A stretch of 40,763 nt of DNA from a virus: IMG/VR virus record IMGVR_UViG_3300038427_000339, positions 1 through 40,763 of that record. One strand, given 5' to 3'. A program made the position numbers and the translations under genes. Numbering within the stretch: position 1 is the stretch's first letter; the number at the start of each line of letters is the position of its first letter. The notes beneath the pieces were generated by a model, which worked only from the letters and a program-made list of their open reading frames with translations, did not search any database and was not told the origin of the DNA. This document shows positions 1 to 40,763 of the stretch, piece by piece.

Positions 1-1592
1 GTGGTCCAACCGGGCCGACAGGTGCCACGGGTGCCACTGGTGCTACGGGGGCGAGTGGCCCTACCGGACCGACGGGTGCTACCGGAGCCACGGGCGCATC
101 AGGGCCAACCGGCCCTACAGGAGCGACCGGAGCTACCGGAGCCACGGGTGCTTCAGGACCAACCGGTCCGACAGGAGCGACAGGTGCAACCGGTGCGACC
201 GGTGCGACGGGAGCTAGTGGTCCAACCGGGCCGACAGGTGCCACGGGAGCTACAGGAGCGACCGGTGCGAGTGGCCCAACGGGGCCCACGGGTGCTACGG
301 GTGCTTCAGGACCAACCGGTCCGACAGGAGCCACGGGTGCCACTGGACGTACTGGTGCCACCGGAGCAACAGGTGCGACCGGAGCAACAGGTGCATCAGG
401 ACCAACCGGACCAACCGGAGCGACCGGAGCTACCGGAGCCACGGGTGCTTCAGGACCAACCGGTCCGACAGGTGCTACCGGAGCTACGGGTGCGACCGGT
501 GCTTCAGGCCCAACGGGGCCCACGGGTGCTACGGGTGCCACGGGGGCAAGTGGACCAACCGGACCAACAGGGTCAATAGGTGCCACGGGTGCGACGGGTT
601 CCACAGGAGCAGTTTCAGTTGGAGCTACAGGACCTACGGGCCCTACTGGTGCCACCGGAGCTACCGGTTCGCCAGGTGCATCTGGAGCTTTATATATAGG
701 TGCTACGGGGGCGACAGGTGCACTAGGACCAACAGGAGCCACGGGTGCCACAGGAGCGACCGGTGCGAGTGGAACTCAATATACTTGGAGAGGCGCATGG
801 TCATCAGGTAGCATAGTATACAATTTGAATGACTGTGTTCAGGATAATGGCAACGGCTACGTCTGTATATTAGGGAATACGTCTTCTGGAGCCAATGAGC
901 CCGGTACTGCCGGAGGAGCCAGTTATTGGAACTTACTGGTGCAAGGCTCAGGGAAGATGTTATCGAGATGGGAATACCCTACAGACGTATTCACCTCCCT
1001 TAACACGATAGCACAGGGCTCACTTTCCATTGAGCAGATGTGGATACCTTTTGCGGTCACAGGCACGGCTATGAAGATTGGCGGCTCGCTATCCATGAAT
1101 ACGAGTACCTCTGCTACCACCGCTTCGGTCAATTACTCCGTAGGCATGGGTATCTATACGCTTAACGGCTCTACACTATCTCTTGCTTCTTCCGGTTCGG
1201 CTAATAATGGATTCCGGTGGTCACAAACCGGGAGCACGACGGCCAACACTTCTATCCAAGGAATGCGGGAAATGACCGTACCTGTGAATATAAACATGAC
1301 TCCGGGTGCATATTGGGTCGCGGTAGTCGTATCTTCCGCCACAACCTACACCGGCGGGGCTTTCACCATATATGGCAATAGTGTAATTGCCAGTGCGTCG
1401 GCAAACGCTGTCCTTTCACCAATCGGCAGTAACATAACGCGGGATGTTTTCCAATTCCAGGGCATCTATACTGCCGCTATCAATGCGAATGCAATACCAG
1501 CGACTATAGTAAGCGGAGGTATTAATATTACGAGTGCCTCGAACGTCCAGAGAGCCAACTTTTACAACGCTATTTATAATGCGACATATTAA
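1..1592 (+). CDS. Collagen-like phage fiber protein, 5' partial
   Basis: The open frame runs from the first complete codon at position 3 to the TAA at 1590-1592, and the start lies outside the window. Up to about 774 it encodes roughly 86 Gly-X-Y triplets, mainly GPT, GAT and GAS, the collagen-like pattern that forms rigid trimeric stalks in phage fibers and spore or capsule surface proteins. The stalk is followed by [10 protein letters not shown] and a Tyr/Trp-rich stretch ending in YWNLL, resembling the small carbohydrate-binding module found in many phage fibers. A C-terminal head of about 200 residues rich in Ser, Thr, Ala and Asn follows. Sugar-modifying genes directly downstream suggest a glycosylated or glycan-binding fiber. 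An ATG at 825 in the same frame is internal and is not the start. Confidence 0.85.
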
Positions 1593-1593
1593 T

Positions 1594-2319
1594 ATGAAAC
1601 CACAGATTATTATGGACAACCAAATAGGATACCACAACACCGACATTGAACAGTCACAGAGCAGGCTGTTTAGGAGTGGTTATTATAAGGACTGCTCTAC
1701 AATATGCCTCATCCCTTCGAGGGGTATGATGCCAGCAAAGGTAACCCAAAGTTGGCTCAATATGTTGCCCCTGATGAACCAGAAATTCATGAGAATCTTT
1801 ATAATCGGTATGGAAATAGGTGAGGCTTACAGCCAGGTGATTGAAACGATATTACAGGACCCAAATCTCTCAAAGTGGTCATTTATACTGACTTTAGAGG
1901 ATGATAACATGCCCCCACCAGATGGGCTGCCCAAGCTGGTGGAATCAATAAATCAGGGCTGGGATGTGGTTGGTGGGCTTTACTGGACGAAAGGTGAAGA
2001 GGGGCAACCAATGATCTATGGTGACCCAAAAAACACACCTGTGGACTTCATCCCACAGGTTCCTGCGTTAGAGGCAGTACAACCCTGTAATGGACTGGGT
2101 ATGGGATTTACACTGTTCAGGCTGAGCGTGTTTAAGGATCAAAGATTACCTAAGCCCTTCTTTAAGACACTGAGTGAATATAGGGAGGGACAAGGTGTTA
2201 GAGCGTACACTCAGGACTTGTACTTCTTTGAGAATATTAAGAAGCTGGGTTACAGAGTCGCCTGTGATACAAGGGTAAAGGTTGGTCATTACGATTACGA
2301 GAGGGATATAGTATGGTAA
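1594..2319 (+). CDS. GT-A type glycosyltransferase
   Basis: Predicted glycosyltransferase of the family 2-like/GT-A fold, 241 residues. The sequence CLIPSRG near residues 38-44 opens the Rossmann-like half, and LEDDNMPPPDG at about residues 101-111 supplies the acidic DxD-type motif that binds the metal and nucleotide sugar. Later GMGFTLFR and the QDLYFFENIKKLG segment fit the acceptor half. The ATG chosen lies two bases after the stop of the fiber gene; in-frame ATGs at 1579 and 1612 are alternatives and none has a clear Shine-Dalgarno. It overlaps the dehydratase gene by seven bases. Its position suggests it decorates the fiber or another virion glycan, but the substrate cannot be read. Confidence 0.75.
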   Translation: MKPQIIMDNQIGYHNTDIEQSQSRLFRSGYYKDCSTICLIPSRGMMPAKVTQSWLNMLPLMNQKFMRIFIIGMEIGEAYSQVIETILQDPNLSKWSFILTLEDDNMPPPDGLPKLVESINQGWDVVGGLYWTKGEEGQPMIYGDPKNTPVDFIPQVPALEAVQPCNGLGMGFTLFRLSVFKDQRLPKPFFKTLSEYREGQGVRAYTQDLYFFENIKKLGYRVACDTRVKVGHYDYERDIVW

Positions 2320-3299
2320 AGAGAATTCTGATTACCGGTGGAGGTGGTTTCATCGGACACCATTTTGTGGAAGGCTTGCTGAAAAGTACTGACTGGGAAA
2401 TCGTCATCGTAGATAGGTTGGACATTTCTGGTAATCTAGAGAGATTGCGTGACATCTCAATCTGGGACCAGGAGAAGAAGAGGGTGAAATTTCTCTGGTG
2501 GGACCTAAAATCACCACTGAACTACTTCATTAAAAGAGAAATTGGGGAGTTAGATTACATCTGGCATCTAGCCGCTTCAAGCCATGTGAACCGGAGTATT
2601 GAGGATCCAATGAGCTTTGTGATGGATAATGTTGTCGGAACATGCAATCTCTTGCTGTATGCCAAAGAAATGAAGACCCTTAAACTGCTGATTTACTTTT
2701 CGACAGATGAGGTTTTCGGTCCGGCTCCAGAGGGCGTAAACTATAAGGAATGGGACCGGTATAAATCGGGCAATCCCTATGCAGCCAGTAAAGCCGGCGC
2801 AGAAGAGTTATGTGTCGCCTTTGAAAACACTTATAAGATGCCGATTATCATAACTCACACGATGAATGTTATAGGTGAGCGCCAACATCCGGAGAAATTC
2901 ATCCCAATGTGCATCAGCAAGATATTGCATGGAGAAACCATTACCATTCATGCAGATATGGCAAGAACAAAGTCTGGCTCAAGGTTCTACATCCATGCCA
3001 GGAACATCTACGACGCACTGTTATTCCTGACTACAAGAGGAGTATCTGGTGAGAAGTACAATATCGTAGGAGAGAAGGAGATTTCAAACCTTGAATTGGC
3101 AAAAACAATTGCAAATATCTTAGGGAAGCCACTATCCTTCGAGATGGTGGATTTCCATTCTTCACGACCGGGTCATGATTTAAGATATTCCCTAGACGGT
3201 TCCAAAATGAGGGAGATGGGATGGCTACCCCCAAAGACATTCGAGGAGTCATTGGCCAAAATTATTCACTGGAGTGTTGCGAATCAAAAATGGTTATGA
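2313..3299 (+). CDS. NAD-dependent sugar-nucleotide epimerase/dehydratase
   Basis: Extended short-chain dehydrogenase of 328 residues. It has the NAD-binding glycine motif GGGGFIG at residues 9-15, the STDEVFG segment at 130-136 and the catalytic Tyr156-x3-Lys160 pair in NPYAASKAGAE. The Thr-Asp-Glu triad in STDEVFG is typical of dTDP-glucose 4,6-dehydratase (RmlB-like) members, so a nucleotide-sugar 4,6-dehydratase is the best guess; an epimerase is the alternative. The ATG at 2313 overlaps the glycosyltransferase end, and the stop overlaps the methyltransferase start as ATGA, so the three sugar genes look translationally coupled. Confidence 0.82.
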   Translation: MVKRILITGGGGFIGHHFVEGLLKSTDWEIVIVDRLDISGNLERLRDISIWDQEKKRVKFLWWDLKSPLNYFIKREIGELDYIWHLAASSHVNRSIEDPMSFVMDNVVGTCNLLLYAKEMKTLKLLIYFSTDEVFGPAPEGVNYKEWDRYKSGNPYAASKAGAEELCVAFENTYKMPIIITHTMNVIGERQHPEKFIPMCISKILHGETITIHADMARTKSGSRFYIHARNIYDALLFLTTRGVSGEKYNIVGEKEISNLELAKTIANILGKPLSFEMVDFHSSRPGHDLRYSLDGSKMREMGWLPPKTFEESLAKIIHWSVANQKWL

Positions 3300-3865
3300 G
3301 AAATTTGGTAAGCACTACATCTAGCATACCTAACAGTAAACAGGTTAAGTATAATCTCGGCTGCGGAAGTAATAGGCAGGAAGGATTCCTTGGAGTTGAC
3401 CAGATTAAAACACCACAGGTTGACATCATGGCTAATCTCGAGGAATATCCCTGGAAGTTCGCCGAGGACGACTCAGCCGACGAAATATACTGCTGCCATT
3501 ACATAGAGCACGTCACAGATCTGATAAAGTTTATGGATGAATGTTACCGAATTTTGAAGGTTGAGAGTAAGATGACAGTTATTGCCCCCTATTATTCTTC
3601 GGTCAGAGCGTGGCAAGATCCAACCCACAAGCGAGCAATATCAGAGAATACCTTTCTCTACTTTAATAAGGGCTGGCGCGCAGTGAATGGTATCGAACAC
3701 TATCCGATAAAATCCAATTTTAATTTTTCATACGGGTATATGTTCAACCCAGAATGGATTGGGAGAAGTGAAGAAGCGAGGGCTTTCGCTGCAAAATATT
3801 ACGTCAACGCCGTTTCTGACATACAGGTGATTTTAACCAAAATAGGAATATTACAGAGCGTCTAA
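3296..3865 (+). CDS. SAM-dependent methyltransferase (class I)
   Basis: Rossmann-fold methyltransferase of 189 residues. Motif I is YNLGCGSN near the N terminus, followed by an acidic residue in FLGVDQ and by the post-I segment ADEIYCCHYIEHV, where the IEHV pattern is typical of small-molecule methyltransferases. The conserved end of the fold is less clear. The start at 3296 gives an ATGA overlap with the dehydratase; an ATG at 3290 is the alternative. Its place behind glycosyltransferase and dehydratase genes suggests it methylates a sugar, but the substrate is not visible. Confidence 0.75.
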   Translation: MRNLVSTTSSIPNSKQVKYNLGCGSNRQEGFLGVDQIKTPQVDIMANLEEYPWKFAEDDSADEIYCCHYIEHVTDLIKFMDECYRILKVESKMTVIAPYYSSVRAWQDPTHKRAISENTFLYFNKGWRAVNGIEHYPIKSNFNFSYGYMFNPEWIGRSEEARAFAAKYYVNAVSDIQVILTKIGILQSV

Positions 3866-5091
3866 TGAGACAGATTCTAATTGGTGGGTACTGGGACAGC
3901 TTGTTTCTACCTACAAGTTCAACAGAACTCGACTCTATCAACGGTGGTTACTCATGGTCGAGTGAATGGGTTGCATCTAAAGTGATGCCCACAAATGGTA
4001 CTCTTAGCCGTTTATCTGTCGAAATATACTATGATGGGTCATCCGGTACCGACCCAATGGGTTACTCATTCACTGTACTGAAAAATAATGTCGCAACAGC
4101 TCTCACTGTTAAAATAACATCGCCAGGTACTCAGGAAATAGATACTGCGGATACTGTATCTGTGGTTGCTGGTGATGAAATTTCACTACAGTGCGCACCG
4201 CAAAATAGCCCTACCACCACGGCAAACGCTCATTGGTCAATAATGTTTGAGGGCAGTACTGCCGGTGAAAGTGTAGTTTTGAGTGGTATTGAAGGTTATA
4301 CATCAACACTATATGCTCCTGTGATGACGGCAAATGGTTATAGCGGTAGCTTGTCTGAAGCGGATGTTTTACAAGTTATGCCAACTGCCGGGACATTCAA
4401 GAAGTTATATGTCTTGTATCCCTATGGTCCAGGCGTAGGAGCGTCTTGGAAATTTACGCTGAGGAAAAACAGTGTTGACACCGCTCTTACTGTTACTATA
4501 TCTGGTGCTACTGCATCTGGTAACGATACCGCGGATACTGTATCTGTGGTTGCTGGTGATATAGTCACCATGAGTTGTGTCGTTACCGGTTCACCTACCG
4601 CTCAGCCTGGCGCAATTAGCATGGTATTTGCACCTACCATTGATGGCGAATCTATAATAATGGGCGATTCTAATGATGCCGCGCATGACAATACTGCGTT
4701 TGAAACCAACTATCTTGGCCCTACAGATTATGACCAAGTCTATACGGTAGCCGGTAACGAATTTGTTGATTACCAAGGTGGCCAATCACCACCGCTAGGC
4801 ATGATACTTAAAAAATTCTATGTTGCGCAGACCAGCGCATCAGGCGCTGGAGCTACCTGGAAATACGATATAAGGTGCACAGGTGATACTAATACGGGAA
4901 TAACAGTCAGTATATCGGGAGCATTAGCAACAACAGGTAACGACACAACTAATACCTATAAATGTGTGGATTACGATAGGTTACATCTTGGAACTACCCC
5001 CACCTCAACGCCAACTGTATCTCAAACTTGTTGGTCAGTAGTCTGTTATATCGCACCAAAAGAACCATTACCAATGTTTTTCCCTACTTGA
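3865..5091 (+). CDS. Beta-rich protein with three internal repeats, probable virion surface protein
   Basis: A 408-residue protein without cysteine-rich or enzymatic motifs. It contains three repeats of about 130 residues, each ending in a pattern like TADTVSVVAGD followed by a beta-strand pair. Two of the repeats share an exact 30-base identity (4147-4176 and 4531-4560), pointing to recent duplication or gene conversion. The ATG overlaps the methyltransferase stop by one base (TAATG). High Ser/Thr/Gly content and location beside the fiber gene suggest a secreted or virion adhesin, for which no specific family was recognised. Confidence 0.7.
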   Translation: MRQILIGGYWDSLFLPTSSTELDSINGGYSWSSEWVASKVMPTNGTLSRLSVEIYYDGSSGTDPMGYSFTVLKNNVATALTVKITSPGTQEIDTADTVSVVAGDEISLQCAPQNSPTTTANAHWSIMFEGSTAGESVVLSGIEGYTSTLYAPVMTANGYSGSLSEADVLQVMPTAGTFKKLYVLYPYGPGVGASWKFTLRKNSVDTALTVTISGATASGNDTADTVSVVAGDIVTMSCVVTGSPTAQPGAISMVFAPTIDGESIIMGDSNDAAHDNTAFETNYLGPTDYDQVYTVAGNEFVDYQGGQSPPLGMILKKFYVAQTSASGAGATWKYDIRCTGDTNTGITVSISGALATTGNDTTNTYKCVDYDRLHLGTTPTSTPTVSQTCWSVVCYIAPKEPLPMFFPT

Positions 5092-5120
5092 CAAACTTAC
5101 AGGAATATACTTAAATACAA

Positions 5121-5456
5121 GTGCGGATGTCGAACATGACAGATATACCAAAAGATTTTAAATGTGATTGTCCCATAGAAATCAAACCCATGGCCGAGTG
5201 GATACAAGAGGAGACAAAGAACTGTCGCCCTTGTATGCTGGGGCCGAGTCTCCAGTGGTACATCTCTGAATTAGAGGAAAATGGCGTCAAGGATAAAGCT
5301 ACTAAACTAAAAGAGGTGGCCGAGAATGAAGACCCCTTGACAGTTTGCCAAACTATGGATAAAATAAAGCAAGAAGTGGAGAACCCTTTAAGGGAAAGGC
5401 TCAAAGAGTTCGACTGTGCGACTCAGATTAATGGGCAAAATATCACAGAATCATGA
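5121..5456 (+). CDS. Hypothetical acidic protein
   Basis: About 111 residues with cysteines at CDCPIE, CRPC and two later positions, and a helical, charged C-terminal half. No family was recognised. The 5' end is uncertain: GTG at 5121 and ATG at 5127 and 5136 are all in frame, and none has a strong ribosome-binding site. It follows the repeat protein by 30 bases in the same direction and probably shares its transcript. Confidence 0.55.
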   Translation: MRMSNMTDIPKDFKCDCPIEIKPMAEWIQEETKNCRPCMLGPSLQWYISELEENGVKDKATKLKEVAENEDPLTVCQTMDKIKQEVENPLRERLKEFDCATQINGQNITES

Positions 5457-5487
5457 TTCAAAGAAATATTTTTAAAAGAGGTGGAAT

Positions 5488-5742
5488 ATGGCAAAAATTC
5501 ACATGGCTGCAGTCGCTGGTTGGCCGGTAAGGACCCTCCGCAGGATGGCCGGGATTCCCGCCCATCGTCCCAGCGCGTTTAACGCTTGCATCGGTAGTAC
5601 GCTGAAAGGTCAGCGCTATCCGACTCCCCCAGTAGGCATGGGTGGACAACAGGACAAGCGAATCCAGGCTGCCTTCACGGGTGCGGTGCACTCCTGCTCC
5701 GGCAGACGTTTCGGCCCTGGTATTTCCTTTGAACGCTCCTAA
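5488..5742 (+). CDS. Small basic hypothetical protein
   Basis: 84 residues, rich in Arg, Pro and Gly, with a good AGAGGTGG Shine-Dalgarno five bases before the ATG. Short motifs such as AGWPVRTLRRM and YPTPPVGMGGQ look conserved in character, but no family is recognised. It is the last gene of the left plus-strand block, directly before a strong terminator, and may be a small virion or DNA-binding protein; that is inference from charge and place only. Confidence 0.6.
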   Translation: MAKIHMAAVAGWPVRTLRRMAGIPAHRPSAFNACIGSTLKGQRYPTPPVGMGGQQDKRIQAAFTGAVHSCSGRRFGPGISFERS

Positions 5743-5772
5743 GTAGCGTTTAAAAACCACAACGTAAATAAA

Positions 5773-5806
5773 AAAGACCCTGGCATTCTTTCCCGCCAGG
5801 GTCTTT
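5773..5806. terminator. Bidirectional rho-independent terminator
   Basis: A perfect 12-base inverted repeat, AAAGACCCTGGC and GCCAGGGTCTTT, with a 10-base loop. A-rich sequence precedes it and T-rich sequence follows it, so it works in both directions. It lies between the ends of the converging left plus-strand block and the minus-strand block. Confidence 0.9.
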
Positions 5807-5828
5807 GAATTTCTAAGAAGTAACACAA

Positions 5829-6047
5829 TTAAGGCTTTACTTTACCGTACCGAGAAATACTACTATAGTAACATCGCTCATTCTCACAGGTTTTCCACAT
5901 ATTACAGCCAGTCACTATTTTAGCTTTGTCGCCATTCTCAGTAGAGGTAACTTTAAGAGGCGATATCACTACGGTAATCTTGTTTTTGAAGCCTTTCTGA
6001 CAGTATTCGCTACAATCACCGACTGTGGACTGAATATTTACTTCCAT
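5829..6047 (-). CDS. Hypothetical Cys-rich small protein
   Basis: 72 residues with five cysteines (DCSEYC, GCNMWKTC and ERC), which suggests metal binding or disulfides. It overlaps the next upstream gene by 10 bases and is the last gene of the minus-strand operon before the terminator at 5773-5806. No family was recognised. Confidence 0.55.
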   Translation of the reverse strand: MEVNIQSTVGDCSEYCQKGFKNKITVVISPLKVTSTENGDKAKIVTGCNMWKTCENERCYYSSISRYGKVKP

Positions 6048-6367
6048 TGCCTTCGAGGGTTTCTCCTTGCGTTCAACACACTAATTACCCAGTCTATGAA
6101 ACATTTTTCACAGGTATTTGCATAAGTAATATCGGTTGGTTGCCGGCAAATCCAGCACTTCAAGTTAGGTCTAGTTTGTTTGGAACACTCACTTATTTTA
6201 CGCTGAACGTATTCATAGTCATTCGGGTCAACTATAATACTCTCCATTGGAGATTGCTTAACAATCTGTAAGTACTTGTAAAAACCCGCTAACTTGGCAC
6301 GTATCGGATCGTTTACATCTATTTTTTCAATAAGTTCGATAAAATCACTGGCAGTTACCTTATCCAC
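6038..6367 (-). CDS. Hypothetical zinc-ribbon protein
   Basis: 109 residues. The N-terminal half is helical and charged; the C-terminal half carries CWIC and CEKC separated by 14 residues, a typical four-cysteine zinc ribbon. Function unknown. It is divergent from the small plus-strand gene at 6430, and the 62-base gap between them must hold promoters for one or both, though no consensus promoter is clear there. Confidence 0.65.
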   Translation of the reverse strand: MDKVTASDFIELIEKIDVNDPIRAKLAGFYKYLQIVKQSPMESIIVDPNDYEYVQRKISECSKQTRPNLKCWICRQPTDITYANTCEKCFIDWVISVLNARRNPRRQWK

Positions 6368-6429
6368 AATTTCTATTATAGCCGTTCCTGAAATAAATTC
6401 AAGTAGGTGACTATATTTTAACCTTATTC

Positions 6430-6750
6430 TTGTTTTATAATATTGATGTGAATGAAAGCGATATTAAAAATGTAACATGTCCTCTTTGCTACGGAAAGGG
6501 GTGCTTCTATTGCGGAAATAAAGGCACAATCAAACATCATTCTAGATCTGAACTGCGGTTAGTAACGAGGGAGTCCCGTAAAGGTAAGGATAAGACGCCC
6601 TGGTTGGAATCTTATAGATTACCTTTTGCGATTGCTTCCCGGGCCGCGGCTAATGAGTTAAAAAATAACCCGTCCCTAGCGAAGTTGTCCGGTGTGGAAC
6701 GGGTCAAGGTATTAAATAACTTGGTAAGTAAGATTCTGAAGCCGGATTAA
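6430..6750 (+). CDS. DnaJ-type zinc finger small protein
   Basis: 106 residues with CPLCYGKGCFYCGNKG near the N terminus, a double CxxC knot of the DnaJ central-domain type (CxxCxGxG). The rest is basic and helical. It is the only plus-strand gene inside the 5.8-11 kb minus-strand block and converges on the XRE-sigma gene with a 4-base overlap. The start is unsure: TTG at 6430 or GTG at 6448; neither has a good Shine-Dalgarno. Confidence 0.6.
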   Translation: MFYNIDVNESDIKNVTCPLCYGKGCFYCGNKGTIKHHSRSELRLVTRESRKGKDKTPWLESYRLPFAIASRAAANELKNNPSLAKLSGVERVKVLNNLVSKILKPD

Positions 6751-7346
6751 TCCAGAAAAGGTTTTAGTAATTTAGACCGTTCAGGATATCTGAACCTCCT
6801 AAGTCCATGGTCAATTCTCTGTCTAATTGTTTCACGGGTTACTCCCATAATCTTACTGACCTCATCAAGTGTGCGGGACCCACCCCCATCTAATCCAAAG
6901 CGTAATTCAATAGCCATTCGTTGCCTTGGCTTTAAGATTTCTAACATTGGAAGCAAATTATTGTGTAATAACTTCTGGTCTGCTTCTTCGATTAAATCAT
7001 CTTCCGGATTATAAGAGGGTAAAAGTTTTTCTGACACTTCCGATAGATAAAGAACTTCAGGTTCCCCCAGGTTTACCTCACGCTTGGAGAAAACGCCAGC
7101 CTTGACAGCGCTGAGAAGGGAGTCGGGAAATAGATGTTCAATCGGTTGGTTCAGTTTAACTGATATTTCCATTATTTCATCTTCACTAGGTAAAGTATGT
7201 AGCTTTTCAATATCTGCATATCGGGTAAGGCTCATGGCGACCAGTTTGGCAAACTCAGGTTGGGTATAGCCTTCCTGCTCTCTGGCTTCACGTAGACGCT
7301 TATTGCTAGTTAATAAACGAAGTCTGACTAAATCTTCTTCACTCAT
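6747..7346 (-). CDS. XRE helix-turn-helix fused to sigma-70 region 4
   Basis: A 199-residue transcription regulator. Residues about 14-72 form an XRE/Cro-type helix-turn-helix (EGYTQPEFAKLVAMS). An acidic linker of about 65 residues follows. Residues 139-199 are very like RpoD region 4, with LKPRQRMAIELRFGLDGG, the recognition helix in VTRETIRQRI, and a RpoD-like tail ending RSKLLKPFL. Region 4 normally contacts the -35 element and the RNA polymerase beta flap, so this protein may redirect or appropriate host polymerase. There is no region 2, so it cannot be a complete sigma factor. The start at 7346 overlaps the upstream stop (ATGAGTGA); an ATG 12 codons upstream is the alternative. Confidence 0.85.
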   Translation of the reverse strand: MSEEDLVRLRLLTSNKRLREAREQEGYTQPEFAKLVAMSLTRYADIEKLHTLPSEDEIMEISVKLNQPIEHLFPDSLLSAVKAGVFSKREVNLGEPEVLYLSEVSEKLLPSYNPEDDLIEEADQKLLHNNLLPMLEILKPRQRMAIELRFGLDGGGSRTLDEVSKIMGVTRETIRQRIDHGLRRFRYPERSKLLKPFLD

Positions 7347-7611
7347 GTATAACCTGTGTTCCAGGTGCCATTTTCTTCGCATGATGAATCAACTTTATAC
7401 TCTCTATGGAAGCATCGGCTAGTTCTTTTAATTCACTTTCGGTATAGACCGGATATTTTGAATTCATAGACATTTGATACCCGTCGGCAGCCACTATGAT
7501 TTTCTCGTTGTCTAAATTAAAGCATGTCCAGATACACCAGCCTTTACTCTTCAGGGCTTCCCGGGTCTGTTCTACCGTTCGTGTCGCTTCGGCTTCTTCA
7601 GGAGTGTTCAT
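7339..7611 (-). CDS. Hypothetical protein
   Basis: 90 residues. A helical, Glu-rich N terminus is followed by an alternating hydrophobic segment (GWCIWTCFNLDNEKIIVAAD) and a helical C terminus. No family was recognised. Its stop lies inside the start of the XRE-sigma gene, which suggests coupled translation. Confidence 0.6.
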   Translation of the reverse strand: MNTPEEAEATRTVEQTREALKSKGWCIWTCFNLDNEKIIVAADGYQMSMNSKYPVYTESELKELADASIESIKLIHHAKKMAPGTQVIHE

Positions 7612-7957
7612 ACTTCATTATAGTGATTTTCCAGTTAACATCACTACTAATAAAAAACTGATTCTGTCCTGGAAGACCTGAAAGATTAGTCACAAGTTGG
7701 TAATCTCCTGTTTTCTTCGGCATCTTCATTATAAAAGTAACTTCCTGGAAAGTTTTAGTTAGATGGATTCGCGGAACCATTCTCTTGCGTTTACCGTCCC
7801 ATATTATGAAGGTTGCTTTGATAATTTCATGCCGCTTACCCTTAGAGTCAAGTAGCCAAAAATCTACGGGTAGTTCATCTTCATCTTTCGCGTCATCATC
7901 CCGTAATTTCAACTGGACTTTAAGGGTATGAGTACTACCAGCTATAAATGTAGGCAT
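7598..7957 (-). CDS. Hypothetical beta-rich protein
   Basis: 119 residues of alternating hydrophobic and charged strands with an acidic loop (DDDAKDEDELP), probably a compact beta domain. No cysteines, signal peptide or catalytic motif. It overlaps the following gene by 14 bases. A good AGGAGGTCTAG Shine-Dalgarno precedes the ATG. Function unknown. Confidence 0.6.
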   Translation of the reverse strand: MPTFIAGSTHTLKVQLKLRDDDAKDEDELPVDFWLLDSKGKRHEIIKATFIIWDGKRKRMVPRIHLTKTFQEVTFIMKMPKKTGDYQLVTNLSGLPGQNQFFISSDVNWKITIMKYEHS

Positions 7958-7969
7958 ACCTAGACCTCC

Positions 7970-8200
7970 TTAGTCCATTGGAGCAATTACATTCTGGCTC
8001 TGGACCCAATATATAGGATTACCGTCCGGTCCTACCTCACCTTCTAGTTTGGAAATCTTGGTAACCACCGTTTTAATCCTGATTGTTTTACCAACTTTAC
8101 CGTCGTCATCAACCAGTTGATACTCGTTAAAATCTTCTTTATGTGTTAAGTAGGTGACTGATTTAGCCTCAACTTGTTTACCCTGATATGGTACTAACAT
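7970..8200 (-). CDS. Hypothetical small protein
   Basis: 76 residues, mostly beta-strand-like, ending in WVQSQNVIAPMD. Preceded by AGGAGGTCTA, a near-consensus Shine-Dalgarno. The same purine-rich leader sequence occurs before the gene at 7957, showing uniform ribosome binding sites through this operon. No family was recognised. Confidence 0.55.
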   Translation of the reverse strand: MLVPYQGKQVEAKSVTYLTHKEDFNEYQLVDDDGKVGKTIRIKTVVTKISKLEGEVGPDGNPIYWVQSQNVIAPMD

Positions 8201-8214
8201 TAGACCTCCTTCTA

Positions 8215-8397
8215 TTACTCACACTCCTCTTTTCTATTCTCGGGCGGTGGTTTATTAAGAATAACTTGACCTGTGGTAACCCAGATGTGTAAATTATGAT
8301 TCAGCATATCAAGCAAATCCCCTAATTTGACCCAATCAAAAGATACCGCTGAAACAACTTTATCACCGTAGACTCCTATAATGACCTTATTATCCAT
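8215..8397 (-). CDS. Hypothetical small protein
   Basis: 60 residues, beginning MDNKVIIGVYGDK with an alternating hydrophobic pattern, then a short helix and a charged C terminus. An AGGAGTGTGAGCAAC leader precedes the ATG. No recognisable family. Confidence 0.5.
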   Translation of the reverse strand: MDNKVIIGVYGDKVVSAVSFDWVKLGDLLDMLNHNLHIWVTTGQVILNKPPPENRKEECE

Positions 8398-8411
8398 TGT
8401 TGCTCACACTC

Positions 8412-8918
8412 CTATACTTCTAAATATTTTACTGGCACATTATTTTTAAGGGCACACTCTATTTCCTTCTTAGTGCTTTCGCCAATATACCCGCCGACAT
8501 TTATTACAAAAAGCTCGTTCGCAAATTTAGCGATAACTTTCTGGTACATTACATCTAAGTATGGCTTGACTTCATTGTAATTTGTCCAGCTTTTGAGATT
8601 ACCAGCCACCGTAAAGGGAATATCACCTTCACAGGAAATTCTTACGTATTGTTTTTGGAACTCCTCTATAAACTTTACGCTTCCTGATAGTACGATAAAT
8701 CTATCTACTTCTCTGCCTCCTCCGCCAGTGCCAAGTTCGCCTAGTGGACGACCCATCTTGAACACTATTTCTGTATCGTGCTCATCATCACTGTCGGGTA
8801 CTTCGTAATGGTCAATTCCTATACCAGCAAGCATCATCGAGCAAAACAAATTTGATTCATCCTTGTCTTGTGCAACCAGACGAACGGTTAGGAAGTCTTT
8901 ACTGATTAACATTTTCAT
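8412..8918 (-). CDS. Nucleoside 2-deoxyribosyltransferase-like protein
   Basis: 168 residues. The C-terminal third, VINVGGYIGESTKKEIECAL followed by PVKYLE, matches the end of the nucleoside 2-deoxyribosyltransferase/DUF4406-like fold, in which YxGESTxxEI carries the catalytic-site Glu and surrounding loop. The N-terminal half is divergent and contains the glycine-rich loop GTGGGGREVD. Family members remodel nucleotides or bind nucleotide-like ligands, which for a phage could mean nucleotide salvage or handling of signalling nucleotides. The 3' neighbour in the operon starts 14 bases away. Fold fairly sure, activity unsure. Confidence 0.55.
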   Translation of the reverse strand: MKMLISKDFLTVRLVAQDKDESNLFCSMMLAGIGIDHYEVPDSDDEHDTEIVFKMGRPLGELGTGGGGREVDRFIVLSGSVKFIEEFQKQYVRISCEGDIPFTVAGNLKSWTNYNEVKPYLDVMYQKVIAKFANELFVINVGGYIGESTKKEIECALKNNVPVKYLEV

Positions 8919-9118
8919 CTCTCTGCCTCTTCCGCCAGTGCCATCTCGCCCTGTCTCTTAATAATCTGACTGATTCTCTGCTCGGTAAGGTGGTATCTAT
9001 GGCCTATATCCTTCATGCTCATTTCATCCTGTTTCTCAATCCATAAATCAAATATCTCTTTATTACGCTTTTCTCGCCAATGCCGCGGCACATGACCTTT
9101 GATTTTTCTGAATGCCAT
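8915..9118 (-). CDS. Small helix-turn-helix protein
   Basis: 67 residues from the ATG that follows a GAGGTG Shine-Dalgarno (a GTG four codons upstream is the alternative). The segment MSMKDIGHRYHLTEQRISQI is a clear helix-turn-helix of the sigma region 4 or transposase/Trp-repressor type. The flanks are basic. It overlaps the next gene by four bases (ATGA). Probable DNA-binding regulator. Confidence 0.65.
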   Translation of the reverse strand: MAFRKIKGHVPRHWREKRNKEIFDLWIEKQDEMSMKDIGHRYHLTEQRISQIIKRQGEMALAEEAER

Positions 9119-9132
9119 ACTACACCTCACTC

Positions 9133-10317
9133 CTATACCTTAAAACTCTCCAATGCCTTGCTTATTTCCGCAACGAATTTTACAACCTGTTCCTTTGTGA
9201 GTTTACCGACCATGACGGTAAGTGTTTCGCCTTCGACCTGGTACATGGAACGCAAATGAGTGGCTAAGGTCACGTTAGACCATGCCAGCAATTTTTTACT
9301 CTGCAAAGCGGCTAGAGACTCTTTAATCCAAGTAAGATTAAGCCCGTTGGGTAAAATATTATCCGCTGGCGGAACGTCAGCTTGTATAATTTTATCCCAG
9401 TCATCGTCACTGGTAGTTTTAATACCCGACCTTATTCCATCTTCAGGAGTAGGAAAGCCGTCTTCAGCCGGATGCGGTACTGCTACGACAACTTGTTTTA
9501 CCTCACCGGTAGTTTTGTCTACAACCTTACCATCTGCCCATAATTCCTCGATATCCTTTCCGGCCTGTGCTATCTTTTCCTCTGGTGACACCTCTATTAA
9601 ATCAGGCTCATCATCATCCGTTTCTTCCTTTCCCGTCAGGTCTATCTCATATATCGCTACCGACTGTCTGGCTGTCTCGGCTAATTGCTGTAAAGTACCG
9701 GAGGTGTTTAAATACATGGCGTAAATCGAATGCTTTTTACCATCAGTCAGATTAGTCTTTTCCACTGGTTTCAGCTCAAGGATAAGTGGAATCATGGTAA
9801 TACGACCGTAAATTGCCTTAATAAATAATTCACCGGATTTGATATTAGTGATTGAGGTATTAGAAGACGTGTCTATTTGCCAGACGCCTAATCCCGGAAC
9901 TTCGTGAATTAGAAATTGGAGATTCATAACACGGCGACAATATCTGTTTTGCTTATAGGCACAATCCTTGCCGGCGCAGTCTATATCGACCATGGCAAAC
10001 TCTTTGCTTTTTTCAGTCGGTAATTGACCGTTAGCGATGTCCCGTAGTTGCACGGCCTTTTCGCCATCGCCTTTGCAGATAAGACCGCGACTCCTGGTAT
10101 AATACCGGTAATACTCACTACGCCATAATTCCGCATTACTTACCGGTATCATAATTCGTAGCTGCTTTGGCTTCGGTCCGAACACTGCCTGAACTTCTGG
10201 CGGACAGACGAAATAGTCAGTCCGCACCGGAGCCCCGTTTATGGGATTTTTTACTCCCAGGTGGATTTTACCCAGACGCGGTAGGTAGTACCTTTGCTCG
10301 ATGTCTTTGATTGGCAT
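9133..10317 (-). CDS. Phage protein resembling Gp3-like recombination directionality factors
   Basis: 394 residues, the largest gene of this operon. The N-terminal half has a Cys cluster (DCAGKDCAYKQNRYC), followed by GVWQIDTSSNTSITNI and a GRITMIPLILELKP stretch. This order resembles the large actinophage protein family that includes the phiC31 Gp3 recombination directionality factor and related metal-binding proteins. An acidic linker separates a C-terminal helical domain of about 90 residues. No serine integrase is visible in this window, so a role in excision cannot be confirmed; a single-strand-binding or replication role is also possible. Confidence 0.45.
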   Translation of the reverse strand: MPIKDIEQRYYLPRLGKIHLGVKNPINGAPVRTDYFVCPPEVQAVFGPKPKQLRIMIPVSNAELWRSEYYRYYTRSRGLICKGDGEKAVQLRDIANGQLPTEKSKEFAMVDIDCAGKDCAYKQNRYCRRVMNLQFLIHEVPGLGVWQIDTSSNTSITNIKSGELFIKAIYGRITMIPLILELKPVEKTNLTDGKKHSIYAMYLNTSGTLQQLAETARQSVAIYEIDLTGKEETDDDEPDLIEVSPEEKIAQAGKDIEELWADGKVVDKTTGEVKQVVVAVPHPAEDGFPTPEDGIRSGIKTTSDDDWDKIIQADVPPADNILPNGLNLTWIKESLAALQSKKLLAWSNVTLATHLRSMYQVEGETLTVMVGKLTKEQVVKFVAEISKALESFKV

Positions 10318-10331
10318 TGCTCACACTCCTT

Positions 10332-10685
10332 TTACTTAATCCCCATCGTCATATTCAACTGGTGAGGTTTAGTGATAGTCTTAGCAGCTCTCTTTAATTC
10401 TTTCTCACGGACTAATATCTCCATACTTCGTTTGTGCAGAACTGCGGTATACGCCTCAACTTCCTTTTTAGAATTTGCTATGTAGTAGCCACCTTTGTTA
10501 CCGGAGACGGAAGATAATATGGGCCACTTCAAACTTATCAACAAACGGATTTGCTCGCGGATTTCCCTGTCGTTCTTCTGCCCTAGCCATTTGGCCAGCA
10601 TCTTCCCAGTGACGGCATTCTCCTTACCGTACTGCAATCTCTCTACTATCATCAACTGAAAGGGAGTTAGATTTAGATCAGGCAT
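10332..10685 (-). CDS. Winged-helix DNA-binding protein, replication-type
   Basis: 117 residues. A winged helix (AVTGKMLAKWLGQKNDREIREQIR) is followed by the wing GNKGGYYIANSKKEVEAY and a long basic helix (RSMEILVREKELKRAAK). This arrangement is common in phage replisome-organiser or helicase-loader partners and in replication-gene regulators. It sits second in the operon behind a small membrane protein. Confidence 0.6.
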   Translation of the reverse strand: MPDLNLTPFQLMIVERLQYGKENAVTGKMLAKWLGQKNDREIREQIRLLISLKWPILSSVSGNKGGYYIANSKKEVEAYTAVLHKRSMEILVREKELKRAAKTITKPHQLNMTMGIK

Positions 10686-10694
10686 TGGTGCTCC

Positions 10695-10904
10695 TTATTT
10701 TTCTAATTGGTTTTCACACCAATAGAGCAAAAATCCCATACCACAAGCAACTAAAAGTCCGCCTATAGCACACACGGTAATTATCAAAACTTCTATCGGC
10801 TTTTGACGAAATGCAAGAAAATAGTTATAGGCAAAATAACCAACAAAGCTAAGGAAAAACGTGCCAAATATACTAAATATCACAATGGCTAGTATCTTTT
10901 TCAC
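10695..10904 (-). CDS. Small membrane protein with two TM helices
   Basis: 69 residues with two hydrophobic segments, about residues 3-30 and 38-62, and a charged tail (CENQLEK). The start is a GTG with an AAGGAG 12 bases upstream. First gene after the structured leader. Two-helix phage proteins can be holins or superinfection-exclusion proteins; nothing here decides. Confidence 0.55.
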   Translation of the reverse strand: MKKILAIVIFSIFGTFFLSFVGYFAYNYFLAFRQKPIEVLIITVCAIGGLLVACGMGFLLYWCENQLEK

Positions 10905-11040
10905 TGCTCATTCCCACTCCTTATCTCTAATAATCCCCCCTGCCGGAAGCTGACCGCTATCTTTAAGATGGTCGTTTTGAATCTGGGAGACATCAGCTCC
11001 AGAATCTAACAGCTCCCGGCAAGGCCCCTCACCACATCCT
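10905..11040 (-). ncRNA. Structured 5' leader RNA
   Basis: The 135-base untranslated leader of the minus-strand early operon can fold into a three-way junction. Bases 11010-11020 and 10942-10952 pair over 11 positions (GCCGGGAGCTG with CAGCTTCCGGC, one G-U wobble). The enclosed loop holds two more hairpins: CTGG/CCAG at about 10984-11003 and GACC/GGTC around an ATC/GAT stem at about 10952-10973. The 3' strand of the second abuts the long stem. An AAGGAG lies just after the fold. No known riboswitch class was recognised. A frame open through the region has no good start codon. Confidence 0.5.
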
Positions 11041-11046
11041 GACTGG

Positions 11047-11075
11047 ATTATACTCTCGCACAAGGTGAATGTCAA
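11047..11075 (-). promoter_or_regulatory. Consensus sigma-70 promoter of the leftward early operon
   Basis: On the minus strand TTGACA (11070-11075) and TATAAT (11047-11052) are separated by exactly 17 bases, a 12 of 12 match to the vegetative promoter. Transcription should start near 11040 and run left through the structured leader into 10904-5829. Sequence upstream of the -35 box is A/T-rich. Confidence 0.9.
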
Positions 11076-11276
11076 TAGTGTTTGTAAATATATTCACAAG
11101 TAATTTTATTACCACGTTTTTACCAAGGCACTGGACGATTTTTATTGTGACAGGGAATATTTAGTCCACTTAGCTTCGGATTTTGTCAAAAAGGCACTAA
11201 TAATATAAGACGAATTTTACAAACGAATTTCAGGAAAAGTGATGACCGAGATTTTGCTAATTTTATTAGCGACGTT
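11076..11276. promoter_or_regulatory. A/T-rich non-coding region with short repeats
   Basis: About 200 bases without a supported gene. Three short direct repeats of the form ACGnnTTTTAC are present (near 11115, 11211 and 11272), and there is a GCTAAT-TTT-ATTAGC inverted repeat at 11256-11270 just after the end of the next leftward operon, which may be a weak terminator. The region lies directly upstream of the consensus promoter, so the repeats could be operators or an origin; neither is shown. Confidence 0.4.
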
Positions 11277-11459
11277 TTACCGATGAGGAAAGAGTACGTT
11301 GTGTTGTTTAGGTATATGGGGAAATAATGGCTCCCGAGGATTACGTGATACTTCACTTTTTACATTATGTGGTATATTGGGTTTCTCCGGGGTCATAGCC
11401 TTTAGCTGGGCTTCTATAAATTCTTCAGATGCTTTAGACTGTTTAGGAGAATGCTTCAT
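11277..11459 (-). CDS. Small protein carrying the EPL[YF]PHIPK motif
   Basis: 60 residues, basic, with the sequence EPLFPHIPK near residues 43-51. The same motif opens the two genes immediately upstream. TTAGGAG lies before the ATG. No other domain is visible. An overlapping plus-strand frame at 11299-11496 is judged a shadow, because the motif and ribosome site favour the minus strand. Confidence 0.55.
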   Translation of the reverse strand: MKHSPKQSKASEEFIEAQLKAMTPEKPNIPHNVKSEVSRNPREPLFPHIPKQHNVLFPHR

Positions 11460-11469
11460 GGAGGGGCTC

Positions 11470-11718
11470 CTAATTAGAATACTGCTTATGCGCTAGGGAT
11501 TTAAAATCAGTATTATGATATGCTTGCCCTAGATAACTAACCGGAATTGTTTCTCTGGCTGTTTTAATGTACGTATCGGGAAAATCCTCAGCTAGTTTTT
11601 TATAATCTGACTCTCGCCAATCGCTACGGATAGTAGCAGTATGAACTAATCTACCTTGCCTGTATAGGTTTATATACAATGACTTTGGTATATGTGGGTA
11701 AAGCGGTTCTTTAGACAT
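11470..11718 (-). CDS. Small protein with N-terminal MSKEPLYPHIPKS tag
   Basis: 82 residues. The first 13 residues are identical to those of the neighbour at 11728-12111, after which the two proteins are unrelated. The remainder (YRQGRLVHTATIRSDW...) is a mixed alpha/beta sequence of unknown function. TAGGAGTG lies seven bases before the ATG. Confidence 0.6.
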   Translation of the reverse strand: MSKEPLYPHIPKSLYINLYRQGRLVHTATIRSDWRESDYKKLAEDFPDTYIKTARETIPVSYLGQAYHNTDFKSLAHKQYSN

Positions 11719-11727
11719 AGAGCACTC

Positions 11728-12111
11728 CTACTTACGATGAGATTTTGACCTGAGATATATGTACCTGGGCCAGCCGAAAGTAAGTAATTGCCTTTCTGGT
11801 ACTTTTTTCCTTATTGCATCAGAAATTTCTATATCCAGCTTATTCCAAGAACCTGCTCCTCTTTTAGGTACACCCACAAAATACGGCGAACTACGACCAG
11901 TTTGAATGTCGAGAATAAAATCCACTTGGGCCATTTCCCAAACGGTATCTATAAAATCCTGAAATGACAGTCCGGTACAATTATAGACCTCTGATATTCT
12001 CGCGGTATCTACAATAGCAAACTTACACTTTAGTAGACAGTTTATAATCAACTGTTTTGAATCTACGCCGGAAGATTTTGGTATATGCGGGTAAAGCGGT
12101 TCTTTAGACAT
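11728..12111 (-). CDS. Hypothetical protein with N-terminal MSKEPLYPHIPKS tag
   Basis: 127 residues from the ATG that follows AAAGGAAG. The first 13 residues duplicate the tag of the downstream neighbour. The body (KQLIINCLLKCKFAIVDTAR, then a helical region and a basic C terminus) looks like a small winged-helix or mixed domain but is not recognised. A longer frame reaches 12162 but lacks a ribosome site, so the tagged start is preferred. Confidence 0.6.
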   Translation of the reverse strand: MSKEPLYPHIPKSSGVDSKQLIINCLLKCKFAIVDTARISEVYNCTGLSFQDFIDTVWEMAQVDFILDIQTGRSSPYFVGVPKRGAGSWNKLDIEISDAIRKKVPERQLLTFGWPRYIYLRSKSHRK

Positions 12112-12213
12112 TTCATTACTTCCTTTGTCATAGATATTACACCGTCCAGTTATTTTAGGCAAGTATCCCCTGGAACTATCGCTAACGCCCTTCTTTTGGG
12201 GCTAGGAGGGCTT

Positions 12214-12579
12214 TTAGGGCAAAAGGGGTAGTTCTCCCTGTCGATGTTCTAATTTTAAGGCTTCCTGTTCGTCCTGCTCGTCTTGTTCTTTGGTAGGACT
12301 CCACCAGCGCCTCATCTGGGTATTACATTTCAGATAATACTTCTGTTTCCAGGACTCGATAAGGTCATAGGGAAAGTTATAGCCGTTCTTGACGAACATA
12401 TCACTTAGCATATTTTGGGATTCTATCGGCATTTGGTCGATACTCGTTATAGGTTTCAAACTAAATTCCAGTTTCGCTCCCCAGTAGCAGGGATAACAGA
12501 CCGGACCGGCTGCCCATCTCTCCCATTCAACCATTCGACCGCAAGAGATACACTTCTGAATTTTCTTTTTAGTGGACAC
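12214..12579 (-). CDS. Hypothetical zinc-ribbon protein
   Basis: 121 residues. CISC and CYPC, 19 residues apart near the N terminus, form a zinc ribbon. The central part is helical, and the C terminus has the Glu/Gln-rich run KEQDEQDEQEALKLEHRQ. It overlaps the upstream gene by 11 bases. Function unknown. Confidence 0.6.
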   Translation of the reverse strand: MSTKKKIQKCISCGRMVEWERWAAGPVCYPCYWGAKLEFSLKPITSIDQMPIESQNMLSDMFVKNGYNFPYDLIESWKQKYYLKCNTQMRRWWSPTKEQDEQDEQEALKLEHRQGELPLLP

Positions 12580-12763
12580 ACGCCGCCTCCTCTGCTTTTT
12601 TTACCAGTGCTTCTGTAAATTCTTCAACATGGTCTGGACAGTGGATAAGGTCTATCTTTTTACCGTTAAAATCACCTTTAGCTCTACCCCAACCTAACTC
12701 TACTTCCTTTTCTCCGACATGAGCTACAGTTGCTTCACAGAAAGAACACTTAAACTTTTTCAT
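12569..12763 (-). CDS. Small zinc-finger protein
   Basis: 64 residues with CSFC at the N terminus and HCPDH about 35 residues later, a plausible CCCH zinc site. AGTGAGAC precedes the ATG. Belongs to the group of small Cys-rich proteins that fill this operon. Confidence 0.6.
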   Translation of the reverse strand: MKKFKCSFCEATVAHVGEKEVELGWGRAKGDFNGKKIDLIHCPDHVEEFTEALVKKAEEAACVH

Positions 12764-12766
12764 GTC

Positions 12767-12886
12767 TCACTCCAATATCATCCCTGACTGTACTTTCTTT
12801 TCCACGGTAACGATGGTGTCGTTGTGCCCGGCGCCATGGCAAACTAAAAGCACTTCTTCCAGGCTATAATGACGGTTTATCCCCAT
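12767..12886 (-). CDS. C-terminal fragment of the frameshifted DNA methyltransferase
   Basis: A 39-residue frame beginning at an internal ATG. Read with the 11 codons upstream in the same frame (from 12919, just after the poly-G run), it gives VVICFGWNSGGMG, then LEEVLLVCHGAGHNDTIVTV. This is the expected continuation of the methyltransferase encoded at 12864-13310 in another frame: the FGWNSxG and HNDTIVTVE patterns follow the DPPY region in phage DNA methyltransferases. No Shine-Dalgarno precedes the ATG, so independent translation is unlikely. Removing one G from the run joins both parts into a 180-residue protein. Confidence 0.65.
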   Translation of the reverse strand: MGINRHYSLEEVLLVCHGAGHNDTIVTVEKKVQSGMILE

Positions 12887-13310
12887 GCCGCCACTGTTCC
12901 AGCCGAAGCATATCACTACCCCCCCCCACTAATAAAATATCATCAATGACATCCTTCTCGGCTTTCCATGACGCGCTTCTCAATGCCTCGCGTCCTCCCA
13001 TTTTCATCCCGATACCGTCGTAGAGTTCTTTTATTTGACGTGGTGAATACGGAGGGTCAAATATCACTAAATCCGGCCTGACGTTTTTGCTCTGCATGAG
13101 TTTCAAAAACTCTAAGCTATCCAGGTGATATTCGGCTTTAGTAGCGGGATTTAAGTCATTGGTATAAGTCGCCCAGCGGCAATTACGCGCGAACGGGTCT
13201 ACACTTATTTTAGAAGCTACTAGATATTTCCGTACAATCTCACCTAAAGGTTTACAGTCAAAGGTATCTCCATTGGTAGCTGCCATCGCCCATACACGGT
13301 TTATTATCAA
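12864..13310 (-). CDS. DNA methyltransferase, frameshifted after the DPPY motif
   Basis: 148 residues as read. DLVIFDPPYSPRQI holds the DPPY motif IV of amino-methyltransferases acting on adenine N6 or cytosine N4. The preceding NDLNPATKAEYHLDSLEFL fits the acidic motif after the SAM site. After DDILLVGGG the frame enters SDMLRLEQWRHGDKPSL and stops, while the family-like continuation lies in the other frame past a run of nine G on the coding strand (12919-12927). The TTG start follows AAGGAG; an ATG at 13286 is the alternative. Likely role: modifying phage DNA against restriction, or an orphan regulator. Confidence 0.7.
   Translation of the reverse strand: MIINRVWAMAATNGDTFDCKPLGEIVRKYLVASKISVDPFARNCRWATYTNDLNPATKAEYHLDSLEFLKLMQSKNVRPDLVIFDPPYSPRQIKELYDGIGMKMGGREALRSASWKAEKDVIDDILLVGGGSDMLRLEQWRHGDKPSL
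12919..12927 (-). repeat. Poly-G tract (9 G on the coding strand) in the methyltransferase gene
   Basis: Nine consecutive G on the minus strand (nine C as printed). Eight or eleven G would keep one continuous 180- or 181-residue methyltransferase frame. Nine split it. Such runs are classic slipped-strand (phase-variable) sites but are also error-prone in sequencing. Confidence 0.9.
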
Positions 13311-13347
13311 TTTATCTCACTCCTTCATAATCGCTAAAACTAGAGCC

Positions 13348-13614
13348 CTACTCTACAACTTCAAACGTAACTTTTATTGTCTTACCTTCAACGCCCAATC
13401 CATTCATGTGTATAAACCGGTGAAGATAATTGTTGATACTACTGTCGTATAATCCCGCATATAAAGACGGTACTCTGGGGAAAGCAACATCTTCGCCATA
13501 TATGTGGGCATGAGGTACTTTTGGGTCTCCACAACAGATACAGTAACTTTCTCCGGGTTTAAGTTCACTCCGGTGAAATTCTACCTTACCGCTAATTTCT
13601 AACTTTCTTTCCAT
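13348..13614 (-). CDS. Hypothetical protein with CxxC motif
   Basis: 88 residues from the ATG behind AAGGAG (two codons inside the longest frame). YCICCGDPKVPHAH near residue 25 could bind metal. The rest is beta-rich and ends in GKTIKVTFEVVE. It overlaps the upstream gene by 23 bases. Function unknown. Confidence 0.6.
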   Translation of the reverse strand: MERKLEISGKVEFHRSELKPGESYCICCGDPKVPHAHIYGEDVAFPRVPSLYAGLYDSSINNYLHRFIHMNGLGVEGKTIKVTFEVVE

Positions 13615-13792
13615 TCTCAAACTCCTTCATTTTCTCCTTACATTTTTCACATTCTATTTTTTCTATCGGTATTTGAGTCTCTAGCCGTGCTATTGACGCT
13701 GTTCTACCACAGTATGTACGATACCCATACATAACGTGGCGCTTAACAATATGAGACTTAAACCTTATTTCAATAGAAAATACGTCCATCAT
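13592..13792 (-). CDS. Hypothetical zinc-binding protein
   Basis: 66 residues. TYCGRT and CEKCKEKMKEF suggest a zinc ribbon with a basic tail. The start forms an ATGA overlap with the upstream gene and has AAGGGAGA close by; the second of two adjacent ATG codons is better spaced. Confidence 0.55.
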   Translation of the reverse strand: MMDVFSIEIRFKSHIVKRHVMYGYRTYCGRTASIARLETQIPIEKIECEKCKEKMKEFENGKKVRN

Positions 13793-14040
13793 TTCTCCCT
13801 TATAATCTTACTAACCTCTTTTAATATCTGTTTATCCTTTATAGAGAACTTGAAGTGTGAACCTGGTCTATCTATCTCTATGGTGGGTGTCCAGTTGTCA
13901 AGGTCATGCAAATGTAAATCAAGCCAAGTCCAACCGCAAAGTGGGTCAATGCCGGGCCGGGTATATTGTTTCTGCCTGTAATATAACTCAATTTGCGCGG
14001 ATGTCATATTGATTCCGTCTATAGTATCTACGATTACCAT
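13789..14040 (-). CDS. Hypothetical protein
   Basis: 83 residues. GIDPLCGWTWLDLHLHDLD is a Trp/His-rich core followed by a basic C-terminal helix. ATGA overlap with the next gene. No family was recognised. Confidence 0.55.
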   Translation of the reverse strand: MVIVDTIDGINMTSAQIELYYRQKQYTRPGIDPLCGWTWLDLHLHDLDNWTPTIEIDRPGSHFKFSIKDKQILKEVSKIIREK

Positions 14041-14044
14041 GCTC

Positions 14045-14260
14045 TCACTCCTCTATATCTCTAAAAGCAGCCACGTTAAAGAACATCGGTCTCTTGAAGG
14101 GTATGGTGATATGGAGTATTCTTTCAAAGATTATATTGCGGAATTGCGTCTTCCGCATAATAAAAAGGCACGGGCCCCTGTCCCAAGCAAATTCAAAGAC
14201 CGGACTCCCGATATCGCAGGTTATTTTTCTGCCGTTCTCACATACCATCGCTAACTGCAT
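14045..14260 (-). CDS. Hypothetical small protein
   Basis: 71 residues from the ATG preceded by AAGGAGTGTGAAGCG; the longer frame to 14299 would overlap the 31-residue gene and lacks a ribosome site. The sequence is mixed alpha/beta with two or three cysteines (MVCENGRKITCD). Unknown function. Confidence 0.5.
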   Translation of the reverse strand: MQLAMVCENGRKITCDIGSPVFEFAWDRGPCLFIMRKTQFRNIIFERILHITIPFKRPMFFNVAAFRDIEE

Positions 14261-14273
14261 CGCTTCACACTCC

Positions 14274-14369
14274 TTAATGTTTAAACGGGCATACCGCATA
14301 GTTCTTACAATTTAAAGCATTACACGTTATCGGCGGCTTGCCATCTTTCTTTTGAATCGGACAGGTCAT
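14274..14369 (-). CDS. 31-residue Cys4 peptide
   Basis: A very short gene, with cysteines at residues 3, 16, 21 and 27 in a Pro/Lys-rich sequence (MTCPIQ... CNALNC... VCPFKH). Its ATG overlaps the stop of the upstream 85-residue gene as ATGA, and the next gene follows 13 bases downstream with its own Shine-Dalgarno. The four-Cys spacing suggests a mini zinc-binding protein. Confidence 0.55.
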   Translation of the reverse strand: MTCPIQKKDGKPPITCNALNCKNYAVCPFKH

Positions 14370-14623
14370 TTCTTATAATCCGGTCTTTCAAATTCTGACT
14401 CTGATCTCACAAGTTCATCACCGAAAACATCATATTCAAAACCATCTTGGAATACTACACGATACATTATTAATTCAGGGTCGGCATCTTTTAATCGCCT
14501 TAATACAGTTACTCGCTGGTGGGTATGATGCCATAATTCAGCATCGCATGAATCCTCGCCCTCATAACAATGGTATTCAAATAACCGTCTTCCCCAAGCT
14601 AACCTCTTATCACACACTGGCAT
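14366..14623 (-). CDS. Hypothetical protein
   Basis: 85 residues. N-terminal part Arg/Tyr/Cys-rich (FEYHCYEGEDSC), then ELWHHTHQRVTVLRRL and a strand-rich C terminus (YRVVFQDGFEYDVFGDELV). It overlaps the ATPase gene by 14 bases. No family was recognised. Confidence 0.55.
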   Translation of the reverse strand: MPVCDKRLAWGRRLFEYHCYEGEDSCDAELWHHTHQRVTVLRRLKDADPELIMYRVVFQDGFEYDVFGDELVRSESEFERPDYKK

Positions 14624-15602
14624 TATCTTTCCCCTCGAAGTATCCGTTCTGCATCAGTAGCCAGATACTTTCATGTTTATCCTTTGACACCGATAATCCC
14701 TGCTCGCCGCAAATCCGGTGTAAGTCCTCTAAAAGATACTCTCCGTCTAATCTATCTATCAGTTCTCTTAATGCCGGGTCTTGAGGCACACCAATCCGGT
14801 CGAAGTATTGGTCGTGGGTTTCAAAGTCCGTATCCCTGGCTTTGAACATATCAATGATAGAGGGAGATTTTCTAGTGGTGAAAGGCTCTTGTGTCTCCAC
14901 GTCCACGCCGGCCCAGGCTTCGGATAGCTCCTGACTCCACCACGATACGAGTTCGTTCTTAACCATACCCTGAAATTCCGGCTTCTCGGTATCTATGAAA
15001 GTGTAAGCTCTGGTATCCTCGCCCATTTCCTGCAGGATTTTGAACTTCTGTTTGGCCTCGGTGAGTATATCCCGCATCCACTTGTCTTTACTGCCATACC
15101 GAATCTGCCTAGCTGATGGTTCTTTCAACATGATAGCTCCATAGATACCGCGCAGTATCCGGCTGCCGACATCACTTGAGCTGTGATAGATATAGACAAT
15201 AATCATGTGGCGTTGCCGTGAAAGTGAGTTGTAGCTCTTGAGATGCTCCTCAAGCTCTTTGTTACCCGCCGGCGCAGTGGTCGTTCCCTCATCTATCAAA
15301 GCAATACAGTCCCCGGTCTTTTTCAAGTCCTCTGAGTTTTTGATAACATAGCCTTCGGGTAGCAGCTTTTTCTTAGCTTCGGGAAAGTTCACCACGACAG
15401 GTAAAAGATCGTACTGTTTTGACAGGGTCTCCAGCAAGTAATAGGCCAGACCGGACTTGCCGGCTCCCACGTTGCCGAGGATAACATTAGTCGAGGGGAG
15501 TAATACTAGGTCTTTCAACTGCATGGTATGCGGTTTCGTTTCTTCCGGTTTGGGTTTCTCGTTATTCTGCGAATCCTTTAGGTAATCGGTTATATCGCCC
15601 AT
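14610..15602 (-). CDS. P-loop ATPase, HerA/FtsK or Zot-like, with SAP-like C terminus
   Basis: 330 residues. Walker A is GNVGAGKS at residues 43-50, preceded by a hydrophobic strand (TNVIL); Walker B is CIALIDEG at 99-106; IIVYIYHSSSD may provide the sensor polar residues. This resembles the single-domain P-loop ATPases of the HerA/FtsK packaging and Zot groups. An acidic middle part follows. The end (YLLEDLHRICGEQGLSVS plus a basic helix) resembles a SAP-type DNA-binding motif. It may move or package DNA, or serve replication in the same operon. It lacks the nuclease domain of a terminase large subunit. Confidence 0.6.
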   Translation of the reverse strand: MGDITDYLKDSQNNEKPKPEETKPHTMQLKDLVLLPSTNVILGNVGAGKSGLAYYLLETLSKQYDLLPVVVNFPEAKKKLLPEGYVIKNSEDLKKTGDCIALIDEGTTTAPAGNKELEEHLKSYNSLSRQRHMIIVYIYHSSSDVGSRILRGIYGAIMLKEPSARQIRYGSKDKWMRDILTEAKQKFKILQEMGEDTRAYTFIDTEKPEFQGMVKNELVSWWSQELSEAWAGVDVETQEPFTTRKSPSIIDMFKARDTDFETHDQYFDRIGVPQDPALRELIDRLDGEYLLEDLHRICGEQGLSVSKDKHESIWLLMQNGYFEGKDNASV

Positions 15603-15941
15603 CTATTTACCCTCTACTTTGGCTAATACAGCTCTAATAGTATCGCCTATCTCATTCAACTGTGCCGGTGTAAATACTACCCTATTTGTGCCGTCCTCTT
15701 TGCCGGTTATTGCTGATAAACCGATACCGTCATTATGAGTGATAAATAAGACACGCTCTAGTACCTTGTGCATCGCCGGTGCTTCGATTATCAGGCGAGC
15801 ATTAGCGTCAGTCTGTGAATTAGAGTCAGGCCAGACATGACAAACTATCCTACCATCTGCGCCTAGTATTATTCGGTGATCCCCAATAGAAAAGTCGCGA
15901 TATACCTCACTCATTTTCCAGGGTGCTTTAGTGTAATCCAT
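15603..15941 (-). CDS. Phage small protein, paralog of the next upstream gene
   Basis: 112 residues beginning MDYTKAPWKM and carrying DANARLIIEAPAMHKVLE, the hallmark of a widespread phage family in which 'ANAxLIxxAPxMxE' follows a short beta domain. Function unknown. It ends in AKVEGK; the tandem upstream copy ends in AKAEGK, and nucleotide identity at both gene ends marks an old tandem duplication. Stop and start are adjacent. Confidence 0.65.
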   Translation of the reverse strand: MDYTKAPWKMSEVYRDFSIGDHRIILGADGRIVCHVWPDSNSQTDANARLIIEAPAMHKVLERVLFITHNDGIGLSAITGKEDGTNRVVFTPAQLNEIGDTIRAVLAKVEGK

Positions 15942-16250
15942 CTATTTACCCTCCGCTTTGGCTAATATTCTTTTAGCTTTATGAGTAAGCCAATCGCGCC
16001 ACCATTCACCAGTTTTATCTTGGTTACTTTGAGCTACACACAATACATCTTCCCATTCTTCATACATGGCCGGTGCAGCTTCTATCAGGTGGGCATTGGC
16101 TTCGTGGTCATTATATTTATTGGCATAAGGTGTCGTGGCGATCACTCTACTTTTAACATCATCTTCCTTGACTTTTATCACCCATTCATATTTGCCACTG
16201 GCTAGATTTTTTTGTTTCTGGGCTTCCCATTTCCCTTTAGTGTAATTCAT
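15942..16250 (-). CDS. Phage small protein, paralog of the next downstream gene
   Basis: 102 residues beginning MNYTKGKWEAQ with HEANAHLIEAAPAMYEEWE in the middle, the same uncharacterised phage family as the 112-residue neighbour. The two differ in the linker after the conserved helix. Confidence 0.65.
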   Translation of the reverse strand: MNYTKGKWEAQKQKNLASGKYEWVIKVKEDDVKSRVIATTPYANKYNDHEANAHLIEAAPAMYEEWEDVLCVAQSNQDKTGEWWRDWLTHKAKRILAKAEGK

Positions 16251-16266
16251 GCTCTTTACTCCTTTA

Positions 16267-16452
16267 CTAACTAATTTTACTACTCTTGTCTACTTCCATC
16301 AGTTGCTTGATGTCCTCAACCAGATAACGCCGGTCTCTCCTGGGGCCTATTCGGAAAGATTTTATTATACCCTGATTGCTCCAGCGCACGACAGTGTTTT
16401 GATGGATGTTTAGTTTTTTAGCCACATCTGAGGTAGTTAATGGTCTGCTCAT
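16267..16452 (-). CDS. MerR/excisionase-type helix-turn-helix protein
   Basis: 61 residues. LTTSDVAKKLNIHQNTVVRW then IKSFRIGPRRDRRYLVEDI is the complete excisionase-family domain: helix-turn-helix followed by a basic wing. Such proteins bind DNA as excisionases or small regulators. The ATG overlaps the upstream gene stop as ATGA. Confidence 0.75.
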   Translation of the reverse strand: MSRPLTTSDVAKKLNIHQNTVVRWSNQGIIKSFRIGPRRDRRYLVEDIKQLMEVDKSSKIS

Positions 16453-16730
16453 AGTGGCCTACCTTCCTTGTCGTACCAGGTGCTATTCTTAAATTCGGTA
16501 TCACCAACCTCGTCTACATGATAGCCGTCAATGTCCTCGGCATATTCGGCAGTAAATTCGACAGGTCTAACGAATTGCTTGTTACTGTTAGTGTCAAGGA
16601 TTTTATGCAGGTCTATTTTACCAGAATCCATTAACTCATCTACTTTTGTTATTGCCTCGGCCTGGCTATCAGCCTCTACATCCGGGACTTTTACCCGGAC
16701 TATGGGGAATACATAAACTGTGTATTTCAT
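16449..16730 (-). CDS. Hypothetical protein
   Basis: 93 residues. Begins with a beta strand (KYTVYVFPIVRVKVPDVEAD) followed by a helix AEAITKVDEL, the pattern of a small alpha/beta domain common in phages, and ends in an acidic region. Overlaps both neighbours by four bases. Function unknown. Confidence 0.6.
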   Translation of the reverse strand: MKYTVYVFPIVRVKVPDVEADSQAEAITKVDELMDSGKIDLHKILDTNSNKQFVRPVEFTAEYAEDIDGYHVDEVGDTEFKNSTWYDKEGRPL

Positions 16731-17101
16731 GCTTTCACTTCCTGGCTAAACACCGGCTCGACTTCTTTCTGACACTTCCAGCAATAGTAACTGGAGGGGT
16801 CGTCAAATTGGCCTTGATCCTCTACCTCATCCCCACAAAAGGGGCATTTCGCCGGAGGTAGTTTTTCGCAGTTAATGTCCTCTGCGTCAAAGAAGTCAAG
16901 AGACGGCCAAGTGATACCATATTCACAGTCCTGATTATCGTGTACCCTCTCCAGTATTTTCTCGGCCTGTTCTTTAGTGCATTTATAACGCAGCTCTCTT
17001 GCTCTCTGAAAGACATCCGCTACTCCCCAAAGGGCATAAGCTACTACGTCCTCGTCCTTGTAACTTGCTAGGTCTTGCTTCAACTCTTTAATCGTTGGCA
17101 C
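16727..17101 (-). CDS. Hypothetical protein with C-terminal zinc ribbon
   Basis: 124 residues. A helical N-terminal domain with TIKELKQDLASYKDEDVVAY is common in phage proteins of unknown function. The C-terminal part has CPFCGDEV and CWKCQKEV, a four-Cys zinc ribbon. The GTG start follows AAAGGAG. Confidence 0.65.
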   Translation of the reverse strand: MPTIKELKQDLASYKDEDVVAYALWGVADVFQRARELRYKCTKEQAEKILERVHDNQDCEYGITWPSLDFFDAEDINCEKLPPAKCPFCGDEVEDQGQFDDPSSYYCWKCQKEVEPVFSQEVKA

Positions 17102-17134
17102 TTTTACACTCCTTTCCGGGTCATACCGGATATT

Positions 17135-17383
17135 TTATTTTGCTATTGAACCATCCTGACAGATACTTTCGGGAAGCTGCGGGTCGTCCTCTTCACTCTC
17201 CCCGATATCCACTAACTTATAGTGGTCAGTCCATTCTTTCTGACAGTTAAGGCACTCTACTTTCTGGTACATCATATCATCCAGGAAGTCAGCATCTTGG
17301 GCGTCAATATTATCACTGCCACAATACGGACACCGGACACCATGATCTTCTAAATACTTCTTTTTAGCTTCTTCTGATAACAT
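17135..17383 (-). CDS. Zinc-ribbon protein
   Basis: 82 residues. CPYCGSDNI and CLNCQKEW, 24 residues apart, make a classic zinc ribbon between strand segments, as in many phage and transcription-factor-like proteins. The hairpin CCGGGT-TAAT-ACCCGG (17402-17417) lies just before its ribosome site. Confidence 0.65.
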   Translation of the reverse strand: MLSEEAKKKYLEDHGVRCPYCGSDNIDAQDADFLDDMMYQKVECLNCQKEWTDHYKLVDIGESEEDDPQLPESICQDGSIAK

Positions 17384-17425
17384 ACTATTTCACCTTTCCT
17401 TTCCGGGTTAATACCCGGCATTACC

Positions 17426-17794
17426 TTATTTTTGTTGTAAATCCCACCTGTGCCAGCAATCTATAATATTATCGCACTCCCTTACTGGTACATATCCCTT
17501 ACCACCTACCCAGGATCGCCAATCGTGAACATCTTTTCCCAGGTGTCCACAATTACAGCATACTTTTATACTCTGGTCTGATAGCCAGTCCAGGGCAGCT
17601 TGTTTTTCCCCTTGCTCAAAAGCGTCTAGTGGTATCCGGTTATTAAAGTAATTGGCAGCTCTCAGGCCGTGTTCTTTACAAGTTGCGTAGCCATCGGCAT
17701 AGCCTATCTTATATTGACCCTCATTCCCTAGTGCTTCCCATTCTACCCGGGAATAGATACGCTTGGTACGTGCGCCGATGTATTCTTGTATCAT
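17426..17794 (-). CDS. Hypothetical Cys/Trp-rich protein
   Basis: 122 residues. A helical N-terminal part (QYKIGYADGYATCKEHG) is followed by CCNCGHLGKDVHDW and CDNIIDCWHRW, giving five Cys near a possible zinc site. ATGA-type overlap with the upstream gene. Function unknown. Confidence 0.6.
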   Translation of the reverse strand: MIQEYIGARTKRIYSRVEWEALGNEGQYKIGYADGYATCKEHGLRAANYFNNRIPLDAFEQGEKQAALDWLSDQSIKVCCNCGHLGKDVHDWRSWVGGKGYVPVRECDNIIDCWHRWDLQQK

Positions 17795-18441
17795 AACTCG
17801 TCAACCTCTAGGGCTAATCTACCTTGGCCGGCCTGTGCTTTTTTAACTCTTTTACCGCATACCTGTAAAGTATTCATACTAACTTGCTTGGTAGTAACAA
17901 TCGGAGTTACCAGCTCTTGCTCTGATTCTTCGCCTGTTTCTATACCCTCATCATTAACCATAACCTCGTCAATAGGTTTCTCTTTAGTGGCAATAGAGAT
18001 ACCGTGTTTTCTCAATAATACCTCGGCCCTGGCTATATCGGTATTTCTCTGCAATACCTCGGCCTCATGTAGCAACTCGGGTAAGTATTGCCTTGCTACG
18101 TTACACATTTCAGTATTGATGTCGTAGTATTCCGCACAAACATCGTTACCGTCTCCGATCCAATAGGTGTCCCCGTACTCAATACTCCGGGGTAAGCCTT
18201 GCCGGTTATCGAATTGGGAGAGGAAATTTTCCTTGTCCTCACCCTGGTCAAAATAGGTAGAGTAAAATCCGGCTAGGTCATAATGGGCTATGAAGCTGCA
18301 GTGATTGATAAGATGATGATAGATTGCTTTGGTGAAGTGGTCTCGCTTGCAACCGTGCTTTAGAAAAGTATCCCATGCTCTGATAACTTGCTGTTTTTCC
18401 TTTGCTGTCATAAACTTTGTATCTTTGAATTGATAGTCCAT
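17791..18441 (-). CDS. Hypothetical protein
   Basis: 216 residues. The N-terminal 100 residues are helical and His/Tyr/Phe-rich (AIYHHLINHCSFIAHYDLAGFYSTYF); a stretch IGDGNDVCAEYYDINTEMC follows, then an acidic linker and a short basic tail. No family was recognised. Its ribosome site follows ACCCGGGAAAGGAGTG, the sequence also seen before two nearby genes. Confidence 0.6.
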   Translation of the reverse strand: MDYQFKDTKFMTAKEKQQVIRAWDTFLKHGCKRDHFTKAIYHHLINHCSFIAHYDLAGFYSTYFDQGEDKENFLSQFDNRQGLPRSIEYGDTYWIGDGNDVCAEYYDINTEMCNVARQYLPELLHEAEVLQRNTDIARAEVLLRKHGISIATKEKPIDEVMVNDEGIETGEESEQELVTPIVTTKQVSMNTLQVCGKRVKKAQAGQGRLALEVDEL

Positions 18442-18535
18442 ATTGCTCTTTCACTCCTTTCCCGGGTATCTGCTATCCTTGCCTCCCGGCAAACAAGGTA
18501 ATTAGCTCTACACACTCCCTATATATAGCCTTAAC

Positions 18536-18778
18536 TTAAAAATGCTCTAAGTTTCTAGCGGTCTTTTTGTCCATGTGATTAAGAGGCTCATATTGATAGC
18601 TTGCTTCTTTTAACACGACACTCAATATGATTTTCGGCAATCTAAAATCATTCTCGTATTTTTCGAGGTCTATTGCGCCAGAATTTAACAAGTCCTTTGC
18701 TCTTTTGTGAAAAAATCCCATAAAATCACTGTCGTCTAGTAATGCTTGAAACTTTGCTGTAAATTGTTCTCTTGTCAT
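18536..18778 (-). CDS. Hypothetical helical protein
   Basis: 80 residues from the ATG that follows TAGGAGTG (six codons inside the longest frame). Mostly helical (TAKFQALLDDSDFMGFFHKRAKDL). Overlaps the tiny gene at 18775-18855 by four bases. No family was recognised. Confidence 0.55.
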   Translation of the reverse strand: MTREQFTAKFQALLDDSDFMGFFHKRAKDLLNSGAIDLEKYENDFRLPKIILSVVLKEASYQYEPLNHMDKKTARNLEHF

Positions 18779-18855
18779 AGCTTCACTCCTATACAATATT
18801 TAATCCTCTCACCTATACCCAGGACTGAAAACCTAGACGGCTGCTCATCACTCAC
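18775..18855 (-). CDS. 26-residue coupled peptide
   Basis: GTG-started short frame reading MSDEQPSRFSVLG and ending KYCIGVKL. Its stop overlaps the next ATG as ATGA, and its start directly follows the stop of the 22-residue frame upstream. Evidence is only the tight packing; it may be a coupling peptide rather than a functional protein. Confidence 0.3.
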   Translation of the reverse strand: MSDEQPSRFSVLGIGERIKYCIGVKL

Positions 18856-18924
18856 CTAGTCCGATTGTTCAAGCTGCGCTCTTGCTTGGTCTCTTGCCCT
18901 GTTTTCCTTTTCCGTACTCACCAC
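18856..18924 (-). CDS. 22-residue charged peptide
   Basis: GTG-started short frame, MVSTEKENRARDQARAQLEQ and two more residues, a strongly charged helix. AAAGGAG lies about ten bases upstream inside the end of the 36-residue gene. A tandem GTG GTG start makes the exact first codon uncertain. Confidence 0.35.
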   Translation of the reverse strand: MVSTEKENRARDQARAQLEQSD

Positions 18925-18928
18925 TTTG

Positions 18929-19039
18929 TTACGCTCCTTTTCTATTTATTTTTATGCTCTTAATCCGGCCCGGGTAGTTTACGCAGAAGCTACCACACAC
19001 CGGCAATTTACACTTGATACACTTGGTAGGTAGTTTCAT
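18929..19039 (-). CDS. 36-residue Cys4 peptide
   Basis: Short gene with CIKCKLPVCGSFC near the N terminus, a compact four-Cys cluster, and a basic tail. Its ATG overlaps the stop of the 74-residue upstream gene as ATGA, supporting translation. Similar in style to the 31-residue Cys4 gene at 14274-14369. Confidence 0.5.
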   Translation of the reverse strand: MKLPTKCIKCKLPVCGSFCVNYPGRIKSIKINRKGA

Positions 19040-19260
19040 TCTTTTGCGTCTCTAATATCATCAGGTACGGTCAATTTATTCCACTGGTTAAGTTTACGAG
19101 CTATTGCTACACAATTTTGACAAGTACGATTAAGGCCATAAGTAATCAACCAGTATTTTTGTTGTCTTAAATTTAATTGCCAGTCATACTCATAATGTAT
19201 ATTTGCTTCTGTTAAATGCTGCCGTTCATCTTTATTCAATAGCTTCCAGTTCTTAATCAT
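19036..19260 (-). CDS. Hypothetical protein
   Basis: 74 residues, Tyr/Trp/Asn-rich, with CQNC in the middle (NRTCQNCVAIARKLNQW) and a helical pattern. It lies one base from the end of the clamp-loader gene. Function unknown. Confidence 0.55.
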   Translation of the reverse strand: MIKNWKLLNKDERQHLTEANIHYEYDWQLNLRQQKYWLITYGLNRTCQNCVAIARKLNQWNKLTVPDDIRDAKE

Positions 19261-19261
19261 T

Positions 19262-20005
19262 TTATTTAGCTCCGGTTAGCTGACAACATAACTGTTCTAG
19301 GGTATTTTCCGCGCGTCTCATGTTACCGAATGAGCTTCCGCAGATGTTGTTAAAAGCATGTTCATCCGGGGTGAGTCCCATGCTGTTACATATCCGGGAT
19401 AACTTACACTTGATAATATTATCGGATAGCTTTTGAAAAGGATAGAGCTGACACCTGGCCGTTATGGTGTCAGGTATCTTGCTAAATTGGCCGGTTGGCC
19501 TTATCTCCCCGGTTGCTTGGTCTCGATATGTAGTCATATAATCAGTAGTACACATTATTACTACTAGATACGGCGGCGGCTCTTCTAACAGTCTTAGAAG
19601 AGCGTTAAATGCCTCGGTGGTTAGCGTTTGGCACTCATCAATAATATATACCTTATGCTTGCCTATTGGTGAGTAATTTGCTTTATAGCACAAGTCTTTT
19701 ATATCCTCAATACCCCGGTGTGTAGCTGCGTCAATCTCTATGGTGTCCCAATGGTGACCAGCCTGGATCGTTCTACAGTTATCACATACGCCACAAGGCT
19801 CTCCAGTTCCGTTCATATTATCGCAGTTCAGCGTCATGGCTAACACCCGGGCTGTGCTTGTCTTTCCGCTTCCGCTAGGGCCGAATAGTAGATAACTATG
19901 GTGATAATGCTTGGTGATTGCCTGGCTCTTTAGTATCGGTATAATATTGTCCTGGCCTAATACATCGTTGAACTCTTGAGGTCGCCAATCGTTATATATT
20001 ACCAT
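19262..20005 (-). CDS. dnaX-like: DNA polymerase III gamma/tau-like clamp-loader subunit
   Basis: 247-residue AAA+ ATPase, close to the conserved N-terminal part of bacterial DnaX. Walker A is GPSGSGKT at 42-49. The DnaX zinc module is complete (Cys61, Cys71, Cys74, Cys77). Walker B is VYIIDECQ at 119-126, where bacterial DnaX usually has DEVH, and the SRC-type arginine finger appears as TARCQ. It is truncated relative to host DnaX: the lid and collar domains are reduced to about 60 residues. In the cell it would load a sliding clamp or alter the host loader. It is strong evidence that the host is bacterial. Confidence 0.88.
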   Translation of the reverse strand: MVIYNDWRPQEFNDVLGQDNIIPILKSQAITKHYHHSYLLFGPSGSGKTSTARVLAMTLNCDNMNGTGEPCGVCDNCRTIQAGHHWDTIEIDAATHRGIEDIKDLCYKANYSPIGKHKVYIIDECQTLTTEAFNALLRLLEEPPPYLVVIMCTTDYMTTYRDQATGEIRPTGQFSKIPDTITARCQLYPFQKLSDNIIKCKLSRICNSMGLTPDEHAFNNICGSSFGNMRRAENTLEQLCCQLTGAK

Positions 20006-20006
20006 T

Positions 20007-20306
20007 TTAGTTATCCCTTAACCATGCTTTAACAGCGAATATGTCTTGAAATTCCTGGTCATTTAGAGACTCAATCTCTAGCGTGTCCTGGTTAAGATTG
20101 TTGATTTTCCAGTGTAGCCTTGCCGTTTTACCAAACATATCAGTCCACGCATAAGTGGAGCGTACTAGATAAGCCTTACCGGTTGCCTTGCCGTAATAAC
20201 CTCTGTATGAAACATCATTGAAAAATCTTTTGTTGCCTAGTGAGAACCAATGTCCATTAGCTGCTCTGATATCCCTCAATAGTGTTTTACTTTTGGCCAG
20301 TGTCAT
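20007..20306 (-). CDS. Conserved phage hypothetical protein
   Basis: 99 residues with NKRFFNDVSYRGYYGKATGK and YLVRSTYAWTDMF, a beta-rich sequence with a character common among phage replication-region proteins of unknown function. Ends one base before the clamp-loader gene starts. Confidence 0.6.
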   Translation of the reverse strand: MTLAKSKTLLRDIRAANGHWFSLGNKRFFNDVSYRGYYGKATGKAYLVRSTYAWTDMFGKTARLHWKINNLNQDTLEIESLNDQEFQDIFAVKAWLRDN

Positions 20307-20351
20307 TGTTTTTTATCCCTTATAACCTGCCTGGTCTTGATGGCTCAGGTC

Positions 20352-20537
20352 TTATGGTTGCGCCATGCCCTTAATTTGCCCGTAGGACAGCTTTTTTAAT
20401 CCTGGATGATGTTTTACACTTATTAAGCTCATAACAATCATATCTGAATCATGCATAAAAACAAGCTGGAAATAATTATCATAATTTGCGTGTTCTACAG
20501 CTCTGCAATCTGCACATTGTTTAAAATTTATATTCAT
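20352..20537 (-). CDS. Hypothetical small protein, first gene of the operon
   Basis: 61 residues with CADC near the N terminus and several Met/His residues. The ATG lies only nine bases after the -10 box of the promoter at 20547-20574, so its message would be nearly leaderless. No Shine-Dalgarno is visible. Function unknown. Confidence 0.5.
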   Translation of the reverse strand: MNINFKQCADCRAVEHANYDNYFQLVFMHDSDMIVMSLISVKHHPGLKKLSYGQIKGMAQP

Positions 20538-20546
20538 TCTTTATAC

Positions 20547-20574
20547 ATTTTAGCATAAACAATAGTTTTGTCAA
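20547..20574 (-). promoter_or_regulatory. Promoter of the 11.3-20.5 kb leftward operon
   Basis: On the minus strand TTGACA (20569-20574), 16 bases, then TAAAAT (20547-20552) with TGC directly before the -10 box (extended -10). The start of transcription should fall within a few bases of the ATG at 20537. Confidence 0.75.
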
Positions 20575-20760
20575 TAGTTTTTGAAAATATATTTTTGGCA
20601 TTAGATAATCTGAAATAGATAATATTAACAGTCTTTGATATATATAATTTACTGTTAATAGTAAACTGTATATAATAAGACGCATTGAATACGTATTTTA
20701 ACGGTAGGAATAAGGTCTCACTGGCAACTATGTTTACTGAAAATTCAATTATAAAATAAA
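20575..20760. promoter_or_regulatory. A/T-rich control region with operator-like palindromes
   Basis: About 190 bases with no gene. ATTAACAGT (20624-20632) is mirrored by ACTGTTAAT (20651-20659), and TTTACTGTTAATAGTAAA (20648-20665) is itself a palindrome with a six-base centre. These overlap just upstream of the leftward promoter and look like repressor or activator sites. The binding protein is unknown. Confidence 0.5.
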
Positions 20761-20798
20761 ACGCCCGGGAATGTAATCCCGGGCGTACCCCTGGGGTA
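20761..20798 (-). terminator. Rho-independent terminator for the 20.8-23.5 kb minus-strand genes
   Basis: ACGCCCGGGA and TCCCGGGCGT (20761-20770 and 20777-20786) pair over ten bases with a six-base loop. On the minus strand the stem is followed by TTTTATTTTA. A second small palindrome, TACCCCTGGGGTA, precedes it. Confidence 0.88.
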
Positions 20799-20825
20799 AA
20801 AACCTTTATGCCTTAAATAATCGGC

Positions 20826-21527
20826 TTAGGTGTCTGTACTAACCGTTGCTTCCTCAACAGCTTTATTGGTTTTCTTCACGTCCGCCTGTTTCCTTTTCTC
20901 GATAAATGTTTTTAGGTTCAAAGTGGTAGGGCAGTCTTTACACTGTTCGCTATATGAGACACTAACCTGACCTAGTAGGTCCTCAAGAGATTTACGGTAT
21001 CTACTCATCACGCCGGCGTACTCTAAATATTCCTCGTCATGCTGTCCGGATTCAACTACTTCTTTGGTACCAATCAGCATTAACTGGTCAGATAACGAGG
21101 CTAATTCACTAAATACACGGGTATCTTTACCTATACGGGATGCTATAGGGATTGTCTCTTTAGCGTGGGCCCGGAGTGTGCGCGCATGTTTCGCTATACA
21201 GTCACAGGATTGACCATTTATCCGCCCTTTATTCGGGAGATGCACGGTCTCTAGGTCGGTAGCGTTATCTATGAGCAGGTCCAGTTGGAAACGATAAGTA
21301 GAATCGTCCGTCACGTAATCAGGTGGAGAAGATTCTCTGGATTCGGTCGGCTCCTCATCCTCAATCTTGCCAATTTTAGAAAGCTCAGCGTCGATAGAAC
21401 TCAAGGAATCGTCAATATCCTTGGTCACTTTCTTAATACCATTTAGACCGTCTTTTATAAAATTCCCAGCCACTGAAAAGGGACTTTCGCCTATACCGGG
21501 TAACTTGGGTAATCCAAAGGGAGACAT
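20826..21527 (-). CDS. Hypothetical acidic protein
   Basis: 233 residues. The N terminus is Pro/Gly-rich and amphipathic (MSPFGLPKLPGIGESPFSVAG), followed by a Glu/Ser-rich spacer. A helical domain holds CDCIAKHARTLRAHAKET and CKDCPTTLNL, possibly a metal site. A basic C-terminal tail ends the protein. No family was recognised. It lies between the tRNA and the terminator and is the last gene of its transcript. Confidence 0.6.
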   Translation of the reverse strand: MSPFGLPKLPGIGESPFSVAGNFIKDGLNGIKKVTKDIDDSLSSIDAELSKIGKIEDEEPTESRESSPPDYVTDDSTYRFQLDLLIDNATDLETVHLPNKGRINGQSCDCIAKHARTLRAHAKETIPIASRIGKDTRVFSELASLSDQLMLIGTKEVVESGQHDEEYLEYAGVMSRYRKSLEDLLGQVSVSYSEQCKDCPTTLNLKTFIEKRKQADVKKTNKAVEEATVSTDT

Positions 21528-21546
21528 ACTACACCTCCGTAATTTT

Positions 21547-21621
21547 TGGTAGCGAGTAGTGGAATCGAACCACTGACCTTCAGGTTATGGGCCTGACGAG
21601 CTACCTCTGCTCCAGCTCGCG
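21547..21621 (-). tRNA. tRNA-Met (CAT), initiator-like
   Basis: A cloverleaf of 75 bases including encoded CCA. D stem GAGC/GCTC, anticodon stem TCAGG/CCTGA with loop CCCATAA (anticodon CAT), variable loop AGGTC, T stem AGTGG/CCACT with TTCGATT. Initiator traits are the A11-U24 pair, a mismatched 1-72 position (C and U) and the TGGAGCAG...GGTAGCTCGTC core shared with bacterial tRNA-fMet. Odd points: C at position 33 instead of U, a C7-A66 mismatch, and only two of the three initiator G-C pairs. A perfect 7-base partner for the 3' acceptor strand lies a few bases upstream (21624-21630), so the 5' end is uncertain. Confidence 0.8.
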
Positions 21622-21628
21622 TCACTCG

Positions 21629-22990
21629 CTATCGTAAGTTAAACCAGTTATCACCGGCCTTCTTTAACGCACCGGACTCTTCCAACTTACCCGCTGCATT
21701 TTCCAGTCTTTTAGATACATCAGCAGGACCGCCTAGCGGAAATTTAGGGGGATTTTGACCTAATGTTCGTATCCCTTCTATTACTTCTCTTGCCTCGGGA
21801 AACTTATTGCCCATTTTATCCACTAAATCATAAATAGTTTTACCAGTAACTCTCTGGTCTTTCTTTACGTCTTCAATTTTTTGCAACAACTCATTTTTAT
21901 CTCTTTCCGCCTGAGATGTCAAGTTTGCAATCGTCTGGTCGCGCTGGCGCAACTCTGCGGCGTGTTGCTCTGCACGCATTGTCTGTAATTCCGTTTTTAG
22001 TTCTTTCATAGCCTCGCTATCGCCACTATTCTCAGGAGCCATCATTTTCCGGAACTGTACCGGGTCCTTCATCCAATCGGGAATCCCCCCGCCACCACCC
22101 ATTAAGTCTCTGAAATTTTTAAACTTATCTGATATATCTAACATGTACTGCATTGGGTCTATTGGCTGGCCGGTAGCTTCCGCCTTTTGTATTGCCTGCC
22201 ACATCATCATTTCTTCAGTTTTCAGTCTTGCTCCAGGCACAAGCGTCCATTTACCATCTTCGCTAATAGTAAAAGGTGATTCAGGTTCTTTTTTATATTC
22301 TTGCTCCACCTTCGCCTTCAACTCAGCATCTCTATCTGCCATCGCCTTTAGTTCCTTTGCCTCTTCCATGGTCCCGCCCAATTCACCTTCTTTCGCCATC
22401 CGGATGGACCTTTCCACAGTATCGTAAACATACCGTGGTATACTCCTATTCTCACCGCTTTTTTTCTCCGCTTTCTTACGAGCAGCCAATTTCTCCGCCT
22501 CGTCATAAGTTAATGCGTTTTCAGTACTCGAGGCTACTGCGATATTGCCATCGGAATCAACGGTATATTTTTCTTTATTGCTGGCTTTTACGATTGTAGC
22601 CGACGAAGCACCAGCAATTTCTGTGTAATTCTCTGGTACCGGTAGCTTATTTATTGCAATCCAATGGTCAAGGACCTGCTGTCGCAACGCTGGAGGTACC
22701 CACATTGGAAACGCAGCCATTTTATGTATAAGTTCATCAACATTAAAAAACACATTAGCGGACCCCGTATCGACCATATTTTTAATAATGGCCTTTGCCC
22801 TTTGCTCGCTAATACCATAATTCATCATGATAGTGGCAAAGTCAGTTTTGGGGTCGGGATGCTCTTGGTTAGATTCTATATCCGGATTGGGCTCCGGCAT
22901 CTTGGTACGGGGTTTTTTATCTTCTCCCTCTGTCTCATCATCCCGAACGTCGCTAGGTTCATCCTGCTTTGTTGTTTTGCTTTTCGGCAT
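21629..22990 (-). CDS. Large acidic coiled-coil protein
   Basis: 453 residues. The N-terminal 50 residues are charged and disordered. A helical domain (YGISEQRAKAIIKNM ... WVPPALRQQVLDHW) follows, then about 180 residues rich in Lys/Glu/Ala with coiled-coil periodicity, a Gly/Trp loop (GGGGGIPDW) and a second coiled coil (QTIANLTSQAERDKNELLQK). No enzymatic motif. It could be a scaffold, tape-like or DNA-organising protein. It overlaps the winged-helix gene by 32 bases and ends eight bases before the tRNA. Confidence 0.6.
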   Translation of the reverse strand: MPKSKTTKQDEPSDVRDDETEGEDKKPRTKMPEPNPDIESNQEHPDPKTDFATIMMNYGISEQRAKAIIKNMVDTGSANVFFNVDELIHKMAAFPMWVPPALRQQVLDHWIAINKLPVPENYTEIAGASSATIVKASNKEKYTVDSDGNIAVASSTENALTYDEAEKLAARKKAEKKSGENRSIPRYVYDTVERSIRMAKEGELGGTMEEAKELKAMADRDAELKAKVEQEYKKEPESPFTISEDGKWTLVPGARLKTEEMMMWQAIQKAEATGQPIDPMQYMLDISDKFKNFRDLMGGGGGIPDWMKDPVQFRKMMAPENSGDSEAMKELKTELQTMRAEQHAAELRQRDQTIANLTSQAERDKNELLQKIEDVKKDQRVTGKTIYDLVDKMGNKFPEAREVIEGIRTLGQNPPKFPLGGPADVSKRLENAAGKLEESGALKKAGDNWFNLR

Positions 22991-23201
22991 AGTACTCCAA
23001 CCTCCGGTGACCTAATTCGGTTAATATCCAGCGTTTACTAATTTGGTTTATTACCAGCTTCTCTTTTTTTAATCTTGTTAGACGTATTCCGCACCAATTA
23101 TCGGAAAACCCAAATTTTTCCCTTAATTCCCACGGCTCAATTATGCTTTTGTCTTTGATATATTTTAGTACCTCAATTTTTGAATGTCTAACCTCAACCA
23201 T
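22959..23201 (-). CDS. Winged-helix DNA-binding protein
   Basis: 80 residues with a clear winged helix: HSKIEVLKYIKDKSIIEPWE, recognition helix around WCGIRLTRLKKEK, wing LVINQISKRWILTELGHRRLE. Such proteins are small transcription regulators. It is the second gene behind a leaderless-type promoter, so it may regulate the adjacent divergent operons. Confidence 0.7.
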   Translation of the reverse strand: MVEVRHSKIEVLKYIKDKSIIEPWELREKFGFSDNWCGIRLTRLKKEKLVINQISKRWILTELGHRRLEYYAEKQNNKAG

Positions 23202-23203
23202 AC

Positions 23204-23533
23204 TTAGGAATTCCGCCTAACATGCAAGGTCTTGAGGTTGTACTCCTCGACTTGTACCGCCCGGTCTATGTAGGCGTGCATCGACATTTCACTGATTTCC
23301 CCGAATTTTTTGGCCCACCAAGCATTACCCATTATCCTAAGATAAACCGGCACAGGCATTTCTATCTGGACGGTAATGGGGTTATCACCGACTGTTTGCT
23401 TGACCTCGGCCAGCACGGCCATCATCTGTTCGGGAGTTGCCGCCTCGTCAAGTTTGCGCCATAACCACCGGGAATTAAGTAGACCCTTAGACTCTTTGGC
23501 TGGCTCTGCTGCTTCAACTCTAACTTCTGTCAT
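23204..23533 (-). CDS. Hypothetical protein, leaderless start
   Basis: 109 residues starting MTEVRVEAAEPAKE. A longer frame to 23596 exists, but its upstream part spans the promoter. The chosen ATG lies seven bases after a TATAAT box, so the mRNA would begin at or next to the start codon. The middle (WLWRKLDEAATPEQMMAVLAEVK) is helical, then strand-rich (ITVQIEMPVPVYLRI). No family was recognised. Confidence 0.6.
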   Translation of the reverse strand: MTEVRVEAAEPAKESKGLLNSRWLWRKLDEAATPEQMMAVLAEVKQTVGDNPITVQIEMPVPVYLRIMGNAWWAKKFGEISEMSMHAYIDRAVQVEEYNLKTLHVRRNS

Positions 23534-23540
23534 AGACGAG

Positions 23541-23569
23541 ATTATAGCATAGCCAAAGAGTAAGCGCAA
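23541..23569 (-). promoter_or_regulatory. Extended -10 promoter of the leftward 20.8-23.5 kb operon
   Basis: Minus strand TATAAT (23541-23546) preceded by TGC, an extended -10, with a weak -35 TTGCGC (23564-23569) 17 bases away. The ATG at 23533 follows seven bases after the -10, giving a leaderless message. Confidence 0.7.
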
Positions 23570-23596
23570 GAGGTCAAGAATAATTATTTTAGCCAT

Positions 23597-23851
23597 GCCA
23601 GCCTATTGCAAAGACCGTTATATTAGACTATAATTAAGCAAAATTTTGTTTTTGTTGAGGTTTAGGTAATGATACCTTACCCCCCTGGGAACCCCCCAGT
23701 AAGTATTAGTATATTTATTGATATTATTAATATATATATAGATATCTATACTATAGTAAGATAGTTATGTCAACCAAACAACCTAGGAGTTATGTCAACT
23801 ATTTTACTACCTCTTATGTAAAGTAGAGAAGTTATGTAAAGTAGAGAAGTT
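23597..23851. promoter_or_regulatory. Divergent intergenic region with GTTATGT repeats
   Basis: About 255 bases without a gene between divergent operons. It contains a C-rich stretch near 23681-23698, an A/T-rich stretch near 23704-23757, and then a repeat array. AGTTATGTCAAC occurs at 23763-23774 and 23788-23799; TTATGTAAAGTAGAGAAG occurs at 23814-23831 and again at 23832-23849. The start codon of the following gene lies within a third partial copy (TTATG). No consensus promoter is obvious for the plus strand. Confidence 0.65.
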
Positions 23852-24715
23852 ATGAAAAAGGTTGCAGTTTTCAGTGTTAAAGGTGGAGTAGGTAAATCAA
23901 CTGTTTCCGCCGGCCTGTGCCGCGGACTAACTGAAATAGGACTCTATAACCGGGTGGGCTACCTGGAGATTGATATATCCGGCACTTCGGGTCACCGTGC
24001 TTTCGGGATGAATGCACCACGTTTAGGGTTGGATACCGAAAGTGAGAAACTTATCCCACCACTCATAAACGGTATACGGATGTTTCCCTTAGCCTCGAAG
24101 TTCACGGAAAGTGCCTGTGTCGGTTGGAAGAGCACGGACCGGATACTAAGGCTATCCGACGGTGATGAGGTAAATGCAAAAGGCCGTACCGACTTCATTA
24201 AAGCCATACTTACCAAGGTCGTCGATTGGAAGGACACCGCATGGCTGGTACTGGATTTACCACCGAGCTCTAATGAAGAGACATTTACCTTTTTTGAGTG
24301 TATACCTGATTTGTATGGCGTTATTCTGGTATCGCAACCGAGCGAAATAGCCTGTGTCGGTTTGTTAAAGACAATAGATTTCTTGAAGAACGAGCAGGTC
24401 CCCGTTTTGGGTATTGTGGAGAATATGGCGAGCTGTTTATGTCCTTTTTGTAATAATGAGTTTTATCCGTTCACTTCCAAGGGAGTAGACCTTAAAAAAC
24501 TAGCGAAGGATAAAGATATCCCCTACTTAATCTCCATTCCCCAGGTAGACAGCATGGAGAGACTGGAGCCCTATTTTCTTTCTCTGGCGAAGATGGTAGT
24601 GGCCGGACCCGGGAAGGTGGTTGACCAGTATGTATTTTCCAAGAGGGCTGGATTAAAGAGAAGTGTCGTAAAGACTACTTTAGATATCGGTTCCAGAATA
24701 TTTCGGAAGAGGTGA
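23852..24715 (+). CDS. Mrp/NBP35-ParA family ATPase
   Basis: 287 residues of the deviant Walker A group. The P-loop is KGGVGKST at 10-17, the Walker A' Asp is Asp41 in EIDISG, and Walker B is LVLDLPP at 132-138. CPFC at 197-200, in ENMASCLCPFC, is the CxxC seen in Mrp/NBP35 proteins, which carry iron-sulfur clusters, whereas ParA/MinD usually lack it. A basic C-terminal tail of about 60 residues is extra. The tandem repeats directly before the gene could be a partition site or operator. It may act in plasmid-like maintenance or have an Fe-S role. Confidence 0.75.
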   Translation: MKKVAVFSVKGGVGKSTVSAGLCRGLTEIGLYNRVGYLEIDISGTSGHRAFGMNAPRLGLDTESEKLIPPLINGIRMFPLASKFTESACVGWKSTDRILRLSDGDEVNAKGRTDFIKAILTKVVDWKDTAWLVLDLPPSSNEETFTFFECIPDLYGVILVSQPSEIACVGLLKTIDFLKNEQVPVLGIVENMASCLCPFCNNEFYPFTSKGVDLKKLAKDKDIPYLISIPQVDSMERLEPYFLSLAKMVVAGPGKVVDQYVFSKRAGLKRSVVKTTLDIGSRIFRKR

Positions 24716-24718
24716 GTC

Positions 24719-25186
24719 ATGTCGGAAACTAAAATCATGCGAATAATCCGTGCGGGTTTGGAGCTACAGGATACGGTAATTAAGAAGGTCCCAGAGAGTA
24801 AAAGACGGGCCGGCGAGGGCCGTATCGGGAAAATGGTCGTCGATGACCCCGGCGACGGAACGAGTCCCGGTCCGGAACACACCGTAATGTATTTCAAGAT
24901 GCATAACGGGCGCCTTGAAATACTAAATGAAAAGCCGGAGCAGGTACGTAACGAGATTATCTTCCTGGGTTGTCCGGAAAGAGGCTATACCGGAGTAAAG
25001 CTCTTTACCGATGGAATTTACACGCCCGGGTGGTTCCGGTATGCTTGGACACAACAGTGGCTAGTTATCACGGACCCCTTCGGTGATTTAAAAGAATATG
25101 ATGCCGAGGAGATGATACAGCTCTGTGAAGATATGCTGGCGAAAATCGCCGTGAACCTAGCCAGGGAGAAAGGTACTTTCTCATAA
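24719..25186 (+). CDS. Hypothetical protein
   Basis: 155 residues, alpha/beta. An N-terminal amphipathic helix leads to a basic linker and a strand-rich body (HTVMYFKMHNGRLEIL, RNEIIFLGCPERGYTGVKLF) and a helical C terminus. GAGGTGAGTC precedes the ATG four bases after the ATPase stop, so it is co-translated with it and may be its partner. No family was recognised. Confidence 0.6.
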   Translation: MSETKIMRIIRAGLELQDTVIKKVPESKRRAGEGRIGKMVVDDPGDGTSPGPEHTVMYFKMHNGRLEILNEKPEQVRNEIIFLGCPERGYTGVKLFTDGIYTPGWFRYAWTQQWLVITDPFGDLKEYDAEEMIQLCEDMLAKIAVNLAREKGTFS

Positions 25187-25195
25187 GGAGACAGT

Positions 25196-25441
25196 ATGGA
25201 TTTCTATTGCCAAGAAGTAGGAGTAGTGAGAAACTGTCCTGAGTGTGACGGTAAGGGGAGAAAGCCATATCCGTACAATTTCTACCCGTGCCATAGATGT
25301 GAAGGTTATGGGAGGGTAATAGACGTAATGATGACTTATCCGGAGTCTTATGATTCCGGATTTAGACCTATGGGTAAAATGATATTTGCTGGAATTACTG
25401 AGAGACCTTATGACCCTTATAAGAGGGAGAGGGTGTATTAA
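25196..25441 (+). CDS. DnaJ-type zinc-finger protein
   Basis: 81 residues with CPECDGKG and CHRCEGYG, two CxxCxGxG knots spaced 19 residues apart, the DnaJ central zinc domain alone without a J domain. AAGGAGACAG precedes the ATG. Function unknown; such stand-alone domains are frequent in phages. Confidence 0.7.
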   Translation: MDFYCQEVGVVRNCPECDGKGRKPYPYNFYPCHRCEGYGRVIDVMMTYPESYDSGFRPMGKMIFAGITERPYDPYKRERVY

Positions 25442-25453
25442 AAGGAGGTTAAT

Positions 25454-25753
25454 ATGTCTTACTCACTGACGGCTGGTACGCTTAATTATGAGATTCCATT
25501 TCCTCAGCCATTTATACTAAAGCGAGGTTTCCCTTTAATAATCAAGGAAAACGACGACGGGTGGCTTATAGAATGTCCCGCTTTTGATGAATATGGTTAT
25601 GGTAAGACATACCAGCAAGCGTTGAATGATTTAGGAACCTCTCTCTTTGATTCATGGAAGTCCATTGCGAGATTAATCCAGCGGAAGAAAAAACTTGGTG
25701 ATGAATTGGTAAGACAATTTAACTACCTAGATGAGAATATAATCCCAGATTAG
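25454..25753 (+). CDS. HicB-like protein
   Basis: 99 residues. IIKENDDGWLIECPAFDEYG then GKTYQQALNDLGTSLFDSW match the HicB antitoxin fold, in which a GYGxT-like turn precedes a helix. No HicA partner and no added DNA-binding domain are visible, so a toxin-antitoxin role is not claimed. AAGGAGGT precedes the ATG. Confidence 0.55.
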   Translation: MSYSLTAGTLNYEIPFPQPFILKRGFPLIIKENDDGWLIECPAFDEYGYGKTYQQALNDLGTSLFDSWKSIARLIQRKKKLGDELVRQFNYLDENIIPD

Positions 25754-25766
25754 GAAGGGAGGCAGT

Positions 25767-26432
25767 ATGATACAGAATATAGCCTACGTCGTGGTCATTA
25801 TCGGCGCCGTTATGGTCGGGTTATACATCTCCAACATCCTCTATGATTTGAAAGTGCCTCAGTACATCTCTCGCAAAATCGGCCACGCTGCCGGCGGACT
25901 GGGCTTTCTACTTTGTGCGTTGTTATTTAACTCCGGCTGGTGGCTATTCGGCATCACGACCGCGTTTTTCATTATGCTTTTCGGTGCTCGCTTTGTGAAA
26001 CCCGATACCTTCCGCGGTGTCGGCGGTACCGGCCGGGCGAAACAGGCATTTGCTGAGGTATATTTCCCGGCAGCCGCTTTACCGGTTATCGCTATCGGCT
26101 GGGTCTGGCTCAATAAACCAATTATAGCGGTAGCCTGTTTGTTGTTTATGGCCTGGGGTGATTGTGTGACGGGTATTGTACGCTCGCAGATTTATGGTAA
26201 GGCTGTCAAGGGACTCTGGGGGTCTGCGGCAATGCTGGTAGCCAGTCTGATAATAGCATGGGCCTTCGTCACGCCTTTCTGGATAGGCGCTATCGGCGCA
26301 ATTATAGCTACGGTTACGGAATGGGCCTGCGGGGATGTAGGAATACTTAAATGGGCCGATGATAATTGGGCCATACCGATAGTCAGTTTTGCCGTTATAT
26401 TCGGGTTACTGGCAGGGACCGGGAGATTATAG
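25767..26432 (+). CDS. Polyprenol/dolichol kinase-like membrane protein (CdsA/Sec59 family)
   Basis: 221 residues with about seven transmembrane helices. Conserved marks of the phytol/dolichol kinase and CDP-lipid synthase family are RKxxH at 36-40 (SRKIGH), WGD at 130-132, KGLWGS at 148-153 and a C-terminal EWACGDV then ADDNWAIPIVS at 185-207, matching the family's E...DDN...IP pattern. Members use CTP to phosphorylate polyprenols or activate phosphatidate at the inner membrane. Genes downstream include a UbiA prenyltransferase, so a role in isoprenoid-lipid synthesis is likely. AGGGAGGCAG precedes the ATG. Confidence 0.7.
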   Translation: MIQNIAYVVVIIGAVMVGLYISNILYDLKVPQYISRKIGHAAGGLGFLLCALLFNSGWWLFGITTAFFIMLFGARFVKPDTFRGVGGTGRAKQAFAEVYFPAAALPVIAIGWVWLNKPIIAVACLLFMAWGDCVTGIVRSQIYGKAVKGLWGSAAMLVASLIIAWAFVTPFWIGAIGAIIATVTEWACGDVGILKWADDNWAIPIVSFAVIFGLLAGTGRL

Positions 26433-26462
26433 GATAAAAAATATAAGAAAGGAGAAAAAGAA

Positions 26463-26714
26463 ATGTTTATCGAAGCTAAGGCGTGGTCTACTGATACAAT
26501 AGTGGACGTAATCAAAGACGGTATTGCCCTTGCTAAAAAGAACGAATGTTGGGTTAAAGTGCAGTGGCAGGACAAATTAATCTGGATTGCACAGGATGAT
26601 GACCTTCTATTTTTGCTTAGAGAAGTTTGTATATTGGACCCGAATGTAACGAAATTGGCGAATGGTCGGGAAATAATTACTATTGTAAGTGAGCCTAAAT
26701 TTCCGGTCTTATAA
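26463..26714 (+). CDS. Hypothetical protein
   Basis: 83 residues. TIVDVIKDGIALAKKNECWVK then a strand pair (LIWIAQDDDLLFLLREV). Preceded by AAAGGAGAAAAAG. It sits between the polyprenol kinase-like gene and small zinc proteins. No family was recognised. Confidence 0.55.
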   Translation: MFIEAKAWSTDTIVDVIKDGIALAKKNECWVKVQWQDKLIWIAQDDDLLFLLREVCILDPNVTKLANGREIITIVSEPKFPVL

Positions 26715-26725
26715 GAAGGATAAGC

Positions 26726-26971
26726 ATGGGTAAGCGGAAGAAAGAGAGGCTCCAGCGTATAAACCTCGGCCTGGAGAATCCTATCTCTCAAAGGCCAAGA
26801 TTTTGTCTGTTATGTGGTAGGCCAGTCCAGGTTGTAGATTGTCGCCAGCATATTCATGACTGCTGGGGTATTGACCTTAAACCTGATGAACCCATACCAT
26901 GGGTACCACCAAAGGAAGCTATTATAAAATACTCCCAGCGACAAATGCAAAAGGAGGAAGAGCATGTCTAA
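26726..26971 (+). CDS. Hypothetical zinc-binding protein
   Basis: 81 residues. CLLCGRPVQVVDCRQHIHDC resembles a C2-H-C zinc finger, with a basic N terminus (MGKRKKERLQRIN) and an acidic C-terminal tail. The stop overlaps the next start by eight bases. Confidence 0.55.
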   Translation: MGKRKKERLQRINLGLENPISQRPRFCLLCGRPVQVVDCRQHIHDCWGIDLKPDEPIPWVPPKEAIIKYSQRQMQKEEEHV

Positions 26972-27200
26972 TTACATATCCGACGAGCAGGTGATTATTA
27001 ATCTACAGGGTTTACGATGGTGCAAAAAGTCTGATGCGCAATATATCAACTACGTTCACTATGGTCTAGAATGGGATTATAAAGGTGGTCACGGGACGCA
27101 TACTTATAACGATAAAGAAAAGCGGGACGAAATGTTTAACAGGTTACGCGCTGCATTGGCCGTGGCTGAAATAAAAGAGACTAAGAATGTTAAGGTGTAA
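26964..27200 (+). CDS. Hypothetical protein
   Basis: 78 residues, Tyr/His-rich in the middle (DAQYINYVHYGLEWDYKGGH) with a helical C terminus. GGAAGAGC precedes the ATG inside the end of the previous gene. No family was recognised. Confidence 0.55.
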   Translation: MSNYISDEQVIINLQGLRWCKKSDAQYINYVHYGLEWDYKGGHGTHTYNDKEKRDEMFNRLRAALAVAEIKETKNVKV

Positions 27201-27342
27201 GCATCCATCGCCGCACAGCCGTCACCGACCCTGCGGTAAAAAAGCGACCTATATGGTCCAGGAGGAGCCGGAATTTCCGGTTTGCGAGGAGCACGCCCAC
27301 TTCTATTCTAGGATTAAAAAGATAGTACCAAAGGCGTATTAG
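27187..27342 (+). CDS. 51-residue zinc-finger-like protein
   Basis: Short gene overlapping the previous one by 14 bases. CKHPSPHSRHRPC then CEEHAHFYSRIKK give cysteines and histidines with zinc-site spacing. The packing with both neighbours, and an AGAGGAGG at its stop serving the next gene, support it. Confidence 0.55.
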   Translation: MLRCKHPSPHSRHRPCGKKATYMVQEEPEFPVCEEHAHFYSRIKKIVPKAY

Positions 27343-27357
27343 AGGAGGTAAGGCAAG

Positions 27358-27507
27358 GTGTTTAGACGATTGATGGTGAAAATAATGGTATGGAGATTAC
27401 GCCATAATAGGCGAGTTATGGCTGGTCTTGAGAAAAGTTTACAGGAATACAAAGAAGGCAAATTTAAACCCTGGTCAGAAGTAAAAAAAGAGTTAAATAT
27501 TGAGTAA
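27358..27507 (+). CDS. 49-residue basic helical protein
   Basis: GTG start eight bases after AGAGGAGG. The N-terminal half is strongly basic (MFRRLMVKIMVWRLRHNRR); the end, LQEYKEGKFKPWSEVKKEL, resembles the C-terminal helix pattern of small antitoxin-like proteins. No toxin partner is seen, so the function is open. Confidence 0.5.
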   Translation: MFRRLMVKIMVWRLRHNRRVMAGLEKSLQEYKEGKFKPWSEVKKELNIE

Positions 27508-27521
27508 TTAAAGGTGATACC

Positions 27522-27752
27522 ATGGAGTTCAATCAAGACGAACTGCTAAAACTTGTAGCCCAGAATTTAGACCTGCCGGAAGCTATGGTTAAACCAGAAG
27601 CTACCTTCAAAGAGGATCTCGGTGCTGACTCACTGGATTTAGTCGAGATGGCGATGGCTCTCGAGGAGAAATATGGTGTCGATATATCGGATGAAGATAT
27701 GGAGAAGTTTACCCGGGTCCAGGATGCTATTGATTATATGAAGGGAGTGTAA
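27522..27752 (+). CDS. acpP-like: Acyl carrier protein
   Basis: 76 residues, the full size and pattern of a type II acyl carrier protein: acidic, four helices, with the phosphopantetheine attachment Ser37 in GADSLDLVEM. A host 4'-phosphopantetheinyl transferase would convert it to the active form. The AAAGGTGATACC leader precedes the ATG. The condensing-enzyme gene begins at the base after its stop, which suggests a dedicated carrier for that enzyme. It could instead tap the host fatty-acid pool. Confidence 0.92.
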   Translation: MEFNQDELLKLVAQNLDLPEAMVKPEATFKEDLGADSLDLVEMAMALEEKYGVDISDEDMEKFTRVQDAIDYMKGV

Positions 27753-28883
27753 ATGAGAGAGAAGCTAATATCTATCGGTTATGCCGTCCCGGAGTTATCC
27801 TATACCCAGGACCAGATTTTTGAGCTTATTGGCTATCCCAAAGGATGGCTGCGGTTTTTTCGGGGCAGTGGGATAGATAAGAGGCACTTCTGCATACCGC
27901 TGACTCAGGCCATGAAATTGTCTCTTCAAGAGCAGCAAGACCTTTATATACCTAAAGCAACGGAATTATCCTGCCAAGTGATATTGAAGTGTCTTGACGG
28001 TAGAGACCAAAAGAAAATAAACCGTGTGGTGTACGGTAGCTGTACGGGTTTAGCTCCCGGTCCGACAATAGCCCATTATTTTAGTGCCAAACTTGGTTTC
28101 GCGCCTAATGTATTCGTAGCAAATAATTCTGCTATGGGCTGCGAAGGAGCTTTTCCGGGATTAAAAATAGCTTTAGACCATGTCAAGGCTAACGGCGGTA
28201 TGGCACTGGCGGTCAACTGTGAACTTTCCAGCTTAGTATTTTGGCCGGAAGATGACGTGGCACGACGGCCTGACCCAGAGAATGATTTTGAAGTAGCGCG
28301 CGCCAATGCTGTTTTTGCGGACGGGGCGATGGCGGCACTAGTTGGTTATGACGACGACTGGCGGCACCCGTATATTCTTGATATGGAGACTTATACCGAA
28401 CCTAAATATGCCGACGAATTAGGCTTTATCTGGCGGAACGGACGTTTAAGAGTAAGGCTCTCGAGACGGGTACCAGAATTGGCTCCTTTAGTAGTAAAAC
28501 CGGCGGTCGATGCGGTGTTGTCGAGAATGAATATGAGGGTACCGGATGTCAGATGGTGGGTTATTCATGCGGCCGGGAATATCGTAATTGATAATATCGG
28601 TAGGGCGCTCAATCTACCAGAAGAGAAGTTGTTTCTTTCGCGGGAGACATTGAGACTCTACGGTAACACCTCGAGCACGTCGGTGGGGATTACTGGGAAG
28701 CGTCTGATGAGTGAGAGTATTCAGCCGGGTGATTACATTATGATGCTTTCCGTAGGTCCCGGAATGAGCGGAGGCGCAACTTGCCTTCGTTTTGGCGATA
28801 AACGAGTAGTGGCTATCGTCGGTAATGAATCGGAAATGAAACGAAAAGAAATAAATATAGCATGGTCAGGAGCGATGGTATGA
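27753..28883 (+). CDS. Type III polyketide synthase-like condensing enzyme
   Basis: 376 residues of the thiolase fold. The catalytic triad is Cys130 (SAMGCEGAF), His272 (WWVIHAAGN) and Asn305 (YGNTSST). Spacings of 142 and 33 residues fit chalcone synthase-type enzymes (139 and 33) better than FabH-type ketoacyl-ACP synthase III (132 and 30). IDKRHF near the N terminus, VFADGAMAALVG and the C-terminal GPGMSGGATCLRF also match type III synthases. The HPGG loop is HAAG here. It would extend an acyl or isoprenoid starter with malonyl units; the adjacent ACP suggests ACP-bound substrates. The stop overlaps the next start as ATGA. Confidence 0.75.
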   Translation: MREKLISIGYAVPELSYTQDQIFELIGYPKGWLRFFRGSGIDKRHFCIPLTQAMKLSLQEQQDLYIPKATELSCQVILKCLDGRDQKKINRVVYGSCTGLAPGPTIAHYFSAKLGFAPNVFVANNSAMGCEGAFPGLKIALDHVKANGGMALAVNCELSSLVFWPEDDVARRPDPENDFEVARANAVFADGAMAALVGYDDDWRHPYILDMETYTEPKYADELGFIWRNGRLRVRLSRRVPELAPLVVKPAVDAVLSRMNMRVPDVRWWVIHAAGNIVIDNIGRALNLPEEKLFLSRETLRLYGNTSSTSVGITGKRLMSESIQPGDYIMMLSVGPGMSGGATCLRFGDKRVVAIVGNESEMKRKEINIAWSGAMV

Positions 28884-29095
28884 ATTGGGATGAACTACTC
28901 ATAGAACTTCAACTGAAAGGCGTAAAAGTCCGTGTTACTCTTAATAAAGATGAGCCATTTGTAATTGAGTGTGAAGACGAGGTGGTCGCCGGATATGTTG
29001 CTAAACTTATAGCTAGTAAGGGTTTAACCATAATAGGCCCCGATGGAGAAAAAACAGTAGTTTATCCAAAGGTTAGGATAATAGACGGAGAGTGA
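28880..29095 (+). CDS. Hypothetical small protein in the lipid-gene cluster
   Basis: 71 residues from the ATG that overlaps the condensing-enzyme stop and follows AGGAGCGATGGT. Beta-rich (VKVRVTLNKDEPFVIECEDEV, then TIIGPDGEKTVVYPKVRIID). It may be a small partner, but no family was recognised. Confidence 0.5.
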   Translation: MNWDELLIELQLKGVKVRVTLNKDEPFVIECEDEVVAGYVAKLIASKGLTIIGPDGEKTVVYPKVRIIDGE

Positions 29096-29098
29096 GAA

Positions 29099-30049
29099 AT
29101 GAAAAAGAAACTTATGGCACACTTATTCCAACTCCCGCGCTGGTTCGCAATTCCCTTCTTCGGCGCGTCGGCATTGCTTGGGTCCGTACTGGCCGGTGGC
29201 ATTACCGCTAACGCCTGGATAGCGTTTGTCGCCTGTCTGTTAGTCATGGCTGGCGGACATTCCTTTAATTCCTACCTGGACTACGCGTGGACCGGGTTAG
29301 ATAAAGGTGAGTTAGAAAACCGGAGCGCGGAAAAGACCTATACCGGCGGGCAGAATCTTCTCGAGACGAAAGTAGTTAGTCTCAGTGAAGTATTTACCAA
29401 TGCTGTGTTCTGGTATATTCTATCGGCAATCCCAATAATATATCTGGCGACCAGTGTAACCTGGTTGATTATTATTCCCTGGGTAGCGGGGATGCTGATG
29501 ACGTTCTGGTACTCTAAGAGCAAATTCAACTATACCCATGAACTCGCTCTCGGTTGTGCAGTCGGGCCAGTACCGATGATTATTGGTATGTTAGCAGTTA
29601 ATCCCGCAGCAAACTGGGTACACGTCCTATTAGTTAGTGTACCCTTCGCTATCGTACTTAGTTTTGCCGGGTTAGCCATTGATGAATGGCCCGATGCTGA
29701 AGCTAATCTTAGAAAGGGTGTGAAGAGCCTGGCGTATGAGGTGTGGAAATGGTCAGATTATGTGTCGATAGACCGTCCAGATTATGCTTTAGGCGAACTA
29801 TGGGTAAAATCCCTGTCTACTCTCCAATGGTACCTGACTGGCTGGTTCTTATTCATGTTTTTCTACCAGGGAGTACTCATCAATCTAAATATCTTGAAAC
29901 CTCTTACCGGGCTGGCCTTCCTGGCATTTCCCTTCCTGATGGCCTGTATGCTAAAACTCAAGTCCAGTTTTAAGAAGTGGGCAGCGATTACCGTTATCGT
30001 CGGTGCCTTATATGTGATATTACTGTTGGTAGGACAGATATTGGGTTAA
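29099..30049 (+). CDS. UbiA-family prenyltransferase
   Basis: 316 residues with about nine membrane helices. The first Asp-rich motif is NSYLDYAWTGLD at 57-68, and TYTGGQNLLETKVVS follows as in MenA-type members. The second motif is DEWPDAEANLRKGVKSL at 195-211. These bind magnesium and the prenyl diphosphate. The enzyme would transfer a prenyl chain to an aromatic or lipid acceptor at the inner membrane. A GAGTGAGA leader precedes the ATG. Confidence 0.9.
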   Translation: MKKKLMAHLFQLPRWFAIPFFGASALLGSVLAGGITANAWIAFVACLLVMAGGHSFNSYLDYAWTGLDKGELENRSAEKTYTGGQNLLETKVVSLSEVFTNAVFWYILSAIPIIYLATSVTWLIIIPWVAGMLMTFWYSKSKFNYTHELALGCAVGPVPMIIGMLAVNPAANWVHVLLVSVPFAIVLSFAGLAIDEWPDAEANLRKGVKSLAYEVWKWSDYVSIDRPDYALGELWVKSLSTLQWYLTGWFLFMFFYQGVLINLNILKPLTGLAFLAFPFLMACMLKLKSSFKKWAAITVIVGALYVILLLVGQILG

Positions 30050-30062
30050 TCGGGAGTGTGTC

Positions 30063-30446
30063 ATGTTGCATACTCACTTTTTCCCTACTATATTACCAGT
30101 GGATGGTGAGGAATGTATTGCTTCGGGGAAATGTGAGTGCGGGTTAGTTAAATATTTTATTGACTACTATGGGGAGACTAAAGAGGGGATTTCACTAAAG
30201 GGATTAGAGAAAAGAGTAGCCGAGCTTAATAAAAAGTCTGAGGCTGAGTTTGAGAGAATAAGGATACCGATACCACCAAGAGGGAACCGAGCATTGATGC
30301 GGGATTACTATGGGAACAATAAAGCCCGGATATTTGCTCAGGTTGGTAAATACGGTTTTAACGCCACTAGAAACAGGCTGAGGATTTCAAGGAGAACACT
30401 GTACTATATCATAAAGACTGTGAAAAATAAGATGCTCGCTAAGTAG
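30063..30446 (+). CDS. Hypothetical protein with C-terminal helix-turn-helix
   Basis: 127 residues. ECIASGKCECGLVKYF near the N terminus may bind metal; a charged coiled region follows, and FNATRNRLRISRRTLYYII at the end is a helix-turn-helix of the homeodomain-like type. Possible small regulator between the UbiA and insertion-bearing segments. Confidence 0.55.
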   Translation: MLHTHFFPTILPVDGEECIASGKCECGLVKYFIDYYGETKEGISLKGLEKRVAELNKKSEAEFERIRIPIPPRGNRALMRDYYGNNKARIFAQVGKYGFNATRNRLRISRRTLYYIIKTVKNKMLAK

Positions 30447-30498
30447 TGTTGTTACTTGACATAAATAATTGCACTAGGGTAAATGAGTATAAAATATG

Positions 30499-30507
30499 GT
30501 GTTAGAT
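30499..30507 (+). repeat. Target-site duplication, left copy
   Basis: GTGTTAGAT, identical to 30940-30948 at the other side of the 432-bp element. Removing the element and one copy restores ATG GTG TTA GAT AGA as the start of the zinc-ribbon gene. Confidence 0.8.
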
Positions 30508-30939
30508 GGCTTTGCCTAAAAAGTGGCACTTGCCCAAAAAATCAACGAGTTGCCCAAAAAGTCGGTTCTATCTCCAGTTCGTAAATTGATTGAATCAGGA
30601 CGCGGAATAAATATTAATGACTATCTATAGTATACCCAATATATCACAAGGAATCACAAATAATCACAAACAACGGACATTATCGGATGTCTATGTAACT
30701 ATAGGACAAGCATCAAGGTTAAGCCTTGTTAATAGAGCCACTATTAGAAGATGGATAAAAACTGGGAGATTAAAAGGGGAAAAAATGGGATTGGTTACTT
30801 TGATTTTAAAAGACGATGTAATAAAAATTGCTAAGGAAAGAGGAACTATGTAATATGGTAGCGAGCAATTTCGACTTTTTGGGCAGAAATGGCAGTTGCC
30901 TAAAAAGTAACCCCGAAAGCCGACTTATTGGGCAAAGGC
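30508..30939. mobile_element. 432-bp insertion element with imperfect terminal inverted repeats
   Basis: The left end reads GGCTTTGCCTAAAAAGT; the right end, on the other strand, reads GCCTTTGCCCAATAAGT, 14 matches in 17. A 9-bp duplication GTGTTAGAT flanks it. Further copies of TTGCCyAAAAAGT lie inside both ends, in both orientations (30512, 30530, 30550, 30872, 30896, 30921). It has no transposase; its only gene is a MerR-type helix-turn-helix protein. The ends and duplication length recall IS5/IS903-type elements (GGCTTTGTT ends, 9-bp duplication), so a non-autonomous relative is the best guess. It splits the start of the zinc-ribbon gene. Confidence 0.75.
30617..30853 (+). CDS. MerR/excisionase-like helix-turn-helix protein inside the insertion
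   Basis: 78 residues. VTIGQASRLSLVNRATIRRW and TGRLKGEKMGLVTLI form a MerR or excisionase-type domain similar to the N-terminal part of IS607 TnpA, but no recombinase domain follows. It is carried by the 432-bp element and presumably binds the TTGCCCAAAAAGT repeats on both sides. The start codon lies in an A/T-rich leader with a weak ribosome site. Confidence 0.65.
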   Translation: MTIYSIPNISQGITNNHKQRTLSDVYVTIGQASRLSLVNRATIRRWIKTGRLKGEKMGLVTLILKDDVIKIAKERGTM

Positions 30940-30948
30940 GTGTTAGAT
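30940..30948 (+). repeat. Target-site duplication, right copy
   Basis: GTGTTAGAT directly after the right end of the insertion element; see 30499-30507. Confidence 0.8.
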
Positions 30949-31143
30949 AGATTATTTCCACCAAGACAGGTTACCTTTATTAACCGGGCGCTGGCGCCGT
31001 GGGTAAGGAAACCTCAAGGTGCGCTAAAGTGCTGTATCTGTGGCAGTTATGAGGTACTGCATATCGGTGGTATCAAAGACTTCTGGTTGTGCTTCAAGTG
31101 TCACACCAGACTCATATTTAAGAAAGAAGATAATAAGAGGTGA
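30940..31143 (+). CDS. Zinc-ribbon protein, 5' end displaced by the insertion
   Basis: About 67 residues. CCICGSYEV and CFKCHTRLI form a zinc ribbon after a basic N-terminal stretch (FPPRQVTFINRALAPWVRK). Before insertion the gene would have begun MVLDRLFPP at 30496; the right target duplication now supplies a GTG (30940) in frame, and a TTG at 30928 inside the element is the alternative. The stop overlaps the reductase start (GTGA). It may still be made, from the new start. Confidence 0.6.
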   Translation: MLDRLFPPRQVTFINRALAPWVRKPQGALKCCICGSYEVLHIGGIKDFWLCFKCHTRLIFKKEDNKR

Positions 31144-32051
31144 ATGTTTTAGTCACGGGCGCCAGCGGATTCATGGGGAAAGCCCTGGCTGATAGACTAT
31201 TAGAAGAGGGTCACGTTGTCTATGCCCTATCCCGTCATCCTCCCGCCGTAAGAGATGGTCTTATCCCGGTAGAGGGCGACGTGACGGTAGATAATCTTGG
31301 TGTTACCTACCTGCCTAAAATAGAACGTGTGTACCATTTAGCGGGAATCGTAAATCTCGGTCATGACCACGACGGCATGACATATAAAACTAATGTTCAG
31401 GGTACTGCCAATGTGTTGAAGTTCTGTGCTCGATACGAGATACCTCATTTATTATTCTGCTCAACGGCTTATACCTTCTGTCGTAATCCGTATGAACAGA
31501 GTAAAGCCGTAGCAGAGTTGATGGTACGCAATTCCGATATACCGTTAAAGACTATCTTTAAACCATCTATCGTGCTTGGGACTAAAGCGTACCCGGAATA
31601 CGGTCATTTCTCACAGTTTGCCGCTACGTTTATCAGAATACACCGGCGGGCAGAAATCATCCGGCGCGGCGCGGAAGATATATTAAGGTTACCGGTTATA
31701 AGACCAGTATTCCGTGTCCGGGGTAATGGCGGGGGATATTTGAACCTGGTTAAGATTTATGATGTCGTTAATAAGATGGCGTCTGTAGATAAGCCCGGTA
31801 CCTGCTGGCTGACTAACCGGAATCCGCCGAAACTGGGTTACCTGCTTAAACTTATCGGAGAAATGGCGATGGTTGAGGCAATTTTCGTAAATGACTTCCA
31901 TGCTAACCTGATAGAATCACAGTTTAATCGACTGATTAGAGCCTTTCTGCCGTATTTAGGTGGCGATGACCTGCCTTCGGATATCGAGCAGTGTGAACTT
32001 ACCGAAGATTTTCTAAGGTGGACAATAAATAACCAGTTACAAAGGGGATAG
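31140..32051 (+). CDS. Extended SDR family NAD(P)-dependent reductase
   Basis: 303 residues. The NAD(P) motif TGASGFMG lies at 6-13; VYHLAGIVN and CSTAYTF mark the extended SDR; the catalytic pair is Tyr118 and Lys122 (NPYEQSK). The C-terminal domain lacks sugar-nucleotide signatures and resembles 3-beta-hydroxysteroid dehydrogenase or OleD-like lipid-tailoring reductases rather than sugar epimerases. GTG start overlapping the zinc-ribbon stop. Its position makes it the reductive step of the putative lipid/polyketide cluster. Confidence 0.75.
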   Translation: MNVLVTGASGFMGKALADRLLEEGHVVYALSRHPPAVRDGLIPVEGDVTVDNLGVTYLPKIERVYHLAGIVNLGHDHDGMTYKTNVQGTANVLKFCARYEIPHLLFCSTAYTFCRNPYEQSKAVAELMVRNSDIPLKTIFKPSIVLGTKAYPEYGHFSQFAATFIRIHRRAEIIRRGAEDILRLPVIRPVFRVRGNGGGYLNLVKIYDVVNKMASVDKPGTCWLTNRNPPKLGYLLKLIGEMAMVEAIFVNDFHANLIESQFNRLIRAFLPYLGGDDLPSDIEQCELTEDFLRWTINNQLQRG

Positions 32052-32053
32052 GT

Positions 32054-32443
32054 ATGAAGCTAGTTAGCCAGAAGGTAGTAGACAATAAGCAGGGTGATTG
32101 TTTTGCTGCTTGTCTGAATTCTATTTTAGAACGCGAAGATGTGCCTAACTGTCATACCGATAGAGAGCGTCATTGGCTCTCAAAATACAATGAATTTCTA
32201 AAGCCGCTTGGTTATCAAATAAGTTATTTTACAGTAGGGCACGCACCAACCCCTTACGGACACTTTATTATTTCGGTAAAATCGTATCTATTCGAGGGTC
32301 AATATCATTCTGTAGTTGGGTACACAAATAACTTTGGCGAGAGTACGATAGTTCATAATCCAAATCCTGAAGACCCGCGTGGGGTAAATATACCAGTTGA
32401 GGATTGGAGGCTAATTTATTTCATCTCGCATCGTTTTGATTAA
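32054..32443 (+). CDS. Papain-like/C39-like cysteine peptidase
   Basis: 129 residues. GDCFAACLNSIL holds the likely nucleophile Cys16; HSVVGYTN gives His85, and IVHNPNPEDPRG gives Asn102, the order of a papain-fold catalytic triad (C39-like or transglutaminase-like). It has no signal peptide and would act in the cytoplasm or virion. Co-transcribed two bases after the reductase. Confidence 0.6.
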   Translation: MKLVSQKVVDNKQGDCFAACLNSILEREDVPNCHTDRERHWLSKYNEFLKPLGYQISYFTVGHAPTPYGHFIISVKSYLFEGQYHSVVGYTNNFGESTIVHNPNPEDPRGVNIPVEDWRLIYFISHRFD

Positions 32444-32458
32444 AAGGGGGTGATAGCT

Positions 32459-32494
32459 ATGCTTAGTCCGTTTACTCCGGACCCTTTTAAGTAA
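32459..32494 (+). CDS. 11-residue mini-ORF (leader peptide candidate)
   Basis: MLSPFTPDPFK, preceded by AAAAGGGGGTGATAGCT, one of the strongest Shine-Dalgarno sequences in the window. It lies just before the promoter of the virion operon. It may be a leader or toxin-like peptide, or a chance frame. Confidence 0.3.
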   Translation: MLSPFTPDPFK

Positions 32495-32533
32495 AAGCGG
32501 GGTTAGTAGCATCCGCCAGAAAACACTCTATTC

Positions 32534-32561
32534 TTGACTAATACGGGAGGTGTGATAGAAT
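32534..32561 (+). promoter_or_regulatory. Promoter of the virion operon, leaderless type
   Basis: TTGACT (32534-32539), 16 bases, TAGAAT (32556-32561), with TGA just before the -10 (extended -10). The ATG at 32568 follows after six bases, where transcription should begin. Confidence 0.7.
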
Positions 32562-32567
32562 AAGGCT

Positions 32568-32885
32568 ATGGTTAGTGGATTATTTAATAGTCTGAGTCAT
32601 TTACCCAATCCTACTGAAGCGCGTCTGTTGCTTCAGGAAGTCAATACCCTGGCAGACCATCTTACCAAAATACCACCGGAGCGCATCAAACAGGTTACGA
32701 ATCTGCTCGATGATGTGATTGAACTGCAAAGACAGAACCCTGGTAATGTTGAGCCTTTGAAGATGGCCGTGCAACTGGTATGTGAAATCAACAAGTGCGA
32801 CATGGGAAAAATTACCGAGATACGCCAGATTATAAAAGAGGCGGCTAAGTTATCGCTAAAGGACATCATCAGCGAAACCGGTTAA
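32568..32885 (+). CDS. Hypothetical helical protein, first gene of the virion operon
   Basis: 105 residues, almost fully helical (EARLLLQEVNTLADHL, IKQVTNLLDDVIELQRQ). Leaderless ATG behind the promoter at 32534-32561. It precedes structural genes and could be a scaffold or assembly chaperone; nothing specific shows it. Confidence 0.6.
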   Translation: MVSGLFNSLSHLPNPTEARLLLQEVNTLADHLTKIPPERIKQVTNLLDDVIELQRQNPGNVEPLKMAVQLVCEINKCDMGKITEIRQIIKEAAKLSLKDIISETG

Positions 32886-32896
32886 GGAGTAGGCTT

Positions 32897-33145
32897 ATGG
32901 CCGATACTACTCAAGTAGCGAACTTTCTTTCCGAGATAGTCGCCCGGCTGAAAACGCAGGACCCGGCTAAAGGACCTTCACTACCAACATCATTAGATAT
33001 TTCGTGGCCGGGATTCTTCGCTCGCGGTATACAACGGATAACTACAGAGGGAGTAAAAGCGCCTTATAAGACCGTCGCACAGAAGGGACTACTCGAGGAA
33101 CTCAAGAGGGAGATACAAATAGTTACCGGCTGGCGACCGAAATAG
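32897..33145 (+). CDS. Hypothetical protein
   Basis: 82 residues. VANFLSEIVARLKTQDPAKG, then SLDISWPGFFARGIQRIT and a helical C-terminal part. AAGGAGTAGGCTT precedes the ATG. Possible small virion or assembly protein; unknown. Confidence 0.55.
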   Translation: MADTTQVANFLSEIVARLKTQDPAKGPSLPTSLDISWPGFFARGIQRITTEGVKAPYKTVAQKGLLEELKREIQIVTGWRPK

Positions 33146-33154
33146 GAGACGAAA

Positions 33155-36100
33155 ATGGCAAGCATATTTAGCATTGAAAACGTGAAATTTCCTTCGCTAG
33201 TGACGATGAGCACTGATTTTACTATAGACGGTGAGCTAAAACTATTCAGCTTGCCTTTCTACGGCGTGATGTGGGTCGTCGCCAAGGTGACTTATCCGAA
33301 ACAATGGTGGGAAATCATTGGGTCTCCAATTACGACTCAGACGGTGATAGCTACCCTGGGGAAGTTCAGTATTACTTTCCCTAAAGGTTTTGACCGTGAA
33401 GGTGATTATTTACTAGATATTGCCGCTTATCTGGGTCCGGAGAAGACGGAAAGTGCCGGTCCAGTTACCTCTGTTTCCGTGGAGATTCCGCCATTTCCGG
33501 CCATGGCTAGTACAAAACAGGCCACATTTACAGTATCCGGTACGGGTCCTGTTCCTAGCCCAATATCGTTTAGTATGAGTAATCCTACCATTAACCCCAG
33601 TACGGTAGAGATTGGCAAACAGACCGTGATTACCCTCCCGGTTAAGAATATAGGGACTCAAGCCCAGACAATTACTGTAGAGTTGCAGATTACTGAGATG
33701 GGTTGGTCCGATATAGCTCCGCCGGGAAGTATTGTTGGCGACCAGACTTTCGGTCCATATACCTTGCAGCCGGGTGATACCCAAAATGTGGTCTACAACT
33801 GGACCGCGGCGGGTGCTGCTACAGGGAAATGGATTGTTGCTAGTATATTTATTAATAAAGTTCTTACGCCTAACACCGGACCGAATAATCCGGAGATATT
33901 CAAGCAGCAGTTTGAAGTTATCTCACCGGTAGTTAGCTTCCAATTACTCAATCCGGTGCTGGTGCCGGCGGATGTCGAACTCGGTAAGGTAACGCAGATT
34001 ACCTTCGACGTGGTCAATAACAGCACTGACCCTCAGACAGTCAACCTGCATGCCGATATTACCGAGATGGGCTGGTCTGATATAGCTCCTCCGGGAAGCA
34101 TAGTAGATTCGCAAGATTTTGGACCGCAGACTATCCAACCCGGTGCTCATTGGAATCCTGTCTGGAATTGGACAGCCAAGGGTGCGATTACAGGTAAATG
34201 GATTGTGCTTTCGCTAAAGGATAACAGCGGCAATCTGACACCTAATACCGGACCGAACAATCCCAATATCTTTAAACAGGAGTTCCAGGTGGTGGCTCCG
34301 GTAGTCAGCTACCAACTATTGAATCCGGTATTGGCTCCGGCTGATGTTGTTTTCGGGCAGGTTGTGCAGATTACCTTCGACGTGGTCAATAACAGCACTG
34401 ACCCGCAAACGGTCAACCTGCATGCCGATATTACCGAGATGGGTTGGAGTAATATTGCTCCGCCAGGTAGTATCGTGGACTCTAAGGACTTCGGACCGCA
34501 GACTATCCAACCCGGTACGCATTGGAATCCCGTTTGGAATTGGACGGCTAAAGGCGCGATCACGGGCAAGTGGATTGTGCTTTCTTTGAAAGACTCAACT
34601 GGGACTCTTACGCCCAATACCGGACCGAACAATCCCAATATCTTTAAACAGGAATTCCAAATATTAGCGGCGACGACGCCCACACTTACAGTAACACCGA
34701 CCACGGTAAATAGCGGCGGCACGGTATCGTTTACGTTTACTAACTTCAAAGCTAGTGCGATGGTGACGATTACCGGTTCCTTTAGCTCGACACCGATTAC
34801 GGTTACGGCTAATGCTTCTGGAGCGGGTTCGGGAAGTTTTGCCGCCGTGGGCCCGGCCGGTCTCCAAACCCTGACGGCAACCGATGGTACAAATACTGCT
34901 CATGCTCAATTTACCATTACCGTCTCACCTACCCTGACCGTCTCACCGACGTCAATAAAAACCGGGGATAGTCTGACTTATACCTACAGTAATTTTGCGA
35001 AGAATGCTGCGATAACCGTCCAGATAGTAGCTTCGGATAGTACCATTATTAGTGCAGGTACCAGCCAGTCCGATGCTAATGGAAGTGGCAGCGGCGGACT
35101 AAAAATAAGCGGTACACCCGGTTTGTACTCCTTAATGCTCAGTGATGCTTCCGGAAACCTTACCAGCGCACAGTTTACCTTAACGGAGAACATCACCGGT
35201 TTAGTGGTTAGTTATAGCGGTACAATACCGAAATTAGCCGTGGGCTATGGGCTACAGTGCGCGGCGACGATTACTAATGCCGACGGGACCACGCAGGATG
35301 TCACCCAAAATACATTCACTGTCTGGTTGTCATCAAATCCGGCGGTAGCCACGGTGGATAATAAGGGGTCCGTTACGGGAGTGGGTGTGGGTACGGTTAC
35401 TATTACAGCGAAATATACGGAGCCTATTGGTAGAGTAGCTCTTACCGGGACAGTGAATCTCCAGGTCGTGGCGACACCAGGTGAAGCAAACGAGCCAACT
35501 CCCTACGCTTTAAATATCAAGCCGACTTCGCCGGCCAACCTAACGGTTGCTTTTAACCAGCAGTTCGATGCCTATATCCAGTATAACCAGAGCGATATGA
35601 TAATTTACCACGACAATACCGATGTGCACTGGCAGAGCTCAAATCCGGCGGTAGCCACGGTATCCGCCTATGGTATGGTATCCGGGGTAAGTGCCGGTAC
35701 CACACAGATATTCTGTGTCTACGGCGGGGTATCCAGTAATAAGGTTACCCTGACTGTGGTAGCTGGTGCGTCTACGGCAAATGCCTCCGGCCAGGTGGTC
35801 GATGCGGTCACTCAAGCGGGGATAGCTGGAGTGACGGTGCAGATTGGCTCGGTCCAAGTCGATACTGACTCGGGCGGGAACTGGACGATGGCAAATGTAC
35901 CGGTTGGGCCACAGACTATCACGTATAGTTTGACGGGTTATGTGACGCAGATGGTTAACGGCTGGACTATACAGCCGGGGGTAAATAATAATATTGGTAG
36001 TATGACTTTATGCCGGATAACTGGTAACTTGATTACTTTGCTGTCCTCCGGTGTCACGGCGGATTACTGGAATCTGCTTCTGAAGGATACTAATGGAAAG

Positions 36101-36343
36101 ACTATTAGTATTATGTATGTGCCGTTGTCAGCAATGCAGAAGGTATATCTGCCCGATAGCTTTGCCTTCCCAGCAAACTTTATGATTACGGCATTCAAGT
36201 ACATCGGGGTGAATAACGTAGCTCAGGTAGTGGATTGGCAGTCAATCTTCTCGACCTTACCCAATTACGTTACTACTCGATTCACCGGGCTGGGTACGTA
36301 TGTGATGAATCTTTCTATTGGAGTCTTAACGAAGACAGGGTAA
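33155..36343 (+). CDS. 1062-residue Ig-like adhesin or tail/spike protein
   Basis: Large, almost all-beta, Cys-poor protein. Residues about 136-506 hold three tandem repeats of about 124 residues with an ITEMGWSxIAPPGS core; copies two and three are almost identical in DNA (period 372 bases). Two Ig-like repeats starting with LTVTPTTVNSGGT follow, then two bacterial Ig-like 2 (Big2) domains (SSNPAVATV...GVGTVTITA), then a carboxypeptidase-regulatory-like domain (ASGQVVDAVTQAGIAGVTV) and a unique C-terminal domain. Such domain strings occur in phage tail and capsid decoration proteins that bind cell-surface polymers. Confidence 0.8.
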   Translation: MASIFSIENVKFPSLVTMSTDFTIDGELKLFSLPFYGVMWVVAKVTYPKQWWEIIGSPITTQTVIATLGKFSITFPKGFDREGDYLLDIAAYLGPEKTESAGPVTSVSVEIPPFPAMASTKQATFTVSGTGPVPSPISFSMSNPTINPSTVEIGKQTVITLPVKNIGTQAQTITVELQITEMGWSDIAPPGSIVGDQTFGPYTLQPGDTQNVVYNWTAAGAATGKWIVASIFINKVLTPNTGPNNPEIFKQQFEVISPVVSFQLLNPVLVPADVELGKVTQITFDVVNNSTDPQTVNLHADITEMGWSDIAPPGSIVDSQDFGPQTIQPGAHWNPVWNWTAKGAITGKWIVLSLKDNSGNLTPNTGPNNPNIFKQEFQVVAPVVSYQLLNPVLAPADVVFGQVVQITFDVVNNSTDPQTVNLHADITEMGWSNIAPPGSIVDSKDFGPQTIQPGTHWNPVWNWTAKGAITGKWIVLSLKDSTGTLTPNTGPNNPNIFKQEFQILAATTPTLTVTPTTVNSGGTVSFTFTNFKASAMVTITGSFSSTPITVTANASGAGSGSFAAVGPAGLQTLTATDGTNTAHAQFTITVSPTLTVSPTSIKTGDSLTYTYSNFAKNAAITVQIVASDSTIISAGTSQSDANGSGSGGLKISGTPGLYSLMLSDASGNLTSAQFTLTENITGLVVSYSGTIPKLAVGYGLQCAATITNADGTTQDVTQNTFTVWLSSNPAVATVDNKGSVTGVGVGTVTITAKYTEPIGRVALTGTVNLQVVATPGEANEPTPYALNIKPTSPANLTVAFNQQFDAYIQYNQSDMIIYHDNTDVHWQSSNPAVATVSAYGMVSGVSAGTTQIFCVYGGVSSNKVTLTVVAGASTANASGQVVDAVTQAGIAGVTVQIGSVQVDTDSGGNWTMANVPVGPQTITYSLTGYVTQMVNGWTIQPGVNNNIGSMTLCRITGNLITLLSSGVTADYWNLLLKDTNGKTISIMYVPLSAMQKVYLPDSFAFPANFMITAFKYIGVNNVAQVVDWQSIFSTLPNYVTTRFTGLGTYVMNLSIGVLTKTG

Positions 36344-36348
36344 AAAAT

Positions 36349-36594
36349 ATGGCTGGAGAATATGTAAGATTACAACAGGCTCTGGCGCAACATGCAATGC
36401 CGGGAGGCCGGAAGGTGGCGGCTCAAGCCATGCGGGAATATCTTATCGCTGAAGGTAGTAATGCCTCCTTAGCCTCGTTAGGACTGAATGAGGCATATCC
36501 GAATATCATGCCACTTGATACCCTACCGGACCGGATTGAGAGTGACCCGGAGTTCGCTAAACTGATGCACAGTGTGGTAAACAACGTATATTAG
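36349..36594 (+). CDS. Hypothetical helical protein
   Basis: 81 residues starting MAGEYVRLQQALAQHAM. A longer frame begins inside the spike gene, but the ATG five bases after its stop is preferred. Helical, no cysteines. Unknown function; between the spike and the peptidase genes. Confidence 0.6.
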   Translation: MAGEYVRLQQALAQHAMPGGRKVAAQAMREYLIAEGSNASLASLGLNEAYPNIMPLDTLPDRIESDPEFAKLMHSVVNNVY

Positions 36595-36602
36595 GAGGCT
36601 AT

Positions 36603-37274
36603 ATGACTGTTACACTCTCGGTAGCCGACTTTGAGTTATCCACACGCAGTGCTTCTGGTTTCATCCTAAAGTATATCGCTCCCCGCATGGAACCCGTTAT
36701 GCTCTACGGTCCGCTGGCGCGGCGTTTTCCATTTACTCTATCCGCACCGCATTCCGATGTGATTATTGTTGTAGGTCACGGTGATGACGATCAGGTTAAC
36801 GGTCAGCACGATGCCATACTCTTAAAAGTAGGCGAGTATAACGATAATGAGGTAAAAAATAAAGTAATTTACTCCTTTTCTTGCCTTTCTGCGGTAGAAC
36901 TCGGACCCGATTTGATTAATCGTGGCGCGACCGCATTCCTCGGTTGGAATGACGATTATTTATGGATGATCGACGAATCACAATTACTCACACCATGGAA
37001 CGATAAACTGGCGGCTCCCTGTATCATGCCGGTGATTGACGGTTTAAATGCTTTGCTTGACGGTAAGACCATGAGTGAGGTTAAACAATTACAACTCGAC
37101 AGTTATTCTGATTACGCCACTAGGACGGATGATGAATTAATCAAAGACCTAGTGCAGTTTAATCAGAGTAATTTTGTTTTGTATGGCGATCCGCAAGCAC
37201 ATATTAACCCAAGACCGCCGTTGCCCAGTATTTTTAATTACGTTTCTCCGCCGCCAATGCTCTTGCCGATTTGA
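36603..37274 (+). CDS. Caspase/gingipain-like (clan CD) cysteine peptidase
   Basis: 223 residues. The caspase-fold pair is His59 in VIIVVGHGDDD and Cys94 in VIYSFSCLSAV, followed by LGPDLINRGATAFLGW, the clan CD pattern in which a cysteine strand is followed by a helix and a Gly-rich strand. NFVLYGDPQ near the end matches the LLGDP segment of C25 (gingipain-type) peptidases. No signal peptide. In a structural operon it might mature virion proteins; alternatively it could serve lysis or act on the host. AGGAGG precedes the ATG. Confidence 0.65.
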   Translation: MTVTLSVADFELSTRSASGFILKYIAPRMEPVMLYGPLARRFPFTLSAPHSDVIIVVGHGDDDQVNGQHDAILLKVGEYNDNEVKNKVIYSFSCLSAVELGPDLINRGATAFLGWNDDYLWMIDESQLLTPWNDKLAAPCIMPVIDGLNALLDGKTMSEVKQLQLDSYSDYATRTDDELIKDLVQFNQSNFVLYGDPQAHINPRPPLPSIFNYVSPPPMLLPI

Positions 37275-37311
37275 ACCAACAAACATTTGAAAAAATAAAT
37301 TACACAGGGAC

Positions 37312-37340
37312 TTGACAATACTTCGTAGTCATACTAAACT
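37312..37340 (+). promoter_or_regulatory. Promoter before the second virion operon
   Basis: TTGACA (37312-37317), 17 bases, TAAACT (37335-37340). Predicted start near 37347, just before the hairpin at 37359-37408. Confidence 0.6.
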
Positions 37341-37358
37341 ACATTACTAGATTCAGTA

Positions 37359-37415
37359 AAAGGGACTAGCAGGGCCTTCGCTTAGAAGGTTGGAAAGCTA
37401 GTCCCTTTCCTTTTT
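37359..37415 (+). terminator. Strong hairpin with U-tract (attenuator or short-RNA end)
   Basis: AAAGGGACTAGC (37359-37370) pairs with GCTAGTCCCTTT (37397-37408), 12 bases, with an inner hairpin CCTTC/GAAGG (37375-37379 and 37385-37389). CC and TTTTT follow the outer stem. It may end the 32.6-37.3 kb operon, and it also lies about 12 bases after a predicted start, so the promoter would give a ~70-base RNA unless polymerase reads through. The space 37275-37458 holds no gene. Confidence 0.75.
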
Positions 37416-37458
37416 AGGCCGGGTCCTGCTACCTCTCGAAATATTCAGGAGGTGACCT

Positions 37459-37791
37459 ATGGATTTCAGTCTCAAGCGATTCGGATTACCCTCGTCTCCA
37501 TTCAGGGGAGGTTCCCGTGACTCCGAAAGACCACTCGACTACGAGGTACGCTCGGGATTCTCCGGACCTACTACCCCCAACCCCGGTGTAAATGCCCCTC
37601 ATCAGGACTTCGGTGCACTCGTCAGTGGCTTCGTGGGTGACATTCAGGGTGTCGGCGGGAAGATCTGTGACATGCTGGACGTGCCCCTGGATGCGACGGT
37701 CAAAATCGAGGGACCGCACCGGATAGCCGACCGCTACCTCAACATGGCTTCCGGCGGGATACGCTTCGTGGTCGATAAAATAAGTAAATAA
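37459..37791 (+). CDS. Hypothetical virion-operon protein
   Basis: 110 residues. Arg/Ser/Pro/Gly-rich N-terminal half, then a more folded part (ALVSGFVGDIQGVGGKICDML, RIADRYLNMASGGIRFVVD). A perfect AGGAGGTGA leads the ATG. First gene after the attenuator; high expression likely. No family was recognised. Confidence 0.65.
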   Translation: MDFSLKRFGLPSSPFRGGSRDSERPLDYEVRSGFSGPTTPNPGVNAPHQDFGALVSGFVGDIQGVGGKICDMLDVPLDATVKIEGPHRIADRYLNMASGGIRFVVDKISK

Positions 37792-37819
37792 AAATAAAAG
37801 TCATTTAAGGAGAAGTGAT

Positions 37820-38188
37820 ATGGCGATAAGTAATTATAAAGACCTTTTGACGGAGGGGCTCGCTCTCCCGCTGGCCGTGGAAGCGAAATTCCCCAATGCA
37901 CCGAAGATTTCCACGTATTTGACACAGGCCACTACCAAGCTACCCACCACACCCAATTTCCCCACGACTTTACCTGACCTGCCCACTCTGCCAGACTTAC
38001 CCAATCTCGGTATCACCCTGCCGGGCGGCGGGCCGCTGGGCGGCGGCGCGCTACAGAAGCGGAAACCCATGATAACCAAGGTGGAAGAGTATCAAGTTAT
38101 ACCGCCGCGTACTGTGGAGCCGACACCGGGTGGGGGTACGGCTACCTTCCTGCAATCGGGCGGTGGGTCTAACTTTACCTTCAAATAA
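37820..38188 (+). CDS. Pro-rich hypothetical virion protein
   Basis: 122 residues. An amphipathic N-terminal helix (NYKDLLTEGLALPLAVEAKF) is followed by a Pro/Thr/Leu linker with repeated LPDLPxLP units, a glycine turn (LPGGGPLGGG) and a polar tail. AAGGAGAAG precedes the ATG. The extended linker suggests a flexible virion or assembly protein. Confidence 0.6.
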   Translation: MAISNYKDLLTEGLALPLAVEAKFPNAPKISTYLTQATTKLPTTPNFPTTLPDLPTLPDLPNLGITLPGGGPLGGGALQKRKPMITKVEEYQVIPPRTVEPTPGGGTATFLQSGGGSNFTFK

Positions 38189-38223
38189 TCGTGAGTAAAT
38201 GTAAATAGGAGGACGAAAAAGAA

Positions 38224-38970
38224 ATGGCAAATTATAATCTGATTACGGGTAAACTACAGAACCTGCAGAGCACACCACTCACCCAGGATGAGATGGCTGC
38301 TTTCAACCGCTGGTTTAATAGGCTGGTAGCGCAAAAGGCGGAGATTGATCTCGATATAGCCGCGTCCTTTGAGAAGCAAAAGGACTTCTACTCCTTCTGT
38401 GCCACTGTCGCCAAGAGTTACTTTGCGACCAATAACCTACCCTTTGTCCCGGAGGAACCGACGAGCGGTACTTTCGGTGTCCGGGAACTTCTGCCGGTAG
38501 ACCTCGGCGCGAATGCGATTGTCTGGGGTACTCCACCCGCTACGGCTGCCTTCCATAGCTGGGCACAGGCACTCACCGTTGCTGCCGCTAATGGCTGGAC
38601 GAATCTTTTCGGCACACCGGCAGCCCCCATTACCCCATCCAACACGCAGAGCTACCACAGTTTGCTGGCCTTCCACTCGCTGATTTCCTGGCAGCCGGGC
38701 ACGCGCATCTTGGCTCTCAAGCACACGGTCAATGCCTATACCTATCCAGAGGTCAGCGTCGAGCAAGAAGCTAAGATCGACAAGCCGTTCAAGACCTTCA
38801 AACTAATCCCGCTGGAAGGCGACTTCCTGATTCATCCGACCGGCACCTTTAATACCCGGTTGGAACTCGAGAAGAATGTTTTCGCCAACGCCGAGACATA
38901 TACTGAGCAGCTTGCTCTACTGGGCCTGGTGTTTGCGGAATATAGCTACCTGAATGCAGAAATTAACTAA
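38224..38970 (+). CDS. Candidate major virion protein
   Basis: 248 residues with a GGAGGA ribosome site. A helical N-terminal part (QDEMAAFNRWFNRLVAQKAE), a central Thr/Ala-rich region and a beta-rich C terminus (FKLIPLEGDFLIHPTGTFNTRLELEKNV) characterise it. Position and strong ribosome site suggest an abundant structural protein; a capsid role is inferred only. No homologous family was recognised. Confidence 0.5.
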   Translation: MANYNLITGKLQNLQSTPLTQDEMAAFNRWFNRLVAQKAEIDLDIAASFEKQKDFYSFCATVAKSYFATNNLPFVPEEPTSGTFGVRELLPVDLGANAIVWGTPPATAAFHSWAQALTVAAANGWTNLFGTPAAPITPSNTQSYHSLLAFHSLISWQPGTRILALKHTVNAYTYPEVSVEQEAKIDKPFKTFKLIPLEGDFLIHPTGTFNTRLELEKNVFANAETYTEQLALLGLVFAEYSYLNAEIN

Positions 38971-39013
38971 ACCCGGGGTGCTGAAGTAAATCTAAAACGG
39001 GAGGGCATGTATT

Positions 39014-39580
39014 ATGGCCTATGACATAATATTTAACAGTCAAGACGGGCGTAAGATGGCTTACGTTACTGCACCGGGACAATGGGCGACCATTAAGAAC
39101 GGTACCGGCGTTATTACCGGTTCACCGGTGGCACTGGTAGACGGTATTAATAATGTTGTCGGGATAACCGGGACGGGAACTCTTGTTATAACTCTACCCG
39201 CTGGTACCGGTGGTGTTTTGACAGCCGTCAGTGCTGGAGCCACAATCGCTGGTAGCCCGGTAGCTCTGTTGCCTGGAGTTAACACTATAACGATAACGGC
39301 TGTCGGTGCCGGAACGATCACGGTAACCTTTACCATGGTCGCCACGCCGACCATTCCGATTGAAATACCGGGTATCCGCACTATCGACGCCGTGATTAGT
39401 GCCTCTATGACTGGAGGTTACAAGGCAGACCCGGGTAATGTGGGCGTTGCGGGCAATATAGTCACCGTGCAGCCGCAGTATTATATTAACAATACCGGTG
39501 CGGCTGGTCCGGCCGCGAACGTCCCTAAAGCTACCGACCTGTCAGGTCAAACGATAGCCCTATTGGTGATAGGCCACTAG
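39014..39580 (+). CDS. Virion repeat protein A, paralog of the next gene
   Basis: 188 residues. Conserved N-terminal (DIIFNSQDGRKMAYVTAPG) and C-terminal domains (IPGIRTIDAVISASMTGGY, then VPKATDLSGQTIALLVIGH) flank a middle with two GSPVALxxGxN beta modules. The terminal domains are shared with the 269-residue neighbour. The C-terminal domain resembles small phage tail or capsid decoration domains. GGGAGGGCATG precedes the ATG. Confidence 0.65.
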   Translation: MAYDIIFNSQDGRKMAYVTAPGQWATIKNGTGVITGSPVALVDGINNVVGITGTGTLVITLPAGTGGVLTAVSAGATIAGSPVALLPGVNTITITAVGAGTITVTFTMVATPTIPIEIPGIRTIDAVISASMTGGYKADPGNVGVAGNIVTVQPQYYINNTGAAGPAANVPKATDLSGQTIALLVIGH

Positions 39581-39595
39581 GCAAGGAGCGTCAAG

Positions 39596-40405
39596 ATGGC
39601 TAATGATATAGTCTTTATTGGGCAAGATGGACGTAAAATCGCCTATGTGACCGCACCGGGACCCTGGGCGACGCTGGCTAACCTGACGGGTACTATTGCC
39701 GGTTCGCCAGTCACACTGGTCAACGGTGCTCAAAACCCAAATATCGCTACTGCTGGAACATTTGTTATCACTCTGCCGGCCAGTTGTGTCGGCACCGCCG
39801 CTACTAACGTGGCGACGGTAGTAGGTAGCCCGGTAACTCTGGCGCCCGGTACCAACGTTATCACGGTAGTCGGGGTAGGTGCTATCACGATAACACTGAG
39901 CTTCCTCCCGGTAGGCGCTACTTGTGCTAACCTGATAGGTACTGTTGGTGGGTCACCTGTTGCGTTGACGGTCGGTGCCAATGTTCTCGGTTTAACTGGT
40001 ACTGGAACGCTGGTTGTAACTCTGCCGCCAGGTTATGCGGGAACCGCGGTAAGTGGTGCTGGTGGTGCCGTGGTTACAGGTAGTCCGGTTACCTTATATA
40101 CCGGAGTCAATGTTATCACCGTAACACTGGGCGGCGGCAACGGCTTCACGATAAACCTAGTTCTTGTCGCGGCGGCGGTTATTGAAATACCTGGTATTCG
40201 CACTATTGACGCGGTGATTGAAGCCTCTATCACGGGAGGCTATAAGGCAGACCCGGCCTACGTGACGGTAGCAGGTAACAAGGTGACGGTACAGGTGCAG
40301 TATTACGCAAATAATAGTATTGCTGTACCGGGTGCGGCGATTGATGTGCCTTATGCCAATAACCTGTCGGCGCAAACGATAGCCGTGGCGGTAATCGGTC
40401 ACTAA
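39596..40405 (+). CDS. Virion repeat protein B, paralog with four repeat modules
   Basis: 269 residues with the same termini as the upstream 188-residue protein, but four GSPVxLxxGxN modules, each of about 38-42 residues and ending in an alternating Val/Thr/Ile strand pair. The extra 81 residues correspond to two added modules. AAGGAGCGTC precedes the ATG. Probably an exposed fiber-like virion component. Confidence 0.65.
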   Translation: MANDIVFIGQDGRKIAYVTAPGPWATLANLTGTIAGSPVTLVNGAQNPNIATAGTFVITLPASCVGTAATNVATVVGSPVTLAPGTNVITVVGVGAITITLSFLPVGATCANLIGTVGGSPVALTVGANVLGLTGTGTLVVTLPPGYAGTAVSGAGGAVVTGSPVTLYTGVNVITVTLGGGNGFTINLVLVAAAVIEIPGIRTIDAVIEASITGGYKADPAYVTVAGNKVTVQVQYYANNSIAVPGAAIDVPYANNLSAQTIAVAVIGH

Positions 40406-40431
40406 CTGAATATAGAATTAGAAAATGCTAA

Positions 40432-40475
40432 AAATCCTCCCCACGAAGGTGGTGGAGGAGTGTTGAGGAGGATTT
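40432..40475 (+). promoter_or_regulatory. Hairpin that can hide the next gene's ribosome site
   Basis: AAATCCTCC (40432-40440) is complementary to GGAGGATTT (40467-40475), which contains the Shine-Dalgarno of the gene at 40477. The same TCCTCC can instead pair with GGAGGA at 40454-40459 around a CCAC-GAAG-GTGG stem, leaving the ribosome site free. Two competing folds are therefore possible. Confidence 0.55.
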
Positions 40476-40476
40476 A

Positions 40477-40763
40477 ATGCTGAGATTAGAATTTCCCCGT
40501 ACTGTTGAATTCCCTCCCGCCAAGCGGGAATACGAAGTCAATGATTTTCTTACCTTTTCCCCTGCCTGGCCGACGCAACTGGGTGTCCTGCCCGGTCATA
40601 CCTATCAGGTTATCTGGCGCGAGGATGTGCCTTACGATTTAGACTTTATCATAAACGCCGCTGACTGGAAGGATGTTAATTTGGCAGATGCGCAGGGCGG
40701 CCCTCCGGCCACCAGTGGAGTTGAAAACCTCTATCCCTACGGTACTAACAATACCCTCTATCA
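40477..40763 (+). CDS. Hypothetical virion-operon protein, 3' partial
   Basis: Begins MLRLEFPRTVEFPPAKREYE and runs through 95 complete codons to the window end without a stop. Mixed beta-rich sequence with QLGVLPGHTYQVIWRED and NAADWKDVNL. GGAGGA precedes the ATG. No family was recognised from the visible part. Confidence 0.7.
   Translation, partial: MLRLEFPRTVEFPPAKREYEVNDFLTFSPAWPTQLGVLPGHTYQVIWREDVPYDLDFIINAADWKDVNLADAQGGPPATSGVENLYPYGTNNTLY

Follow-up and report, generated by a model that had tools for sequence, protein, structure and literature searches.

Bacterial methyltransferases are well known as phase-variable genes, and in the Type III mod methyltransferases the reading frame depends on a repeat (PMC13076061). 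In Campylobacter, the frame of contingency genes is set by the length of an intragenic poly-G tract, mostly of nine or ten residues; tracts of eight are biased to insertion, so that lengths of nine and ten dominate, and tract rates of 1e-4 to 1.6e-3 per division have been given for this species, which is without mismatch repair (PMC8355987). Phages also encode methyltransferases, PamA being one that has been reviewed (PMC13076061). No phage-borne methyltransferase switched by a homopolymer was found in a limited search of the open-access literature at the level of titles and abstracts.

How does a locus of this kind in a virus compare with these systems? The DNA analyzed here, called the window, is the 40,763-base virus record IMGVR_UViG_3300038427_000339 (positions 1 to 40,763), which contains a methyltransferase gene whose frame changes at a run of nine G. 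As in the Campylobacter genes, the length of an intragenic run of nine G sets the frame, and as in the Type III mod genes, it is the frame of a methyltransferase that depends on a repeat. In contrast to the former, the tract is single in the window and unconserved among relatives; in contrast to the latter, the enzyme is small, apparently an orphan, no restriction partner having come to light in a cursory look, and known from one repeat length. We consider it most likely, with a probability of about 0.5 that is a judgement and not a computation, that an incidental slip from eight to nine G switched the enzyme off, in a way that is reversible in principle.

A methyltransferase gene lying in two frames

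The 5′ part of the gene is a 148-amino-acid open frame on the minus strand (12864–13310), with a TTG start at 13310 and a stop at 12864. Both the AdoMet motif I (DPFARN) and the catalytic motif IV (DPPYSPRQ) lie in this one frame. The run of nine G on the coding strand, which is C9 on the plus strand, occupies 12919–12927 at the codons for a conserved Gly-Gly-Val, and the last approximately 17 residues of the open frame, past the run, are outside the frame of the family. A second minus-strand frame past the run (12767–12925) encodes ICFGWNSGGMGINRHYSLEEVLLVCHGAGHNDTIVTVEKKVQ; this is the conserved C-terminal part, from FGWNSGGMG to HNDTIVTVEKKVQ and including HNDTIVTVE, and comprises the three C-terminal β-strands. 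It ends at 12767, three bases ahead of the ATG of a 64-amino-acid ORF (12569–12763, minus strand), a tight, operon-like spacing. Since the FGWN/HNDT part is in another frame than the two motifs, the locus is a frameshifted, not an intact, member of its family, phrog_11619.

A search of the window with the phrog_11619 profile gave exactly two pieces, in two frames that meet at the run: profile positions 20–114 at 12993–13304 (E 7.5e-23) and 131–179 at 12779–12925 (E 4.1e-13). Proteins of relatives align over the run in the same two-frame fashion, with a junction at 12921/12922 and no residues missing. These results confirm what a preliminary description had read from the letters, namely that the frame with DPPY ends soon after the run and that the second frame fits the missing end of the same enzyme. 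Its frame arithmetic also agrees with ours: run lengths congruent to eight modulo three read through to give a protein of about 180 residues.

The identification of the enzyme as a DNA methyltransferase, made in the same description, holds as well. PHROGs assigns both the window piece and an intact relative (L002) to phrog_11619, DNA methyltransferase, and the profile matches L002 over 22–178 (E 4.1e-39). Searches of Pfam and NCBIfam gave no match above cut-off, and a sequence search of solved structures gave spurious pentatricopeptide rows and weak matches to DpnA only. In the phage collection, relatives 40–46% identical to L002 occur in 20 records, which are phages of Staphylococcus, Streptococcus, Croceibacter, Erwinia and Serratia; several are annotated as adenine-specific DNA methylase. 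A structure model of L002 (pLDDT 90.7) has the class I AdoMet-methyltransferase fold, and its top structural matches are all methyltransferases, with Z up to 13.8 (5zq0_A, rmsd 2.2, 144 aligned). The profile and the modeled fold thus support a virus-borne DNA methyltransferase of phrog_11619, an assignment that does not extend to N6-adenine versus N4-cytosine specificity. The locus shares with the family the motifs WAM..TF, DPFARN, TNDLNP, DPPYSPRQIKE, FGWNS.GMG and HNDTI and a length of about 180 amino acids; it differs in that its frame is broken at the run, whereas the phage records match the query in one piece.

Once a single slip has turned eight G into nine, translation departs from the frame of the family past about residue 131 and stops 17 residues on. 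Strands 131–136, 148–157 and 165–172 of the L002 model all fall after this position, the run lying just before the first of them. The product of the nine-G gene would therefore retain motifs I and IV, and it is almost certainly inactive, to judge from the model of the intact relative, because the methyltransferase sheet would be without its three final strands.

Age of the break

When did the frame change? In the 42 codons past the run, the window differs from L002 by 11 synonymous changes and no amino-acid change (dS 0.61, dN 0), values to be compared with dS 0.63 and dN 0.03 for the codons before the run. Random placement of the 11 changes gave a fully synonymous outcome in 0 of 200,000 trials. 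A segment neutral ever since the split should have gathered about 30 amino-acid changes on the window branch, and any neutral period may be put at most at about 10% of this branch. The 11 synonymous against zero non-synonymous changes indicate that selection acted on the frame until a very recent time, and the comparison shows the shift to be very recent, provided that the base call is right. A long-standing pseudogene is ruled out by the absence of amino-acid changes past the run. A conserved downstream frame fits equally a shift that is new, one that is unreal and one that is reversible, so that sequence alone does not discriminate among them.

A dispensable enzyme might instead have just received the first lesion of a permanent decay. 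Two natural remnants of the family (L010 and L017) break off a short way past DPPYSPRQ and have the C-terminal part in no frame, and another member (L192) is frameshifted elsewhere, from which loss of the enzyme seems to be tolerated in the family. In the window, however, a second lesion is absent and the 42 codons past the run are unchanged in amino acids, so that decay has not visibly begun, and we regard a pseudogene in progress as quite improbable.

Homopolymer runs can slip during transcription, and the conserved downstream frame would also be compatible with recoding, in which some full-length enzyme would be made from the nine-G gene through RNA-polymerase slippage at the run or through a frame shift of the ribosome. 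Nevertheless, the intact genes of the relatives require no recoding, the RNA fold past the run is ordinary (z −1.1), and a conserved slip signal is absent. Recoding of this kind is hardly to be expected here.

The tract among relatives

The preliminary description had gone further than the break itself, proposing as a possibility that slippage of the G tract switches the methyltransferase on and off, as at bacterial contingency loci, and yields a mixture of methylated and unmethylated virions. In favor of such a switch, the length of nine and the intragenic position match known phase-variable tracts (PMC8355987), methyltransferases are well known among the phase-variable genes of bacteria (PMC13076061), and an off state would leave the downstream frame conserved, as is seen past the run. 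The locus has the long frame-setting homopolymer inside the gene (12919–12927) that is characteristic of a contingency locus. It lacks another characteristic, a tract that is kept across relatives with differing lengths.

The frame is intact in the relatives L002 and L003, whose identity to the window is 91–92% at the protein level (first 130 residues) and 87% at the DNA level. At the site of the tract they have ATGCCGGAAGGTATTGTT, with no G run; CCGGAAGGTATT stands in close relatives where the window has nine G. The longest G run at the site was taken for 132 other distinct family sequences of viral and genome contigs: it is 1–3 in 121, 4–6 in 10 and eight in one (L032). Three matches came from a scan for at least eight G ahead of TTYGGNTGGAAY. 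Of these, L199 is outside this gene, and two belong to the family: L201, and L200, which is the contig already counted as L032. Each of the two has eight G in frame, encoding Gly-Gly-Val/Ala. Near copies of the locus that would allow tract lengths to be compared were found neither in the phage collection nor in viral contigs, which were searched with a gapped DNA pattern spanning the tract, and accordingly no length variants emerged. A search with a pattern of the conserved end returned only three relatives at 87% (L033–L035); these contigs and L196 overlap, are nearly identical and represent a single virus. Searches for relatives of the virus through its ketoacyl-synthase-like protein and through its 1062-amino-acid protein gave none.

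Downstream in L002, from about position 928, and in the same region of L033–L035, the next frame, starting VIWNNLELPDSPYYQDKW, resembles a second DNA methylase; at this position the window has short ORFs instead.

Within the window, the tract is the sole nine-base run, the next longest homopolymers being of seven bases, and no second tract of such length is present. A first-order Markov model expects 0.34 nine-base runs of G or C, so that one is not improbable from base composition, although the window is poor in long G/C runs (five of at least six bases, against 17.8 expected). The run coincides exactly with the position where the conserved frame changes.

Under an evolved switch, the tract should be conserved or lengths that break the frame should recur, and neither is seen. 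The comparison therefore leaves the switch unsupported: the closest relatives are intact without a tract, the other members with a long run are two and in frame, and the window has a single tract. Because those eight-G members are rare, in frame and divergent and the close relatives have no run, the tract is best read as a by-product of Gly-Gly-Val/Ala codons that arose separately in divergent members, not as an inherited contingency tract. It has the appearance of a slippage hotspot that is there by accident. That a phage methyltransferase has here evolved to be phase-variable is unlikely, and there is little probability that a truly phase-variable orphan enzyme provides each burst with methylated and unmethylated virions as a hedge against the restriction of different hosts. 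What stood of the proposal is the recent break with its unblemished downstream frame; what did not is phase variation as an evolved mechanism. Should the viral population really vary in tract length, this would be a phage counterpart to the phase variation of bacterial methyltransferases and a way of hedging bets against restriction. On present evidence, it is a clean example of Gly-Gly-Val codons creating a slippage hotspot in a phage enzyme.

An incidental slip or a consensus error

An outline of the favored process, the incidental slip, is as follows: initially, the conserved Gly-Gly-Val would have been written in the window lineage with G-rich codons, creating a slippage-prone run of eight G. 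An earlier length of eight is deduced from the frame itself and from the relatives that read in frame, rather than seen in a near copy of the window virus; other family members (L032/L200 and L201) have acquired in-frame runs of eight at the same Gly-Gly-Val/Ala. Then a single slip added the ninth G. Reverse slips are to be expected at some rate, which makes a mixed population of on and off genomes plausible as a passive by-product rather than an evolved switch. The behavior of the Campylobacter tracts likewise suggests that a viral population could easily contain both eight- and nine-G genomes with no adaptation involved.

Consensus errors concentrate at homopolymers. The ninth G may hence be an error of sequencing, PCR or assembly, with the enzyme of the virus intact, a possibility that we judge, again without computation, to be appreciable and yet distinctly less likely than the slip. 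It would predict a downstream frame with no sign of decay, as found; the two further members of the family that have a long G run here carry eight G in frame, which fits an overcall in the window; the methyltransferase alone is split among the genes compared; and the three-base spacing to the next gene suits an intact reading. On the other hand, the C9 tract of the virus represented by L034 and L196 has an equal length in two samples, which indicates that nine-base runs can be called consistently, and the other genes compared are free of frame-breaking indels. As each of the other genes shared with relatives keeps one frame, the contig is not generally error-ridden, and a general low quality is ruled out as the source of the split. 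Only with reads at hand should frameshifts of this kind in metagenome contigs be interpreted as switches.

Cargo of the window and tracts in other contigs

Capsid or terminase proteins were not recognized among the window proteins scanned. Unusual cargo for a phage fragment is present at 1–5091 and 27753–28883: a collagen-like protein, a nucleotide-sugar epimerase, a weak glycosyltransferase match, a small methyltransferase and an enzyme resembling ketoacyl-synthase III/chalcone synthase.

Long tracts also occur in other contigs. In the related virus of L034 (4446–4481) and L196 (3751–3786), most of the 16-base spacer in a near-consensus promoter (TTGACT-N16-TATAAT) is made up of C9; the promoter precedes a 96-amino-acid ORF, and the length of this tract, nine in both contigs, could tune transcription. 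Two runs of nine G (310–318 and 430–438) lie in a neighboring ParB-type phage DNA methylase gene of L070, in which the conserved frame changes somewhere between the two runs, the second of them apparently in frame.

Follow-up and report, generated by a model that had tools for sequence, protein, structure and literature searches.

Five genes of a virus record were proposed, in an earlier note, to form a phage-borne pathway for a prenylated polyketide or another lipid. Single metabolic genes are a known feature of bacterial viruses. The locus raises the question of whether a multi-step pathway is really encoded here by a virus, and of which product its enzymes could make. The window of this study is the whole record, a stretch of 40.8 kb (40,763 nucleotides).

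Gene content, conservation and viral origin

All five genes are confirmed within positions 25767-32051, on the plus strand. They encode respectively a divergent integral membrane protein resembling CTP-dependent polyprenol/phytol kinases (25767..26432, 221 aa), an acyl carrier protein (ACP; 27522..27752, 76 aa), a predicted type III polyketide synthase (PKS; 27753..28883, 376 aa), a predicted MenA-like prenyltransferase of the UbiA superfamily (29099..30049, 316 aa) and an extended short-chain dehydrogenase/reductase (SDR; 31140..32051, 303 aa). The extent originally given to the cluster was too small: the conserved unit begins upstream, at 23852, with two plus-strand genes that had been overlooked, coding for a Mrp/ParA-type P-loop ATPase (23852..24715, 287 aa; PF10609, 1.1e-37) and for an SCP2-like lipid-carrier protein (24719..25186, 155 aa). 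Several small uncharacterised ORFs also lie within 25767-32051; two of them on the plus strand, one of 127 aa (30063..30446) and a Cys-rich one of 71 aa (30928..31143), are found in the closest relative, L006 (86% and 67% identity, respectively), the first of the two only there. An 81-aa plus-strand ORF further upstream (25196..25441) resembles a DnaJ zinc finger with a score below the cut-off (PF00684, 1.9e-4), and has no match in the relatives by tblastn.

Thirteen divergent contigs, viral or virus-like, have the order Mrp-SCP2-kinase, followed by UbiA and usually by PKS and SDR; the kinase, UbiA and PKS of the relatives are mostly 33-73% identical to those of the window. UbiA is present in all 13 contigs, the kinase in 12 (and on two chromosomes), the Mrp-like gene in 11 (it is missing only where the contig is cut), the SCP2-like gene at the same position in 11, the SDR in 9, and the PKS in most, not all, of the relatives. 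The cluster is thus co-inherited in other viral contigs, a co-occurrence on which the original proposal had been made to depend; what recurs, however, is kinase, UbiA and usually PKS and SDR, while the ACP is peculiar to the window and missing from all 12 relatives.

In the closest pairs dN/dS is about 0.1-0.2, with values of 0.11-0.16 for the nearest two, L097/L098 and L095/L096, and the cluster is under purifying selection. Together with the recurrence in 13 divergent contigs, this means that chance and misassembly do not explain the cluster. It is present in five IMG/VR records, including the window, and two of these have a virion-region protein in common (51%). Since the same cluster occurs in independent viral records with common virus genes, it is virus-encoded, and misassembled host DNA, a concern voiced with the original proposal, is ruled out. 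The hosts of the carrier viruses are probably Dehalococcoidia bacteria. The kinase-UbiA pair is also found, without a PKS, on the Dehalococcoidia chromosomes L009 and L010. This chromosomal pair is what one would expect if the viral genes were mere passengers from the host, of no benefit to the virus, but the low dN/dS, the maintained order and the repeated retention in 13 divergent contigs make this passenger status extremely improbable, as does the phylogeny, in which the PKS and the UbiA of the cluster form cluster-specific clades.

Predicted activities of the encoded proteins

The product of 27753..28883 contains the Chal_sti_synt N and C domains, and is predicted to be a type III PKS enzyme, rather than a FabH, as had been correctly recognized from the spacing of its putative triad. 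There is no FabH among the best 60 PDB matches of its profile, the top one being Pks11 (6.5e-37), and the NCBIfam scores are 102-135 bits for DpgA versus 45-68 for FabH-type models; these profile scores rule out a FabH/KAS III or OleA identity. The protein is not a DpgA either, because its score is below the equivalog cut-off of 425. The C130-H272-N305 triad is intact in the window and conserved in all members whose sequence extends over these residues, so that the synthase does not appear to be dead. When the PKS sequence was used by itself to scan viral sequences it gave no matches, and alignments were required for finding its viral relatives. The ACP gene is real as well (PF00550, 7.1e-15; NCBIfam ACP, 1e-25): it codes for a phosphopantetheine serine within a DSL motif and ends 0 bp from the start of the PKS. 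With no counterpart in the 12 relatives, it is only a candidate for the role of dedicated PKS partner that had been attributed to it.

The product of 29099..30049 is assigned by its motifs to the UbiA prenyltransferase superfamily. The two Asp-rich motifs, NSYLDYAWTGLD and DEWPDAEAN, are conserved, with N57, D61, D68, D195 and D199 kept in the members covering them; an inactivated UbiA, which would have refuted the proposal, is thus not indicated. Two departures are seen in all members covering the respective motif: the canonical ND of motif I is NS, NT or NA, and motif II ends in Asn in place of its final Asp. The window UbiA has no Pfam match; a chromosomal homologue matches PF01040 at 8.5e-13, and the UbiA proteins of L010 and L025 score above the cut-off of this model. 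NCBIfam matches are chiefly to MenA-type, that is aromatic-acceptor, enzymes (8e-7 for the window protein). Membership in MenA itself is ruled out by a score of 28 bits versus an equivalog cut-off of 277, and by the separation of the viral clade from Dehalococcoidia MenA-like proteins (support 100/100). A search for UbiA-2-type virus records with divergent UbiA found none.

The kinase-like protein has no Pfam or NCBIfam match, and a fold search of the PDB with its AF2 model (pLDDT 88, eight helices) gave nothing at E≤0.001; its assignment therefore rests on the conserved motifs SRKxGH, GDxxTGxxR, KGxxGS and DDN, and on one profile comparison (hhalign E = 6.4e-7, prob 92) to 202-aa SEC59/COG0170-like proteins, which are themselves assigned to the family by motif only, with no relevant Pfam or NCBIfam match. 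The product of 24719..25186 is predicted to have the SCP2 lipid-carrier fold: for its AF2 model, of moderate confidence (pLDDT 78.7), SCP2-type entries occupy Foldseek ranks 1-14, with UbiJ-SCP2 as the best PDB match (E = 4.9e-5, prob 1.00), and the L004 homologue matches PF02036 at 5e-4. In UbiJ, a role in binding the intermediates of quinone synthesis has been proposed for the SCP2 domain (PMC10470549). In the Mrp-like ATPase the Walker A sequence KGGVGK is retained wherever the gene is complete; the Fe-S CxxC is present in the window and in L106, and its replacement in most relatives weakens the case for a Mrp/ApbC-like Fe-S carrier.

The SDR has conserved TGASGFMG and YxxxK motifs and the NAD_binding_4 and Epimerase domains (PF07993, 4.5e-21; PF01370, 2.8e-19), and also matches nucleotide-sugar epimerases (PHROG 540, 1e-20; HpnA, LegB). 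This last similarity invites a reading in which the kinase would provide polyprenyl phosphate, UbiA would act like a decaprenyl-phosphate phosphoribosyltransferase, the SDR would be a sugar epimerase, and the product would decorate the envelope; the virus record that contains L002 does include a block of glycosyltransferase and sugar genes (L012). We consider such sugar chemistry very unlikely, as the NCBIfam matches of UbiA are mainly to MenA and include no phosphoribosyltransferase model, and as the PKS, the ACP and the UbiJ-like SCP2 protein would be left unexplained.

A candidate membrane-lipid pathway

The reading that we favour, with a probability of about one half, is that this virus-borne pathway produces a prenylated phenolic or quinone-like lipid of the membrane, or modifies one. 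It draws on the conserved gene order, the low dN/dS and the invariant catalytic motifs; on the type III PKS profile, the MenA-type matches of UbiA and the UbiJ-like SCP2 model; and on a UbiE-type methyltransferase (PF01209, 5e-20) that follows the kinase-UbiA pair on chromosome L009, taken together with the type III PKS quinone route of Actinobacteria described below. UbiE-type methyltransferases are the usual partners in quinone synthesis. In such a pathway, the CTP-dependent kinase would phosphorylate a host polyprenol, and yield, directly or via a second phosphorylation, the donor pool for UbiA. The PKS would join an acyl starter, perhaps supplied in this virus by the adjacent ACP, and malonyl units into a resorcinol- or pyrone-type ring. 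UbiA would prenylate an aromatic acceptor in the membrane, either the PKS product or, where there is no PKS, possibly a host aromatic. The SDR may then reduce or rearrange the product, with the SCP2 protein holding the greasy intermediates, by analogy with UbiJ and UbiT in ubiquinone synthesis. The resulting lipid would alter the membrane of the infected or lysogenic cell, or enter the virion. Against this reading, the viral cluster contains no methyltransferase or hydroxylase, so that nothing points to a completed quinone; the altered Asp-rich motifs of UbiA and the lack of family and fold matches for the kinase count against it as well.

The original proposal holds in so far as the genes are phage-borne, co-inherited and intact in their active sites; prenylation of the PKS product by UbiA, and any specific role such as superinfection exclusion, are conjectural. 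L004 and, to the extent of its available sequence, L008 have the kinase-UbiA-SCP2 core but no PKS, and no PKS was found in a 44.9 kb relative that retains kinase, UbiA and SDR; this absence and the chromosomal kinase-UbiA pairs indicate that the two enzymes do not have to act on one product. Two separable modules might accordingly be imagined, with the core prenylating a host metabolite and the PKS (plus SDR and, in the window, ACP) making a membrane lipid that carries no prenyl chain, an alkylpyrone or alkylresorcinol. This division is doubtful, yet by no means negligible: it would fit the variable position of the PKS, which either separates kinase from UbiA or follows UbiA, and its closest solved relative, the alpha-pyrone synthase Pks11. 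On the other hand the PKS, where present, is never more than a few kb away from UbiA and kinase, and its distances are strongly correlated with those of the kinase (Spearman 0.94, 10 pairs). Kinase and UbiA distances are not correlated (Spearman −0.02), suggesting that the unit has been partly shuffled, a point against the favoured reading.

The lipid might also be destined for the particle of a non-tailed virus group with a membrane-containing virion. Among the PHROG matches listed, up to 25 families per list, for the window and four large relatives there is no terminase, portal or major capsid protein, and the lack of a recognisable terminase or major capsid protein makes a lipid-containing virion possible; furthermore, the cluster adjoins putative virion genes (a putative virion protein of the window is encoded at 38224-38970), and a small P-loop ATPase, at 14610-15602 in the window and also present in a relative of 85 kb (BLASTP, 3e-11), resembles small packaging ATPases by its motifs, in our judgement and not by database match. 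The small P-loop ATPases had no meaningful match in the PDB. Considering also that weak tail-type matches exist and that the records are fragments, we regard lipid supply for such a virion as quite unlikely.

Comparison with known systems

Partial counterparts of the favoured prenyl-lipid pathway exist in cellular organisms. In the tocopherol pathway (VTE5/VTE6 phytol kinases and the UbiA-type HPT VTE2) a CTP-type isoprenoid-alcohol kinase feeds a UbiA aromatic prenyltransferase, the same arrangement proposed here, but the pathway is plant/cyanobacterial, its ring is homogentisate, and no PKS takes part. In the cannabinoid and hop bitter-acid pathways a type III PKS ring is prenylated by a membrane UbiA; this is the pair of enzymes seen in the viral cluster, although the genes are of plants and come without kinase, ACP or SCP2. 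Ubiquinone/menaquinone synthesis resembles the cluster in its UbiA/MenA and SCP2 carrier (UbiJ or UbiT), and in the UbiE-like methyltransferase beside the chromosomal homologue, and differs in having a chorismate-derived ring instead of a PKS product, and no CTP kinase. Among viruses, the sphingolipid genes of Coccolithovirus are a precedent for an encoded lipid pathway, in a eukaryotic giant virus and with unrelated enzymes and lipid. Actinobacteria have a known route to respiratory quinones that uses a type III PKS; here the pkqABC polyketide quinone operon of Mycobacterium smegmatis and Streptomyces uses an alkylresorcinol ring for a membrane lipid and electron carrier in low oxygen (PMC9927152). 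That operon is cellular and lacks UbiA, polyprenol kinase and SCP2; it has a methyltransferase and an oxidoreductase, both absent from the viral cluster, which, with no methyltransferase or hydroxylase, does not belong to this class.

We could find no comparable pathway in characterised viruses of bacteria. Among 50,697 annotated phage records, UbiA and kinase have no match, the PKS has only two weak ones (24%, in Listeria phage records), and the SDR only partial ones (27-30%), mostly to sugar epimerases. Literature searches for type III PKS or UbiA clusters in phages, and for metabolic genes of Dehalococcoidia viruses, found nothing relevant, and no such cluster was mentioned in the passages searched of a review from 2025 that deals with natural products and phages.

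Cultured Dehalococcoides lack quinones (PMC10772276). A bolder and unlikely proposal is that an undescribed lineage of Dehalococcoidia viruses, possibly non-tailed and lipid-containing, equips the membrane of host or virion with a polyketide-prenyl lipoquinone or phenolic lipid of viral making; if so, the virus would supply a membrane redox or structural lipid that its host is missing. More generally, no conserved pathway of several steps leading to a membrane prenyl-lipid or polyketide has, as far as we could find, been reported from bacterial viruses. If the favoured reading is right, the cluster would be a direct and testable case of a virus rewriting the membrane chemistry of its host, and would open up an unexplored set of enzymes: a UbiA with unusual features, a divergent isoprenoid kinase dependent on CTP, and a virus-specific clade of type III PKSs.

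Gene content and conservation of the cluster

Besides a clamp loader, a nucleotide-sugar epimerase, an Ig-domain structural protein and further virus-type genes, the window (an IMG/VR virus record of 40,763 bases) encodes a compact plus-strand gene series from 23852 to 32443, in which many intergenic gaps are of 14 bp or less. All five genes named in an earlier note are confirmed: a kinase-like membrane protein (25767-26432), an ACP (27522-27752), a type III PKS (27753-28883), a UbiA prenyltransferase (29099-30049) and an SDR (31140-32051). The DSL phosphopantetheine site of the ACP is present, and the PKS starts exactly where the ACP ends. Two plus-strand genes had been overlooked, a Mrp/ParA-type ATPase recognized with Pfam (23852-24715), whose Fe-S motif is lost in most relatives, and an SCP2-fold protein recognized with Foldseek (24719-25186). 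With the model of the latter, a UbiJ-SCP2 protein of ubiquinone synthesis ranks first (E = 4.9e-5, probability 1.00), and ranks 1-14 are all SCP2-type entries; UbiJ and UbiT are lipid-binding helpers in ubiquinone synthesis (PMC10470549).

IMG/VR and 84,980 prokaryote species genomes were scanned, with additional genome searches, and the unit was found, in conserved order, in 12 contigs beyond the window (virus records L002, L004, L005 and L106; MAG contigs L006, L007, L008 and L094-L098). Mrp, SCP2, kinase and UbiA are present in all contigs of sufficient length. PKS occurs in nine contigs, in one of them as a fragment, and SDR in nine of the 13, counting the window; the ACP is absent from all 12 others. 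The PKS is absent from L004, from a 44.9 kb record, in which an IS605-type TnpB-like gene (3922-5076, minus strand) is inserted between kinase and UbiA. Relative to the window, the kinase is 46-66% identical, UbiA 33-69%, the PKS 46-73% (34% in L106), the SDR 47-79%, Mrp 29-40% and SCP2 23-29%. The cluster is under purifying selection (dN/dS 0.11-0.16 in the closest pairs). In-frame stops in the SDR of L006 (2432-3340, codon 246) and the UbiA of L097 (1276-2157) reflect either real decay or sequencing error.

The enzymes

As the earlier note held, the condensing enzyme is a type III PKS and not FabH: among NCBIfam models the window protein scores 102 bits to DpgA versus 68 and 58 bits to FabH-type models (relatives, 131-135 bits to DpgA), and a profile of seven cluster PKSs searched against all PDB chains finds Pks11 first (6.5e-37), with FabH absent from the best 60 matches. 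The triad C130-H272-N305 is intact in every member covering those positions. In a tree the cluster PKSs form a single clade (100/100), separated by a long distance from 30 Chloroflexota type III PKSs.

The kinase-like protein is not recognized by Pfam or NCBIfam, and its AF2 model (eight helices, pLDDT 88) has no fold match in the PDB at E <= 0.001. It carries the signature SRKxGH / GDxxTGxxR / KGxxGS / DDN and aligns in hhalign (E = 6.4e-7) with 202-aa proteins that we take, by motif alone, to be of SEC59/VTE5/DGK1 type; it is likely a kinase of this type.

The window UbiA matches profile libraries weakly (NCBIfam MenA, 8e-7); a chromosomal homologue matches PF01040 at 8.5e-13. The main-clade motifs are NxxxDxxxxxxD and DExxDxxxN. 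In every member covering the sites, chromosomal ones included, motif I has S/T/A where its second Asp usually stands, and motif II ends in N instead of Asp. The cluster UbiA forms a subfamily of its own, apart from Dehalococcoidia MenA-like proteins. Since two diverged UbiA types occupy the same cluster position while the kinase tree differs, the data suggest that a distant homologue replaced UbiA, the step being retained.

Type of virus

For proteins encoded in the virion regions of the window and of relatives, the PHROG matches listed, limited to 25 families, include tail-spike, protease and Ig-domain proteins, and none to terminase, portal or major capsid protein; a group of membrane-containing viruses is a possibility. 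A small P-loop ATPase (window 14610-15602, minus strand) has a counterpart in an 85 kb relative (L110 8465-9316; 24% identity, E = 3e-11). The two fit no database family, and to us their Walker A/B motifs are reminiscent of A32/HerA-type packaging ATPases. Three candidate major virion proteins of 235-254 aa encoded in putative virion regions (window 38224-38970; minus strand of two relatives, L014 11770-12531 and L017 11896-12600) are 20-27% identical, with an alike C-terminal pattern and no family match. The 223-aa virion-region protein at 36603-37274, 51% conserved in two more virus records, has no Pfam match; by eye we would call it caspase/CHAT- or gingipain-like. In the 85 kb record a subtilase-type protease with an apparent intein lies downstream of the cluster (L106 13576-15891). 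Positions 1-600 of the window are GC-rich (63%), owing to collagen-like Gly-Pro-Thr/Gly-Ala-Thr repeats, which explain the 5' GC jump and probably belong to a fibre protein truncated at the record end. The group is probably temperate, because the window encodes a Gp3-like recombination directionality factor (9133-10317, minus strand; PF18897, 4e-40) and relatives carry integrases. A protein of similar look to this factor is seen in the 85 kb record (L112 4887-6377, minus strand).

Proposed pathway and host

On the best-supported account, the cluster gives the virus a pathway to a membrane lipid of prenylated phenolic or quinone-like type, presumably to its benefit. Kinase and UbiA would supply the prenyl part and the PKS, in members having it, the ring; the SCP2 protein may act as carrier and the SDR could perform a tailoring step. 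Because some members lack the PKS, the UbiA acceptor may instead be something other than the PKS product, and this is the main rival to a prenylated polyketide ring. In ubiquinone synthesis UbiA works with SCP2 helpers, and in tocopherol synthesis isoprenoid-alcohol kinases are coupled to a UbiA enzyme. Polyketide quinones of Actinobacteria involve a type III PKS, a methyltransferase and an oxidoreductase (PMC9927152). The viral unit has parts of all three systems and corresponds to none, and its UbiA and kinase have zero matches in 50,697 phage records.

A genome scan without taxonomic limit gave five matches, four in Dehalococcoidia MAGs and one in a Methanoregulaceae MAG; the MAG binning links are suggestive of Dehalococcoidia as host. 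Two Dehalococcoidia contigs, chromosomal by their neighbouring genes, carry the kinase-UbiA pair. In L009 (4151-6489) a gene for a UbiE-type methyltransferase comes after it, and in L010 (9321-10924) it is surrounded by genes that we read as trmD, mraZ, rsmH, ftsA and ftsZ. The pair therefore also occurs in cells and has passed from host to virus or from virus to host; on these chromosomes it would form a separate cellular operon for a prenyl lipid, one not described before. Quinones are absent from cultured Dehalococcoides (PMC10772276), and it is therefore conceivable that the virus supplies a lipid carrier.
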